Source: Acidimicrobiales bacterium
Lineage (GTDB): Bacteria; Actinomycetota; Acidimicrobiia; Acidimicrobiales; SKKL01
Direction: 5' to 3'
Length of the DNA: 64,000 nt
Assembly (NCBI GenBank): GCA_034521975.1
Contig: JAXHLR010000004.1
Span: 1 to 64,000, forward strand
The translations under genes were made by a program, and so were the position numbers. The notes below the pieces were generated by a model. That model made no database searches and was not told the origin of the DNA. It saw only the letters and a list, made by a program, of their open reading frames with translations. Below are positions 1-64,000 of the stretch, piece by piece; within the stretch, counting starts at the first letter, position 1, and each line of letters begins with the position of its first letter.

Positions 1-948
1 TCAGGGGTCCTCGCCCACCGCTCGGAGACGAGCGAGCTGGTCGGCGTCGAGCGACTCGACGACGCTGAGCGCCCCGAGGTTCTCCCTCAGCTGTGCGGGC
101 GTGGTGGCGCCGAACAGCAGGCTGGCCAGGTGGGGATGGGCCAGGGCGAAGGCCAACGCCAGCTGCGGCGCGGGCACACCCCACTCCCCCGCCAGCTCGT
201 CCAGCGCCCGTGCCGCGTCGGCCTCGCGAGACGGGTCCATGCGCGAGATGTCGTCGGCCCGGCCGGACTCGCCCCGGAGGTACTTGCCGCTGAGCACCCC
301 GCCGGCCAGCACGTACGACGCCACCAGACCGGTCTCTCCGGTGGCCAACAGCGCCGCCATCTGCTCGTCCTCGACCCAGTCCCTGGTGACCAGGCTGTAG
401 GGCAGCTGGGCGGCGCACGGCAACGGGAACCCCTCGGCCCGGCACACCTCGACCGCCTCGGCCAGCAGCGGGGCCCGCCAGTTGCCGATCCCCCACGCCC
501 GGGCCCGCCCCGAGGTCACCAGCTCGACCACCTGGGCCACCAGATCGGCGACGGGGAGCCCCTCGGGCGGCGGCATCGAGTAGATCAGGTCGACGTGGTC
601 CAACCCCATCCGCCCCAGCGAGGCGTCCAGCTCGGCGACCGCGTCCTGGTCGGGCCAGAACTGCCACCACAGCTTGTTGGCCACCACGACCTCGTCGCGC
701 CGCCAGCCGGTGGCACGGAACAGCTCGCCGAACACCATCTCGGAGTAGCCGGTGGGGATCGGTGCGGTTCCCACCTCGTCGTCGTAGCGGGCGTCGTCGA
801 GGAAGGTGATGCCCACGTCGCGGGCGGCGCGCATGACCGCCAGGGCCTGTTCGCGTGGGATGCGCTCGAAGCTTCGCCACGAGCCCAACGAGAAGAGCGA
901 CACCTCGAGTCCGGAGGCGCCCAGGGCCCGGTGAGGGAGATCGCTCAT
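1..948 (-). CDS. Aldo/keto reductase family protein
   Basis: A complete 315-residue protein with the length and pattern of an aldo/keto reductase, a soluble NADPH-dependent TIM-barrel oxidoreductase. Visible marks are the N-terminal LGASGLEVS strand, a catalytic-type Asp/Tyr pair in FLDDARYDDE (about residues 50-58), a Lys in VANKLWW (about 92), and the late LLFGATTPAQLRENL cofactor segment. The position that normally carries the fourth tetrad residue, His, reads IYSMPPPEG, so the tetrad looks incomplete and activity is uncertain. The ATG at 948 is the first plausible start and the stop codon is the first three bases of the window. It lies downstream of secG on the same strand. The substrate cannot be told. 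Confidence 0.85.
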   Translation of the reverse strand: MSDLPHRALGASGLEVSLFSLGSWRSFERIPREQALAVMRAARDVGITFLDDARYDDEVGTAPIPTGYSEMVFGELFRATGWRRDEVVVANKLWWQFWPDQDAVAELDASLGRMGLDHVDLIYSMPPPEGLPVADLVAQVVELVTSGRARAWGIGNWRAPLLAEAVEVCRAEGFPLPCAAQLPYSLVTRDWVEDEQMAALLATGETGLVASYVLAGGVLSGKYLRGESGRADDISRMDPSREADAARALDELAGEWGVPAPQLALAFALAHPHLASLLFGATTPAQLRENLGALSVVESLDADQLARLRAVGEDP

Positions 949-1004
949 CTCCCCCGGTCTAGCTCACCGGCACCTCGTCTGCAGGAGGACCGCCCGGACG
1001 AAGC

Positions 1005-1235
1005 TCAGCTGAGCGTGAGGGCCAGCCCGAAGGTGCTGATCCCGAAGAGGATGGCGGCGATGAGGGTGAGCCGCGACAGGTTCTTCTCGACCACGGTCGA
1101 GCCGGCGGCGGTGGCGCCGAGGCCGCCGCCGAACATGTCGGAGAGGCCGCCGCCCTTGCCGCTGTGGAGGAGCACGAGCACCACGACACCGACCGACAAC
1201 AGCATGTGGATCCCGATGAGCAGGGCGTCGAACAC
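1005..1235 (-). CDS. secG: Preprotein translocase subunit SecG
   Basis: A 76-residue protein with two hydrophobic segments (about residues 4-22 and 53-73) joined by a Gly-rich cytoplasmic loop (SGKGGGLSDMFGGG), the signature of SecG. SecG is the small membrane subunit that assists SecYE and SecA in protein export. Length matches the family. It follows tpiA, gap and pgk on the same strand, the usual actinobacterial gap-pgk-tpiA-secG order. About 140 bases separate it from the tpiA stop, so it may be read as the distal gene of that operon. Confidence 0.93.
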   Translation of the reverse strand: MFDALLIGIHMLLSVGVVVLVLLHSGKGGGLSDMFGGGLGATAAGSTVVEKNLSRLTLIAAILFGISTFGLALTLS

Positions 1236-1378
1236 GAAAAGACTCCAGAGTTGGTCGGACCGGCCACCGATCGGCTCGGTCGGCCTCCGGTGGGCTGCAC
1301 GATCCTAGCAGGACCCGGCCCGGGCTCCCCACCGCGGGGCCACGCCTGTCCGGGGTACCGGTGTTGGGTGCAGGTGGC

Positions 1379-2164
1379 TCAGTCGCCGCCCAGGCGGTAC
1401 TGGACGATGCGGGCGAAGTCGTCGGCGTCGAGGCTGGCCCCGCCGACCAGGGCGCCGTCGATGTCGGGCTGGGCCATCAGCTCGGGGGCGTTGCCGGGCT
1501 TGACCGATCCGCCGTACTGCACCCGCAGCGCCGCCGCCGCCTCGGCACCGAACGCGTCGGCGACGGTGGAGCGCACGAGCGAACAGGTGCTCTGGGCGTC
1601 GTCGGCGGTGGCGGTGTGGCCGGTGCCGATGGCCCAGATCGGCTCGTAGGCGATGACCATCGCCCCCACCTGCTCGCGCTTCACCCCCGCCAGCCCGGCC
1701 TTGACCTGGCCCGACACCTTCGACTCGGTCTCGCCCGCCTCGCGCTCGTCGAGGGTCTCGCCCACGCACATGATCGGGGTCATGCCCGCCTTGATGACCG
1801 CCTTGACCTTCTTGTTGACCGTCTCGTCGGTCTCGCCGAACAGCTCCCGCCGTTCGGAGTGACCGACGATGACGTAGGTGATGTCGAGCTTGGCCAGCAT
1901 CGGCGGCGACACCTCGCCGGTGAAGGCGCCCTTGTCCTCCCAGTGGCAGTGCTGGGCACCGAGCTCGACGGGGATCTTCTCGGACTGCAGCAGCGTCTGG
2001 ATCGACCGGAGGTCGGTGAAGGGCGGGTGCACCGTCACGTCGACCTCCTCGTGGTCCTCCTTGGTGAGGCGGTACGACAGCTTCTGCACCGACTGGATCG
2101 CCTCGAAGTGGTTGTGGTGCATCTTCCAGTTGCCGCTGATCAGCGGGCGGCGGGCATCAGGCAT
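1379..2164 (-). CDS. tpiA: Triose-phosphate isomerase
   Basis: Triose-phosphate isomerase, interconverting dihydroxyacetone phosphate and glyceraldehyde 3-phosphate. The 261-residue length is typical. The N-terminal SGNWKMH holds the substrate-binding Lys. The catalytic His lies in YVIVGHSERR and the catalytic Glu in AYEPIWAIGTG. The phosphate loop is near the end, at YGGSVKPGN and LVGGASL. I chose the ATG at 2164 because it gives the canonical N-terminus, has a GAGGAG-type ribosome site just upstream, and overlaps the pgk stop by eight bases. An in-frame extension upstream reads through pgk and is not real. Confidence 0.96.
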   Translation of the reverse strand: MPDARRPLISGNWKMHHNHFEAIQSVQKLSYRLTKEDHEEVDVTVHPPFTDLRSIQTLLQSEKIPVELGAQHCHWEDKGAFTGEVSPPMLAKLDITYVIVGHSERRELFGETDETVNKKVKAVIKAGMTPIMCVGETLDEREAGETESKVSGQVKAGLAGVKREQVGAMVIAYEPIWAIGTGHTATADDAQSTCSLVRSTVADAFGAEAAAALRVQYGGSVKPGNAPELMAQPDIDGALVGGASLDADDFARIVQYRLGGD

Positions 2165-3278
2165 CGGTGTCTCCTCGCAGGGCGGCCAGTCCGGGCAGGT
2201 CCCCCCGTTCGAGCAGTTCGAGCGATGCGCCCCCGCCGGTGGAGATGTGGTCGATGTCGTCGGCGAGGCCGAACTCGGCGACCGCGGCGGCCGAGTCGCC
2301 ACCACCGACGACGGTGAAGCCGCGGCAGTCGGCCACGGCCTGGGCCACGGTGCGGGTCCCGGCCGCGAAGCGGGGGTCCTCGAACACACCCATGGGGCCG
2401 TTCCAGAACACGGTGCGGGCCTCGGCGATGACGTCGGTGAACTCGGCCGCGGTGCCGGGACCGATGTCGAGGCCCTTCCACCCGTCGGCCAGGTTGGTTC
2501 CCGCCTGGCGCACCTCTCCCCCGGCGTCGGGATCGCCGATGGTGCCGTCGGGGCCCATGGCGGTGATGTCGGAGGGAAGCTGGATCTTGCCCGATTCGAG
2601 CAGGCGAGCGCAGGTGTCGACCTGGTCGGCTTCGAGCAGCGACGAGCCGACCGAACGCCCCTTGGCGGCGAGGAAGGTGAAGCACATGCCGCCGCCGATG
2701 AGCAGGGTGTCGACCACGTCCATCAACGCCTCGATGACGCCCAGCTTGTCGCTGACCTTGGACCCGCCGAGCACGGCGACAAAGGGTCGGTTCGGCCGGT
2801 CGCGCAACCCGAGCAGCACCTCGACCTCGGTGGCCAGCAGGCGTCCGGCGGCGCTGGGCAGGTGCTGGGGCGGCCCGACGATCGACGCGTGGCTGCGGTG
2901 CGACGCCCCGAACGCGTCGTTCACGTAGAGGTCCTGGCCCTGGATCAGGCGCTGCACGAAGGCGGCGTCGTTGGCGGTCTCGCCGGGGTCGAAGCGCAGG
3001 TTCTCCATCAGCTCGACCCCCGGTGCCAGCTCGGCCAGGCGGGCCCGCACCGGGTCCATCGTGTACTTGGGATCGGGTTCGCCCTTGGGACGACCGAGGT
3101 GGCTGCAGGCGGTGACCGTCGCTCCGCGCTCCTGGAGCCACCCGATCGTCGGCAGCGCGGAGCGGATCCGCAGGTCGTCGGTGATCTCGCCGTTGCGCAA
3201 CGGCACGTTGAAGTCGGCGCGCAGCAGGACCCGCCGCCCGTCGAGATCGCCGAGGTCTTCGAGTTGGGGAACCGACAC
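2157..3278 (-). CDS. pgk: Phosphoglycerate kinase
   Basis: Phosphoglycerate kinase, transferring phosphate from 1,3-bisphosphoglycerate to ADP in glycolysis. At 373 residues it is slightly shorter than the usual 390-400. Visible are the N-terminal RADFNVPLRNGEI substrate region, the AVLGGSKVSDKLGV nucleotide-side motif, FWNGPMGVFE, and the C-terminal STGGGASLELL loop. It sits between gap (seven bases upstream) and tpiA (eight-base overlap), so the three glycolytic genes form one transcription unit. Confidence 0.96.
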   Translation of the reverse strand: MSVPQLEDLGDLDGRRVLLRADFNVPLRNGEITDDLRIRSALPTIGWLQERGATVTACSHLGRPKGEPDPKYTMDPVRARLAELAPGVELMENLRFDPGETANDAAFVQRLIQGQDLYVNDAFGASHRSHASIVGPPQHLPSAAGRLLATEVEVLLGLRDRPNRPFVAVLGGSKVSDKLGVIEALMDVVDTLLIGGGMCFTFLAAKGRSVGSSLLEADQVDTCARLLESGKIQLPSDITAMGPDGTIGDPDAGGEVRQAGTNLADGWKGLDIGPGTAAEFTDVIAEARTVFWNGPMGVFEDPRFAAGTRTVAQAVADCRGFTVVGGGDSAAAVAEFGLADDIDHISTGGGASLELLERGDLPGLAALRGDTDA

Positions 3279-3285
3279 GGCGCGA

Positions 3286-4299
<1,014 letters not shown>

Positions 4300-4386
4300 G
4301 TGGTCTGTCCTCCTTGGGGGGTCATGTGGGTCTCCATCCGATCACGTCCGGCGAGGCGGTGCCAATGGCAGGGCGAGGCCGGCCCC

Positions 4387-5259
4387 TCAGCGGTCGATGT
4401 CGCGGTGGGTGACCGAGGCGTTGAGCCCGTGGGCGCTCATGCGCTCGGCCAGCTCCTCGGCCAGCACCACCGAACGGTGCCGCCCACCGGTGCAGCCCAG
4501 CGCCACGGTGAGGTAGGACTTGCCTTCGCGCAAGAAGGCGGGCACCACGACCTCGAGCACCGAGTCGAACCCGTCGAGGAACGAGGCGGCCTCGTCCTGG
4601 CCGAGCACGAAGTCGCGGACCGCGGGGTCGAGCCCGGTGTGGGCCTGCAGCTCGGGAACCCAGTGGGGGTTGGGCAGGAACCGGCAGTCGAACACGATGT
4701 CGACGTCGAGGGGCAGCCCGTGCTTGTAGCCGAAGGAGATGACGCTGGTGCGCAGCTGCGAGGCGGGATCGGACTCGTCGCCGAAGAGGGTGATCATCCG
4801 CTCGCGGAGCTGGTGGACGTTGAGGTCGCTGGTGTCGACCACGACGTCGGCCTCGGCCTTGACCGGGTCGAGCAGCACCCGCTCGCGGTCGATGGCGTCG
4901 ACGATCGTCTGCTCGTCGCTGAGGGGGTGGCGGCGCCGGGTGCTCTCGTAGCGCTGGACCAGCACGCTGGTGGACGCCTCGAGGAACAGGATCCGCACCG
5001 GGGTGTCGCCGGCACGGACCTGGCGCAGCGCGGGCAGCACGTCCTCGAAGCCGGGGCCGGTGCCGACCACCAGCACGACCTGGGAGAACTCCGAGCGGGG
5101 GGCCGAGGCCAGCTCGGCGACCTTGGGGATGAGCTGGGGCGGCAGGTTGTCGATCACGAACCACCCCAGGTCCTCGAGGTGGTCGGCGGCGAGGGACCGG
5201 CCCGCGCCGGACAGCCCGGTGATGACGATGAACTCGCTGGTCGGTGTCCCCTCGCTCAC
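4387..5259 (-). CDS. rapZ: RNase adapter / nucleotide-binding protein RapZ (YvcJ family)
   Basis: RapZ/YvcJ family P-loop protein of about 290 residues, which binds nucleotides and, in characterised relatives, signals cell-wall precursor status through small RNAs. The Walker A is GLSGAGRS at residues 15-22, with Arg in place of the usual Lys, a variant I believe is common in actinobacterial members. The C-terminal domain carries SFGYKHGLP, DCRFLPNPHW and GCTGGRHRSV, all diagnostic. I chose GTG 5259 because it matches family length. GTG at 5268 and 5292 are also possible. It is followed directly by gap rather than by yvcK and whiA. Confidence 0.92.
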   Translation of the reverse strand: MSEGTPTSEFIVITGLSGAGRSLAADHLEDLGWFVIDNLPPQLIPKVAELASAPRSEFSQVVLVVGTGPGFEDVLPALRQVRAGDTPVRILFLEASTSVLVQRYESTRRRHPLSDEQTIVDAIDRERVLLDPVKAEADVVVDTSDLNVHQLRERMITLFGDESDPASQLRTSVISFGYKHGLPLDVDIVFDCRFLPNPHWVPELQAHTGLDPAVRDFVLGQDEAASFLDGFDSVLEVVVPAFLREGKSYLTVALGCTGGRHRSVVLAEELAERMSAHGLNASVTHRDIDR

Positions 5260-5295
5260 GGTCGCCACACCACCGCAGCGTAGTGGTGCCACCCC

Positions 5296-6036
5296 TCAGC
5301 GCGGCACCTTGGCGGTGACCAGCACCAGCAGGCGCGGGATCGTCGCCGCCGCCTCGTACTCGGCCGCCTGGGCGAGGAATCCCGGGGGCGGTGCCGGTTC
5401 CACCATGTTGGTGATGACCAGGCCGTTGTCGGCCAGCGCGTTGACATAGCGGCTGAGGGGCCGGTGGATGAAGGGGATGAACACGCCCTTTTCGACCTCT
5501 TCGATCGTGGCGTCCTCGACCAGGTACGGGCCGATCCGCCAGTACTGCTCGGGCGGGTCGAGGATCTGGTCGTCGATCCAGCCGCTGTCGGGTGTCTGCA
5601 ACAGGGGATGGTTGAGAAAGAACAGGAACCGGCCGCCGGGGCGCAGCACGCGGGCGACCTCGGCGATGGCCTCGTCGACCGATTCGATGTGCTCGAACAC
5701 CAAACAGGCCACCGCGGTGTCGAAGCTGGCGTCGGGGAACGGCAACCGGTCGGCCCCCGCCCGGGCGTAGGTCGCTCCCCCGCCGCGCTCGGCCGCCACC
5801 GTCACCTGGGCCCAGGTCGGGTCGATGCCCACCGCGGTGCGGGCGCCGACCCGAAGCGCCAGGCGGGCCACCTGGCCCTCGCCGCAGCCGACGTCGAGCA
5901 CGTCGCCCGCGCCGTCGAGCAGCTCGGCGGCGAGCGGCAGGATCTGTTCGGTGTACTCCGGGTCGGCCCCCTCGGAGAACCCGTCCTGCCACCAGCCGGC
6001 ATGGGCCTCCCAGAGACCGCCGCCCGGGTCAGTCAC
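5296..6036 (-). CDS. Class I SAM-dependent methyltransferase
   Basis: A 246-residue Rossmann-type methyltransferase. Motif I is VLDVGCGEGQVARLA. The acidic ribose-binding position follows in VGIDPTW, post-I reads LPFPDASFDTAVACLVFEHI, and the RVLRPGGRFLFFLNHP strand is typical of the Methyltransf_11 fold. The GTG start at 6036 is fixed by an eight-base overlap with the stop of the upstream thioesterase gene, implying translational coupling. Substrate unknown. The pairing with an acyl-CoA thioesterase-like gene is the only contextual clue. Confidence 0.85.
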   Translation of the reverse strand: MTDPGGGLWEAHAGWWQDGFSEGADPEYTEQILPLAAELLDGAGDVLDVGCGEGQVARLALRVGARTAVGIDPTWAQVTVAAERGGGATYARAGADRLPFPDASFDTAVACLVFEHIESVDEAIAEVARVLRPGGRFLFFLNHPLLQTPDSGWIDDQILDPPEQYWRIGPYLVEDATIEEVEKGVFIPFIHRPLSRYVNALADNGLVITNMVEPAPPPGFLAQAAEYEAAATIPRLLVLVTAKVPR

Positions 6037-6820
6037 GGACCCGCACGATGGTCGACTGGCTGGCGGTGGCCATGAGCCTGCCGTCCTCGGACCACTGGTG
6101 CACCAGGCCGTGGGCGAAGCCGTTGGCCATGGCGTGAACCCGGATGTCGAGCAGCACCCACTCGGTGGGGACCGGCGACACGATGCGGATCGTGTTGTCG
6201 AGGCTGTTGCCGCCCGCGTCGCGACCGAGCGCGGCACCGATGCCGCCGGGGACGAAGTCGCCGAGGACCGCGAGGGCGACCGCTTCCATGTCGATCCCCT
6301 CGGGCACCCGTACCCAGATGGCGCTGCGCCCGTCCACGGTGGGATCGGCATCACCGTCGACGGGGACGGCGATCCGCTCCTCGAACCGGGTGTGGATCCA
6401 GTCGCCCTCGAGGTGGCGCCACCTGGGCCGGGGCGGGCACTCGTCGGGCGGTTTGACCTCGGGCCGCTGGGCCCACTCGCCGCCGATCTCCACGGGCCGC
6501 GCACCGAGCGCGGCGTTGACGGTGAGGATCTCGGTGTCGCCGACGTGGGCGACCGCCCGGGCCTGGCTCACCTGCTTGCCCGACACCGCCACCCGCACGT
6601 CGATGTCGAGGATCGACGGCGGCCGGGCGTAGGAGAGGTACTGGGCGGCCGCCCAGACCACCGGGCGGCCGGTGGTGCCCTCCAACGCGGAGATGGCGGC
6701 GCCGAGGCCGCACCCCCCGAAGAGAAAGCCGCCGCCGGTGCTGATGCCGGGGGTGATCGGCAGGATCCAGCGGTTGGGGTTGTGGGTGGGTTCGAGTCCG
6801 AGCCAGGTGCGAGCGTCCAT
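6029..6820 (-). CDS. Acyl-CoA thioesterase-like hotdog-fold protein
   Basis: A 263-residue protein resembling double-hotdog acyl-CoA thioesterases of the TesB type. The N-terminal half has GGFLFGGCGLGAA followed by AAQYLSYARPP and strands ending in EILTVNAALG. The second half repeats the pattern with LDNTIRIVSPVP and GLVHQWSEDG. Such enzymes hydrolyse acyl-CoA to free acid and CoA. The methyltransferase gene overlaps its stop, and uvrC lies just upstream (12 bases), so it is probably co-transcribed from the uvrC side. Specificity cannot be predicted. Confidence 0.75.
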   Translation of the reverse strand: MDARTWLGLEPTHNPNRWILPITPGISTGGGFLFGGCGLGAAISALEGTTGRPVVWAAAQYLSYARPPSILDIDVRVAVSGKQVSQARAVAHVGDTEILTVNAALGARPVEIGGEWAQRPEVKPPDECPPRPRWRHLEGDWIHTRFEERIAVPVDGDADPTVDGRSAIWVRVPEGIDMEAVALAVLGDFVPGGIGAALGRDAGGNSLDNTIRIVSPVPTEWVLLDIRVHAMANGFAHGLVHQWSEDGRLMATASQSTIVRVRD

Positions 6821-6832
6821 CGCTGGGGAATG

Positions 6833-8722
6833 CTACGGCGCGTTTCGCGGCGACCGGTCCGGGCGGGCGTGGACCTTGTCGTGCACGGCCTCGGCCACCG
6901 CGTCGGGCAGCCACGACAGTGCCTTGAGGTCGTCGAGCGAGGCCCGCTTCACCGCGTTGACCCCACCCATCTCCTTGACGAGTCGCTTCTTGCGGGTCGG
7001 TCCCAACCCGGCGATGTCGTCGAGGGCCGAACGGGTCATCCGCTTGTTGCGAAGCTGGCGGTGGTAGCTGATGGCGAAGCGGTGGCTCTCGTCGCGCAGC
7101 CGTTGGAGCAGGTACAGGGCTTCGGACTGGCGCGGGAGCCGGACCGGGTCGGGCTGACCCGGCAGGTACACCTCCTCGAACTGCTTGGCCAGCGACGCCA
7201 CCGGGATCTCGTCGTCGAGCCCGAGGTCCTGGAGGACCCGCTGGGCCACGCCGAGCTGGCCCTTGCCGCCGTCGACGACCAACAGGTTGGGCGGGTACCG
7301 GAACTTGCCGTCGCGCTCGGCCACCGGTGTCTCGCGCTCTTCGAGGTAGCTGCGGAAGCGCCGGGTGAGCACCTCTTCCATGGCGGCGTAGTCGTCGTTG
7401 CCGGGGACGTCGCGGATCTTGAACCGGCGGTACTCGCTCTTCTTGGGCAGGCCGTCCTCGACCACCACCATCGAGCCGACGTAGTCCGAGCCCTGGATGT
7501 GGCTCATGTCGTAGCACTCGATGCGCAGCGGCGGATCGGGGAGGCCGAGCTGTTCCTGCAGCTCGTTGAGGGCCTGGGCCCGGGTGTTGTGGTCCGACGC
7601 CCGCCGCAGGCGGTGGCGGGTGAACGCCTCGCCCGCGTTGCGGGTGACGGTGTCGAGCAGGGTCCGCTTGTCGCCCCGCTGCGGCACCCGGATGGCGACC
7701 TTGGAGCCCCGCACCTCGGTGAGCCAGCGCTGGTAGAGGTCGTCGTCCTCGGAGGCGGTCGGCACCAGCACCATCTTGGGGAACCCGAGCGGCGGGTAGT
7801 CGTAGTACAGGCCTTCGAGCACGTTGCCCACCAGCTCGGCCGAGCTCAGGTCCTCGACCTTGTCGACGACGAACCCCTTGCGGCCGACGACGCGGCCACG
7901 GCGGACGAAGAACACCTGCACCGAGGCCTCGAGCTCGTCGTCGGCGATGCCGATGACGTCGAGGTCCTCGGACCGGTCGGCCACCATCTGCTGCTTCTCG
8001 ATCGCCTTGGTGACGCTGGTGAGCCGGTCGCGCAGGCGGGCGGCGGTCTCGAACTCGAGGTTGTCGGCGGCGTCGCGCATGCGGGCCTCGAGGTCGGCGA
8101 CGACCTCGTCGGTGTCGCCGTCGAGGAAGTCGCACAGCTCGGCGACCAGCCGGTCGTAGTCGGCGTGGTCGATCGCCCCGACGCAGGGAGCCGAGCACTT
8201 CTCGATGTGGCCCAGCAGGCACGGCCGGCCGAGGCGTTCGTGGTGGCGGTACTTGTTGTCCGAACAGGTGCGGATCGGGAAGGTGCGCAGCAACAGGTCG
8301 AGGGTCTCGCGGATGGCATAGGCGTGGCCGTAGGGACCGAAGTAGCGCACGCCCTTGCGCTTGGCACCCCGCATGACCATGGCGCGTGGCCAGTCGTCGT
8401 CGAGGGTGACCGCCAGGAAGGGGTAGCTCTTGTCGTCGACGAGGCGGACGTTGAAGCGGGGCCGGTGCTCCTTGATGAGGTTGTACTCGAGCATCAGCGC
8501 TTCGACGTCGTTGCGGACCTGGATCCAGTCGACGGTCTCGGCGGTGGCCACCATCTGCGCGGTTCGCACCGGCAGCGAGGCCGGGTTCACGAAGTAGTTC
8601 GACAGCCTCGAACGCAGCGACTTGGCCTTGCCGACATAGATGACCCGGCCCTGGGCATCCTTGAACTGGTAGGAGCCCGGGGCGTCGGGAATGGTGCCGG
8701 CAGGCGGACGTTCGACCACCAT
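6833..8722 (-). CDS. uvrC: Excinuclease ABC subunit C
   Basis: UvrC, the subunit that makes both incisions in nucleotide excision repair. Domains in order are an N-terminal GIY-YIG nuclease (PDAPGSYQF through VIYVGKAKSLRSRL), a central UVR motif (DNLEFETAARLRDRL), an RNase H-like nuclease with ECYDMSHIQGSDYVGSMV and LLVVDGGKGQL, and a C-terminal helix-hairpin-helix (DIAGLGPTRKKRL). I prefer ATG 8722 (629 residues) because it begins just ahead of the GIY-YIG domain; 8764 is an in-frame alternative. The gene is intact. The sequence immediately upstream, from about 8.8 kb, becomes frameshift-ridden. Confidence 0.96.
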   Translation of the reverse strand: MVVERPPAGTIPDAPGSYQFKDAQGRVIYVGKAKSLRSRLSNYFVNPASLPVRTAQMVATAETVDWIQVRNDVEALMLEYNLIKEHRPRFNVRLVDDKSYPFLAVTLDDDWPRAMVMRGAKRKGVRYFGPYGHAYAIRETLDLLLRTFPIRTCSDNKYRHHERLGRPCLLGHIEKCSAPCVGAIDHADYDRLVAELCDFLDGDTDEVVADLEARMRDAADNLEFETAARLRDRLTSVTKAIEKQQMVADRSEDLDVIGIADDELEASVQVFFVRRGRVVGRKGFVVDKVEDLSSAELVGNVLEGLYYDYPPLGFPKMVLVPTASEDDDLYQRWLTEVRGSKVAIRVPQRGDKRTLLDTVTRNAGEAFTRHRLRRASDHNTRAQALNELQEQLGLPDPPLRIECYDMSHIQGSDYVGSMVVVEDGLPKKSEYRRFKIRDVPGNDDYAAMEEVLTRRFRSYLEERETPVAERDGKFRYPPNLLVVDGGKGQLGVAQRVLQDLGLDDEIPVASLAKQFEEVYLPGQPDPVRLPRQSEALYLLQRLRDESHRFAISYHRQLRNKRMTRSALDDIAGLGPTRKKRLVKEMGGVNAVKRASLDDLKALSWLPDAVAEAVHDKVHARPDRSPRNAP

Positions 8723-8879
8723 GTGGAGCGTAGCGAGCAGGCCGTTCGGTCCTGAGCCGAGCATCCACAGCGTGTGCGCAGGACCCTGGAATTCCGCGAG
8801 CTGTCATCCGACGGGGAGCGGTGCGCGAATCGCTCCAGACGTGACGCAACCGGTGCGATCACGCAGGTACCGAGGAGGC

Positions 8880-10460
8880 TCCCCGTGCTGGCCGGCGCGG
8901 TTGTGGACGATCGTGCTCGCCGCTGGTTGCAGCCTCGGCGACCGTCTCGCACTCGCCACGCTCGATCGCAGGACCTGACTCCGTCGAATCGTCTCGGTTC
9001 ATCACAACCAGCTGCTGGAGCTCGCTCCAAGCAGCGATTCGGCGAGCATGGCGCTGTACTACATCCTCCTCGACGCCGTGGGCAGACATCTCGATCGACC
9101 CGTTCTGGATCCGGCTGCCGTCGGCACTGTTCGCTGCGGCCGCCGTTGGACTCACGGTTGGCATTCGCCCTCCGCTTCTTCGGCCGGCGGGTTGGGCGTA
9201 TGGACCGCGGCTGCTCCATCGTGCCGGCGTGGGGGGTCATCCGCTTCGCCCAGGAGGCTCGCTCCTACTCACTGCTGATGCTGCTCGTCCGTCGCTTCCT
9301 GGTGGGTGTTCCTCGGGCTTGTGGCAGCGCGACGATCGCATCAGACGGTGGGCTCTGCTGGGGCCTCATGGGCGCAGGCCTCATCTATGCCCATCCTCTC
9401 GGTGGGCTCATGATCGCTGGGCAGGTGCGTCACCGGCATGGCTCGAACATCCCGATCCGCGGTGCTGCGCTCCGCCGCGCGTCGCCAGGGCCTGGTCACT
9501 CTGGGCGTGCTCCTCGTCCCGATGCTGGCCACCTTCGGACAGGCGACCGGGGCCGCGCCCGAATTGGATCGAGCCGCTCGGGCATCCACTCTCCTGCGCG
9601 AGATGGCGAGCGATCCTCGCAGGGCCATTCGGCAGCCCTCCAGATTGGGCTTGAGCGCTCGCGCTCGTGGCTTCGACGGTACGGGTTGCGATGCTGGCTT
9701 CCCGGCACAGCGGCGAGCCCCAGCAGTCATGGCACACTCAGATGCCTCGTCGCTGTGGCTCTGGATCACACCGGCCGGGCCCGATACTCGATCTCACTCG
9801 CGGAGCCGATGATCCGCGAGCGCTACCTCATCGGGGTGCTTCCCGCAGCAGCGATCGTCGTGGCGCTGGCCATCACGAGCATCCCCGTGGCCCACGGTCC
9901 AAGTCGCAGCCGGATCGATCGTGGTGTCTGATGCTCATCCCGGGCCACATCGTCGTGCAGCGCGATGACGGATACCCGTGGAGCTCGAGCGGTCAACCTG
10001 ATCGAGGGCGATCTGGATCCCACGGACCGATCACGGCATCCTCTTCATCGCTACCGGGTCGCGGCACCCGTTCGAGCTCGCCGCCGCCGACAGCCGAGTG
10101 CTCCAGGAGACGATTCCCATCCGCCCGATCGAACCGTGGGGCACGAACCTCCGCTACTTCGAGGAACACGGTCTGGAGACGATCGTCGAGCGCAGCCAGA
10201 TGGTCGATGTGCTCTGGCTGGTCGAACAGCGTGTCCCCCTCGGTCGCGGGCAGCCACGGCCCGCGCACTGGATGCCGCCGAGCCATTGGACGAGGTCGGC
10301 TTCGTGTGCGATCCAGGAGCTGCACCGAGCTCTCGCCGACGCGAGCTGCTCCGTGCACCGTGACGATTCGACCGCCTTGCTCCATCGGAGGCACCGTCGA
10401 GCAGCGCCGCCGCAATACCTGTGAGCGCGGCCACCAGATGAGTCCACCGGTCGATCGCAT
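8880..10460 (+). pseudogene. GT-C type membrane glycosyltransferase, copy 1 (frameshifted)
   Basis: A broken gene readable only by switching frames. Recoverable pieces in order are DPFWIRLPSALFAAAAVG (near 9.10 kb), RFFGRRVG and WGVIRFAQEARSYSLL (near 9.2 kb), AGLIYAHPLGGLM (near 9.4 kb), MIRERYLIGVLPAAAIVVALA (near 9.8 kb), and a C-terminal soluble part with IEPWGTNLRYFEE (near 10.1 kb). The same pieces in the same order occur in copy 2, so the two are paralogues. The family is the multi-helix GT-C glycosyltransferases that use lipid-linked sugars. The acidic first-loop motif seen in copy 2 is not readable here, so this copy may be more eroded. Ends are approximate. Confidence 0.6.
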
Positions 10461-10464
10461 CAGC

Positions 10465-11935
10465 TGATCGTCGCCGCGAGCCTCAGCGGTGCGGTGCTGC
10501 GAGTCGTGCGGGGTGGCTGCCGCTGGTCGCGGCGCCGTGTGCTGCTGCTGGCCTGCCGACGCTCGGGGCTCGCGACCTCTGGTATGACGAAGCGTTCTCG
10601 GTCACATCCACGAACCAGCTCTGGGACTCGCTCATTCAGCGCTCGGGGAGCATGGGCCTGTACTACGGGCTGCTCGCCCTCTGGTCGAAGGTGTCGATCG
10701 ACCCGTTCTGGCTCCGGCTTCCCTCCGCCCTGTTTGCCGCCGGCCGCGGTCGGGCTCTCAGTCCGATTCGCGCTCGCCTACTTCGGCCGTCGCATCGCGG
10801 CATGGACCGCGGTCATCCTGGTGAGCTCATGGGGGGTCACTCGCTACGCGCAGGAAGCGCGCAGCTACGCGTTGGTGCTGCTCCTCGCCGTCGCCTCGTG
10901 GTATCTCTTCTTCCACCTTGCCGAGCACAGCACCAAGCGGGGCTGGCTCTGGTGGGGCATCTGCAACGCGGCGCTCGTGTACTCGCACCCACTTGCCGGC
11001 CATGGTGCCCGCCTCCCAGCTCCTTGCGCTCCGCGGCGCGACCATCCGAGCTCGCAACCCTGCGAACGGCCGAGTCGCTTCCGGGGTGGATCACCCTCGG
11101 GGCGCTGTTGCTACCCATGGTCGTCACCTTCGGGTTCCGAACTGGAGCGCACCCCGGTTGGGTGCCGCCACTGGGCTGGTCCACGATCAATGACGGCCTG
11201 AAGATCGTGGCGCGGAACCTACCTTCTGCCGCAGATCGCTCATCTTGATGGCGCTCGTCTGGCGGCCGCGGTCGCGCCTGGTCGCCCGGCCACCAGCGGG
11301 CAATTACATCGAGAGGTGGCGCCTTCACTGCCTTCGTGTCTGGCTGCTGGGTGCCGCCCAGTCGTGCTCCTCGTCATCTCGCTGGCGCAGCCGATGTTCA
11401 TGGGGCGCTACATCATCGCCGTGGTACCTGCTGCCGCCATCGCCATGTCAGCGACATTGACCAGCCTTCGCCCCCGCGTGGCAGCGCTCGTAGCGGGCGC
11501 AGTGATCGTGGCGGCATTGGTCGGTGGTCTCGTCTCGCTCTACCGCTTCGAGGGGCATCGCTGGAGCGGGGCCGTGGCCCACATCGAATCGGATCTCACA
11601 CAGGACGCCCGCCACGGGATCATCTTCAACTTCTCCCACGTGCGTCAGCCATTCGAGGTCAACGCCGTCGGAAGCGACGTGCTGGTGGAGACCGAACCTG
11701 TGAGCCCGGCAGAGCCCTGGGGCACGAACCTCCGCTATCCCGCCGAGGTCTCCGACGCCGAACTGGCCCAGTCGCCTCGAAGACATCGATGTGCTGTGGT
11801 AGGTCGCCCAGCAGCTTCGACGACGTGCTCCCGAGATCGACATCAGCAGTGGATCGTTCGGGTTCTGCGCCGACGAGAGCTGGTGGTTTCCGCCCATCGA
11901 ACTGACGCGCTTCACGCCATGCGCTGGTCCCTGAA
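10465..11935 (+). pseudogene. GT-C type membrane glycosyltransferase, copy 2 (frameshifted)
   Basis: A second copy of the preceding gene, also split by several single-base shifts. In pieces it reads RDLWYDEAFSVTS (near 10.6 kb, the acidic first-loop motif of GT-C/ArnT-like enzymes), DPFWLRLPSALFA, ALAYFGRRIAAWTAV, WGVTRYAQEARSYALVLLL (near 10.85 kb), NAALVYSHPLAG, then LISLAQPMFMGRYIIAVVPAAAIA (near 11.4 kb), and a C-terminal globular part with PAEPWGTNLRYPAE (near 11.7 kb). Likely role is sugar transfer from a polyprenyl-phosphate donor on the outer membrane face during glycan assembly. Tandem placement suggests duplication. Boundaries are approximate. Confidence 0.65.
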
Positions 11936-12097
11936 GCCGAGACCGATCGCGTCGATGGCTGAGACCGGATAGAGTGAAACACGAGCTGGCCTGGCTTCCA
12001 GCACATGGCTCCGTGACCGACATCCCCGTGGCGTGGCGACCAGGCTGCCCCCACCGGTCACCAAGCGGAGCCCCAACTGGGAGGTCCCCGCACCCTC

Positions 12098-13193
12098 ATG
12101 CTCCGCATCCAGAACCGTTTGCCAGACCGGTACCTCGACGCGACGCCTGACCAGCTCGCGGAGTGGATCCAATCGGCCAAGTCCACCCTCGGTGAACGGG
12201 TGTTCATCCTCGGGCACCACTACCAGCGCGACGAGGTCATGCGCTGGGCCGACGCCAGGGGCGACTCGTTCCGCCTCTCCGTCCTCGCCCAGGAACACCC
12301 CGAAGCCGACTACATCGTCTTCTGCGGCGTGCACTTCATGGCCGAATCGGCCGATGTCCTCACCGCCGACCACCAGCAGGTCGTGCTCCCCGACCTCAAC
12401 GCCGGCTGCTCCATGGCGGACATGGCCGACATCGACGAGGTGACCGAGGCCTGGGAGGCGCTGAGCGCGGTCACCGACATCGACCGCGTGGTGCCGATCA
12501 CCTACATGAACTCATCGGCGGCGATCAAGGCCTTCGTCGGCGAGCACGGCGGAGCGGTCTGCACCTCCACCAACGCTCGCGGCGGTGCTCGAGTGGGCGC
12601 TGGCGAAGGGCGACCAGGTGATCTTCTTCCCCGACCAGCACCTGGGCCGCAACACCGGCTTCGCCATGGGCTACGACCACGGCGACATGGCCATCTGGGA
12701 TCCCCGCCTCGATCTGGGCGGGCTCGACGAGGCCACCTGCAAGGAAGCCACGCTGTTGCTGTGGAAGGGCCACTGCTCGGTCCACCAGCGCTTCACCACC
12801 GAGCAGGTCGAGGCGTTCCGCGCCGAGCACCCCGACGGCATCGTCGTCGTGCACCCCGAGTGCGCCCACGAGGTGTGCGAGGTGGCCGACCAGGTCGGGT
12901 CCACCGACTTCATCATCAAGGCGGTCGACGCCGCACCCGCGGGTTCGGTGATCGGGGTCGGCACCGAGATCCACCTGGTCAACCGGCTGAACGACGAGAC
13001 ACCCGACAAGACGATCGTGTCGCTCGATCCGCTGGTCTGCCCGTGCTCGACGATGTTCCGCATCGATGCGGCCCACCTGGCGTGGGTGCTGGAGTCACTC
13101 GTCGACGGGCGGGTGGTCAACCGCATCACCGTCGACCCCGAGACCACCGAGTGGGCCAAGGTCGCCCTCGAACGCATGCTCGAGATCACCTGA
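12098..13193 (+). pseudogene. nadA: Quinolinate synthase NadA, one frameshift
   Basis: Quinolinate synthase, the [4Fe-4S] enzyme that condenses iminoaspartate with dihydroxyacetone phosphate in NAD synthesis. The first frame runs ILGHHYQRDEVM, FCGVHFMAESADVL and AGCSMADMA up to VCTSTNA. The second frame, from about 12585, continues VLEWALAKGDQVIFFPDQH, HPECAHEV and CPCSTMFRI. Three cluster cysteines (in FCGVHF, HPECAHEV and CPCSTM) are all present. One extra G in the GC-rich run near 12574-12582 accounts for the break, and deleting it restores one uninterrupted protein. A single clean frameshift in a biosynthetic gene suggests a consensus error more than loss of function. Confidence 0.85.
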
Positions 13194-13490
13194 GTGAGTG
13201 GCGTCTCGGGCAGAAGCGCCAGGTCGGATCGACCGGCCCGATCGGACGATACATCCTGATCGAGGCCGGATGGAAGGCCGCTTCCAGAGGTACGTCACGC
13301 CTCATTGCCTGCCGCTCGCTCGACCTGAACTACGCCGCCACGCTGTGTTGCCGACAGCGGCGCGCAACACGCCCGAGTTGGCGGTGCACCTCGCAGGCGT
13401 CCCCGTGCTCGACGTCGAATGAACGCCGAGCCGAAGCCAGCCGCTAGATGGATCTCACTGGGTTCGTTTGTCACGTGAACACTCGCGGAG
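13194..13490 (+). other. Gap without a recognisable gene
   Basis: Between the nadA stop and the end of the flippase remnant I see no convincing reading frame, repeat or hairpin. Short open frames exist on both strands but have no family-like pattern. Confidence 0.4.
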
Positions 13491-14935
13491 TGCGTACGAG
13501 CCGCAAGATGAGCCTCCCGCCAGCAGCACGCGAGGCGCCCACCACGACCAGAGCTCGCACAACCAGCCACCCTGAAGAAACCGGCAGGAAGCGCACCGAA
13601 GAACCAATGCTCCTGCCGGACACGCCCCACTGCCGCCCTCTCGACGTCAGTACGCCACGGGATGTCCACCAACCGATCAGCTACCAGGCGTGCGCCCACC
13701 GCCCATGCAGCGAAGCTCGTCGTCGTCGCTATGGCTGCCCCCACGAGCCCGAGCAGACCGATGAGAGCGACATTCAGCACGAGGTTGAGGGTCGCCGCAA
13801 AGAGCGACACCGCGGCAGCTAGCCGCCCAGTACGCCGCACATGGAAGAGCACCAAAGACGACGCTTGGAACAATCCATAGAATACGGCGGCGGGCGCGAT
13901 CACCGACACCACCTGCTGGAGCCCTTCTGGTTCGTCCGCGCTTCGGAGCCACGACCCGCAATCCAAAGGGAGCCCCCGCACGTACAAGCGGTGGCACGGC
14001 GACTACCGGAAGCTTTCAAGCACCGCGGCGGTGGTCGCAGCGAGAGACTCCCAGCGAGAGTCGTCGGCAAGGCCGAAGACGGACCAGGAGGACCCCGAGC
14101 GATACTTAGCGCCTGGACGCCAAAGACTCCAAATCGAGCCAACCATGTAGGCGACCTGATAAGCGGCCTACCGCCATCAGCCCCAGGATGTCCCCCGCGA
14201 TTGCTCGGTCACCCATCATCAATCAGGTAGAGGCTGAGCGAGGTGAGCGACTGTGGGCCGGCCCAGACCCGCACGCCGTTCCGGAGCGCCGTCCCAGGCG
14301 GAGAGCCGGGGTCGGAGGCGAACCGCCACTGCACCTCCGACAGACGCAACAACGTATCCAGCCAGAACCCCGAACAGGTAGGCCTCAGGCCGAGGTTCAG
14401 ATGCTGCTGGCCGGAACCAGTCCGATGAGGGGCCCAGCCTGCGGTCGCCACGATGGTTGTGGAGTACCGAACGTCCAAGGCCGGTCTTCCGCACGCAGGA
14501 GGTTCCGAACCGCGACCGGTCAGCACTAGGAAGACGGCGGTGACGACGGCAATCGTCAACACGCTGTCATAGGGACGTCGGATTGCCTGCGACCACATAG
14601 GGCCAGGCCGGATGACGCAGCCCCTGACACTACGATCGCTGAACCGAGCACGGCGGCTACGGCAAGGGCTCGAGGCCGAACCAGGCTGACGGTCGAGCAC
14701 GCCCGAGCCGAAGTACTCTCGATTCGCTGCCGAGTGAAGTCCGAGCGAGGCCACTGACCCGACGACGCCCGTGACGGCGATGGCGACGCTCACCTCCCCG
14801 AGCTCGGGGGAAGCTCGAACGCCAGTCAGCAATGGCAGCATCGCCAAAACGGCCCAGGGCTCGGCCCGCCGGAGCGACAGCGAAGGCCGAGCCCCGCGTG
14901 AACAACCACCTGGTTGGGTCCATTTCCTGATCGCT
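13490..14935 (-). pseudogene. Wzx/MATE-like polysaccharide flippase (frameshifted)
   Basis: Read from high to low coordinates, the pieces are PTRWLFTRGSAFAVA (near 14.9 kb), then AMLPLLTGVRASPELGEVS and AIAVTGVVGSVASLGLHSAA (14.85-14.7 kb), GLTSLSLYLIDD-like residues near 14.2 kb, and finally QASSLVLFHVRRTGRLA followed by NLVLNVALIGLLGLVGAAIAT (13.9-13.75 kb). The last block matches the C-terminal half of polysaccharide-biosynthesis flippases, including the Asn-rich helix. Such proteins move undecaprenyl-linked repeat units across the membrane. Several frame changes separate the pieces, so limits are approximate. Its place in a nonulosonate/capsule locus supports the call. Confidence 0.6.
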
Positions 14936-16060
14936 CACGGGTTGGACGTCCTTCACCAACTGGATCCAGGCGACCGTCAGGGACGCAGGTGGAATGCTGA
15001 CGGTCTCGACGGTGAGGGGCGAACGCGGGCACCGATTCGGCAAGCGCACGACGCAGGTTCGTCGTGGCCGAGCACTGCTAGGAGGTCGGTTGGGAACGCC
15101 GATGATCGTCGTGATCGCTTCAGGCGCTTCGGACGATCACCTCTTCTGACCTGTTGGCCTCCGTTCGGAGACAGACCGAGGTCACGATCAGTGCGGTACG
15201 CCTCGTAGCGCCGCTAGCCCTCTCGCCGAATCAACGGCAGCGAACTTCGGACCGGTCACTCGGCGCTTTGACGTCGAGCTTGCGAGCCCCGCTCGTGCTG
15301 GGTGGGGCGAAGAAGCCGCGCTCGTCATCCACCTCGGTGCGAACGACCACCTCGCCCGAGGCACCCTGTTCACCGCCTGGAGTCGAGCCTCTTCAGCTCC
15401 GGTATGGATGCGATCGCCGCAAGACTCGTCGCAGTCGGTGGGACATCGTTTGGCAGGTCAGTCGCTGCTGTGGCGAACTCGGTGCTCGATCTAGATCCTT
15501 CATCACCGGGTCCAGAATCTGGGCGCCGCCCGACGCCTCGCGTCCGCCTGTGGGCGCCGCGCGTGGCGAAGATCACTCGATCGTGATCCACCGCCGAGTG
15601 GTGGAGGTACCACGGGATGTCTGGACCCGCTACCGCGTGTGGGGTGAACGACACAAGGGACCGTAGTTCCTTCAGCTCGCCACTCGCACTTCTCGCAAGC
15701 CTCCTTGTGCCGAGCGTCATCGCGACCGTGGGTCTTGGCAAGAGACCACGCTGCTGCTGCGCCTGCACTACACCTTCTCGTCGCCACGCTTGGTGGCCTG
15801 GCGGCTGGTCAGGAACCGGCGTGGCCCTCCACCGCGCAGCGGCGGTGATCCTCCTCCAAGGCTGGGCCTTGGCCTAGGCTTCTCCACCGGTGCACTGAGG
15901 TCACTCGCTGGAGGTCCTCGTTGACATGCCGCTCCCACGACCGCGGTCGCCTAAAGGGTGTCGCCAAGGGTGCCGAGATTCTCGGCCGCCAGATCGGGTG
16001 GGCGCCCGATCGGCGCGAGCCGCGTTCCTTGATAAGGGATAGTCGTCTCGACAACGGTAG
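14936..16060. other. About 1.1 kb with no gene I can reconstruct
   Basis: This stretch lies inside the frameshift-rich island. Open frames of 60-170 codons occur on both strands, but none shows a family motif and none can be joined into a longer pattern by frame switching. A minus-strand segment near 15.6 kb (TPHAVAGPDIPWYLHH) looks protein-like, but I could not extend or assign it. One or two disrupted glycan genes probably lie here. Confidence 0.35.
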
Positions 16061-16074
16061 CGAGTGCTACTCAA

Positions 16075-17512
16075 ATGCGACGCGGATACTCTTCCTGACT
16101 CCTCGAGACTGGGCACCCCGCCGTGCAGCTCGAGGGCTTGCTCGCCGCGGCGCTACTGAAGCTCGCACACTGCCGTGAAGTTCCTCACGTGCGGTGGCGG
16201 TCTCGACATCTGCGATCGCACGAACTGCCACGGGGGCCCCCGATGCCGTGCGCGACGTGCGCTCGCTATGTTTGAACATCGCTTCAAGCGTTTGGGCATC
16301 CACAGATGCTGTACCACGGTGGATGGCCAACGATCCCGGCCCATGGCCAGAGCTCGACAGCATGACGCTGGAAGAATTCGAACACGTCACCGTAGATGGC
16401 CTGCCATTGGGGAAACTGATGGCAATTCCGACCCGCTGACGTAGAGCGCCCGACTTGAGGACGATCCGATAGGCGCCGAAACACCGAGAGTTTCTGGTCT
16501 ACTCCGCCGCATGGCTGTGGCCATTACGAGCACTCTTGACGACTTGGATCCACATCCGTCGTTATGCTCAATGGCCTGTTCAGCTTTGAAGCAGTCACGG
16601 GAGATTTGCCGGGAGCAGCGACCGTGACGTCATGACATATGAACGCACACATCGAGCTGGATCTCTCATCTACGGCCGGACGCCACGAACGGCTTCGATC
16701 TGTCGGCCCTTTGGACAACACGCAAGGAGAACCAAGCCTTTGACCGACGGACGCAGCTGCCCTAGAAGACTACCTCACCGAGCGCCGGTGAGAGGACAGC
16801 CGCTCCTGGACATTTGGAAAGATGCTGTCCACGTGCGGCCACAGCGGAGCGATGCAGGGCGCCTCATAGCGCTCTTCACAAACGTCACCTGGGATAGTTC
16901 AGTGTTAGGATGAGACGTCGGGTTCGACTCCATGCACCACTGGTTGGAGACGACGTACGGTACTTCATCGCTCATCCTGAGCACGAGCTGGTAGTTCGCA
17001 GGCGCACCCGGCTGAGGCGCGGCGGCCCGGGAAGGAGCCCGCCGAACCAGTTGCCAGCTTTCTCCAGGAGCGGATCGGCGATTCTGCCGTCGAACATGGT
17101 GATTGCTGCTGAGAAACGCTAGGCGGCTATCCTCTGATGGAGGAAGCCGACCTCGGCCTCGTCTACACCTCGACGGTGGGACTCGAGGATGGCGGTAATG
17201 GGTAAGGCCGTCATCGTGACAGGCAGTGCCCACTATCGAGGACTCGGGTTCACACTGGATGCCGAAGGGCCAATACGCTCATCGAACTCTAACCCGGGTG
17301 ACGATCCTCGCCTCGGCGTGGGTCCTGACTTCAGCACGTCGGTATCCCTCCGCGTTCTTCTTCGAAGCCCCTATCCCGTTCGATCTGGTCTCGGACCATA
17401 CCCAGGCCTCGCCCGGCCTGGAGGTCGACGGATCTCGCTGAGCTGCTGCCCGGCTCCGGCGGGCCTCGATCACATCTGCAACCTCATTCTCGGAGGCCGC
17501 CCTGACCACTGA
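16075..17512 (+). pseudogene. Capsule polysaccharide synthesis protein (Capsule_synth-like), frameshifted
   Basis: A glycosyltransferase-like capsule protein readable in pieces: RILFLTPRDWA (16.08 kb), a Cys-rich block VKFLTCGGGLDICDRTNC (16.2 kb), MLNGLFSFEAV (16.57 kb), VTYERTHRAGSLIYGR (16.64 kb), LLDIWKDAV (16.8 kb), ALFTNVTWDSSVLG (16.88 kb), HPEHELVVR (16.98 kb), EEADLGLVYTSTVGLE (17.15 kb), GKAVIVTGSAHYRGLGFT (17.2 kb), and a C-terminal GLDHICNLILGGRP ending at 17512. The TSTVGLE ... GKAVIV ... HYRGLGFT arrangement is typical of capsule-synthesis proteins related to KpsS/LipB. It is the only plus-strand gene in this part of the island. At least six frame changes are needed. Confidence 0.65.
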
Positions 17513-17514
17513 CG

Positions 17515-18501
17515 TTCGCGCCGCGACCTGGAGCCTGCGTGTGGGAATCGCCTGACGACACCCACCAAAAGCCACCTGTCCAGACCCAGTGCATGACCCA
17601 GGCAGGCCGCACGCCTGCCTCCCTCACAGGCACCGGTGCGTTGGCACGAGATCATGCGCTGCCGCAGCAACCATCCCAGCATGTGCGACCAGTACGCCTC
17701 GACCAGCGACTTTCCTTCAGCACGAGGTGGGGGACTTCGACCGGGAGAAGGAGTGCTGGCAGCACCTGTCGCCCACGGACCGACTCGGATGCCGCTGCCG
17801 ACCGCAGGCTTGAGAGCCGTCTGTTTTCAGATACTGCTTGATCAGCGCCCATATAAGCTGCAGCAGGGGCGATACCCAACCGCCAAGGAAGCGTCGAGCC
17901 AGCACGACGCCCCCTGTCGCCCGGATGCGGTGGTTGAGCTGAACATCATTGACGCCAACATCTTCGGCCCAGCCTCCGAGCGCCTTAACCCGCTCGGGGT
18001 CGGAATATTCCGAGTAGACCGTCTCAGCAGGTGCAGACGCCCCCACGTGGAATCGTGCGGTCCCGCGCCCCACGCAGACCGGGTGGCAAGCGCGATCCCC
18101 GAGCGATCGTCGTCTCGTCGGCGCGGATCCATCCGGCCCACCACCACATCTGCCCCCGTCCTATCCAGGAGCTCGACGCACTTCGCGATGTCATCCACTT
18201 CGATGAACGAATGCCGTCCAATCTCACCAAGTACTCGCCGCGTGCCGCCTCCAGCACGGCGTGAGCCCAGCTGACTGCAAGCGCCGGGGATTGTGCACGA
18301 GGGTGAAGCGCAGTTCGCGTTGCGCTCCACCTTCAACGATCTCACATGAGTGGGCCCGACCCCACCATCGGCCACCCAGCACCTCAAAGTCTGGGTAGGT
18401 CTGCATGGCCAGCCGATCGAGCGCTTCGTTCAAGTCGCGCTGCTCGTTGAGGACGGGACGAGGCACGGACCGACCACACCGAGGAGTGATCCGGTGCTCA
18501 T
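17515..18501 (-). pseudogene. ExoA-like GT2 glycosyltransferase (frameshifted)
   Basis: A family 2 glycosyltransferase resembling the succinoglycan enzyme ExoA. Pieces from high to low coordinates are MSTGSLLGVV (ATG at 18501), PVLNEQRDLNEALDRLAMQ, TYPDFEVLV, a DGGSTDST-like donor motif split between frames, HNPRRLQSAGLNHALEAA (assembled across a frame change), GEYLVRLDGHSFIEVDDIA (also assembled across frames), RTGADVVVGRMDP and AWGAGPARFHVG. These cover the GT-A nucleotide-sugar fold. A membrane-like C-terminal end follows in the VSPLLQLIWALIKQYLK region near 17.85 kb. Its start appears to overlap the stop of the upstream methyltransferase. The sugar transferred is unknown. The 3' limit is uncertain and may overlap the end of the capsule gene on the other strand. 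Confidence 0.65.
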
Positions 18502-19260
18502 GAGCTGGAGGGCCACAGCGCCTCGGCGAACGAGGTATTCGTAGTCGATCCTGGCGGAGGAGGCCTGCGTACGCGGAATGACCTGGCCGGGTCGAGCAGG
18601 ACCGACCAGCGTTCATGCCCTCCGGGACCATGCCGGGCCAGCCCGGTGAAGGTGGTTGGCCAGCGCGCTGAACGCGGTCACAGTGACCTGCTCGAACCCG
18701 ACACACTGGAAGAAGCCGCCGGAGACTCTCACGTGTGCAGAACGAGGTGCTCTTCCCCAGAGCGTGAACGAACGGAACGGTTCCCGATCGAGAAAGTTGA
18801 GCAGGAAGTCGCCAGCACGCGTGTGGCACCTCGATGATCACCCGCCCCCGCCCGGCACAAGCGTCCGCCTGAGGCGTTGAAGATCGCCGAGCGGGTCTTT
18901 GAAGTGTTCAAAGACGTGAAAGAGTGTGACGACATCGACCAATTCCGGCGCAACGTCCGCCGAGAGCGGAGTGCACCGTGTAACCCTGCTCAACGGGGCT
19001 TGAAACTCACGATGGGGCTCGACCGCTGCAACAGCTCTCCGCTCGGTCTCCGTCGCCTCGAGGAGTGCGCGCCGATCCGGTTCCCACATGGAGCCAGCGC
19101 CTGTTCGTGATGACCGCTCCCCATCGGTCAGATCGCTTCCGCGTATCAGCTTCAAGGCCTTTGCCGTAGCACGACAGCTCGCCAAGCTCCGCCAGCAGCG
19201 GTGTGCAGCTTCGTTGTAGTAAGCCTCGTCGATGTGGTCGATGCGGTCGAGAAGGATCAC
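18498..19260 (-). pseudogene. SAM-dependent methyltransferase of the glycan locus (frameshifted)
   Basis: The longest readable segment is LVDVVTLFHVFEHFKDPLGD followed by LRRTLVPGG (18.95-18.85 kb). It continues in other frames as VIIEVPHA, FLLNFLDREPFRSFTL and HLVLHT, and then toward 18.5 kb. This is the second half of a class I methyltransferase of the kind that modifies sugars. The SAM-binding motif I near 19.1 kb is only partly readable (IGAGSMWEPD-like after one frame change). The N-terminal HIDEAYYNEAAH begins at a GTG at 19260. It sits between the NeuB-containing gene and the GT2 gene, all minus strand, so it probably methylates a residue of the exported glycan. Confidence 0.6.
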
Positions 19261-19379
19261 GCCCAGGTAGCGACGCCGCGGCGCTCAACGTCGTAGCGAT
19301 CGCGTACCACTGGGTGATATGGCTCGAGCGGGCGAGCGGAACACACACCGAGCTCAACCAACTGGGCATGGATCCCGTG

Positions 19380-21649
19380 GGACTGTGGCCTATAAGTACA
19401 GAACCATTCCTCCAACCTGTCCAATGCCACCGAATCCCTCACCTTCGTTCTTGTGTCCTTGCCAAACCTCGGGGATGAAGGAGATATCGGGGAATGCAGC
19501 GAGATCTTCGGCAAGTGCTTCGAACACATCCCCTCGCCAACCTGAAGGCGTTCGCCGTCGACCCCGCGTCGGCAAGGTGAAGATGCGCTGTGTGTGGAGC
19601 GAGTCTTCGAACAAGATCGAGGGTGCTGCCGGGGGATGATTGCAGGCGAGGTGAGAGTGCAAGACGTCGACGATCGGTATCCGGTCTCGAGGGCCGAACT
19701 GCTCGATCTCCTCGGCCTCCACGAGCAGTTGGGAAAGCGCTGGCCATGTGCCCACGGGAACGGCGGCATGGTCTCGGGATCAGCTCGGCCCCATCGGCCT
19801 CGACGAGAGCGCGAGGTTTCGTGCGAGGCGTCCGTACGCGTCGTTGAATTCTCGGAGCGGCTCAAGGGCGAATCGAGCGAGAACCCCCCAACGTTCACCA
19901 CGATCAACGGATCCGAGGGGTCGATCGAACACCGCTCGGAGCTCTCGGGCGAGGTCGACTACCCGCTGGAGCTCCGCCACAGAACGCTTCGCATCTCGTC
20001 GTCGGGAGACGCGAGGTCGAGCAGGTGGTCGCCGGCGGAAGAGCTCTGGCGAGATGGACAGCGGCGAAGCGCGTACGGATCTTGTCTCGGGGAAGTACGA
20101 GGGCCCATCGAGCTCGAGGATCGCGGTAGCTGAGGTGGATCTCGAAGCAGGTCCGGGTGGACCGTTGCGGCGGCGGGGCGACTCCAGTCGTGATAGCGCA
20201 CAGGGATGCCCCAAGGTCGCCTGAACCGAAACGCCCGAGGGCCAACGAGACGGATACCCAGGTCCTGGTCGGCAGAAGTAGTCAGCGCCTCATCGCCCTC
20301 ACCGCACGTCGCCCGACGAGCTTCGCCGACGATTTGGCTGAAGGCCTCGTCCCGGGCTGCGGGCTCTCGATCATCCGTCCTCCAGAGCGTCGCCCGGAGT
20401 GATAGCCGACCGAAGCAACCAGACTCTTCGAGAGGATCTCCCGATTGAGCATCTCGCCTTGGCTGAGCGAGCGGGGTGCCCGAGATCCGATCGCCATGTC
20501 CACATCGCGCACGTCCTCCACCAGCGATGCGTATTCGTGGGGTAGCAGGCTCGCCTTGTGGTCGCTTCCCTCCAGCGAGCGGTCGAGCGTCAAGTGGCGT
20601 TCAATGATGCGCGGCACCGAGAGCGACTGCAGCGACGTCGACCGCTGAACCACGCTCGTGACCCGAGTAGCCGACCGGAAAGGTACCGAACTCGCGCAAG
20701 CGATCGAGATATGACAGGTTGATGTCCTGGAACGGCGCCGGATAGGCCGAGTTGCAATGCAACAGGGCGAAGGAGGCACCACCTCGGGTCAGGCGGTCGA
20801 TTGTTTCGACGATCTCCTGCTCCACCGACATCCCCGTCGAGAGCGACTGAGCGGCTTGCCCGTCACGGCGATGGCGTCGATCAGTTCGTGGTTCGTGAGA
20901 TCAGCCGACGCAACCTTGTAGCCGACGCATTCCGTAGTTCTCCAGGCGCCGAAGGCTACGGAGGTCCCAGGGGGTACGCAGCGGGATGAGCCCGCGGGCT
21001 GCCGCGCGTGCGATCGAACGCTGGGAAGAGCTCGTCGGGCGAGAGCTGGAAGCGAGCGAGGAGGTCGAGCGTGTACTGAGTCCGAGATCCGCAGCACTGT
21101 CGTCGGGATCGCCGGCGTTGACATCGAGCGACCTCCATATCGCGCGTTGGAACTTCACGACGTCGGCTCCGGCACCTGCTGCGGCGTCGACCAGTTTGAA
21201 CGCAGCGTCGAGACTTCCGTTGTGGTTGTTGCCGATCTCGGCGATCATCAAGGACCGGATGTCCGGCACGGACGGTCTGGCCCCCGATCCCAAACGAATG
21301 CGAACCGGGCCAAGCCACCGCCACCAGCCGGCTGTTGGCATCGACGAGGGGGACGACTTGATGCTCTGCGAGAAGAGGCTTCGAGGATCGTCAGTCGGCC
21401 GGATCGTCGACCCCAGCACTGACGAATCGGCGGTTGGCGATGTTCAGGACCGGCTGCTCGAGATCGATGCTCGGACTGCTCGACGATCCAGCGGCGGAAG
21501 TCCCGTCGGAGAGCACTCCCTCCAAAGCGCCATGGGGCGATACGCAGTAGATGAGGCCAGCTCGGTTGCGGCTGATCTTCGATAGCGCGTGGACGATGGA
21601 ATCGTCGGCCATAGACGACGAACGGCGAGATCTGACGATCGACGATCAT
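19380..21649 (-). pseudogene. CBS-NeuB-SAF-TIM-barrel nonulosonic acid synthase (frameshifted)
   Basis: Four domains follow each other without a gap. From the ATG at 21649 there is a CBS-like region (DSIVHALSKISRNRAGLIY, GALEGVLSDGDFRRW). Next is NeuB, which condenses an amino-hexose with phosphoenolpyruvate: MIAEIGNNHNGSLDAAFKL and GADVVKFQ near 21.2 kb, ALLHCNSAYPAPFQDINL near 20.75 kb, ERHLTLDRSLEGSDHKASLL near 20.6 kb. A SAF/antifreeze-like end (LVGRRAVRAM) follows near 20.3 kb, then a xylose-isomerase-like TIM barrel (RPWGIPVRYHDW, NVGGFSLDSPL, LAPHTAHLHLADA, FIPEVWQGHKNEGEGF). No start codon or spacer is evident between SAF and TIM barrel, so I read one polypeptide of about 750 residues. 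Multiple single-base shifts break it. Confidence 0.7.
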
Positions 21650-22845
21650 CGTCCCACTCCCTTCGCGTCCAGCATGCCAGCCGAGGGGCTGAGTACTTCG
21701 GCAATCATGTCCAAGCTCTCGACTGTGCTTGACCAGAGCCGCTCCTGTGCGGCAGCGATCTGGTCCTGCCTACCCGAACGAGCGACGTCGATCGCCTCGA
21801 CGCGTTCGACGATCTGATGCCCGATGTCGTGCTCGGTGATCTCGACGCCCCACTCGGGATGCCCGAGATCCTCGAGGAACCACGCCATCTTGTCGTGACT
21901 GACCAGCGAGACGATCGGGCGACGGAGCCCGAAGGGATCATCTGGGCGTGTCCCCGCGCCCAACGCACGACATCGCATCGGCGCGTGAGCTCAACAGGAT
22001 GTCGCTGGTTGCTGCGTTGGCGAGCAGATCGTCGACCTCGTACTCGCACTGCGCTCGCTCGAAGGTGCTCGACTGGCTGTGGTGGTCCTGTTCCTTGTGG
22101 CATGTGACACGACATCTTCGAACCGGTCCGATCGAGCGCAGCGGTGCCCTCCAGCGGCCAAGCGACCGAGGACCTCGCCGCTCGGCTGACCCGAAGCCTG
22201 AGCATCCGACACGGTCGAACGCGAGGTTGAGGCGCAGAACGCGCGTGCCGCGGCTTCGTCATGAGCCAGCCACGAGCTCGCGCAGCTCCGGGATGGAGCT
22301 GCCAGAAACCGTTGGGCAGGGCTGCAGAGCAAAGCGGTCTTCGCCACCGCGTCTGGAAGGTAGGCAGCCCGACACGGCTCGGACGCTGCCCCGAGTTGCG
22401 GAGGCCCGATGAAGGACGCCGCACTCGGCCAGGAGCGCGTGATGTTCTCCTGGAACGGCTCGTCGAAGTCCGGCTGGCCGCTGGAAGCGGTTGTAGCCGA
22501 TACGCGAGGACGAACGAGTGGGCGCCGAGATGCGAGCGGATCGCCTCTCGGATCAGCGTTCCACTGCCAACCGCTCGCTGTGGTGTCGCTGCCCGCTTGG
22601 TCCGCTGCAGGAGAAGTGCCGCCGCCGCCGACGATCACGGCATCGACCATCCGCGGACAGCACGGTCCGCAGCGGGCGACGATCGAACCGATCCCAGAGC
22701 TGGATCGGGACCCACTCGACCGCGCCAACGGCGCCACTCGACTAAGGTCCGGCTGCACCTCCTCGAACAGGAGCGTGTCTGCCTGCGTTGCGATTGCGGC
22801 TCTCGTGGATTCCGACGTGGGCGATGGCTAGCGCAGCTGTCACGA
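21646..22845 (-). pseudogene. Polysaccharide pyruvyl transferase family protein (frameshifted)
   Basis: Readable pieces are NAGDTLLFEEVQPD-like residues near 22.8 kb, VDAVIVGGGG near 22.63 kb, PFQENI and ASFIG near 22.45 kb, YLPDAVAKTALLCSP near 22.33 kb, and RPIVSLVSHDKMAWFLEDLGH near 21.88 kb. The acidic-Gly VIVGGGG strand and the VSHDKMAWFLEDLGHPEWG block are typical of the polysaccharide pyruvyl transferase family, which adds ketal pyruvate from phosphoenolpyruvate to sugars. The gene ends in TGA overlapping the ATG of the next gene (ATGA at 21646-21649), so the pair is translationally coupled. The first half is badly interrupted. Confidence 0.6.
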
Positions 22846-22849
22846 CGAT

Positions 22850-23574
22850 GGCCCGTGATGGCGGCCAATGTACGAACCGGGCCCGACTCCAAGATCGCGC
22901 AGGCTCGTCGATGTCGATCGATCGATGCCGCACGATCCATCGACGACCGCGAGTGCCCCTGGGACGTGGAAGGTGCCGTGCTCGCGGCGAAGCGCTCCGC
23001 GAGCTCGGGCTGCGTAGACCGAGCCGTTCAACTCGTAGCAGGCGGTGGCTGCTCCTGCCGCTGACGCGGTGAGCTCAGTCCCACGGCATGAGCGGCTGCA
23101 AGCTCGCCGTCCTGCTGCCCAGGCGACGGAGATGCGATGAGCTGCTTGGCGTGCTCGGCGACGCTCACCACCGCGGGAGGACGGGCCGCTGTCCAGCAAC
23201 GCGAACCGCTTCTCGATGATGTGTTCCGGGCGTACCGAAATGGGCTGGTGGGAAGCAGCATCAGGACGACGTCGGATGGCGCCCATGCTCAGCCTCGTCG
23301 GCCAGCTGTCGAGAGGACGTCGTGCACCACATGCACAGCGTGAACGCCATGCGGACCGCCAGACGATCGGGACGCCGCATGGCTCCCGGCGCCAGCGTCG
23401 CTGAGCGCGACGCCAGGATCTCCTCGTCATCCGAGCTGACCACGATGCGGTCGACTACTCCCGACCCATGGGCCGCCTCGATCGTCCAATGGAGGAGTGG
23501 GCGACCACCCAGATCCGACCAGGTTCTTTCGCGGGATCCCTTTCGAGCCTCCTCGTGCCGGGAACGACGGCCAT
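22850..23574 (-). pseudogene. neuA: CMP-nonulosonate (acylneuraminate) cytidylyltransferase, frameshifted
   Basis: NeuA-type enzyme activating a nonulosonic acid as its CMP sugar. The start at 23574 opens with MAVVP and then, one frame over, ARGGSKGIPRKNL, the nucleotide-binding P-loop of the family. VVSSDDEEILASRSATLAP follows near 23.43 kb, LLPTSPFRYA near 23.25 kb, PAVVSVAEHAKQLI near 23.18 kb, CYELNGSVYAA near 23.03 kb, and SIDIDEP near 22.92 kb, the metal-binding end. All hallmark motifs are present in the right order, but at least five frame changes separate them. It lies directly below the initiating sugar transferase and two genes above NeuB. Confidence 0.72.
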
Positions 23575-23589
23575 GGCCGTCGTCGCCCA

Positions 23590-25007
23590 GTCGTCACCTG
23601 CAGCAGCGAGCGTCCGGGTTGTTCGACCAGGACGTTCGCATGTCGAGCGCGAAGCCCTGGCGTCGCAAGGTAGAAGAACTCGTACTGGAGCTTCTCGCAG
23701 CGCGTCGCGCTCGTCGCCTGCGTAGCCGTACTCGACCTGCGCCCAACCCGTGTCAGGCCGGGCCGAACGAGGTGGCGGACCTCGGTAGAACGGCAGCTTC
23801 TCGGAGAGCTCGTCGACGTAGTGCGGCTGCTCCGGCCGAGGACCGACCAGCGACAGGTCGCCACGCAGCGATGTTGAGCAGCTGCGGCAGCTCGTCGAGG
23901 TGACGCGACGCGCATGCAGCCGGCCAAACGGGCGTGATCCGAGGATCAGCCTCGCTGGTCGCACTCACCATCGTCCGTACCCGGCCGATCATGGTCCGGA
24001 ACTTGAGGATGGTGAACGCCGTCGCCGCCCTTGCCCACACGCGGTCCTGACCGGAAGAACAAGGTCGGCCCCGGTTGGCGACGAGGTCGCCGATAACGAA
24101 TCAGCGGGAACCACGGCGGCGAGCGACCGCGGCACCGAACGGCAGCCACGAGCGACGTCTGACGATTCGCTTCGGCCCGGGCGTACCGTCCGCGATGGAC
24201 CGTCCCCAACGTCGAAGAGCAGCGAGACGCGCTCCAGCTCCGACACGGGCAGCTTGCCGAGCCACTCCTCGTAGAACAGTGACAGCGTGCGGACCCGGGT
24301 CCCCGACTGCGTGAAGCTCGGCCGCCGACAGCCCACCACCGCACGGAGCGGCCTGCGACCTGAAGGTCCAGGACAAGAACGGTCGCACCCGACTTCGCGA
24401 ACCCGAACGGACCAGATCGCCCGCTCCTCGGCTCTCACCGGCTGGCCGCCTCAGTCGGCTCACGCCAACCCACCAGCGTTGCCAGGCCGCTCGGGATTCG
24501 CCGCGCAAGCTCCACCGTCGAGACGCGATGCGCTCGGCCTCGCCACCGACGAAGAAGACGCCGCTCACCGCGGATCGCGCGGCCCGACCCGAGCTCGGTG
24601 CACAGTCGGCTGAGCACCGCCACGACGCGGCACGACGAGCAGTCGGCGCTGCCGAACGACGACGAAGCGTGGAAGCGAGGGCGTCGCCCACGGGCCAACT
24701 GGACCGACCGAGATTCCAGCGACGGCCATCGACACCGCGGCGAGCGCCGTGTCAACGACCGCCGGTCGATCGTCGACCGAGAAGACGCTTGGGCAGTCCC
24801 GACGACGTAGCGAGCCGGCCAGCAGGAGGCAATGTACGCAGCGGCCCACGACAAGGCGACCGGTGCGCACGAACTCGTAGCTGCTCGGTGCCAGGACACC
24901 GACCATGAGCTGACTCGAGTCGAGGCGACGACCAGCGGGATCGCCAGGTATGGTCGCCAGCCCGGCGCCAGCCGGTTCACCAGCCGCGCCTCGGGCACCC
25001 GGTGCAT
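23590..25007 (-). pseudogene. Initiating undecaprenyl-phosphate sugar-1-phosphate transferase (frameshifted)
   Basis: Bacterial sugar transferase (WcaJ/PglC superfamily) that loads the first sugar phosphate onto undecaprenyl phosphate. The C-terminal catalytic part reads FTILKFRTM (24.02 kb), DPRITP, LDELPQLLN (23.88 kb), LSLVGPRPEQPHYV (23.83 kb), TGWAQVEYGYAGDERDA (23.74 kb) and LQYEFFYLATP (23.69 kb). Upstream, LSLFYEEWLGKLPVSELERV (24.28 kb) and hydrophobic stretches near 24.7-24.95 kb fit the membrane-anchored N-terminal half of the long polyisoprenyl form. The ATG at 25007 lies five bases after the stop of the phosphodiesterase-like gene. Frame switches occur throughout. Confidence 0.72.
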
Positions 25008-25011
25008 GGAT

Positions 25012-26418
25012 CTAACGGGGACTCGACGCCGAGGCGCCGACGAGCAACGTGGGCGCGACATCGAGGGCATCGACCCGTGGCGGCAGGCTGCGATCGAGCA
25101 TGCTGAGTGGATCGGCGATCAGCATCAGCACCTGTGGGATCGTGTGTCCCCGAGCGGTGGTCGCTCGATTCGGCTCCCAGAGCGATCGCCACAGGCGGTG
25201 ATGGGTCGACGAGGTCGTGCCGAGCCTGACCGGCATCCGTTCGGACAGGTCGCCGAAGGTCGATAGGTGAGGGTAACGACCGACTCGTGGCCGCTCGACG
25301 TCCAGGAGCGATTCGCCCAGCGTACCGCGATCGCTGTAGCCGCTCCGCCTCGGAAGCTTGCGTGCTCGTCCGTGCCGAACCGATAGTGGATCTGAGGGAC
25401 CATGGCGCAAGCCCACCGTGAACGGGCTGGCTACGCCGAGCGCCTCAGCGAAGCGGACCGGGTCACGCACGACGGCCGTACCCGTGGCTGAGGTGTCGAG
25501 TGCCGGAGCCGCGCGCTGGCCCATCGACGTCAGGACGACGAGCGTGCGATCAGTCGCCTCGCACCACTTCCACACGTCGGCGATGCCGTTGTCGAGGGCG
25601 CGCATGGCCGCGGGAATCTCGTCGCTGTAGCGCTCGACCCACTCGTCGCTGTAGCGCGCCTCGGTCCAGTCGTCGGGGAAGAGTGCGTACCAGTAGCGAT
25701 GCATGGCCGAGGCAACGTGGTTGGTGAAGTAGACGGCGAGGTCGGGATCGTGCTTGCGACACAGCTTCACGAACATGTCCGACAGGAGCATCGACTGAGC
25801 TACACGCAGGCGCTCCTTGTTCATCCGCTTCGTCGCCACCCTGGCCGCCATGGCCCCCACCCGGCCCATCGTCGTAGGTCGTACCCCGAGCATCGGCAGA
25901 CTGGCTCCGGTTCCCAGGTAGGAGAGACGAGGCTTCACCGACGCGTTGCGGCCGCTCTCGTTGGTGAGCTCGAGATTCAGCTCCTGGAACCGCCGGTACT
26001 TGGCCGGCACCGTGTCGGGTGACTCGGCGAAGCAGTCGGGGATGACGAAAGCGAAGTTGCCATCAGCGCACTGCTGAGCGAGCGGCGAGGAGTGCAGCGT
26101 GTTCACGACGCCGACGCTGCGGCCGGCTCGTGCCGCGACCTGCCAGTAGAGCGGGTGCTCGGCCGGCTTCGGGTCGCCGTACCAGAACACCTGATGCTTC
26201 TCGTAGGGCACACCGCTGTTCATCGAGTACCACGTCTGGGACGGATACAGCTCACGATGGAGCTTCTCGGTCACCTCGGTCTCGACCAGCTGGCCTTGCT
26301 CGACCAGGTGCGCGAAGACAGACCCTGGCTCACGGCGGATGTGGTCATCGAGCACGCGTCTCGGGATCTCGTTCGCCTCAACGACCACCAAACGCCGCCG
26401 CGTCGCATCTTGGGTCAT
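25012..26418 (-). CDS. Alkaline-phosphatase-superfamily phosphodiesterase-like protein
   Basis: A 468-codon frame, the only long open one in the island. The N-terminal two-thirds looks genuine: RLVVVEANEIPRRVLDDHI, YPSQTWYSMNSGVPY, HQVFWYGDPKPAEHPLYWQ, VYFTNHVASAMHRYWYALFP, and TLVVLTSMGQR, where a metal-binding His is normally expected near the end. It resembles type I phosphodiesterase/nucleotide pyrophosphatase-like proteins found in polysaccharide loci. From about residue 340 the frame loses its pattern. Another frame gives VPQIHYRFGTDEHASFRGG and the original frame returns at VDALDVAPTLL, so compensating shifts probably corrupt the C-terminus. It heads the minus-strand glycan operon and may trim or transfer phosphate groups. 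Confidence 0.65.
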   Translation of the reverse strand: MTQDATRRRLVVVEANEIPRRVLDDHIRREPGSVFAHLVEQGQLVETEVTEKLHRELYPSQTWYSMNSGVPYEKHQVFWYGDPKPAEHPLYWQVAARAGRSVGVVNTLHSSPLAQQCADGNFAFVIPDCFAESPDTVPAKYRRFQELNLELTNESGRNASVKPRLSYLGTGASLPMLGVRPTTMGRVGAMAARVATKRMNKERLRVAQSMLLSDMFVKLCRKHDPDLAVYFTNHVASAMHRYWYALFPDDWTEARYSDEWVERYSDEIPAAMRALDNGIADVWKWCEATDRTLVVLTSMGQRAAPALDTSATGTAVVRDPVRFAEALGVASPFTVGLRHGPSDPLSVRHGRARKLPRRSGYSDRGTLGESLLDVERPRVGRYPHLSTFGDLSERMPVRLGTTSSTHHRLWRSLWEPNRATTARGHTIPQVLMLIADPLSMLDRSLPPRVDALDVAPTLLVGASASSPR

Positions 26419-26481
26419 GTTCTGATCATCGGCATGGGGACCACCGCAATGAAGCTGCCCACCAGATCTCACGGAGCGCGT

Positions 26482-29323
<2,842 letters not shown>

Positions 29324-29379
29324 AGCCCAAGGCTAGCGCGCACGGCAACCCATCGAACACCTGTTTGATGAAGTTCGGC

Positions 29380-31190
29380 CGGTTCGATCCGATGAGGAGT
29401 GCAGGTCCCGACACATCGACGACCGCTCCGCCACTGGTCCAGCGACCGACACTCCTCCGCCTCGCCCACCACGCCGGCGCCTGCTCGGCATGCGGCGGCT
29501 CCTGGCTGGTGCTCGCGGCATGCCATTGATCGGGATCGACCGGGCGCCACTCAACCCCGACGGCGGCGCGCTCGACGCTGCTGGTCGAGCTCGTCGACGA
29601 GCAGCGGAGCGTGGTCGCACGCCCTACCCGCTCGAGCGACGCTCGACCCCGACGGCGAGTTCGTGCCGCTGGGACGGGGCCGCTACGCCGACGGCGAGAT
29701 GGCTCCCGTACGCGTCGCGCCCCGCGTATGTCGCTCTGCACGTCGGTTCTGGTCGGGCTCGGCGGGATCTGGGCTCGCGATAGGCGCTGGCCGGCCTCGG
29801 GATCGCGCGTGCGACCTCGCTGTTCGCCGGGCTGACCGCCCGCCTCGTCGACTCCCGGGCTGCCCTCCCGGCGCTGTGGCTCTGCGGCATCGGCACGCCG
29901 CTGCTGTTCCACGCCTACGTGCTGCAGGGCCACCCCTACGGGGTCAGCCGCCGTCGCCGCGGCCGTGTACCTCGTCGCCCGCTCGTCGATGGACGAGCTG
30001 GCGACGCGAAGCTCGGTCCCGCGGCGCGGCGGTCGGCACTACTGATCGCGATCGCGCTGCCTCATCCGGCGCGAGACGGTCTTCCTCGCCGCGGGCATTG
30101 CTGCTGCTGGAGCCTCTGGCGCGCGACTGCGTCACGACGACCGCTCGGACCTCGCACTCGGGGCGGTGCGCGGGCTCGGCGCCGTGCTGGGCACCGGCAT
30201 CGAGCGGCTCCTGATGAGCTGGGCCTACGGCTCGCTCGACGGCACCGAACGTCCCCGCGCTGCGAGGCGACGGTCCGTCGCTGCTGGTCGGTCGGATGCT
30301 CGCGACACGCCACAGCCTGCTGCTGCCGAGCTTCGACGACAGCGCGATCCTGAACCTCACTCGCACTTGCCGGACTGGTCGCTGGTGCTCGTCGGCGCCG
30401 CGCTGCTCCGTGGCCGGCGACGATCCATGGACGCTCGTGGTCGGACTGGCGCTGGCGAGCGGATCCGCGGCCGCTGCGCCTGGCGATCGACACCGAGGTG
30501 GTGCGCGATGGTCCCGGGCCTGCTGCTCGCGGCCCCGGTCCTGGTCGCGGGCCTCTTCCTGGTGCCCACGAGCGCGGGCGAGCACCGGGCCGTACCGCTT
30601 CCTGGCGATCACCTCCACGGTCATCGCGCTCGCGGTGCTGGCCACCCAGTACGAGTCCGGCTGGAACTGGGGCGGCCGGTTCTTCAGCACGCTGCTCCCG
30701 CTGGTCGCCGTGCTCGCCGGCACTCGGCTGGACCGATGCGCTGCGATCGCCTGTCGATCCGGCTCGCGCCCGCACTGGTCGGCGCCGCCGCGTGCGGCTC
30801 GGTGCTGGTGATCGCCGTGGTGGCGCTCGGGGTCCAGCACGACGCCCGCGCCTCGGCCGACGAGCCTGGTCGAGGCCATCGATCTCGCAGGTCGACGGCG
30901 ACACGGTGATCGCCACCACCCAAGCCTGGCTGCCCCGCTTCGACACCGGCCAGCTCGACGACGCGGACTACGCGCTGGGCTCGCGCGCCGATCGAACGAT
31001 CTTCCCGAGCTGCTCGAGCGTCATCGACCGGCGGACGCGGCGACCGACCGGGTGCTGGTGGTGATATCCGCCGACGACGAGGTGCCGCCGCGTTCGTCGG
31101 CCGACTCGGAGTGGACCGCGTCGGGCCCCAACGAGCTCCCCCAGATCCGAACCGAGCTCGACCTGTGGGTCCTGCAGCGGGAGCGCTGAA
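29380..31190 (+). pseudogene. Multi-pass membrane glycosyltransferase-like gene (frameshifted)
   Basis: A plus-strand gene inserted between uvrA and uvrB and readable only in pieces: LDPDGEFVPLGRGRYADGEM (29.65 kb), GIARATSLFAGLTARLVDSR and LPALWLCGIGTPLLFHAYVL (29.8-29.93 kb), GTGIERLLMSWAYGSLDGTE (30.2 kb), YRFLAITSTVIALAVLATQY and WNWGGRFFSTLLPLVAVLAG (30.6-30.72 kb), and a C-terminal ELPQIRTELDLWVLQRER ending near 31189. Many hydrophobic helices and the WGGRFFSTLLP loop suggest a GT-C or mannosyltransferase-like protein, but the exact family is not clear. It is not obviously a third copy of the 8.9-11.9 kb pair. Confidence 0.5.
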
Positions 31191-31198
31191 CCCGGGAC

Positions 31199-33223
31199 TC
31201 AGACCACCTCGCGCAGCTCGCGCTTGAGCTCCTTGATCTCGTCGCGGAGGCGGGCGGCGTACTCGAACCGCAGATCGGCCGAGGCTTCGTGCATCTCGTC
31301 TTCCAGGGTGCGGATGAGACGCTCGAGCTCCTCGTGGGGCAGGTCGCCGAGCTCGGACCGGACCTTCTCGGCCTCGCCCGGCCGGCGCTTGCGACGATCC
31401 TTGTCCGGCAGCGGGGCGCCCTCGGCCGGCCGGAGGTAGGCGAGGATGTCGGTGACCGCCTTGCGGATGGTCTGGGGATCGATGCCGTGCTCGGCGTTGT
31501 AGGCCTGTTGCACGCCACGGCGCCGGTTGGTCTCGGAGAGGGCCCGCTGCATGGAGTTGGTGACGGTGTCGGCGTACATGACCACCCTGCCGTCGACGTT
31601 GCGGGCCGCCCGGCCGATGGTCTGGATGAGCGACGTCTCGCTGCGGAGGAACCCCTCCTTGTCGGCGTCGAGGATGGCCACCAGCGACACCTCGGGCAGG
31701 TCGAGGCCCTCGCGCAACAGGTTGATGCCCACCAGCACGTCGAACTCGCCGAGGCGCAGGTCGCGCAGGATCTCGATGCGGGCGATGGTGTCGACCTCGC
31801 TGTGCAGGTAGCGCACCCGGACCCCCAGCTCGAGCAGGTAGTCGGTGAGATCTTCGGCCATCTTCTTGGTGAGGGTGGTGACCAGCACCCGCCCGCCGTC
31901 GGCGACGGTGCGGTGGATGGACTCCATCAGGTCGTCGATCTGGCCCTTGGTGGGCTTGACCACCACCTCGGGGTCGACCAGGCCGGTGGGGCGCACGATC
32001 TGTTCGACCACCTGGCTGGAGTGCTCGAGCTCGTAGGCGCCGGGCGTGGCCGACAAGAAGACGCACTGGCCGATCCGCTCCATGAACTCCTCGAACCGCA
32101 GGGGGCGGTTGTCGGCCGCGGACGGGAGGCGGAAGCCGTGCTCGATGAGGGTGGCCTTGCGCGAACGGTCGCCCTCGTACTGGCCGTGGAGCTGGGGGAC
32201 GCTCACGTGACTCTCGTCGAGGACCACCACGAAGTCGTCGGGGAAGAAGTCGAGCAGGGTGTGGGGCGGCTCGCCGGGCCGGCGGCCGTCGATGGGCGCC
32301 GAGTAGTTCTCGATGCCGTTGCAGAACCCCATCTCCTGCATCATCTCGAGGTCGTACTGGGTGCGCATCCGCAGGCGCTGGGCCTCGAGCAGCTTGCCCT
32401 CGCGCTCGAAGGTGGCGAGCTGGTCCTGCAGCTCGGCCTCGATGCGGCCGATGGCCGCCTGCATCCGCTCTTCGCCGGCCACGTAGTGGGTGGCGGGGAA
32501 CACCACCAGCTCGTTCTGGGACGAGACCCGTTCGCCGGTGAGAGGGTCGACGACGGTGATGGCCTCGACCTCGTCGCCGAAGAGCTCGACGCGGACCGCG
32601 GTCTCCTCGTAGGCGGGGTGGATCTCGATGGTGTCGCCCCGGACCCGGAACTTGCCCCGGACCAGGTTCATGTCGTTGCGCTCGTAGTTCATGTCGACCA
32701 GCCGGCGCAGGATCGCCCGCTGGTCGTGCTCCTCGCCCACCTGCACGAACAGCAGCTTGTCGCGGTACTCCTCGGGCGAGCCGAGGCCGTAGATGCACGA
32801 CACCGAGGCCACGACGATGACGTCGCGCCGGGTGAGCAGGGCCGAGGTGGCCGAGTGGCGCAGACGGTCGATCTCGTCGTTGACCGACGAGTCCTTCTCG
32901 ATGTAGGTGTCGCTCGAGGGCATGTAGGCCTCGGGCTGGTAGTAGTCGTAGTAGCTGACGAAGTACTCGACCCGGTTGTCGGGGAAGAACTCGCGGAACT
33001 CGCTCGCCAACTGGGCGGCCAGCGACTTGTTGGGGGCGATGACCAACGTGGGCCGCTGGACCGCCTCGATGGTCCAGGCGATGGTGGCGCTCTTGCCGCT
33101 GCCGGTGATGCCGAGCAGGGTCTGGAACCGTTGACCGGTATCGAGCCCCTCGGCGAGCGCGGCGATGGCCTTGGGTTGGTCGCCCGCCGGTTGGAAGTCC
33201 GACACCATCTTGAACTCGGCCAC
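31199..33223 (-). CDS. uvrB: Excinuclease ABC subunit B
   Basis: UvrB, the helicase-like subunit that verifies damage and recruits UvrC. The 674-residue frame begins [11 protein letters not shown], carries Walker [14 protein letters not shown], the beta-hairpin region [21 protein letters not shown], the DESH Walker B, the helicase VI-like [12 protein letters not shown], and ends with a UVR motif ([17 protein letters not shown]) that docks UvrC. It is intact. Its neighbours coaE and rpsA upstream are the usual ones in this phylum, while an inserted membrane gene separates it from uvrA. Confidence 0.97.
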
Positions 33224-33252
33224 GGCCCGATCGTACCGAGGCCCACCGACAC

Positions 33253-33861
33253 TCAGGTGGCCGCGTCGGCCTCCTGCAGGCTGCGCAACCAGTCCCAGCA
33301 GCGATCGACCTCGCGGTCGAGCTGATCGAGGTCGCCACCGTTGTCGATCACGAAGTCGGCCAGCGCCAACCGCTCGTCGCGCGGGATCTGGTTGGCGATG
33401 CGGGCCCTGGCGTCGGCCTCGGACAGCCCCCGCTGGGTCACCAGACGTTCGACCGCCACATCGACCGGCGTGTCGACCACGATGACCTGACCCATGCCCT
33501 CGCGCCGTTCGGTGAGCAGCGGGATGTCCATGACCACGATCTCGCCGCTGCTGGCCGCATCGGCCATGCGACGAGCCATCTCCTCCTGCACCGGGGGATG
33601 GGTGATGGCGTTGAGCTCCTTCAGCGCGTCAGGGTCGTTGAACACGCGATCGGCGACGGCCTGGCGGTCGAGCCGGCCGTCGGATCCGACCACCTCGGTG
33701 CCGAAGTGCTCGACCATCGCCTCGAAGACCGGCAGGCCCGGCTCCTGCAGCTCGCGGACGATGGCGTCGGCGTCGATCACCACCGCTCCACGCTCGGCCA
33801 AGCGGGCCGCGACCGACGACTTCCCGCTCCCGATCCCTCCGGTCAACCCGACGACGATCAT
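33253..33861 (-). CDS. coaE: Dephospho-CoA kinase
   Basis: Dephospho-CoA kinase, last step of coenzyme A synthesis. The 202-residue length is standard. The Walker A is [14 protein letters not shown] at residues 5-18, the substrate region is [11 protein letters not shown], and DIPLLTERR and [22 protein letters not shown] form the lid and adenine-side motifs. It is 29 bases upstream of uvrB on the same strand, a common pairing in Actinomycetota, and probably shares its transcript. Divergent from the histidine kinase gene. Confidence 0.95.
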
Positions 33862-33932
33862 CAGCGTGCGAAACTAGCAGCCGTGTGTGCACACCCCGGA
33901 TCTTCAAGTCGGCTTGACGCGTGCCGATCCTA

Positions 33933-33963
33933 AGGGGTGGACGGACCCCTCAGCGACGGGTCC
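33933..33963 (+). promoter_or_regulatory. Two overlapping, mutually exclusive hairpins in the kinase leader
   Basis: AGGGGT (33933-33938) can pair with ACCCCT (33945-33950) around a six-base loop. The overlapping GGACCC (33943-33948) can instead pair with GGGTCC (33958-33963). Both stems are perfect but short. They lie 15-45 bases ahead of the kinase start and could influence its translation. They may also be chance in GC-rich DNA. Confidence 0.25.
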
Positions 33964-33977
33964 GCAAGGACGACCCT

Positions 33978-35774
33978 ATGACGGTGACCAACCACGACGT
34001 GGACGACCCCGACGCCAGCCAAACCGACCCGATCGAGGACGACGCTCCTCGACGTGGGCGCGCACGCCTGACCACCGCCCGTCTGCGCAACGCCGGCGGC
34101 ATCGACGACAACGTCCCCCTGATCAGCGCCTCGGCCCTGGGCGGAGACGTCGACCGCCTCGCTCCCTTCTCCTCCGCCATCCTGGCCATCCGCTGGGCGA
34201 CCACCATGGTCTGCCTCGCGCTCGCCTACCCGAGCTTCGCCGACAACGACCTGGCGGTGGTGATCGCAACGGTGGTGGTGCTCACCTACACCGCACTGCG
34301 CACCGTCAGTCCGATCCGCTACCTGGGCGACACCGCGAGCCTGCTCGCCGTCCTCGGCGAGGTCGCGCTGTTCACCCTCGCGGTCGCCGCCAGCGGGTTC
34401 TGGAGCTCACCGCTGGTCGTCAGCCTGGTGAGCGCGGTGATGGTCGCCGGCTTCGCGCGGGGCTTCGGCTTCGCCATCCGCATCGGCGCCGTCGCCGCCC
34501 TGGCCATCGGGCTCCCCGACACCCAGCGGCCCGAGTACGCCTTCCAGACCGACGGTGCCATCGCCCTGCAGTGGACCGTGATCCTGCTCATGGTGGGGCT
34601 GATCGCCGGCTACGCCCGGCGCATCTCCGGCGAGGCCGACCGCCAGCACACCCTGGCGCTCGACCGCCTCGGTCGCCTCGCCGACGCCAACGCCCTGCTG
34701 TTCTCGCTCCATCGGGTGGCACAGACGCTTCCCGCCTCGCTCGACTACGACGAGGTGCTCGACTCCACCGTGCAGCGCCTCCGTGGCCTCATCGACTTCG
34801 ACGCGCTGGCCATCCTGCTGGCCGACGACACCGACGACACCTGGTCGGTCGCCCGCCGCGAGGGCCTGCGCCTCAAGGAACATCTCAGCTCCGACGACCT
34901 TCCACCGGTGCTGCGCTCGGTCACCGAACGGCCCGAACTGGTCATCCAGAACGAGCTGGTGCCATCGAGCCCCGGGCTCGCCCCGTCGATGGGCTCGGGG
35001 ATCTACGCCCCGCTGATCGCCCGCTCCTCGCTGATCGGGCTCCTCGTGCTGGAACACCGGTCCGACCAGCACTTCACCCGCCGCGACGTCGAGCTGGTGA
35101 ACGGCTTCGTCGAACCCGTCGCCCTCGCCATCGACAACGCCCGCTGGTTCGGACGCCTGCGCACCGTCGGCGCCGACGAGGAACGGACACGAATCGCCCG
35201 GGAGCTGCACGACCGGATCGGGCAGTCCCTGGCCTACCTCGCCTTCGAGCTCGACCGCATCGTGTCGGCCAACGACAAGGGCAACGACGTCGCCCCGTCG
35301 CTGCTGCAGCTGCGCGAGGACGTGCGGGGCGTGATCGGCGAGGTGCGCGACACGCTCTATGACCTGCGCACCGACGTCTCCGAGGTGCAGGACATGGCCG
35401 ACACCCTCGACCAGTTCATCCAGCGGGTCATCGACCGCACCGGGCTCGACATCACCCTCTACGCCGACCGGGGCGAACGGCTCCCGATCCTGCAGGAGCG
35501 CGAGATGTGGCGGATCGCCCAGGAAGCCCTGGCCAACGTGGAGAAGCACGCCAAGGCCACCCGCGTACGGGTCCTGTGGCGCTGCAACGGCAGCGCCGCC
35601 GCCCTCGAGGTCGCCGACGACGGACAGGGCTTTCCGGTGGGAACCGCCGGACGCCTCGACTCCTATGGAATCATGGGGATGCGAGAACGCGCCGCGAGCA
35701 TCGGAGCCACCCTCGACGTGCTCTCAGAGCCGGGCAAGGGTACGAGGGTGCGCTGCTATCTCGCCCAGTCATGA
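33978..35774 (+). CDS. Membrane sensor histidine kinase, GAF and HisKA_3 (NarL/DegS type)
   Basis: A 598-residue sensor kinase. Four to six hydrophobic segments lie between residues 64 and 213, then comes a GAF domain (about 250-395) containing LIDFDALAILLADD and IYAPLIARSSLIGLLVLEHR. The dimerisation/phosphoacceptor box is ARELHDRIGQSLAYLAFELD (His near 412). The ATP-binding part has WRIAQEALANVEKHA, VADDGQGFP and YGIMGMRERAASIGATL. I chose ATG 33978; the upstream in-frame extension is unconvincing. Its stop overlaps the next start (ATGA), so kinase and regulator are translationally coupled. The signal is unknown; pilin genes follow directly. Confidence 0.93.
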   Translation: MTVTNHDVDDPDASQTDPIEDDAPRRGRARLTTARLRNAGGIDDNVPLISASALGGDVDRLAPFSSAILAIRWATTMVCLALAYPSFADNDLAVVIATVVVLTYTALRTVSPIRYLGDTASLLAVLGEVALFTLAVAASGFWSSPLVVSLVSAVMVAGFARGFGFAIRIGAVAALAIGLPDTQRPEYAFQTDGAIALQWTVILLMVGLIAGYARRISGEADRQHTLALDRLGRLADANALLFSLHRVAQTLPASLDYDEVLDSTVQRLRGLIDFDALAILLADDTDDTWSVARREGLRLKEHLSSDDLPPVLRSVTERPELVIQNELVPSSPGLAPSMGSGIYAPLIARSSLIGLLVLEHRSDQHFTRRDVELVNGFVEPVALAIDNARWFGRLRTVGADEERTRIARELHDRIGQSLAYLAFELDRIVSANDKGNDVAPSLLQLREDVRGVIGEVRDTLYDLRTDVSEVQDMADTLDQFIQRVIDRTGLDITLYADRGERLPILQEREMWRIAQEALANVEKHAKATRVRVLWRCNGSAAALEVADDGQGFPVGTAGRLDSYGIMGMRERAASIGATLDVLSEPGKGTRVRCYLAQS

Positions 35775-36445
35775 CCGACTCGACGATGGGAGAACGTGTG
35801 AGCATCCGATTGATGCTGGCCGACGATCACCGAATGCTCCGCGAGGGCCTGCGGCGGTCGATGACCGAGCACGGGTTCGACGTCGTCGGAGAAGCCGCCG
35901 ACGGCGCCGAAGCGGTCGACCTGGCCGGCGAGCTGAACCCCGACGTGATCCTCATGGACGTCACCATGCCCGAGCTCGACGGGGTGGAGGCCACCCGGCT
36001 GGTCAAGGCCGCCAACCCGGCCATCCGGGTGATCATGCTCACCATGCACGCCGACCAGGAGGTGCTGGCCGCCGCCATCCGCTCCGGGGCCAGCGGCTAC
36101 CTCGTCAAGGACTGCTCCACCGAGGAGATCGCCGACGCCATCCGGGCCGCGATCTCCGGCGACACCACCCTCTCCCCCGCCCTCGCCGCTTCGATGCTCA
36201 ACGAGGTGCGCAAGCTCGACCCGCCCGAACAGGCCGAGGAGGATCGAGTCGTCACCAAGCGCGAGGAAGAGGTTCTCCAGCTCATCGCCGACGGGTGCTC
36301 GACCCCCGAGGTGGCAGAACGCCTCTACATCAGCCAGAAGACGGTGAAGAACCACCTGGCGTCGATCTACCAGAAGCTCGACGCCCGCGACCGCACCCAG
36401 GCGGTGCTGCAGGCGGTCCGCATGGGCATCGTGAGCCTCGACTGA
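35771..36445 (+). CDS. NarL/FixJ-family response regulator
   Basis: A 224-residue response regulator. The receiver domain has the acidic pair in MLADDHRML, phosphoacceptor Asp 63 in VILMDVTMPELDG, the Thr switch in IMLTMHAD, and Lys in GYLVKDC. The C-terminal LuxR-type helix-turn-helix reads TKREEEVLQLIADGCSTPEVA followed by LYISQKTVKNHLASIYQKL. The ATG overlaps the kinase stop by four bases; a GTG ten codons in is an alternative start. Given its position 138 bases before the Flp pilin gene, the pilus genes are likely but unproven targets. Confidence 0.94.
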   Translation: MTDSTMGERVSIRLMLADDHRMLREGLRRSMTEHGFDVVGEAADGAEAVDLAGELNPDVILMDVTMPELDGVEATRLVKAANPAIRVIMLTMHADQEVLAAAIRSGASGYLVKDCSTEEIADAIRAAISGDTTLSPALAASMLNEVRKLDPPEQAEEDRVVTKREEEVLQLIADGCSTPEVAERLYISQKTVKNHLASIYQKLDARDRTQAVLQAVRMGIVSLD

Positions 36446-36582
36446 GACACTTGGCACACCCGGTCGCGCCAAATGGGTCGAACGCACTATTCAGAACCTG
36501 GACGCCCACGCCGATAGTGAGAGGGACAGGAAGTGGTCCCAGTCCATGGGGCCGGCAAACCAACCAAAGGGAGTCCAACCCC

Positions 36583-36774
36583 ATGCTGCAGTTCAACTAC
36601 CTCAAGACCTGGCTTCAGGCCCGCTTCGCCGACAGCGAGCGTGGTGCGTCGCTGGTCGAGTACGCCCTCCTCGTGGCCCTCATCGCCGTGGTGTGCATCG
36701 CCGCCATCACCCTGCTGGGCACCGCCGCCAGCGAGAAGTTCGAGAGCGTCGAGTCGGCCATCTCCGGCGCCTGA
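36583..36774 (+). CDS. flp: Flp family type IVb pilin, first copy
   Basis: A 63-residue prepilin. The leader ends in a short basic stretch, followed by the prepilin-peptidase and assembly motif RGASLVEYALLVALIAVV, with the Gly/Ala cleavage context and the Glu-Tyr pair typical of Flp pilins, then a hydrophobic helix and a short tail. AAAGGGAG lies 10 bases before the ATG. It would be polymerised into the Tad pilus by the convergent operon at 37.2-43.6 kb. A strong hairpin follows at 36799. Confidence 0.93.
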   Translation: MLQFNYLKTWLQARFADSERGASLVEYALLVALIAVVCIAAITLLGTAASEKFESVESAISGA

Positions 36775-36798
36775 TCCGTTACCCCGGACGCGATGAGG

Positions 36799-36831
36799 AA
36801 GGGGGAGCAGGCCTCTGGCCCGCTCCCCCTT
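36799..36831 (+). terminator. Perfect 10-bp hairpin between the two pilin genes
   Basis: AAGGGGGAGC (36799-36808) pairs exactly with GCTCCCCCTT (36822-36831) around a 13-base loop, followed by a pyrimidine-rich CTTCGTTCT. It fits a terminator or attenuator that would make the first pilin mRNA more abundant or stable than the second. Confidence 0.65.
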
Positions 36832-36860
36832 CTTCGTTCTCCGGCAAGGAGAGGTTCCAC

Positions 36861-37079
36861 ATGAGCCACGAAACGAACAAGCGCAAGACGAACGGTCTCA
36901 CGCAGGCGGCAGGCGAGCATCCACCGGCCAGGACGTGGCGGGACCGGGGAGCGTCGCTCGTCGAGTACGCCCTCCTGCTCGCCCTCATCGCCGTCGTCTG
37001 CGTCGGCGCCCTGCAGGTGCTGGGCACCTCCCTCGACGAACGCATCGAGGACGACGCCACCCAGCTCAGCGACGCGTGA
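36861..37079 (+). CDS. flp: Flp family type IVb pilin, second copy with long leader
   Basis: A 72-residue prepilin paralogue. The core RGASLVEYALLLALIAVVCVGA is nearly identical to the first pilin, but the cytoplasmic leader before it is longer (about 29 residues, basic and Pro/Thr-rich) and the tail is acidic (DERIEDDATQLSDA). AAGGAGAGG lies seven bases before the ATG. It may be a minor pilin or an alternative major subunit. Separation from the first pilin by a hairpin suggests a different expression level. Confidence 0.88.
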   Translation: MSHETNKRKTNGLTQAAGEHPPARTWRDRGASLVEYALLLALIAVVCVGALQVLGTSLDERIEDDATQLSDA

Positions 37080-37124
37080 GACTGATCGCATCCTTCCAGG
37101 CCAGTTGACGCCGGCTAGATGTGC

Positions 37125-37149
37125 GCAGCCCGCCCCAGGGGCGGGCTGC
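37125..37149. terminator. Bidirectional GC-rich hairpin between convergent pilin and tad genes
   Basis: GCAGCCCGCCCC (37125-37136) and GGGGCGGGCTGC (37138-37149) are exact reverse complements, giving an 11-bp stem with a minimal loop. It lies between the stop of the second pilin and the stop of tadC, which converge, as expected for a shared terminator. Confidence 0.7.
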
Positions 37150-37163
37150 GGCGCGTCATGCCC

Positions 37164-38096
37164 TCAGAACGAGCGGCTGATGTTGATGGCGGCGGGGCCG
37201 AGCACCACCACGAACAACGCCGGGAAGATGCAGAACACCATGGGCACCATCATCTTGACTGGGGCCTTCTGGGCCCGCTCCTGGGCCAGCTGACGGCGCT
37301 TGATGCGCATCTCGTCGGCCTGGGATCGAAGGACCCGGCCGATGGACACGCCGAAGGTGTCGGCCTGGAGGATCGAGAGCACGAAGGAGCGCATCTCGGG
37401 GATGTCGGTGCGCTTCTCCATGGCCCGCATGGCATCGGCACGAGTGGCGCCGGCCCGGACCTCGCCGAGCATCCGGGTGAACTCGTCGGACAGCGCACCC
37501 GGCACGGCGGTGACCACCCGGTCGATGGCCTGCTCGAAGCCCAGACCGGCCTCGACGCTGATGACCAGAAGATCCATGACGTCGGGGAGCGTGCGGCGTA
37601 GCTGGTACTGGCGCTCTTCGACCTTGCGGTTGAGGATCGCGTCGGGACCGGCGATGAACGCGAAGAGGATGAGCCCGAGCGTGGCGAAGAGGAACAGCCC
37701 CTCCCAGTCGAGCGGGTTGACGAGGTAGAACGCCAGCGCGGCGACAGGCGCCGCCACCACGGTGACGACCCGGACGGCGAGGAATCGGTCGGCCGAGTCG
37801 GGGCTCCGGTAGCCGGCCTGGACAAGCTTCCTCTTGGCTCCCTCGACGTAGCCGACCGGGGTGAAGCGCTGCCCGAGCCCGGTGAGCCCGGCGAGGATCG
37901 GCTTGAAGGCACGATCGGCGAGGGGAGCCAACAGCTCCTGGTCGCGGACGTTCTCGACCTCGTAGCCGTCGAGCGCCCGCAGCGACTCGCGCACCACCGA
38001 CTTGTCCTCGACCCGGGAGCCGATGAAGAAGATGAGCAGACCGATGCCGAGGCCGAGGCCGCCGACCAGCAGCTCGAGGGGAAGGTCAGACATCAA
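37164..38096 (-). CDS. tadC: Tad pilus inner-membrane platform protein TadC (T2SS F family)
   Basis: A 310-residue GspF/TadC-type platform protein with an N-terminal membrane helix (GGLGLGIGLLIFFIG), paired helices near 110-150, the T2SSF domain with LPDVMDLLVISVEAGLGFEQA, and a C-terminal hydrophobic hairpin. Together with TadB it forms the membrane base on which the TadA ATPase acts to extrude Flp pilin. It overlaps tadB by eleven bases at its start, so the two are translationally coupled. Last gene of the minus-strand cpaB-cpaE-tadA-tadB-tadC unit. Confidence 0.92.
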   Translation of the reverse strand: MMSDLPLELLVGGLGLGIGLLIFFIGSRVEDKSVVRESLRALDGYEVENVRDQELLAPLADRAFKPILAGLTGLGQRFTPVGYVEGAKRKLVQAGYRSPDSADRFLAVRVVTVVAAPVAALAFYLVNPLDWEGLFLFATLGLILFAFIAGPDAILNRKVEERQYQLRRTLPDVMDLLVISVEAGLGFEQAIDRVVTAVPGALSDEFTRMLGEVRAGATRADAMRAMEKRTDIPEMRSFVLSILQADTFGVSIGRVLRSQADEMRIKRRQLAQERAQKAPVKMMVPMVFCIFPALFVVVLGPAAINISRSF

Positions 38097-40040
38097 CGTC
38101 GATCACCTTCTTCATCCAGACGAACCCGATCAGCGCCAAGACGATCGAACCGCCGAGCATCATCTGGCCGATCGTCTCCTCGAACAGCACACCCATGTAG
38201 TCGGGGTTGCCCAGGTAGAGCACCACCCCGAGCCCCACCGGGAGAAGCCCGAGCACGAAGGCGCTGACCCGGCCCTCGGCGGTGAGCGCGTTGACGTCGC
38301 GCCGGAGGCGCTCGCGCTGGGTCATGGTGTCGGCGACGGTGACCAGCAGCTCGGCCAGGTTGCCGCCGACCTCGCGCTGGATGCGGATGGCCATGACCGC
38401 CCAGGCGAAGTCGGCGCTGTCCATGCGGGTGGCCGAGGCCTCCATCGACTCCTCGAGGGGACGGCCGAGCCGGGCTTCGGTGATGATGCGCCGCAGCTCC
38501 TTGCCCATCGGCTCGCCCACCTCGCGCGACACCGCCTCGACACCCTGCATGAGCGAGTAGCCGGCCCGCAGCGTGCCGGCCAGGAGCTGGAGGGTGTCGG
38601 GCAGCAACCCCTCGAACTTCTTCTGGCGGCGCCCGGCGACGAAGGTGATGATCGCCGGCGGCAGCAGCCCGACCAGCGCCGTCACGACCAGGGCACCGAG
38701 GATGTTGCCGCCGGTGAGGGCGAAGGCCAGGCCGGCGAGGAGCACGACGCCCGCGGCGTAGAAGAACATGGCCTCCGCGGCGCGCAACGGAAGGTCGGAA
38801 CGTTCGAGGGTCGCCTCGGTCTTGGCCAGGAACCCCCGACGCTCGGCGAACTGCTCGGTGAGACCCACCGCCCGCTGGATGAACGCGGTCTTGGCGTAGC
38901 CCGAGCCGTCGTCATCGCCGTCGTCGGAGGAGAGCGCGGGTCCCTCGGTGTAGACCTCGAGGGCGGTGTCGAGCGACGAGCGGTCGGGCAGGACCAACAT
39001 GCCGATGGCGAAGGCGGCGAGCACCGCCGCCACCACCGCCGCGAACACGCCGATGAGCTTGCCGTTCTCACGCAGGAAGTCCACCCCGCCCGGCTGCTCG
39101 GGCTCGACCGGTTGGAGTGCGGTCGCTCCCGCCACCACCGAACCGGTGATGAACGAGATCTCGACCGACTCGCCGTCGACCTGGAGGGTGAGGTCGATCG
39201 GACCCGAGGTGGTGGAGGGATAGGAGACCAGGTAGTGGCGCTCGACCTGTTGGGCGTAGTCGTCGAGGTAGCCGGGCACCGCGTCGAGGTTGACCGTGCC
39301 GGTGTAGGTGCCGCCGGTGGCGCCGACCACCGACCGCAGGAACCCCTCGTCGGCACCGGCGCCCCGATCCTCGAGGGCGACCACCCAGCTGGCTGCACCC
39401 GTGGTGGTCATGGCTCCGCGGGCACGGGACCCCGTGACGCCGCCGCTGTTGGAGCCGGCGACGACCATCACGAGGTGCGACGCCAGCTCGCCCTCGCTGT
39501 CGATCATGCGGGCGGCGGCGTCGATGCCCGAGGTGGTCGACGGAGAACCCGAGGACAACACCAGCGCGTCGAGGGCGCCAAGCAGGGCTTCGGTGTCGCT
39601 GGTGGGCCGCTGCACCACCCGGGCGCCGCCGCCCAAGGAGACGATGCCCATCCGCTGGCCCTCGGGGCGGTCGGCGATGACGTCCTCGAGCGCCCGCTTG
39701 GTGCGGGTGAGGGCATCGCCGGGCTCCATGGCCTCAGAGGTGTCGATGGCCAGCACCACCAGGGTGTCGCTGCCGGGCACCGGCGCGACCTCGGACGGGC
39801 TGACCTCGGTGCCGTTCTCGACGATGGTGGCGGATTCGACCGCCGACGCGGGACCGCTGTAGCCGACCAGGAGGTCGATCGTGCCCGGCTCGCGTGCGTC
39901 GACCGACTGCACGCTGAGGTACTGCAGCGCCTCGTCGGCACCGTCGTCGCCATTGTCGCCGTTGTCCTGGGCGGCGGCCAGCGAGCCGCCCAACAGGACC
40001 GAGACGAGGGTGAGGACGACGAACCCCGCCAGGCGTCGTC

Positions 40041-40044
<4 letters not shown>
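38086..40044 (-). CDS. tadB: TadB platform protein fused to a secreted vWA-like domain
   Basis: A 652-residue protein, about twice the size of ordinary TadB. It starts with a signal peptide or anchor (residues 1-26 ending in AAAQ), then an acidic linker and a von Willebrand A-like domain (about 95-275) with LVVLAIDTSEAME at the metal site and later VMVVAGSNSGG and VVALEDRGAG. A membrane helix is at 331-352, followed by the T2SSF domain (LPDTLQLLAGTLRAGYSLMQ, QREVGGNLAELLVTVADTM) and terminal helices. The metal motif DTSEA lacks the final Ser of DxSxS, so metal binding is doubtful. The outer domain may act as an adhesin-like or assembly element. Overlaps tadA by four bases. Confidence 0.88.
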
Positions 40045-41411
<1,367 letters not shown>

Positions 41412-41509
41412 CGTGACCTGCCCTCACCTGGTGGAGACGATTGCTGGAGTCGTGATCTGGGAGTGTGGGATCTGGAGTCGTGGTTGGAGGGTGCCACAGC
41501 ACCCGGCGT

Positions 41510-42742
41510 TCACTTCCGGCGACGGTCCCCGGGGGCCATGAAATGCCCGGCGAGCTCCTCGATGGCCTTGGTGACCCCGGACTTGGGGGCGGTGAGCACC
41601 ACCGGGGTGCCCTTGTTGACCGCTTGGGGGACGATCACGTCGGAGGGGATCAGCGCCGTTGCCTTCACCCCGAGGGTCTTTTCGACCTCGTTGACCTCGA
41701 GCTTCACCTTGGAGTTCGCCCGGTTGAGGATGAGGTGCAGCTTCTCCATCGGGGTGTTCAGCAGCTTCAGGGTCTGCAGGCCGATCTTGACGTTCTTGAT
41801 GTTGGGGATGTCCATGCCCGCCACCAGCAACACGTCGTCGCTGGCCTCGATGAGGCCCAGCACCACGTCGTTGAAGTAGGCGGGGGTGTCGACCACGACG
41901 TGGGAGCAGAAGGTGCGCAGGAGGTCGATGATGCGGACCATCTCCTCGGCGCCGATCTGGTCGGCGAAGGCCGGCTCGAGGGGAGCCGGCAGGACCAGCA
42001 GGCCCGATCCCTCGTGGGTGACCAGCAGGCTCTGGAGCAGCGAGGCGTCGAGCTTCTGGATGGAGCTGACGGCGTCGACGATGGTGTGCTGCGGGGCGAG
42101 CTTGAGCATGACCGCCACGTCGCCGAACTGCAGATCGGCATCGACCAGCACCACGGGGCGGTCGCTGCGCATGGCGAGCACCACCGCCAGGTTGGCAGCG
42201 ATGACCGACTTGCCGGAACCGCCCTTGGTGGAGAACACCGTGGTGACCCGGCCGAGCTCGCCGGTCTCGGGCAACACCTCGCTCCCGGCCCCCTGGGGCG
42301 CCCCACCACCACCGCCGACAGGGGCGATCGTGTCGGCGACGCGCTGCACCGTGGCCAGCAGCTGGTTGGTCTCGACCGGAGCGGCGAGCACGTCGCGGAC
42401 CCCGGCCCGCAGCGCCTGTTGGAGCAGCTCGGTGGTGAGCTCCTCGGTCAACAAGATGGCACCGACCTCGCGATGCACCCGCACCAGCTCCTCGACCGCG
42501 GTGAGCTCGGGGCCGTGGGCACACGACGGGCCGAGCACGGCGACGACCGGGCTGCCCAGCAGCCGGCTGGTCAGCTCGCCGACGCTGCCGAAGGTGGTGG
42601 CGCCCTCGCCCAGCTGCATCGCCAAGCGGTTGCGGACCGACTGATCGAAGTCGACAACAGCGATCGCAACTCCGGCGGGCATCATCTGGGTACTCCCTGT
42701 GGCTCGAGGTTCGTCTCCGCCGAACGGTTCAGCGAACGACAT
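41510..42742 (-). CDS. cpaE: Pilus localisation ATPase CpaE/TadZ (MinD-like)
   Basis: A 410-residue protein with an N-terminal atypical receiver-like domain (VAIAVVDFDQSVRNRLA to about residue 140), a Gly-rich linker, and a C-terminal MinD/ParA ATPase. The deviant Walker A is TVFSTKGGSGKSVIAANLAV, followed by VVLVDADLQFGD and VVVDTPAYFND. The receiver-like part lacks an obvious phosphoacceptor pocket (LGPSCAHG). TadZ/CpaE proteins position the pilus machine at the pole or midcell. ATG 42742 is preferred over an in-frame GTG 15 bases upstream because a GGGAG site precedes it. One base separates it from the cpaB stop. Confidence 0.9.
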   Translation of the reverse strand: MSFAEPFGGDEPRATGSTQMMPAGVAIAVVDFDQSVRNRLAMQLGEGATTFGSVGELTSRLLGSPVVAVLGPSCAHGPELTAVEELVRVHREVGAILLTEELTTELLQQALRAGVRDVLAAPVETNQLLATVQRVADTIAPVGGGGGAPQGAGSEVLPETGELGRVTTVFSTKGGSGKSVIAANLAVVLAMRSDRPVVLVDADLQFGDVAVMLKLAPQHTIVDAVSSIQKLDASLLQSLLVTHEGSGLLVLPAPLEPAFADQIGAEEMVRIIDLLRTFCSHVVVDTPAYFNDVVLGLIEASDDVLLVAGMDIPNIKNVKIGLQTLKLLNTPMEKLHLILNRANSKVKLEVNEVEKTLGVKATALIPSDVIVPQAVNKGTPVVLTAPKSGVTKAIEELAGHFMAPGDRRRK

Positions 42743-42743
42743 G

Positions 42744-43595
42744 CTACTCCCTGCCACCTGGGCCGTATGGGGTCAGGCGGGCAGGGTCCTCGCCCGGGAG
42801 CACCTCGTAGGGATCGGGCATGGGCAGCACCTGGGGCTCGTACTCGGGGTTGACCAGCGAGAGGTAGATCCCGCTGGCGGCGACGATCCGCTGCACCGCC
42901 TCGGGCGGCACCGCGAAGGTGATGAGGCCGGACTGGCCCGCCACCTCGGCCGCATCGACGGTCTCGCCGGGCTGGGGTACCGGGCTCTGGCCGATAGCCA
43001 GGATCTCCACCGCCTGGTACAGGTACCGGGCGTGGGAGTCGTAGGGGATCTCGATGAACTCGAGACCAGGGCTGTTGGGGGTGCCGGGGCCGGTCCCGAC
43101 CGGCGGGAGCTGGTCCTCGGGATACTCGTGGAGGCCGGCGGAGACCAACATGTTGACCTTGTCGCCGGGCACCAGCAGACCGGCCACGCCACCGACCTGG
43201 TCGACCGAGATGGTGACGGTGGCCTCTTCGGGGTCGATGCGCTCGGCGAAGCTGATCAGCGCCACCGACGGGTCGACGAACATGCCGTCGACCAGGACCT
43301 GGTTGGCGGAGAGCTCGTTGAGCGCCACCAGACCGACGATCTGGTCGGGGTCGTTCACCGCGTTGGCCGGCAGGAACTCGCGGGGGATCTCGCTGCGGAC
43401 GATGTAGCGCTCCTCGACCGCCTCGGCGCCGGGGAACCCCTGTGGGATGTTGCGGTCGACCTTGAACACCTCGACGCGCTCGGCCTCTTCGTACGCGCGG
43501 TCCTCGATCCCCTGCACGTAGTTGTAGAGGGCGAACGCGGCGATGGCGCCGACGGCGATCGCCGCGATCAGGATCAGCGTTCTGCGAGAGCTCAA
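42744..43595 (-). CDS. cpaB: Flp pilus assembly protein CpaB/RcpC
   Basis: A 283-residue protein with one N-terminal membrane helix (TLILIAAIAVGAIAAFALYNY) and a SAF/CpaB-type periplasmic region (NIPQGFPGAEAVEERYIV, VPGDKVNMLVSAG). CpaB/RcpC links the Tad base to the outer cell envelope and influences pilin maturation. The start is a TTG at 43595 with GTGAGG upstream. An in-frame ATG is lacking nearby, so the TTG decides the N-terminus. It heads the minus-strand tad operon. No tadE/F pseudopilin, tadV prepilin peptidase or outer-membrane secretin is in this window. Confidence 0.88.
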   Translation of the reverse strand: MSSRRTLILIAAIAVGAIAAFALYNYVQGIEDRAYEEAERVEVFKVDRNIPQGFPGAEAVEERYIVRSEIPREFLPANAVNDPDQIVGLVALNELSANQVLVDGMFVDPSVALISFAERIDPEEATVTISVDQVGGVAGLLVPGDKVNMLVSAGLHEYPEDQLPPVGTGPGTPNSPGLEFIEIPYDSHARYLYQAVEILAIGQSPVPQPGETVDAAEVAGQSGLITFAVPPEAVQRIVAASGIYLSLVNPEYEPQVLPMPDPYEVLPGEDPARLTPYGPGGRE

Positions 43596-43899
43596 TTCGA
43601 CCTCACTCGTCCTGGTTCTGGTGCTGGATGGGTGCCGTCCAGGTGCTTCGCAGTTCCGCCCCGTTGCGGAGAAGTCGTGGCTGGCACCGCCGTACGCTCT
43701 CCGTCGGCCGATTGCCCCGGATTCCTGAGCAATTCACCACAGAGACCTGGTCGGGCACCCTACTGCACCGCTGTCAAGCCGGGTTGGATCCTCGCGGGCC
43801 ACGCCGGGCGCGCCCGCTCCTGCCACGAGCGTGAGCGCGTGGCAGCAGCGAGCGATCGTCGTCAACCGCGATGGTCGTCGCCGCGCGACGGCGCGGTGG
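43596..43899. other. Intergenic region between cpaB and rpsA
   Basis: About 300 bases without a convincing coding frame. It should hold the tad operon promoter and the rpsA 3' end. A hairpin, CTGCCACG (43820-43827) with CGTGGCAG (43838-43845), is the only clear structure. I could not pick a sigma-factor box with confidence. Confidence 0.5.
43820..43845 (-). terminator. Possible rpsA 3' hairpin
   Basis: CTGCCACG and CGTGGCAG form a perfect eight-base stem with a ten-base loop about 55 bases after the rpsA stop on the minus strand. There is no clear U-tract, so termination is uncertain. Confidence 0.35.
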
Positions 43900-45435
43900 T
43901 CAGTCCTCGTCCGGGGCCGCGTCGGGGGCCGCGGCCTCGTCGGCGACTCCAGTGGGCTCCTCGGCGAGACCAGTGGGCTCCTCGGCGACACCCTCGGCGC
44001 TGCCGGCCGCGATGTTGGGATCCATGGGCGCGGTGCCGCCGGGCACTGCACCGTCGGGGTGCTCGTGGTAGTACTCGGCCCACGCCTCCTCGGCGTCGGA
44101 GGGGACCGCGGCATCGGGATCGGCATCGACGGTCGGGCCGCCGATGTAGTTGCCCTCGTCGTCGTAGGCGTGCTCGCCGAAGTGCTCCTGGTACTCCGCA
44201 GCCACGACACCACCCTCGGCGGCCTGCTTGATCGACAGGCTGATTCGGCGGCGCTGCAGGTCGAGGTCGATGATCTTGACCCAGAGCTCTTCGCCAGGGG
44301 TCACGACCTGTTCGGGGAGCTCGACGTGGTGCGCCGACATCTCCGAGATGTGGACCAGGCCCTCGATGCCGTCGCCCACCTGCACGAACGAACCGAAGGG
44401 CACCAGCTTGGTGACCCGGCCGTACACGAGCTCGCCGACCCGGTGGTTGCCGGCGAACTCCTGCCAGGGGTCCTGCTGGGTGGCCTTGAGCGACAGGCTG
44501 ATGCGCTCACGGTCGAGATCGACCTCGAGCACCTGCACGGTGATCTCGTCGCCGACGGCGACGACCGACCCCGGATGGTCGACGTGCTTCCAGGACAGCT
44601 CGGAGACGTGGACCAGCCCGTCCATGCCGCCGAGATCGACGAAGGCACCGAAGTTGACCACCGAGGACACCACGCCCTGGCGGATCTCGCCCGGCTTGAG
44701 GTTGGTGAGGAAGTCCTCGCGCTGTTCCTTCTGTGTCTCTTCGAGCCAGGCCCGGCGGGACAGCACCACGTTGTTGCGGTTCTTGTCGAGCTCGATGATC
44801 TTGGCCTCGAGCGTGCGGCCGACATAGGGCTGGAGGTCGCGCACCCGGCGCAGCTCGACCAGCGATGCCGGCAGGAAGCCGCGCAGGCCGATGTCGATGA
44901 TGAGACCGCCCTTGACGACCTCGATGACCGGCCCCGAGACCACGCCGTCGGCTTCCTTGAGGGCCTCGATGGTCCCCCAGGCCCGCTCGTACTGGGCCCG
45001 CTTCTTGGACAGCAGCAGCCGACCTTCCTTGTCCTCCTTCTGGAGGACGAGGGCTTCGATGCGCTCGCCCATGTTGACGATCTCGTTGGGATCGACGTCG
45101 TTGCGGATCGACAGCTCGCGGCTGGGGATCACGCCCTCGGACTTGTAGCCGATGTCGAGCAGGACCTCGTCGCGGTCGACCTTGACGACGACCCCTTCGA
45201 CGAGCTGTCCGTCCTCGACGTCGACCATGCTCGCGGTGTAGGCGTCGTCGATCGACATGTCGCCGAGGTCGTTGGCGATGACCTGGCGGGGCGTGTAGTC
45301 GCCCTGCTCGTCGAAGGTGCCCATCTCGGGGCTGGCGCCGCTGGCGGCGGACGGGTTGGAGGTGGAGGGGGCTGGGGTGGTCGGGGGCACCTCGGCGGAG
45401 GTCTCCGCGACGTCGGTGCTTGCCTGGTCGGACAC
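43900..45435 (-). CDS. rpsA: 30S ribosomal protein S1
   Basis: A 511-residue S1 with four OB-fold RNA-binding repeats. Examples are VEGVVVKVDRDEVLLDIGYKSEG, VIEVVKGGLIIDIGLRGFLP, VSSVVNFGAFVDLGGMDGLVH and VTKLVPFGSFVQVGDGIEGLVH. The tail is acidic and low-complexity, with EEPTGLAEEPTGV arising from a DNA repeat of about 21 bases near 43949-43990. GTG 45435 is preceded by GAAGG and gives the usual short disordered N-terminus; longer in-frame extension reads non-coding DNA. S1 recruits mRNA to the ribosome. The polA-rpsA-coaE-uvrB order is typical of Actinomycetota, but here the tad/pilin block separates rpsA from coaE. Confidence 0.95.
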   Translation of the reverse strand: MSDQASTDVAETSAEVPPTTPAPSTSNPSAASGASPEMGTFDEQGDYTPRQVIANDLGDMSIDDAYTASMVDVEDGQLVEGVVVKVDRDEVLLDIGYKSEGVIPSRELSIRNDVDPNEIVNMGERIEALVLQKEDKEGRLLLSKKRAQYERAWGTIEALKEADGVVSGPVIEVVKGGLIIDIGLRGFLPASLVELRRVRDLQPYVGRTLEAKIIELDKNRNNVVLSRRAWLEETQKEQREDFLTNLKPGEIRQGVVSSVVNFGAFVDLGGMDGLVHVSELSWKHVDHPGSVVAVGDEITVQVLEVDLDRERISLSLKATQQDPWQEFAGNHRVGELVYGRVTKLVPFGSFVQVGDGIEGLVHISEMSAHHVELPEQVVTPGEELWVKIIDLDLQRRRISLSIKQAAEGGVVAAEYQEHFGEHAYDDEGNYIGGPTVDADPDAAVPSDAEEAWAEYYHEHPDGAVPGGTAPMDPNIAAGSAEGVAEEPTGLAEEPTGVADEAAAPDAAPDED

Positions 45436-45545
45436 GTGATCGCCTTCTAGTGGTCTGGGTCGGTGCGGTCGTCGGGGACGACCGGCGGTCGGGCGCTCGC
45501 CGGGATGGCGGGCAGTGGAACCCGAGCGCGCAGCCCAACAGGGTA

Positions 45546-46307
45546 TCACCCCGCCTTGCGGGCGATCACCAGGAGCTCGGGATGGTCGAGGTCGGGAGGC
45601 CGGCGGGCGTAGTCGCCCGGAGCGACCGCCCAGCAGTGCTCGTAGGACAGACCCGACGCCGCCGTGAGCAGCCGGAGCTCGCGGGGCGTGTAGCAGCCTG
45701 TCCAGAGCTCGGTCTCGGCGTCCACGCCGGTCTCGGACCGGATGGAGGTGACCTCACGGTTGACCCCGGCGTCGGCGTCGAAGGCATCGTGGGCTTCGAG
45801 GTAGCGGACCTGGAAGTAGGCCGAGAAGGCGGTGAAGGCCGCCTGTCCGCCCGATCGCAGCGCCCGGGCCATCGCCGACAGCACGGGCAGATCGGGATCG
45901 AGCACGGGCCCGCCATCGCTGGGGGCCCACGACGACGCCGGGCCACCGGAGAGCCCGAACGCCCCCTGGCACAGCGAGATGACGGCGTCGAACTCGGCGA
46001 CGAAGGGGAGCTCGCGGGCGTCGTGGCGCTGGTAGGTGACCCCGACCGGCGCCGCGGACCGGGCGACCTCGAGGAACCGTTCGGAGATGTCGACACCGAC
46101 GACCTCGATCCCTTGCTCGCCGAGGGCGTTGGCGTGTCGGCCAGGCCCGCAGCCGACGTCGAGCACCCGCGACCCCGGTCCGAGCCCCAGCGTCTCGACC
46201 AGGAAGGCGACCTCTTGGGCGGTGCCCCGCGTGAACGAGTAGCGGAGGTAGGCCGCCCCGAGGTGGTCGGCGACGTCTTCGAACCAGTGGTCGCGGCCAG
46301 CGCTCAC
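45546..46307 (-). CDS. Class I SAM-dependent methyltransferase
   Basis: A 253-residue methyltransferase. Motif I is SRVLDVGCGPGRHANALGEQG (residues about 46-66), followed by VVGVDISERFLEVA and FDAVISLCQGAFGL. The acceptor is unknown. It lies between polA (four-base gap upstream) and rpsA on the minus strand, so it is probably co-transcribed with polA. A methyltransferase between polA and rpsA is found in some related genomes, to my recollection. Confidence 0.85.
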   Translation of the reverse strand: MSAGRDHWFEDVADHLGAAYLRYSFTRGTAQEVAFLVETLGLGPGSRVLDVGCGPGRHANALGEQGIEVVGVDISERFLEVARSAAPVGVTYQRHDARELPFVAEFDAVISLCQGAFGLSGGPASSWAPSDGGPVLDPDLPVLSAMARALRSGGQAAFTAFSAYFQVRYLEAHDAFDADAGVNREVTSIRSETGVDAETELWTGCYTPRELRLLTAASGLSYEHCWAVAPGDYARRPPDLDHPELLVIARKAG

Positions 46308-46311
46308 CCGG

Positions 46312-48999
46312 TCATCCCTTGGCGTCGGCCCAGCTGGCCCCGAACGACAGGTTGACCTCGAGCGGCACCCGCAGCTCGAAGGCGTTGGCCATGACCCCCA
46401 CGGTGAGCTCGGCGATGGCGTCGCGCTCGTCGGAGGGGACCTCGAGCAGCACCTCGTCGTGGACCTGCAGGATGAGCCGGCTGGTGGTGTCGGCGGCGTC
46501 GAGCGCGGCGTCGAGGCGCACCAGTGCCACCTTGAAGATGTCGGCGGCGAGCCCCTGGATGCCGGCGTTCATGGCCTGGCGCTCGCCGGCCTGGCGGATG
46601 CGGTAGTTGGACGAGGCCAGTTCGGGGATCTGGCGCCGCCGGCCGAACAAGGTCTCGGTGTAGCCGCGCTCGCGGGCCTCGGCCACGGTGCGCTCCATGT
46701 AGTCCTTCACCGCGGGGAACGCCACGAAGTAGGCGTCGAGGATGACCGAGGCCTCGTCGGTGGCGATGTTGAGCCGCTGGCCCAGCCCGTAGGCCTCCAT
46801 GCCGTAGGCCAGGCCGTAGGAGACCATCTTGGCCTTCGACCGCTGCTCGAGGGTGACCTCGGCGGGGTCGACCCCGAAGATCCGTGCGGCGGTGGCGTTG
46901 TGGATGTCCTGGCCCGATTCGAAGGCACCGATCAGCCCCGGGTCGTCGGCGAGGTGGGCGATGCAGCGCAGCTCGATCTGGTTGTAGTCGGCCACGAGCA
47001 GCTCGAACCCCTCGGCGGGAACGAACGCCCGCCGGAACTGGCGCCCCAGGTCGGAGCGGACCGGGATGTTGTGCAGGTTGGGGTCCTCGGAGCTGAGCCG
47101 CCCGGTGCGGGCCACCGTCTGGTTGAACGTGGCGTGGATGCGTCCGTCGTCGGCGACCTCGGCCATCAGCCCCTCGCCGTAGGTGGAGCGCAGCTTCTCG
47201 ACCTCGCGGTAGCGCAGGAGGTGCTCGACGATGGGGTGTTGGCCGAGCAGCTTCTCGAGCGAGGCGGCATCGGTGGAGAAGCCGGTCTTGGTCTTCTTCT
47301 GGGGGGTGAGCCCCAGCCGGTCGAAGAGGATCTCGCGGAGCTGCTTGGTGGAGTTCACGTTGAACTCGACGCCGGCGTCGTGGTGGATCTGCCGGGTGAG
47401 GTCGGCGGCCTCGGTGGCAAGCTGGTCGTTGAGGTCGCGCAGCACGTCGATGTCGACCCCGACGCCGGTGGCCTCCATGGTGGCCAGCACCCGCACCAGC
47501 GGCACCTCGATGTCGTCGTTGAGGGCCCGCAGGCCCTGGGCGTCGAGGGCGGCGGTGATGGGCCCGACCACGCGGTCGACCGCCAGCGCGTCGCGGGCCG
47601 CATCACGGGCTGCGGCGTCGCGGTCGGTGCCGTCGAAGTCGAGCTGGCCGGCGTCGGCGCCGCCGGATTCGGGCAGCTGCAACCGGCAGTGGCGGGCGAG
47701 GAGATCGCCGAGCTGGTAGCGCCCCTCGGCCGGGTCGAGCAGGTAGGCCGCGATCATGGTGTCGAGCCCCAGGGTGCGGACCTCGACCCCGAGTGTGGCC
47801 AGCGACCGCAGCACCGGCTTGGCCGAGTGCATGGCCAAGGGCCGACCGCCAGGGACGACCAGCGCGGCCAGACGCTCGAGCACCTGCGGATCGTGCAGCG
47901 TCTCACCGGGCAGGAAGGCGACCTCGGCCGCCTCGGCATCGGTGACCACCGCGATCCCCACGAGGGTCGACCGGCCGGGGACGCCGTCCCAGGCACCGGC
48001 GAGGGCCAGCGGCTCGCTCCCCGATGCCAGCCCGAAGATCACCTCGGCGGCGCGGTCGGGCTCGTCGATGGTGGCGACCTCGGCCTCGAGCACCTCCTCG
48101 CCACCACCGGACGCCGCCGCCACCTCGCCCCCCATGGCTTCGGCCAGGCGCTCGGCGAGGCTGTGGAACTCGAGGAAGTCGAACAGCGACCTCACCGCCT
48201 CGGGGTCGACCCGACCCGCCGACAGGGGTGCGGGTTCGACGTCGACCTCGAGGTCGCGGAGCAACACCATCACCTCGGCGTTGCGGCGGGCCTGGGCCTC
48301 GTGGGCCGCCAGGTTCTGGCGCAGCTTCGGGGTCTGCTCGTCGACGTGGGCGAAGATGCCGTCGAGGCCCCCGTAGGCGTTGATGAGCTTGGCCGCGGTC
48401 TTCTCCCCCACCCCCGGCACACCGTCGAGGTTGTCGGACGGGTCGCCCCGCAACGCCGCGTAGTCGACGTAGTCGGTCGGATGCACACCGGTGCGCTCGA
48501 CGATGCCGGCCTCGTCGTAGAGGGCGTAGTCGGACACGCCCCGCCGGTTGTAGAGGACCTTGATGTGGGGGTCCTCGACCAGTTGGTAGGTGTCGCGGTC
48601 GCCGGTCACGATCAGCACGTCGTCGCCACGGTCGCGGGCCTGGGTGGCCAGCGAGGCGATGATGTCGTCGGCCTCGACCCCCACCTGCTCGACGGCGGGG
48701 ATGACGAGGACCTCGAGCACCTGACGAACCAGGCCCATCTGCTGGCGAAGGATGTCGGGCGCGGCCTCGCGGGTGGCCTTGTACTCGGGGACCGCCTCGT
48801 GGCGAAACGTCGGCTCGGGGCGGTCGAAGGCGACCACGATGCCGTCGGGCCGGTGGTCGCGCACCAGGTTGACCAGCATGGAGGTGAAGCCGTACACCGC
48901 GTTGGTGACCTGACCCGACGCGGTGACCAGATCGGTGGGGAGGGCGAAGAAGGCCCGGTAGGTGAGCGAGTTCCCGTCGAGCAACATGAGGCTGGTCAC
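46312..48999 (-). CDS. polA: DNA polymerase I
   Basis: An 895-residue family A polymerase. The N-terminal 5'-3' exonuclease has MLLDGNSLTYRAFFALP, VGVEADDIIASLA and IVTGDRDTYQLVED. The middle domain aligns with the 3'-5' exonuclease but shows no DxE metal motif, so proofreading is probably lost, as in many actinobacterial PolA proteins. The polymerase domain has LLVADYNQIELRCIAHL (motif A), RSKAKMVSYGLAYGM (motif B) and ILQVHDEVLLEVP (motif C). It acts in Okazaki fragment processing and in filling excision-repair gaps, which fits the nearby uvr genes. Confidence 0.96.
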   Translation of the reverse strand: MTSLMLLDGNSLTYRAFFALPTDLVTASGQVTNAVYGFTSMLVNLVRDHRPDGIVVAFDRPEPTFRHEAVPEYKATREAAPDILRQQMGLVRQVLEVLVIPAVEQVGVEADDIIASLATQARDRGDDVLIVTGDRDTYQLVEDPHIKVLYNRRGVSDYALYDEAGIVERTGVHPTDYVDYAALRGDPSDNLDGVPGVGEKTAAKLINAYGGLDGIFAHVDEQTPKLRQNLAAHEAQARRNAEVMVLLRDLEVDVEPAPLSAGRVDPEAVRSLFDFLEFHSLAERLAEAMGGEVAAASGGGEEVLEAEVATIDEPDRAAEVIFGLASGSEPLALAGAWDGVPGRSTLVGIAVVTDAEAAEVAFLPGETLHDPQVLERLAALVVPGGRPLAMHSAKPVLRSLATLGVEVRTLGLDTMIAAYLLDPAEGRYQLGDLLARHCRLQLPESGGADAGQLDFDGTDRDAAARDAARDALAVDRVVGPITAALDAQGLRALNDDIEVPLVRVLATMEATGVGVDIDVLRDLNDQLATEAADLTRQIHHDAGVEFNVNSTKQLREILFDRLGLTPQKKTKTGFSTDAASLEKLLGQHPIVEHLLRYREVEKLRSTYGEGLMAEVADDGRIHATFNQTVARTGRLSSEDPNLHNIPVRSDLGRQFRRAFVPAEGFELLVADYNQIELRCIAHLADDPGLIGAFESGQDIHNATAARIFGVDPAEVTLEQRSKAKMVSYGLAYGMEAYGLGQRLNIATDEASVILDAYFVAFPAVKDYMERTVAEARERGYTETLFGRRRQIPELASSNYRIRQAGERQAMNAGIQGLAADIFKVALVRLDAALDAADTTSRLILQVHDEVLLEVPSDERDAIAELTVGVMANAFELRVPLEVNLSFGASWADAKG

Positions 49000-49039
49000 C
49001 GCGTCAGCCTAGGCAGCCGCGACGACAGCCGGGGACGGT

Positions 49040-49630
49040 TCAGGAGCTGGCGGCGGGAGGGCCGATGGCGCCGTCGATGACCTGCTGGGCGATGTCCTTC
49101 ATCGAACGGCGCTCGCGCATGGCGGTGCGCTGGATGAACCCGAATGCATCGCCTTCGGGCATCGACTGCTCGTCCATGAGCTTGCCCTTGGCCCGCTCGA
49201 CCACCTTGCGGGTCTCGAGCTGGTCCTCGAGGTTGGCCGCGGTCTGGTGCAGCTCACGCATGTCGTTGAACCGACCCAGGGCGAGCTCGACCGCGGGGAT
49301 GAGCTGGCTGCGTTGGAAGGGCTTGACCAGGTAGGCGAGGGCGCCCGCGTCCCGGGCCTGTTCGACCAGGTCGCGCTGGCTGAACGCGGTGAGGATGAGC
49401 ACCGCGGCACGACGCTCGCCGGTGATCTCGCGGGCAGCGGACAGCCCGTCGAGACCCGGCATCTTGATGTCGAGGATGGCCAGCTCGGGCTCGAGCTCCT
49501 TGACCATCTGCACCGCCTCGTCGCCGCGACCGGTCTCTCCGACGACCTCGTAGCCCTCCTCTTCGAGGGTCTCCTTGAGATCGAGCCGGATGATGGCCTC
49601 GTCTTCAGCGATGACGACACGGGTTGGCAC
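49040..49630 (-). CDS. Response regulator with ANTAR RNA-binding domain
   Basis: A 196-residue protein. The receiver domain has VVIAEDEAIIRLDL, phosphoacceptor Asp 54 in LAILDIKMPGLDG and Lys in AYLVKPF. A short coiled-coil precedes the C-terminal ANTAR domain with VVERAKGKLMDEQSMPEGDAF and AMRERRSMKDIAQQVID. ANTAR domains bind paired hexanucleotide hairpins in RNA and prevent termination. The GTG at 49630 follows a GGAG site. It lies 41 bases above polA on the same strand. The partner kinase is not in the window. Confidence 0.93.
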   Translation of the reverse strand: MPTRVVIAEDEAIIRLDLKETLEEEGYEVVGETGRGDEAVQMVKELEPELAILDIKMPGLDGLSAAREITGERRAAVLILTAFSQRDLVEQARDAGALAYLVKPFQRSQLIPAVELALGRFNDMRELHQTAANLEDQLETRKVVERAKGKLMDEQSMPEGDAFGFIQRTAMRERRSMKDIAQQVIDGAIGPPAASS

Positions 49631-49647
49631 AGAGGTCTCCAGACGGA

Positions 49648-49992
49648 TCAGCGGGGCTGCTCGGAAGCAGCCGGTGGTTCGGTCAGGCGTGGCTCCCGGG
49701 GAGCCGCGAGGGATTGGAGTTGGTCCAGCAGCGAGTCCTGGAGGGACTCGAGCCTGGCGATCTCGCCCACGACCTCGTCTCGGCCCCGCTCCATGGCGGC
49801 GGCATGGCGCGCCGCCTCGCGATGCTCCTGTTCGGCCAGCGGGGTCTCCGACACCAGCGATCGCAGGCGGGCATCGTCGGCCTCCTCGACGAAGTGCGCG
49901 AGCTGCTCGTCGTGGACCCGGAGGTCGTCGTTGAGTTGCCGGAGCCGATCGGTCACATCGACGAGCCGGCGCTCGATGAGCGATCTCGACAT
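49648..49992 (-). CDS. Small coiled-coil protein of unknown function
   Basis: A 114-residue highly charged helical protein with heptad-like spacing (RLVDVTDRLRQLNDDLRV through ARLESLQDSLLDQLQSL) and no membrane segment or enzyme motif. It lies 17 bases upstream of the ANTAR regulator on the same strand and probably shares its transcript, so it might be a partner. I do not recognise a family. Confidence 0.65.
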   Translation of the reverse strand: MSRSLIERRLVDVTDRLRQLNDDLRVHDEQLAHFVEEADDARLRSLVSETPLAEQEHREAARHAAAMERGRDEVVGEIARLESLQDSLLDQLQSLAAPREPRLTEPPAASEQPR

Positions 49993-50114
49993 GGCAACAG
50001 TCTACGACGGCTGGGGGATGGGCCGTGCCGGTCGACACCAGTGCCCGACACCCCAGCCATCGATAGCTGTTCGAGGCCACTCACATCTCGCCCGCAACGG
50101 CCGATCAGGAGGCC

Positions 50115-50276
50115 ATGACGGTGGACAGGCGGTGGTTGGCCACAAGGGTCGCGATCGTGTTGCTCGCGCTGCAGATCGCCGTGGCAGGTGCACACCTGTG
50201 GGAGCGCAACGTCAACCAGGACGGATGGGGCTCCCTGCCCTTCTCGTGGCAGATGTACTCGGGGAAGACCCCGTGA
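50115..50276 (+). CDS. Small single-helix membrane protein
   Basis: A 53-residue protein with one hydrophobic segment (residues 11-25, VAIVLLALQIAVAGA) and the C-terminal motif WGSLPFSWQMYSGKTP. A WxMYS-like ending often precedes HTTM-type membrane proteins. AGGAGG sits very close to the ATG. Its TGA overlaps the GTG of the next gene (GTGA, 50273-50276). This arrangement suggests translational coupling, but a single frameshift in one longer gene is also possible. Confidence 0.6.
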   Translation: MTVDRRWLATRVAIVLLALQIAVAGAHLWERNVNQDGWGSLPFSWQMYSGKTP

Positions 50277-51061
50277 CCCTCTTCGTCAGAGCGTTCGGCG
50301 CGCTCTGCCTGCTCAAGTCGGTCGACCTCGCCGTCCGTGCACCTGACGCAGTGGGTGAACCGGTCGCAGCACTACTGCTCGCGGCATGGATTCCCGCCGC
50401 GGCAGCGCTCACCCTCGACCACCACGTCCGAAAGGCAGGCGTTGCGATCGCTGCGCTGGTGGCCATCACCCTCTGGTCCTCCATGGACCTGTTCAACCAG
50501 CACTTTGTCCTGATGGCGTGGATCGGAATCTTCATCGCGATCCTGGACGGACCTCTGCTCGCGCTCGTGCTGAGGGTTCAGCTCACGATCGTCTACGGCT
50601 TCGGGGCCCTCGCCAAGCTCAACCCGTGGTTCCTCTCGGGCGACACGCTGGCTTGGCACGCAGGCGAGCGACTGCCCGTGCCTGACCAGGCCTGGATGCC
50701 GCTGGCGTTCGCGGTGGTGGCTACCGAGGGTTGGCTGGCCTTCGGCTTGTGGTGGCGTCGGACCCGCGTGGTCTCGATGATGCTCGGCGTGGTCCTTCAC
50801 CTCGGCATCGTGGTGGGCATGGCCACCTCGGTCGACTCCCTGGTACGGATGATCGTCTTCAACGGGCTCTGCGTGGTGCTCTATCTTGCCTTCGTGCCCG
50901 ATGGTCGCTACGGGACCCAGCGGCACAGCGCCCAGGTGTCGTGGGAAGTGGTGGTGCCCGGGGTGGGACTTGAACCCACACGCCCTTTCGGACAGGGGAT
51001 TTTGAGTCCCCCGCGTCTGCCATTCCGCCACCCGGGCCTCTGGTGGTCACCGGAAGCGTAG
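50273..51061 (+). CDS. HTTM-like multi-pass membrane protein
   Basis: A protein of up to 262 residues with about six hydrophobic segments resembling the HTTM family (horizontally transferred transmembrane, related to vitamin-K-dependent gamma-carboxylase membrane domains). Visible are LFVRAFGALCLLKSVDLAV, IGIFIAILDGPLLALVLRVQ, VYGFGALAKLNPWFLSGDTL (the most family-like stretch), and VVLHLGIVVGMATSV. The last 35 or so residues are antisense to tRNA-Leu, so the real protein probably ends earlier or this tail is non-native. Start GTG 50273 overlaps the preceding stop. Confidence 0.65.
   Translation: MTLFVRAFGALCLLKSVDLAVRAPDAVGEPVAALLLAAWIPAAAALTLDHHVRKAGVAIAALVAITLWSSMDLFNQHFVLMAWIGIFIAILDGPLLALVLRVQLTIVYGFGALAKLNPWFLSGDTLAWHAGERLPVPDQAWMPLAFAVVATEGWLAFGLWWRRTRVVSMMLGVVLHLGIVVGMATSVDSLVRMIVFNGLCVVLYLAFVPDGRYGTQRHSAQVSWEVVVPGVGLEPTRPFGQGILSPPRLPFRHPGLWWSPEA
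50952..51037 (-). tRNA. tRNA-Leu (anticodon CAA)
   Basis: On the minus strand, a seven-base acceptor stem GCCCGGG pairs with CCCGGGC. A D arm follows, then an anticodon stem GGGGA/TCCCC around the loop CTCAAAA (anticodon CAA, leucine UUG), a long variable arm typical of class II tRNAs, a T arm with GGTTCAAGTCC, discriminator A and an encoded CCA (50952-50954). The body without CCA is 50955-51037. It lies antisense to the tail of the HTTM-like frame. Confidence 0.95.
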
Positions 51062-51071
51062 CCTGGCCACC

Positions 51072-51227
51072 GTGCCCGAACCGACCACGACCGGCCGCTC
51101 ACGACTGCGTCGGCGCCTTCGCCTCCTAGGCTGGCTGGGTGCCGTGGTGCTCGGCCTGGCAGCGGCGCGAGACTGGGCGATACGCCACAACGATCGCCGG
51201 GCGGTCCCGCGCCACCAGGCCGGCTGA
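51072..51227 (+). CDS. Small basic membrane-associated hypothetical protein
   Basis: A 51-residue frame starting at GTG 51072 and ending in TGA at 51225-51227. It has a basic N-terminus (RSRLRRRLR), one hydrophobic helix (LLGWLGAVVLGLAAA), then a charged tail. It sits between tRNA-Leu and fabD on the fabD strand, with codon choice like its neighbours. No family recognised and no clear ribosome site, so confidence is limited. Confidence 0.4.
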   Translation: MPEPTTTGRSRLRRRLRLLGWLGAVVLGLAAARDWAIRHNDRRAVPRHQAG

Positions 51228-51310
51228 AACCTCATGACCGTCCCCACGGTCAGACCCTTCCACCGAGACCGCAGCATCCCCCCGAACACCGACAGGATCT
51301 CCCCACACCG

Positions 51311-52495
51311 ATGATCGCGTTCACCTTCCCAGGGCAAGGCTCGCAACGACCGGGCATGGGCCAGCCGTGGGTCGACCACGAGTCGTGGGAGCTGGTCGCC
51401 GAGGCCAGCGAGCACGCCGGGAGCGACCTCGAGGCGCTGCTGCTCACCGCCGACGCCGACGAGCTCGTCTCCACCCGCAACGCCCAGCTCGCCACCTTCG
51501 TGCTGAGCCTGGTGACCCTCGACGCCATCGAGCGCACCGGCGTCGAACCGGCCCGAGCCGCCGGTCACAGCCTCGGCGAGTACACCGCCCTCGTCGCCTC
51601 GGGGGCGCTGGCCTTCGACGACGGGGTGCGCCTGGTCAGCGAGCGGGGTGCAGCCATGCTCACCGCCGCCGAGGACCGCACCGGCTCGATGGCCGCAGTG
51701 CTCGGGCTCGACGACGACAAGGTCGAGGTGGCCTGCGAGGCGACCGACGGCGAGGTGTGGGTCGCCAACTACAACGCCCCCGGCCAGGTCGTGATCGCCG
51801 GCGATCCCGCCGCCATCGACGCCGCCGGCGTTGCGGCCAAGGAGCTGGGCGCGAAGCGGGTCATGGCGTTCCCGGTCGGCGGGGCGTTCCACACCCCGTT
51901 CATGGCTCCCGCCCGCGACCGCCTGACCAAGGCGCTCGCCGGCATCGAGTGGCGCTCCCCCGCCATCCCGGTCCACGCCAACGTCGACGCCGACGCCCAC
52001 ACCGATGCCACCCCCTGGCCCGATCTCCTGGCGGCCCAGCTCACCAGCCCCGTCCGGTGGCGCCAGATCCTCCACCACTTCGACGAAGCCGGAGTGAACA
52101 CGGTGGTCGAGGTCGGTCCCGGTTCGGTGCTCACCGGCATGGCCAAGCGCACCCTCAAGGGCGCCCGCACCGTGTCGGTCTCCACCCCCGACGACCTCGA
52201 CTCGTTGCTCGAGGCCCTGGCCGCCACCCCTGCGGCCACCCACGCCGACACCGGACACCACGACGGCGAGCACCTGTTCGCCACCGAACGCCTGGTGGTC
52301 AGCCCTGCCGCCGGGGTCTTCACCCCCGAACCGGGGCTCGACGCCGGCACGACCATCGCCGCCGGCCACCTGCTCGGCCAGGTGGGTTCGGAACAAGTCC
52401 GCTCAGCATTTGGAGGTTCGCTCATGGGATGGCTCGCAGTCGACGGTGAACGGGTGGCCACCAGCCAGCCCATCGCCTGGTTGAGGACGGTCTGA
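51311..52495 (+). CDS. fabD: Malonyl-CoA:ACP transacylase with C-terminal barrel-sandwich-like extension
   Basis: FabD moves malonyl from CoA to acyl carrier protein. FPGQGSQRPGMG is at the N-terminus, the nucleophilic Ser 87 lies in AAGHSLGEYTALV, and the catalytic His is in VGGAFHTPFMAPA. The 394-residue length exceeds the usual 300-320. The last 75 or so residues (VVSPAAGVFTPEPGL, AAGHLLGQVGSEQVRS, GGSLMGWLAVDGERV) look like a biotin/lipoyl-type barrel-sandwich fold without the modifiable Lys. It leads fabD-fabH-fabG-acpP-fabF, a full elongation core; the fabH start abuts its stop directly. Confidence 0.9.
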   Translation: MIAFTFPGQGSQRPGMGQPWVDHESWELVAEASEHAGSDLEALLLTADADELVSTRNAQLATFVLSLVTLDAIERTGVEPARAAGHSLGEYTALVASGALAFDDGVRLVSERGAAMLTAAEDRTGSMAAVLGLDDDKVEVACEATDGEVWVANYNAPGQVVIAGDPAAIDAAGVAAKELGAKRVMAFPVGGAFHTPFMAPARDRLTKALAGIEWRSPAIPVHANVDADAHTDATPWPDLLAAQLTSPVRWRQILHHFDEAGVNTVVEVGPGSVLTGMAKRTLKGARTVSVSTPDDLDSLLEALAATPAATHADTGHHDGEHLFATERLVVSPAAGVFTPEPGLDAGTTIAAGHLLGQVGSEQVRSAFGGSLMGWLAVDGERVATSQPIAWLRTV

Positions 52496-53422
52496 GTGCG
52501 CGGCGCAACGATCCGCAGCTGGGGCACCGCGCTGCCCGCGAAGGTCGTCACCAACCACGACCTCGAAGCCACCCTCGACACCAGCGACGAGTGGATCGTC
52601 GACCGCACCGGCATCCATGAACGTCACGTCGGCGGCACCACCAGCGGTCTGGCCATCGAGGCCGGTCGCCTCGCCCTCGACCGGGCGGGTTGGGCCCCCG
52701 AGAGCGTCGACCTGCTCATCCTCGCCACCACCAGCCCCGACCAGCAGGTGCCGGCGACCGCATCCACCGTCCAGCACGAGCTCGGGCTCTCCTGCGGCGC
52801 GTTCGACCTCAACGCCGCCTGCTCCGGCTTCGTCTACGGCCTCGTGGCCGCCCACGGGTTCATCGACGCGGGCATGTCCCGGGTCCTGCTCATCGGCTCC
52901 GAGACGCTGTCACGCATCACCGACTGGGACGACCGGGGCACCGCCATCCTCTTCGCCGACGGAGCCGGCGGGGTCACCCTCGAGGCCGTCGACGGGCCCG
53001 GCGAGCTGCTCGGGTGGGACCTGGGTTCGGACGGCTCGGCCCGCCACATCCTCGACGCCGACATCGGCGGCTACCTCGAGATGGACGGGCGCGAGGTCTT
53101 CCGCCGGGCGGTACGGGTCATGGTGCAGTCCGGCAACGAGGCGCTCGCCCGCGCCGGGGTCGGCGCCGACGACATCGCCCTGGTGGTCCCCCACCAGGCC
53201 AACATCCGCATCATCGAGTCGGCCTGCGCCAAGCTCGGATTCCCGATGGAACAGGTCGTCACCGTGCTCGAGCACACCGGCAACACGTCCTCCGCGTCCA
53301 TCCCGCTCGCGCTGGCCGACGCCGCCGACCAGGACCGGCTGCATCCCGGCGACCTGGTGATGCTGGTCGGGTTCGGTGCCGGCATGACCTGGGCCTCGGC
53401 CATCATCCGGTGGGAGCCATGA
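52496..53422 (+). CDS. fabH: 3-oxoacyl-ACP synthase III
   Basis: KAS III starts fatty-acid chains by condensing acyl-CoA with malonyl-ACP. The catalytic triad is visible: Cys 109 in DLNAACSGFVYG, His in LVVPHQANIRII (near 238) and Asn in EHTGNTSSASIPLAL (near 268). At 308 residues it is slightly shorter than the usual 320-330. The GTG start is immediately after the fabD stop. Its own stop overlaps the fabG ATG by four bases, so fabD, fabH and fabG are translated as a coupled unit. Confidence 0.93.
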   Translation: MRGATIRSWGTALPAKVVTNHDLEATLDTSDEWIVDRTGIHERHVGGTTSGLAIEAGRLALDRAGWAPESVDLLILATTSPDQQVPATASTVQHELGLSCGAFDLNAACSGFVYGLVAAHGFIDAGMSRVLLIGSETLSRITDWDDRGTAILFADGAGGVTLEAVDGPGELLGWDLGSDGSARHILDADIGGYLEMDGREVFRRAVRVMVQSGNEALARAGVGADDIALVVPHQANIRIIESACAKLGFPMEQVVTVLEHTGNTSSASIPLALADAADQDRLHPGDLVMLVGFGAGMTWASAIIRWEP

Positions 53423-54138
53423 CCAGCCCCGGCGGGCGCGTCGTGCTGATCACCGGCGGCAACCGGGGCATCGGTCTGGCCACCGCCGAGGCGTTCGCCG
53501 ACGCCGGCCACCGCGTGGCGGTCACCTACCGGTCCTCGCCACCCGACGACGACCGCTTGCTGTGCGTCCCCTGCGACGTGTCCGACTCCCAACAGGTCGA
53601 CGACGCCTTCGCCAAGGTCGAGGCCGAGCTGGGCCCGGTCGAGGTCCTCGTCGCCAACGCCGGGTTCAATCGCGACGGGCTGGTGCTGCGGATGTCCGAC
53701 GACGACTTCACCGAGGTCCTCGACACCAACCTCACCGGCGCGTTCCGCGCCGCCCGCCGCGCCGTCAAGTCGATGATGCGCAACCGCTGGGGACGCATCG
53801 TGATGCTCTCGTCGATCGTGGGCACCGCGGGTCAAGCCGGACAGGCCAACTACGCAGCCTCCAAGGCGGGGCTGGTCGGCCTGGCCCGGTCGCTCGCCCG
53901 CGAGTTCGCGTCCCGCAACATCACGGTCAACGTGGTGGCACCGGGCCCCATCAGCACCGACATGACCGAGGCGCTCACCGACGACCAGCGCTCGGCCCTG
54001 TCCGATGCCGTTCCCTTGGCCCGCTTCGGCACCCCCGCCGAGGTCGCGGCCACGATCCGCTTCCTCGCCTCCGACGACGCCGGGTACATCACCGGAGCGG
54101 TGATCCCCGTCGACGGTGGATTGGGCATGGGAAGCTGA
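53419..54138 (+). CDS. fabG: 3-oxoacyl-ACP reductase
   Basis: A 239-residue short-chain dehydrogenase. The NADPH loop TGGNRGIGLA is at residues 13-22, the active-site Ser lies in VMLSSIVGTAGQ, and Tyr and Lys are in NYAASKAGLVGL. ITVNVVAPGPISTDM and YITGAVIPVDGGLGM are typical FabG features. It reduces 3-oxoacyl-ACP in each elongation round. The start is set by the ATGA overlap with fabH. About 85 bases follow before acpP. Confidence 0.93.
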   Translation: MTSPGGRVVLITGGNRGIGLATAEAFADAGHRVAVTYRSSPPDDDRLLCVPCDVSDSQQVDDAFAKVEAELGPVEVLVANAGFNRDGLVLRMSDDDFTEVLDTNLTGAFRAARRAVKSMMRNRWGRIVMLSSIVGTAGQAGQANYAASKAGLVGLARSLAREFASRNITVNVVAPGPISTDMTEALTDDQRSALSDAVPLARFGTPAEVAATIRFLASDDAGYITGAVIPVDGGLGMGS

Positions 54139-54222
54139 CCGGAACCAAACTCACCCCGAGCCAGAGCCCTGGCTCAGCCATCGTTCCCAACCACCTAACC
54201 CACACCACGAAACGGAGCAGCA

Positions 54223-54462
54223 GTGAGCGACGCCGAGAACTTCGAGAAGTTCAAGCAGTGCGCAGTCGAGGTCCTGGCGGTCGAGGCCGACCAGGTCACC
54301 CGTGAAGCACGCTTCGCCGATGACCTCGACGCCGACAGCCTCGACCTGGTCGAGCTGGTCATGCGCCTCGAGGAAGAGTTCGATGTCAGCGTCGACGAGG
54401 AAGAGCTCGAAGGCATCGAGACCGTCGGCGCCGCCTACAACCTGATCGTCGCCAAGCTCTGA
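54223..54462 (+). CDS. acpP: Acyl carrier protein
   Basis: A 79-residue acidic four-helix carrier. The phosphopantetheine attachment Ser 39 lies in DLDADSLDLVELVM, the canonical motif. GTG start with a GAGCAGC region upstream. The last base of its TGA is the first base of the fabF ATG (TGATG). Sits in the expected place between fabG and fabF and carries the growing chain for all enzymes of the cluster. Confidence 0.95.
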   Translation: MSDAENFEKFKQCAVEVLAVEADQVTREARFADDLDADSLDLVELVMRLEEEFDVSVDEEELEGIETVGAAYNLIVAKL

Positions 54463-55643
54463 TGCCACGTCGTCGCGTCGCTGTCACCGGAGTCGGCGTC
54501 GTCGCGCCGTGCGGCATCGGTCGCGACGACTACTGGCAGGGCCTGCTCACCGCTCCGCCCGAGGGCCGCGAGCGCCACGTCGAACCGTGGGACCCAACCC
54601 CCTGGTTCGAGAACCGCAAGGAGGCCCGCCGGACCGACCGCTTCACCCAGTTCGCCATCGCCGCGGCCGACATGGCCCTCGAGCAGGCGGGCCGGATCAC
54701 CGCCGACCCGGTCCGGTCCGGCGTCCACATCGGCACCGGCATCGGTGGTGTGTCCACCCTCGAGGACCAGATCATCGCCGGCCACACCAAGGGGCTCGAC
54801 CGCGTCTCGCCGTTCATGGTGCCGATGATGATGCCCAACGCGGCGTCGGCGACGGTGTCGATGCGCTACGGCTGGCAAGGTCCCTGCGAGACCACCGTCA
54901 CCGCCTGCGCCGCCGGCACCCACAGCATCGGCAACGCCGCCCGGCTCATCATGGACAACCGGTGCGACGCAGTGCTCGCCGGTGGTTCCGAGGCCCCGTT
55001 GACGGCGACCTCGATCGCCGGCTTCACCAACATGACCGCCCTGTCCCGCACCGGCCACTCGCGTCCGTTCGACCAGCGGCGCGACGGCTTCGTCATCGCC
55101 GAAGCCGGCGCGGTGCTCGTGCTCGAGGAGTGGGACATGGCCGTCGAGCGAGGAGCCACGATCCTGGCCGAGATCCTCGGTTCGGCCTCCACCGCCGACG
55201 CCCACCACATCACCGCTCCCGCCCCGGGCGGAACCGGTGCGGTGAACTGCATGGAGCTGGCCCTGGCCGACGCCGGCCTGGCGCCCGGCGACATCGTCCA
55301 CATCAACGCCCACGGCACGTCGACACCCTTGAACGATGCCGCCGAAGCCGACGCCATCCACAAGCTGTTCGGTGCGCCCGGTCCCCTGGTCACCAGCACC
55401 AAGGGCGTCACCGGCCATGCCCTGGGTGCCGCCGGCGCCATCGAAGCCGTGGCCGTGGTGCTGTCCATGGCGCTCCGCCAGCTGCCGCCCACCATCGGCC
55501 ACGAGGAGCCCGACCCCGACATGGCCCCGCTCAACCTGGTGACCGGCGATGCCCTCAGCTGGGAACCGGGGCCGTCGCTGTCGAACTCGTTCGGGTTCGG
55601 TGGGCACAACGGCACGCTCGTGCTCGGCCCCCCGCCCGGCTGA
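54462..55643 (+). CDS. fabF: 3-oxoacyl-ACP synthase II
   Basis: KAS II elongates acyl-ACP with malonyl-ACP. The catalytic Cys 149 lies in TVTACAAGTHSIGNA, and the two His in HINAHGTSTPLND and VTGHALGAAG. GFVIAEAGAVLVLEE and SNSFGFGGHNGTLV complete the thiolase fold. At 393 residues it is slightly short. One-base overlap with acpP. It ends six bases from the convergent ogt stop. Confidence 0.95.
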   Translation: MPRRRVAVTGVGVVAPCGIGRDDYWQGLLTAPPEGRERHVEPWDPTPWFENRKEARRTDRFTQFAIAAADMALEQAGRITADPVRSGVHIGTGIGGVSTLEDQIIAGHTKGLDRVSPFMVPMMMPNAASATVSMRYGWQGPCETTVTACAAGTHSIGNAARLIMDNRCDAVLAGGSEAPLTATSIAGFTNMTALSRTGHSRPFDQRRDGFVIAEAGAVLVLEEWDMAVERGATILAEILGSASTADAHHITAPAPGGTGAVNCMELALADAGLAPGDIVHINAHGTSTPLNDAAEADAIHKLFGAPGPLVTSTKGVTGHALGAAGAIEAVAVVLSMALRQLPPTIGHEEPDPDMAPLNLVTGDALSWEPGPSLSNSFGFGGHNGTLVLGPPPG

Positions 55644-55649
55644 ACCGGA

Positions 55650-56267
55650 TCAGGCGGGCGGAGTCCCCACCCCCTCGAGGTCGAGCAGCCACCGCTTGAC
55701 CTCGAGCCCTCCCGCGTAGCCACCGAGTCCACCTCCGGTGCGCAGCACACGGTGGCACGGCACCACGATCGGGATGGGGTTGGTCGCCATCGCCGACCCG
55801 ACGGCCCGGAACGCCTGTGGGTTCCCGGCCCGGGCTGCCAGTTCCGCATAGCTCACGGTCTGTCCGTAGTCGACCGCCTCGAGCGCTCGCAGCACCGTCG
55901 CCCGGAACCCCCGGGAGAGTCGCCGGTCCAAGGAGAGCGCGAAGCGATGGCGTCGACCGGCGAAGTACTCGTCGAGCTGTCGGCGCACCGGATCGAGACG
56001 GTCGGGCATCTCCAGGATGCGGGGGGACACGTGCTCGGCGATCGGTCCGAGCGCGGCATCGGCCTCGTCGAAGGACACCGCCAGCAGCCCGGCACCGGTT
56101 CCGGCCACCACCAGCGGGCCGACCGGCGAATCGACCCGGCACCAGGCCACATCGACCAGGCCCTCGTCCGCGGCACGAGCCACGAACCCCGCCCGGTCGA
56201 AGCCGCTGTCCAGGTTGGCCGCCGCCGCCCGGAGGCGGGCCTCGATCTCCTCGTGGGTGTAGCTCAC
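55650..56267 (-). CDS. ogt: Methylated-DNA-protein cysteine methyltransferase
   Basis: O6-alkylguanine-DNA alkyltransferase, a suicide repair protein. The acceptor Cys (near 171 of 205) lies in IVVPCHRVLRTGGGLGGYAGG. The DNA-recognition helix region is SYAELAARAGNPQAFRAVGSAMATNPIP. The N-terminal half holds the poorly conserved helper domain (WCRVDSPVGPLVVAGTGAGLLAVS). It lies just below fabZ and convergent to fabF. Confidence 0.93.
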   Translation of the reverse strand: MSYTHEEIEARLRAAAANLDSGFDRAGFVARAADEGLVDVAWCRVDSPVGPLVVAGTGAGLLAVSFDEADAALGPIAEHVSPRILEMPDRLDPVRRQLDEYFAGRRHRFALSLDRRLSRGFRATVLRALEAVDYGQTVSYAELAARAGNPQAFRAVGSAMATNPIPIVVPCHRVLRTGGGLGGYAGGLEVKRWLLDLEGVGTPPA

Positions 56268-56306
56268 CGGTCGGCCTCCTGTCGTAGGGTACGCAGCGCC
56301 GGCGCG

Positions 56307-56735
56307 TCAGGCGTCGACCAGGACGAACAGCAGATCTGCCTGACAGGCGACCTCGCCCGCGACCTCCACCCGTCCCGATCCCTTGCCCGCCCGGCTGGAC
56401 ATGCGACCGAGCTCGATCGTGAGGTCGAGCACGTCGCCGGGTACGGCCTGACGACGGAAGCGGGCCGAGTCGACACCCCCGAAGAGGGGGAGCTTGGCCG
56501 CGAACCGCTCGTCGGAGAGCACCGCGTAGGCTCCGAGCTGGGCGATGGCCTCCACCATGATCACCCCCGGCAGGGTGGGGCGACCGGGAAAGTGGCCGGC
56601 GAAGAACGCCTCGTCGCCGGTGAGGGTCCACCGTCCCCTGGCCCGGGCTCCGGGCTCGAGCTCGGTGACCTCGTCGAGGAACAGGAACGGCGGCCGGTGC
56701 GGGATGACCTCGGCGGGTGACGGCAGCGGGCTCAC
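56307..56735 (-). CDS. fabZ: 3-hydroxyacyl-ACP dehydratase, FabZ-like
   Basis: A 142-residue hotdog dehydratase removing water from 3-hydroxyacyl-ACP. The catalytic His lies in [14 protein letters not shown] and the Glu in [24 protein letters not shown] opens the fold. GTG 56735 overlaps the stop of bcp by four bases (GTGA), fixing the start and coupling the two genes. It supplies the dehydration step missing from the plus-strand fab operon. Confidence 0.9.
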
Positions 56736-57199
56736 GACCCGAGCGCCGCCAGCAGCTTGGTCGGGGTGTCCTTGGGGCTGATCTTGGGCCACGCCTCGGC
56801 GATCTTGCCCTTCTCGTCGATGAGGAACGCCGAACGGATGATGCCCATGTACTTCTTGCCATACATCGACTTCTCGCCCCACACCCCGTACTTCTCGGCG
56901 ATCTCGTGGTCGGGGTCGGACAGCAAGGTGAACCCGAGCGAGTGCTTGTCGTCGAACTTCTTGAGCTTCGCCGGAGCATCGGGACTGATGCCGATGATCG
57001 CCGTGTCACCCACCTCGTCGGCGACATCGCGCAACCCGCAGGCCTGGTTGGTGCAACCAGGCGTGTCGGCCTTGGGGTAGAAGTACACCAACACCTTGCG
57101 ACCGGCGAAGTCGGTGAGCCTCACCGTGTCGTCGTGCTGGTCGGTGAGGGTGAACGCCGGCGCCTTGGCGCCAACGGCGGGAGATGTCGAAGCTGCCAT
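56732..57199 (-). CDS. bcp: Peroxiredoxin, BCP/PrxQ type
   Basis: A 155-residue thioredoxin-fold peroxidase. The peroxidatic Cys 49 and resolving Cys 54 lie in [15 protein letters not shown]. The N-terminal [14 protein letters not shown] and [20 protein letters not shown] match the family. It reduces hydroperoxides at the expense of thioredoxin. Its stop overlaps the fabZ start. Upstream is the HU gene on the same strand. Confidence 0.94.
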
Positions 57200-57272
57200 G
57201 GCAGCGACTGTACGCGACTCGGGGCGGCCCGTAGGCCGCCCCGAACGCTTGAGAACGTGGTTGCTGGCGGTC

Positions 57273-57548
57273 TCAGCCCTTGGCGGCAGCCTTGAGCTTG
57301 GAACCAGCGCTGACCTTGGCCGCCTTGCTGGCGGGGATCTGGATGGTCTCGCCGGTGGCGGGGTTGCGACCGGTGCGGGCGGAGCGATCGGTCTGCTCGA
57401 AGGAGATCCAGCCGGGGATCGTCACCTTGTCGCCCTTGCCGATTGCTTCTGCAACGACCTCGAACAGCGCCTTGACGGCTTCGTCGACATCGTTCTGGGT
57501 CTGACCGGTACGGGCGGCAACTGCGGCGACCAGCTCGGATTTGTTCAT
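57273..57548 (-). CDS. hup: DNA-binding protein HU
   Basis: A 91-residue nucleoid protein. MNKSELVAAVAARTGQTQNDV starts the helical dimer body. The DNA-bending arm reads GRNPATGETIQIPAS and the end is basic (KAAAKG). It lacks the long Lys/Ala tail of mycobacterial HU. ATG 57548 is preceded by AGGAGGA. An in-frame upstream extension is untranslated leader. Confidence 0.95.
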   Translation of the reverse strand: MNKSELVAAVAARTGQTQNDVDEAVKALFEVVAEAIGKGDKVTIPGWISFEQTDRSARTGRNPATGETIQIPASKAAKVSAGSKLKAAAKG

Positions 57549-57693
57549 GTGTTTTGTCCTCCTCGAGGGCCCGGTGAGTCGGATGGTTCCGGGCCAGGTG
57601 GCCCCTACGCGACTCGATTCCGGCCCGCGAGTCAAGTATTTCGGGGGTTTCAGGGGTTTGGGCTCCTCGGCAGGGTGCGAACCGCACCGGCGA

Positions 57694-58059
57694 TCAGCGG
57701 GTGACCCGTTCGCCGCCGACGCCGGTGTAGCGGGACATGGGGCGACTCATCCGCTCGGCCCACCACCGCGGATCGCGGGCGTGGGCGTGGAAGTGGTCGG
57801 GGACCTGGCGCATGGTGCGGTCGATCTCGAAGTTGTCGGCCCCGAACCGCTCGGCGGCCACCTCGCCCAGCACCGCGAGCATGGCGTCGACATCCTCGGG
57901 CGGCGGGAGGACACCGTGGTGGTGCCAGACCACCATCGGCACCGAGCAGACCTCGCAGTCGGCCACCCAGCAGCGGTGATCCTCGTGGTACCAGTGGGTG
58001 AACCGGGCGGCTTCGCACAGCTCGCAGTCGGGATCCTTCGGGGGTGGTGCCTCAGCCAC
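57694..58059 (-). CDS. Cys/His-rich small protein of unknown function
   Basis: A 121-residue protein with a conserved-looking Cys/His cluster: CELC at 12-15, Cys 30, 35 and 38 in RCWVADCEVC, then WHHHG at 45-49, and HFHAHARDP later. The pattern suggests zinc binding or a HIT-like histidine site, but it is not a clear HIT protein and I do not recognise a family. GTG 58059 overlaps the trpA stop by eight bases, so it is read as the last gene of the trp operon. Its role there is unknown. Confidence 0.65.
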   Translation of the reverse strand: MAEAPPPKDPDCELCEAARFTHWYHEDHRCWVADCEVCSVPMVVWHHHGVLPPPEDVDAMLAVLGEVAAERFGADNFEIDRTMRQVPDHFHAHARDPRWWAERMSRPMSRYTGVGGERVTR

Positions 58060-58861
58060 GGTCGAGCCCGGCACGCAGCGCGGCCACGAACTCCACCGCC
58101 GCGTCGAAGCCCTCGCCGTCGAGGAGCTTGCGGATGATCGCCGATGCCACGACCACGCCGTCGGCCACCTCGGCCACCTCGGCCGCGTGATCGGGCGTGG
58201 AGATGCCGAGCCCGACGATGACCGGCTTGTCGGTGATCGCCTTGAGCCGACGAGCGATCTGCACCGCGCTCGTGGCCAGTTCGGCCCGTTCGCCGGTGGT
58301 GCCGACGACACCGACCGCGTAGACGAAGCCGCGGGCCCGCTCGCACACCCGGACCAGGCGCTCGTCGGAGCCGGTCGGCGCGGCCAGCAGGACCGTCTCG
58401 ACCCCTGCCTGGTCGGCGCACTCCGCCCACGGACCGACCTCCTCGAGGGGGAGGTCGGGCAGGATCGCACCGGCGATGCCGGCTCGGGCCAGGTCCTGGG
58501 CGAAGCGTCGGTGCCCCATGTGGAACGCCACGTTGTAGTAGGTCATGGCGATGAGCGGCACAGCCGACTCGATGCCCTCGACCGCATCGAGGATGCTCGC
58601 AGGGGTGACCCCGGACCCGAGGGCGAGGCTCGACGCCTGCTGGATCGTGGGACCGTCCATCATCGGGTCGGAGAACGGGATGCTCACCTCGATGGCATCG
58701 GCCCCCGCCTGTCCGAAGGCCTCGACCATGCGGGGCCAGTCGTCGGGGTAGCCGCCGGTGACATAGGGCAACAGGAGCTTGTGCCCGGCATCGCGTCGTG
58801 CGCGCAGATGGGCCTCGAGCGGGCCGATCCCGGTGGTGGTCGGGACGTCGGCCGCGCTCAT
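58052..58861 (-). CDS. trpA: Tryptophan synthase alpha subunit
   Basis: A 269-residue TIM barrel cleaving indole-3-glycerol phosphate to indole. The catalytic Glu is in [17 protein letters not shown] and the catalytic Asp in [10 protein letters not shown]. The phosphate loop is [11 protein letters not shown]. The ATG overlaps the trpB stop by four bases (ATGA). Works as a complex with TrpB, channelling indole. Confidence 0.96.
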
Positions 58862-60039
58862 CGGAGGATCTCCATCATCTGGCCGACGTCCTTGTCGCCC
58901 CGACCCGACAGGTTCAACAGCACGGTTCGGCCCGCCAGGTCGGCTCTGGCCCGACTCACCCAGGCCAGGGCGTGAGCCGGCTCGAGGGCGGGGATGATGC
59001 CTTCGGTGCGGGACAGGAGCTGGAAGGCCTCGATGACCTCGGCGTCGGTGACCTGCTCGTAGCGGGCACGGCCGATGTCGGCGAGATGGGCGTGTTCGGG
59101 TCCGACCCCCGGGTAGTCGAGACCGGCCGAGATCGACTCGGCCTCGGTGACCTGGCCCCACTCGTCCTGGAGCAGATACGACTTCGACCCATGGACCACG
59201 CCGGGGACGGCCCGAGCCACCGCCGCTCCCCCGGCCGGCTCGACCCCCACCAGCTCGGCATCGGTGTCGACGAAGCCCGAGAAGATGCCGATGGCGTTGG
59301 ACCCACCGCCGACGCAGGCGGTCACGATGTCGGGGTGGCCGCCCAGCAGGCGCCGGCACTGCTCGCGGGCCTCGGTGCCGATGACCCGCTGCAGCTCGCG
59401 CACGATCCACGGATAGGGGTGCGGGCCCATGGCCGACCCGAGGCAGTAGTGGCTCTCCTCGACGGTCGCGACCCAGTCGCGCAGCGCCTCGTTCACCGCG
59501 TCCTTGAGCGTGCGGCTCCCCGACGACGCGGGCCGCACCTCGGCGCCCAGCAGCTCCATGCGGAACACGTTGAGCTGCTGGCGGACCATGTCGACCTCGC
59601 CCATGTAGACGGTGCAGTCCATGCCGAACAGCGCGGCCGCGGTGGCGGTGGCGACCCCGTGCTGTCCGGCACCGGTCTCGGCGAGGAGCCGGCGCTTGCC
59701 CATCCGCCTGGCCAACAGGGCCTGGCCCAGCACGTTGTTGATCTTGTGAGAGCCGGTGTGGTTGAGGTCCTCTCGCTTGAGCAGCAGCCGCAGGCCGAGC
59801 TCTTCGGACAGGCGGTGGCACTCGGTGAGCGGCGACGGGCGTCCCGCGTAGTCGGCGAGGAGGCCGTCGAGCTCGGTCCGGAAGGCGGGATCGGCCCAGG
59901 CGTCGGCGAAGCCCGCGGCCAGCTCTTCGCACGCGGGCACGATCGTCTCGGGGACGAACCGACCGCCAAAGTCGCCGAAGCGACCGTCGGAACCCGGAGT
60001 GCCCATCAGCGACGCACCATCGGTGTTCGGGTCGGTCAT
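58858..60039 (-). CDS. trpB: Tryptophan synthase beta subunit
   Basis: A 393-residue PLP enzyme joining indole and serine. PLP Lys 99 lies in [29 protein letters not shown] and the phosphate cup [10 protein letters not shown] are present. [11 protein letters not shown] opens the protein. Coupled by ATGA overlaps both to trpF upstream and trpA downstream. Confidence 0.97.
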
Positions 60040-60710
60040 TCGTCCTCCTGCCAGTCGTAGAGCTGGGCGGTCCCGACCTCGAGCGGGTCGAACTCCTCGG
60101 CGGGGTCGGTGACGGCCGCCTTGGCGTTGGCGACGAAGGCGCGCACCTTGCGTGGGTCCTTGCGGCCGGGCTCGGCCTCGACCCCGGTCGACACGTCGAC
60201 GCCCCACGGCTGCACCCGGGAAATGGCATCGGCCACGTTGTCCGGCGTGAGGCCACCGGCGAGCAGGATCCGCCGCCCCGACGGCGCCCCCTCGGCCAGC
60301 GACCAGTCGAACACCTGGCCCGACCCCGGGGTGGGAGAGTCGATGAGGACGATGTCGGCGCCCCAGTCATCGGAGTGGCGCAGCGACTCGCTTCCGGCGG
60401 GGAACGCCTGGATGAGCACATCGACGTTGCGTCGGACGTGGCGCGCATCGTCGGGCGACTCGTGCCCGTGGAGCTGGGCGCCGCGCAACCCGGACGAGCG
60501 GACCACCTCGACCACACGTTGTGGGGCCTCGTCGCGGAACACGCCGACGGTGAGGATCTCGGGCGGGAGCCGCCGCACGATGTCACGAACGTGCCCCGCG
60601 GCGACCTGTCGGGGCGAGGGCGCGAACACGAAGCTGATGGCGTCGGCACCCATGGCCACCGCCAGCAGTGCGTCGTCCTCGGTGGTGATGCCGCAGATCT
60701 TCACGAACAC
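60036..60710 (-). CDS. trpF: Phosphoribosylanthranilate isomerase
   Basis: A 224-residue TIM barrel. The catalytic Cys is in [12 protein letters not shown], and the catalytic Asp in [28 protein letters not shown] contributes the phosphate site. I chose GTG 60710, the first start ahead of the beta-strand FVKICGI; GTG 60704 is possible. Unusually for Actinomycetota, where the shared isomerase PriA often serves both pathways, a separate trpF-like gene is present here. Overlaps trpB by four bases. Confidence 0.92.
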
Positions 60711-60780
60711 GGCGGCGAACCTACCCGGTGTCGGTGGCGGGAACCGAGCCGGAATCCGCCGAGCAGCCGCGCCGCCGCGC

Positions 60781-61578
60781 TCATCCTTCCAGGGGGCGGG
60801 CGGGAATCGACCGCAGTGCCGCCACGGCGGCCTGCGGATCGTCGGCGATGACGAGCGACTCGCCCACCAGCACCGCGTCGTAGCCGGCATCGGCCAGGGG
60901 GCGGGCGTCGTCGGGTCCGGCGATCCCCGACTCGGCGACCCGCACCACGTCGGGAGGGATCGTCGGCGCGAGCCGCATCGCACGCTCGCTGTCGACCTCG
61001 AAGGTGACGAGGTCTCGCTGGTTGACCCCGATCAGGTCGGCTTCGATCGCGAGGGCCCGTTCGACCTCGGCCTCGTCGTGGACCTCGACCAGTGCCGCCA
61101 GCCCGAGGTCGGCGGCGAACCGGGCGTAGGCGGCCAGCTCGGCGTCGTCGAGGGCGGCGACGATGAGCAGCACGGCGTCGGCCCCCATGAGCCGAGCGTC
61201 GCACACGTCGAGCATCGAGACGGTGAAGTCCTTGCGCAGCACGGGCAGGCTCGACGCCTCGCGGGCCGAACCCAGGTCGCTGGCGGTGCCGCCGAAGTGC
61301 TCGAAGTCGGTGAGCACCGACAGGCACGTCGCACCCCCCTTGGCGTAGCTCCCGGCGATGGCGGCTGGGTCGAGACCGGGGTGGAGGTCGCCCTTCGACG
61401 GTGACCGGCGCTTGACCTCGGCGATGACGGCCAAGCCCTGCGACTCGACGATGGCACCCCGGAAGTCGCGCGGTTCGGGGGTGGACAGCGCCTGCTCGCG
61501 CAGCCACTCGAGGTCGCGGTCGTCGTCGGCCGCCCGAGCCCGGTGCACCGCCAGGATCGCGTCGAGGTAGGTGGCCAC
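60781..61578 (-). CDS. trpC: Indole-3-glycerol phosphate synthase
   Basis: A 265-residue TIM barrel forming the indole ring. IAEVKRRSPSKGDL carries the catalytic Lys/Ser region, PVLRKDFTVSMLDV the second Lys, and LVEVHDEAEVERAL and GVNQRDLVTFEV the Glu/Asn sites. GTG 61578 is the start. About 70 bases separate it from trpF. First of the four trp genes here; trpE, trpG and trpD are not in the window. Confidence 0.95.
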   Translation of the reverse strand: MATYLDAILAVHRARAADDDRDLEWLREQALSTPEPRDFRGAIVESQGLAVIAEVKRRSPSKGDLHPGLDPAAIAGSYAKGGATCLSVLTDFEHFGGTASDLGSAREASSLPVLRKDFTVSMLDVCDARLMGADAVLLIVAALDDAELAAYARFAADLGLAALVEVHDEAEVERALAIEADLIGVNQRDLVTFEVDSERAMRLAPTIPPDVVRVAESGIAGPDDARPLADAGYDAVLVGESLVIADDPQAAVAALRSIPARPLEG

Positions 61579-61587
61579 GAGTGGACC

Positions 61588-61899
61588 TCAGACGTCGATG
61601 CCGACGCCCTGGACAGGGGTGAGGCGGATCAGCTCGGGGCGACCCGACAGCAATGGGCCGAAGGCGGCCATCGCTGCCTTCATCCCGTCGCTGGCCCCGT
61701 GAGTGGTGAGGGCGTCCTCGTCCGTGTACAGCTCGTAGACCCAGAAGAGGTTCTCGTCGGCGTCGTCGGTGTGCAGCGCATAGACGAGGGTGCCCGGTTC
61801 CTGCTCGACCACGGGAAACATCGTGGAGAACGCGTCGATGAACTCAGCGCGCTTGTCGGGCTGGACGGGCAACTTGGCGAGGAGGGCAACCTTTGACAT
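61588..61899 (-). CDS. Antibiotic biosynthesis monooxygenase (ABM) domain protein
   Basis: A 103-residue ferredoxin-like ABM protein of the quinol monooxygenase type. VALLAKLPVQPDKRAEFIDAF, EPGTLVYALHTDDADENLFWV and YELYTDEDALTTHG follow the family pattern. Such small dimeric proteins act on quinols or reactive aromatics without a cofactor. It lies nine bases upstream of trpC and may share its transcript. Confidence 0.85.
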   Translation of the reverse strand: MSKVALLAKLPVQPDKRAEFIDAFSTMFPVVEQEPGTLVYALHTDDADENLFWVYELYTDEDALTTHGASDGMKAAMAAFGPLLSGRPELIRLTPVQGVGIDV

Positions 61900-61941
61900 G
61901 GGCGCACCCTAGTGCCATCGCCCTGCGCTCGACCCCTCCGT

Positions 61942-62469
61942 CTACCCAAGGTCGTGGTGGCGGCTCTCGAGGATGATGCTGAGGGGAACCACGACGAACA
62001 GGCCCGCCCCCAGCAGGATCGCCATGACCCCGATCGCCAGCACCTCCCGGAGCCCGACGGCGAACCCGACCACCGCCAGGATGACCCCGACGACGAGGAC
62101 GACCGGGGGCGCCATGGTGAGGAGTCGGCCACCACGGGGCGGCGGCCGGTCGGAGTCGTCGAGGCGGTCGTCGAACCCGTCGTCGAACCCGTCGTCGAAC
62201 GGGTACCAGCCTGTCTCCTCGGGCTCGACCACCACCGCTCGGGGCCGGCGGTCGAGCAGGTCGTCGTAGCGACGCCGACGGTCGGGGTCGCGCAGCTCCC
62301 ACCAGGCCTGGTTCACCACGCGCATCCGGTCCTCGGCCTGCGCACGAGCCTCGGGGGTGGACCGCGAGTGGCGGTCGGGGTGGTGGGCGCGCACCATCCC
62401 GAGATATGCCGTCCGCAGCTCTTCGTCGGTGGCCGTGCGGGCGACGCCGAGCACGTCGTAGTGGGTCAC
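61942..62469 (-). CDS. J-domain protein with C-terminal membrane helices
   Basis: A 175-residue protein. The N-terminal J-domain (residues 1-70) has the HPD motif in VRAHHPDRHS and the closing RYDDLLDRRP. A linker follows with a tandem DDGFDDGFDDRLDD encoded by repeated TCGTCGAACCCG units near 62.16-62.20 kb. Two hydrophobic segments (PPVVLVVGVILAVVGFAVG and VMAILLGAGLFVVVPLSI) end the protein. It probably recruits DnaK to the membrane. GTG 62469 is the start. Confidence 0.85.
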   Translation of the reverse strand: MTHYDVLGVARTATDEELRTAYLGMVRAHHPDRHSRSTPEARAQAEDRMRVVNQAWWELRDPDRRRRYDDLLDRRPRAVVVEPEETGWYPFDDGFDDGFDDRLDDSDRPPPRGGRLLTMAPPVVLVVGVILAVVGFAVGLREVLAIGVMAILLGAGLFVVVPLSIILESRHHDLG

Positions 62470-62507
62470 GCCACCAAGCCTATGGCGAGGGCCGGAACCG
62501 GACCCGG

Positions 62508-62981
62508 TCAGGCCGACAGGGAGCGAACGGCGTCGACGATCTCATCGGTGGACCGAAAGGTGAGTCCCGCCGTGGCGCGGTGCAGGTAGCGGACAACCCC
62601 GGATTCGTCGACCACGAACACGCTCCGCTTGTAGAAGCCGATGGGGCCCAGCACCCCATACGCCGAGCCCACCTCCTTGTCCATGTCCGACAGCAGCGGG
62701 AAGGCAAAGCCTCCCTGTTCGCGGGCGAAGGCGGCGTGGCTGGCCACATCCTGGGGACTGATGCCGAGCACGGCGGCATCGACCGCGGCGAACCGATCGA
62801 ACTCGGCGGTGTAGGAGTTGAGCTGGCGAGTGCAGACGCGACTGTTGTCAGCCGGGTAGAACACCAACACCACGGGCCGGCCGGCGTACTCATCGAGACG
62901 GTAGGACCGGGTACCGGCCTCGGTACCGTCGGTGCCCTCCAGCTCGAAGGCCGGGGCGACGTCGCCGATGCCGACGGTCAC
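62508..62981 (-). CDS. One-Cys peroxiredoxin (AhpC/TSA family)
   Basis: A 157-residue thioredoxin-fold protein. Cys 50 in FYPADNSRVCTRQLNSY is the only Cys, so it is a one-Cys enzyme needing an external reductant. The usual T-x-x-C threonine is replaced by Ser (NSRVC). GTG 62981, preceded by AGGAGG, overlaps the stop of the preceding gene by four bases. Distinct from the two-Cys bcp at 56.7 kb. Confidence 0.85.
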   Translation of the reverse strand: MTVGIGDVAPAFELEGTDGTEAGTRSYRLDEYAGRPVVLVFYPADNSRVCTRQLNSYTAEFDRFAAVDAAVLGISPQDVASHAAFAREQGGFAFPLLSDMDKEVGSAYGVLGPIGFYKRSVFVVDESGVVRYLHRATAGLTFRSTDEIVDAVRSLSA

Positions 62982-63387
62982 CGGTCGTCCTCCTGGCCGC
63001 GAGCACGATCGTCGTGCTCGTCTCGTTGCGAGCGCGTGGGATGCCGGCGCCCGCGCCCCTTGGCGACGGCACGCTCTGGAGACGGGGCCGAGGTTGCCAC
63101 CGGCGTGAGCGTCACCTGCACGCTGCGGACCTGGTTGAGGACGAACCGCGCTCCGGGATCGGCGCTCTTGCGCACACTGGCGAGCCATCCTCGCCGCGGC
63201 GCCCACCGCGACCCGTCGGCGAAGACCCGCTGCTGGTCGAACAGCTGCCGTCGCAGGTACCGCCCGACCTGGGCCTCGATCGCCGCAGCACCGCGGCCAA
63301 CTGGGCTTGGCTCAACCCACGGGCCACCGGTCGGTGGGAGGGGTCCCCCGGGTCACCTTGCCCGCCACGGCCGCCGGGGTCGTTCAC
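62978..63387 (-). pseudogene. Hypothetical gene between yebC and the peroxiredoxin, one frameshift
   Basis: The GTG at 63387 overlaps the yebC stop (GTGA), and a stop at 62978 overlaps the peroxiredoxin start (GTGA), but they lie in different frames. The first frame reads RGLSQAQLAAVL, the second AIEAQVGRYLRRQLFDQQRV and LASVRKSADPGARFVLNQVRS. A missing base near 63285 would join them into one protein of about 136 residues. No slippery heptamer is visible. Family unknown; the tail is basic. Confidence 0.5.
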
Positions 63388-64000
63388 ACCTCGACCGAGC
63401 GGAGCACGTCGTCGGGGATGTCGAAGTTGGCGTGCACGGCCTGGACGTCGTCGTGGTCGTCGAGCGCTTCGAGGACCCGGAGCACGGCGCTCGCCGACTG
63501 AGCGTCCTCGAGCGGAACGGTCACCGTCGGCACCATCGAGACCTCGGACGAGTCGACGGGGATGCCGGCCGCGTCCAGCGCCTCGCGGAGATCGGCGAGC
63601 GCGCTGGGCTCGGAGGTGACCCGCCAGCTGTCGCCGTCGTCGATGATGTCGTCGGCGCCGTGCTCGAGCGCGACCAGCATGACGTCCTCCTCGCCGACGT
63701 GTCCGGGCACGATGATCACTCCTCGCCGGTCGAACTGCCAGGCCACCGCCCCCGGTTCGGCCAGGGAACCGCCTGCCCGGGTGAAGATCGTCTTGACCTC
63801 GGCCCCGGCGCGGTTGCGGTTGTCGGTGAGGACCTCGACCAACATGGCGACGCCGTGAGGGGCATAGCCCTCGTAGGTGATGGACTCGTAGGTGACGCCC
63901 TCGAGCTCGCCGGTGCCCCGCTTGATGGCCCGTTCGATGGTGTCGAGCGGCACCGAGTTGTCGCGGGCCTTCTGGAACATGGTGCGCAACGTGGGGTTGG
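63384..64000 (-). CDS. yebC: YebC/PmpR-family regulator, N-terminus beyond window
   Basis: The C-terminal 205 or so residues of a YebC/PmpR protein. NPTLRTM at the window edge continues as FQKARDNSVPLDTIERAIKRGTGE, then YESITYEGYAPHGVAMLVEVLTDNRNR, GGSLAEPGAVAWQFDRRG and the C-terminal VMLVALEHGADDI. About 45-50 residues are missing beyond 64000. The family includes transcriptional regulators and, in recent work, factors that relieve ribosome stalling. In Actinomycetota ruvC often follows. Here the next gene is the small frameshifted hypothetical. Confidence 0.94.
   Translation of the reverse strand, partial: NPTLRTMFQKARDNSVPLDTIERAIKRGTGELEGVTYESITYEGYAPHGVAMLVEVLTDNRNRAGAEVKTIFTRAGGSLAEPGAVAWQFDRRGVIIVPGHVGEEDVMLVALEHGADDIIDDGDSWRVTSEPSALADLREALDAAGIPVDSSEVSMVPTVTVPLEDAQSASAVLRVLEALDDHDDVQAVHANFDIPDDVLRSVEV

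Follow-up and report, generated by a model that had tools for sequence, protein, structure and literature searches.

The FabD protein (malonyl-CoA:ACP transacylase) encoded in a 64,000-nucleotide stretch of an Acidimicrobiales genome, referred to below as the window, ends in a barrel-sandwich domain of the biotinyl/lipoyl type from which the attachment lysine is missing. Elsewhere in the phylum, many families encode the same domain as a separate gene of about 90 to 120 amino acids, located directly between fabD and fabH. By analogy with a plant protein described below, we read it, with a probability of roughly 0.4, as a non-biotinylated carrier mimic that would bind a subunit of acetyl-CoA carboxylase and thereby tether or regulate this enzyme at FabD. 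In the following sections we provide the evidence for the fold, the missing lysine and the genomic context of the domain, and weigh the mimic against the other roles that could be assigned to it.

The window encodes a FabD with an additional C-terminal domain

The protein is the product of an ATG-start open reading frame of 394 amino acids on the forward strand (positions 51311-52495), the first gene of a FAS-II operon with the order fabD, fabH, fabG, acpP and fabF. The four downstream genes lie on the same strand and were named from their sequences: fabH (52496-53422) directly follows fabD in the list of open reading frames and served as our FabH reference, fabG (53419-54138) overlaps the end of fabH, acpP (54223-54462) has a GTG start and a translation of 79 amino acids, and fabF (54462-55643) is the final gene of the operon in the window.

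The catalytic part of the protein comprises residues 1-290 (51311-52180). Residues 1-282 match the fabD model TIGR00128 with 277.6 bits against a cut-off of 260.9 bits, and Ser87 (within GHSLGE) and His194, which we take to be the catalytic residues of FabD, are invariant across 76 aligned rows. Comparison of this part with E. coli FabD (1mla) by Foldseek gave a TMt of 0.93, indicating the FabD fold. By cut-off, fold and active-site serine and histidine, the window protein is thus a FabD as far as this can be computed, and malonyl transfer is its predicted activity. While it has these features in common with the TIGR00128 family, it differs by the extra C-terminal domain, which lies outside the family model.

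The extension is predicted to fold as a biotinyl-type domain

The original prediction, made from the sequence of the window, was that about 75 residues beyond the normal end of FabD form a biotin/lipoyl barrel-sandwich domain without the modified lysine. Such an extension is indeed present, both in the window, where it makes up the last ~78 residues of the protein (about 317-394; 52259-52492, forward strand), and in close homologues, and its assignment to the unmodified biotinyl/lipoyl-like type is borne out by alignments (A1, A4 and A6), profile matches, the AlphaFold fold and fold matches in the PDB. For the full protein, modeled from 76 of the 78 available rows (the window and 77 others; alignment A5), AlphaFold gave a mean pLDDT of 92.4, with six strands within residues 326-392 and a preceding linker at residues 307-320 (52229-52270, forward strand) that is disordered (pLDDT <50). 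The extension modeled by itself from 70 rows (A6) is a confident six-strand barrel with a pLDDT of 93.9.

The best structural matches of this predicted barrel-sandwich fold are biotinyl domains. A Foldseek comparison of the extension with the PDB placed the biotin carriers of E. coli and Pyrococcus at the top, with chains of the efflux adaptor BesA interspersed. The top match by VIA-align was E. coli BCCP complexed with biotin carboxylase (4hr7_G; Z 11.3, rmsd 1.1, 67 aligned), followed by 1bdo (Z 11.2), Arabidopsis BCCP1 (9a87; Z 11.0) and BesA (10.5); since rows within 1 count as tied, BesA included, carriers and efflux adaptors are inseparable by fold alone. The sequence profile, on the other hand, does separate them: among the PDB matches of profile A4, the transcarboxylase biotin carrier scored 4.6e-14 and E. 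coli BCCP about 2e-9 to 1e-8, compared to 1e-5 or weaker for efflux adaptors. In a Pfam search the window's own extension gave no matches, and PF00364 (Biotin_lipoyl) matched 24 of the 42 homologous extensions in alignment A1 at E<=0.1 and 27 of the 39 members of the broader alignment A4 at E<=0.01. All family models that matched in these scans were generic carrier or adaptor models. Overall, the profile comparisons indicate that the extension descends from the same ancestor as the biotinyl domains.

The consensus of the 42 A1 extensions reads xGEHLxxxERLVVSPAAGVFxP...GxxVxxGxxLGxVGxxEVRSPFxGxLMGxLAxxGERVxxxQPxAWLR, and a chance glycine-rich sequence is ruled out by the conservation of the domain among relatives, described below, together with the predicted fold. 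A translation artefact or frame shift is likewise ruled out: when the contigs of relatives were scanned with two fused-form peptide patterns, FabD and the domain formed one full-length open reading frame in 77 of the 80 loci obtained, which represent the best 80 among 353 relatives. The exceptions are two loci without the N-terminal part (L112 and L145) and one with only a short match (L138). One relative (G031, contigs C50 and C78) has, in addition to a fused FabD, a second FabD match that reads past a TGA in the same frame into the domain.

As an alternative to the biotin carriers, the search results also brought up the YqeB-type lineage of unmodified domains (TIGR03309), which serves in the maturation of selenium-dependent molybdenum hydroxylases. 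The domain of the window matches TIGR03309 at E 2.1e-4, as do 12 of the 39 A4 members at E<=0.01, and two weak matches that we read as YqeB (L205 and L208) share the absence of the carrier lysine and the short hairpin. However, the window scores 20.9 bits against a TIGR03309 cut-off of 220 bits, far enough below for membership to be rejected. The family profile strongly matches biotin carriers, the separate forms keep the hairpin length of carriers, and the neighbors of the domain are fatty-acid genes, a different pathway from that of YqeB. We therefore consider it very unlikely that the domain belongs to this lineage.

The attachment lysine is absent throughout the family

When 193 unique domain sequences were aligned by profile, the column that holds the attachment lysine of carriers contains lysine in all 4 canonical carriers and in none of the 189 family members, where it is occupied by a gap (121), glycine (42), serine (8) or other residues (18). 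The predicted absence of the modified lysine therefore extends to the whole family, with the correction that in the fused form the entire carrier hairpin is shortened as well. This shortening amounts to about four to five residues in the fused form of the window and is shared by the fused forms of its order, while the hairpin of separate forms is mostly at carrier length. In the window, the alignment columns place the shortened hairpin, VGSEQ, at residues 358-362 (52382-52396, forward strand), where carriers have their modified lysine, and the model has strands at residues 354-358 and 361-364.

We do not claim the domain as a member of the biotin or lipoyl carriers, as it has their fold and lacks their defining lysine. 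With the biotinyl domain of BCCP/AccB and AccA3 (PF00364) it has in common the fold, the profile similarity and, for the separate forms, mostly the hairpin length; it differs in the missing attachment lysine, in the shortened hairpin of the fused form and in its location beside or on FabD. The carrier fold by itself might be taken to mean that a group is still carried, either on a different residue or on a lysine modified elsewhere. Yet with the column empty of lysine in 189 of 189 members, any lysine within about four positions of it in only 6 of 189, and the hairpin shortened in 121 of 189, we reject a still-modified carrier as extremely improbable.

The domain is conserved and widespread in the phylum

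Over 116 fused open reading frames, mean identity to the window is 62.5% for the extension and 63.4% for the catalytic part. The extension is under constraint and is conserved as much as the catalytic part. Far from being missing in close homologues, the domain is present in 49 of the 59 nearest genomes at E<=1e-9. Of the ten among these 59 without it (G004, G011, G022, G025, G036, G040, G045, G048, G049 and G057), six gave no FabD match at all; the FabD matches of G011, G036 and G045 were confined to long frames (about 1,000 to 2,440 residues), and G048 had a FabD-like match. Within the window's order, families f20 and f23 include several genomes without the domain: G022 and G025 also lack a FabD match, whereas in genus g64 of f23 FabD is matched (E about 1e-53 to 1e-62) and the domain is missing.

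In a sample of the phylum, at least 64 of 396 genomes had a domain match at E<1e-15, which is a lower bound because some members, L241-L243 among them, have E values of only about 1e-12. This threshold, and that of 1e-10 used for the census of loci below, were set after canonical carriers had been seen to start near 1e-13 with A4. FabD was detected at E<=1e-30 in 63 of the 64 domain-bearing genomes, and in the exception (G553) the FabD gene is truncated by the end of a contig (L196). At the same E value, FabD was detected in 336 of the 396 genomes, many of them without a clear domain copy, which implies that the function of the domain is dispensable in general. The window's own genome contains one strong copy.

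The domain occurs both fused to FabD and as a separate gene

Among the relatives of the window, several loci (L032-L034, L037-L039 and L049) have the domain as its own open reading frame immediately after fabD, an arrangement also seen in most of the loci that represent other families of the class and phylum. We took a census of the 193 unique domain sequences (E<1e-10) from the fetched loci, in which 128 are fused to FabD, a count inflated by the many loci obtained with full FabD or the fused-form alignment as query, and 49, from loci hand-picked among strong and weak matches, are separate with fabD directly upstream. Another 6 have fabH downstream and no fabD recognized upstream on the same strand (in one of these, L244, a FabD gene adjoins the domain gene on the opposite strand), 2 have a carboxyltransferase (CT) gene directly downstream, 2 are canonical sequences in or next to biotin carboxylase, and 6 have other contexts. 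In nearly all listed loci fabH starts 3-355 bp after the domain gene; at L180 the domain is present with no recognized fabH downstream.

To follow the two states, we used a quick FabD tree of 100 rows, thinned from 171 sequences by shared 4-mers, with rows shorter than 240 amino acids or with a partial FabD match left out and with SH-aLRT as its only support values. The tree contains three changes between the fused and the separate state, at least two of which are forced by well-supported branches, so fusion or fission must have occurred more than once. Confinement of the extension to one lineage thus stands for the most part where the fusion is concerned, as it occurs mostly in one lineage with a few independent cases, and fails for the domain itself, which as a separate gene is spread widely across the phylum.

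At least two switches between the fused and separate states on the FabD tree, together with a flexible linker that keeps the domain near the catalytic part, would also fit a purely local role, in which the domain is an appendage for the stability, solubility or substrate gating of FabD and has no outside partner. However, the domain is a separate gene in many lineages, twice adjoining a CT gene, and some loci keep it without an upstream FabD, so that we regard a local role as unlikely.

Several copies lie outside the usual context. In the genus of the window, G001 has, besides its FabD fusion, a second, stand-alone copy of 102 amino acids (G001:C234, equivalent to L031:4259-4567 and also seen as L237) that is located away from all genes in the fab reference set. 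Two other members of the class have stand-alone copies (L181:6088-6402 and L182:6025-6507) on the strand opposite to their neighbors, which we read by eye as efp, nusB and pyrR-pyrB-pyrC. In some other bacteria efp and nusB flank accB-accC, and these copies could be the relic of a BCCP gene. A more distant copy (L246:5873-6250, also L213) lies between genes that by eye resemble a DegT-type aminotransferase and a sulfotransferase, a context in which some partners of the domain could lie outside lipid synthesis.

Gene neighborhood favors a link to FAS-II entry and to a carboxyltransferase subunit

We next consider the genes that surround the domain. Its commonest fixed neighbors are fabD and fabH rather than carboxylase genes. 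Among loci with at least 1 kb of sequence beyond fabF, a CT gene was present in the first 1 kb past fabF at 24 of 37 separate-form loci, 6 of 6 loci without recognized upstream fabD and 1 of 19 fused loci; the remaining 13 separate-form and 18 fused loci had no CT gene there. In two further loci a CT gene comes immediately after the domain gene, at a distance of 92 bp (L167) and 43 bp (L199), and no gene of the fab reference set was found in their surroundings. The carboxylase genes of the window's genome are elsewhere, with three biotin-carboxylase and five carboxyltransferase matches. On contig C5 of this genome (G000), around position 440,600 (L221:4900-5400), a biotin carboxylase frame stops short of the biotin-carrier part. 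That part, with a normal EAMKM motif, is encoded onward in a different frame, which reflects either an assembly error or a real frame shift.

The linkage to CT genes may be simply an old actinobacterial gene order. To our knowledge, the fasII operon of M. tuberculosis contains no domain of this kind. A passage of PMC4014462 places accD6 after kasB in that operon, an arrangement without reference to the domain, and the CT linkage is consequently suggestive rather than proof. The loci that lack a CT gene past fabF, the distant carboxylase genes of the window's genome, the constancy of fabD and fabH as neighbors and the many FabD-bearing genomes with no clear domain copy also count against a carboxylase partner. 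Altogether, the gene neighborhood favors a link of the domain to both FAS-II entry and a CT subunit, which agrees with, without proving, the originally suggested docking of acetyl-CoA carboxylase or ACP.

The main rival of the carrier mimic is a scaffold for FabD, FabH and ACP, wherein the domain would bind FabH, FabD or holo-ACP instead of a carboxylase and malonyl-ACP would be handed from FabD to FabH. The constant order fabD-domain-fabH, represented by 49 unique separate sequences with fabD upstream, favors such a scaffold, as does the retention of the domain beside fabH in the six loci without a recognized upstream fabD and its retention in the 13 separate-form loci (of 37) where fabF is not followed by a CT gene. 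A scaffold does not account as readily for L167 and L199, which adjoin a CT gene with no fab reference gene around, for L180, where no downstream fabH was recognized, or for the homology of the domain, which is to a part of the carboxylase and not to a known partner of ACP or ketosynthase. We hold a FAS-II scaffold to be possible, if somewhat doubtful. The six loci that have fabH and a CT gene but no recognized upstream fabD also argue against a partner that is strictly specific to FabD.

A candidate non-biotinylated carrier mimic in fatty acid synthesis

The fold, the homology to biotinyl domains and the uniform loss of the lysine are established, and it is the docking partner that we infer. 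If the domain is a carrier mimic, a BCCP-like ancestor would have lost its attachment lysine and been retained as a binding module, keeping the binding surface of a carrier while losing the cargo. Within acetyl-CoA carboxylase, the mimic might bind the biotin carboxylase (BC), the CT or the genuine biotin carrier. Placed on FabD, it would either draw the malonyl transferase close to the carboxylase or keep the latter in check, and in this way the supply of malonyl-CoA would be coupled to the formation of malonyl-ACP.

Noncatalytic subunits of carboxylases have precedents. The AccE epsilon subunit, a small protein not known to be related to the domain, is the noncatalytic "glue" subunit of some bacterial acyl-CoA carboxylases, and the domain could have an analogous role, though the two are likened by description only. 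A passage of PMC11926652 mentions a glue subunit of this kind for some bacterial acyl-CoA carboxylases. The same paper describes the plant BADC proteins as BCCP-like, without the AMKL motif and not biotinylated, calls them unique to the plant enzyme, and gives their role as either glue for the BC-BCCP subcomplex or inhibitor (PMC11926652). The domain would resemble BADC, which we use as its working analogue, in that both are BCCP-like barrel-sandwich domains without a biotinylation motif and both are tied to fatty acid synthesis. In contrast to BADC, the domain is bacterial and is located in a FAS-II operon or fused to FabD, and the likeness comes from fold and motif loss, not from a comparison of the sequences.

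Extending this analogy, it is conceivable, though we propose it with considerable reserve, that a counterpart of BADC exists in several actinomycetotal lineages, as a dedicated carrier mimic which, encoded between fabD and fabH or fused to FabD, physically couples acetyl-CoA carboxylase to FAS-II entry and so controls or channels malonyl-CoA. A search of the literature for a link of FabD to biotinyl domains or to Acidimicrobiia found neither a FabD fusion nor an operon gene of this type described. If the carrier mimic is the right reading, there would be a direct physical link in bacteria between the committed step, malonyl-CoA synthesis, and the use of its product in FAS-II, as well as a small bacterial system for settling whether BADC-like proteins act on acetyl-CoA carboxylase as glue or as inhibitors. 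Whatever its partner, this conserved and as yet unnamed gene, which many actinobacterial families have in their core fatty-acid operon, deserves annotation.
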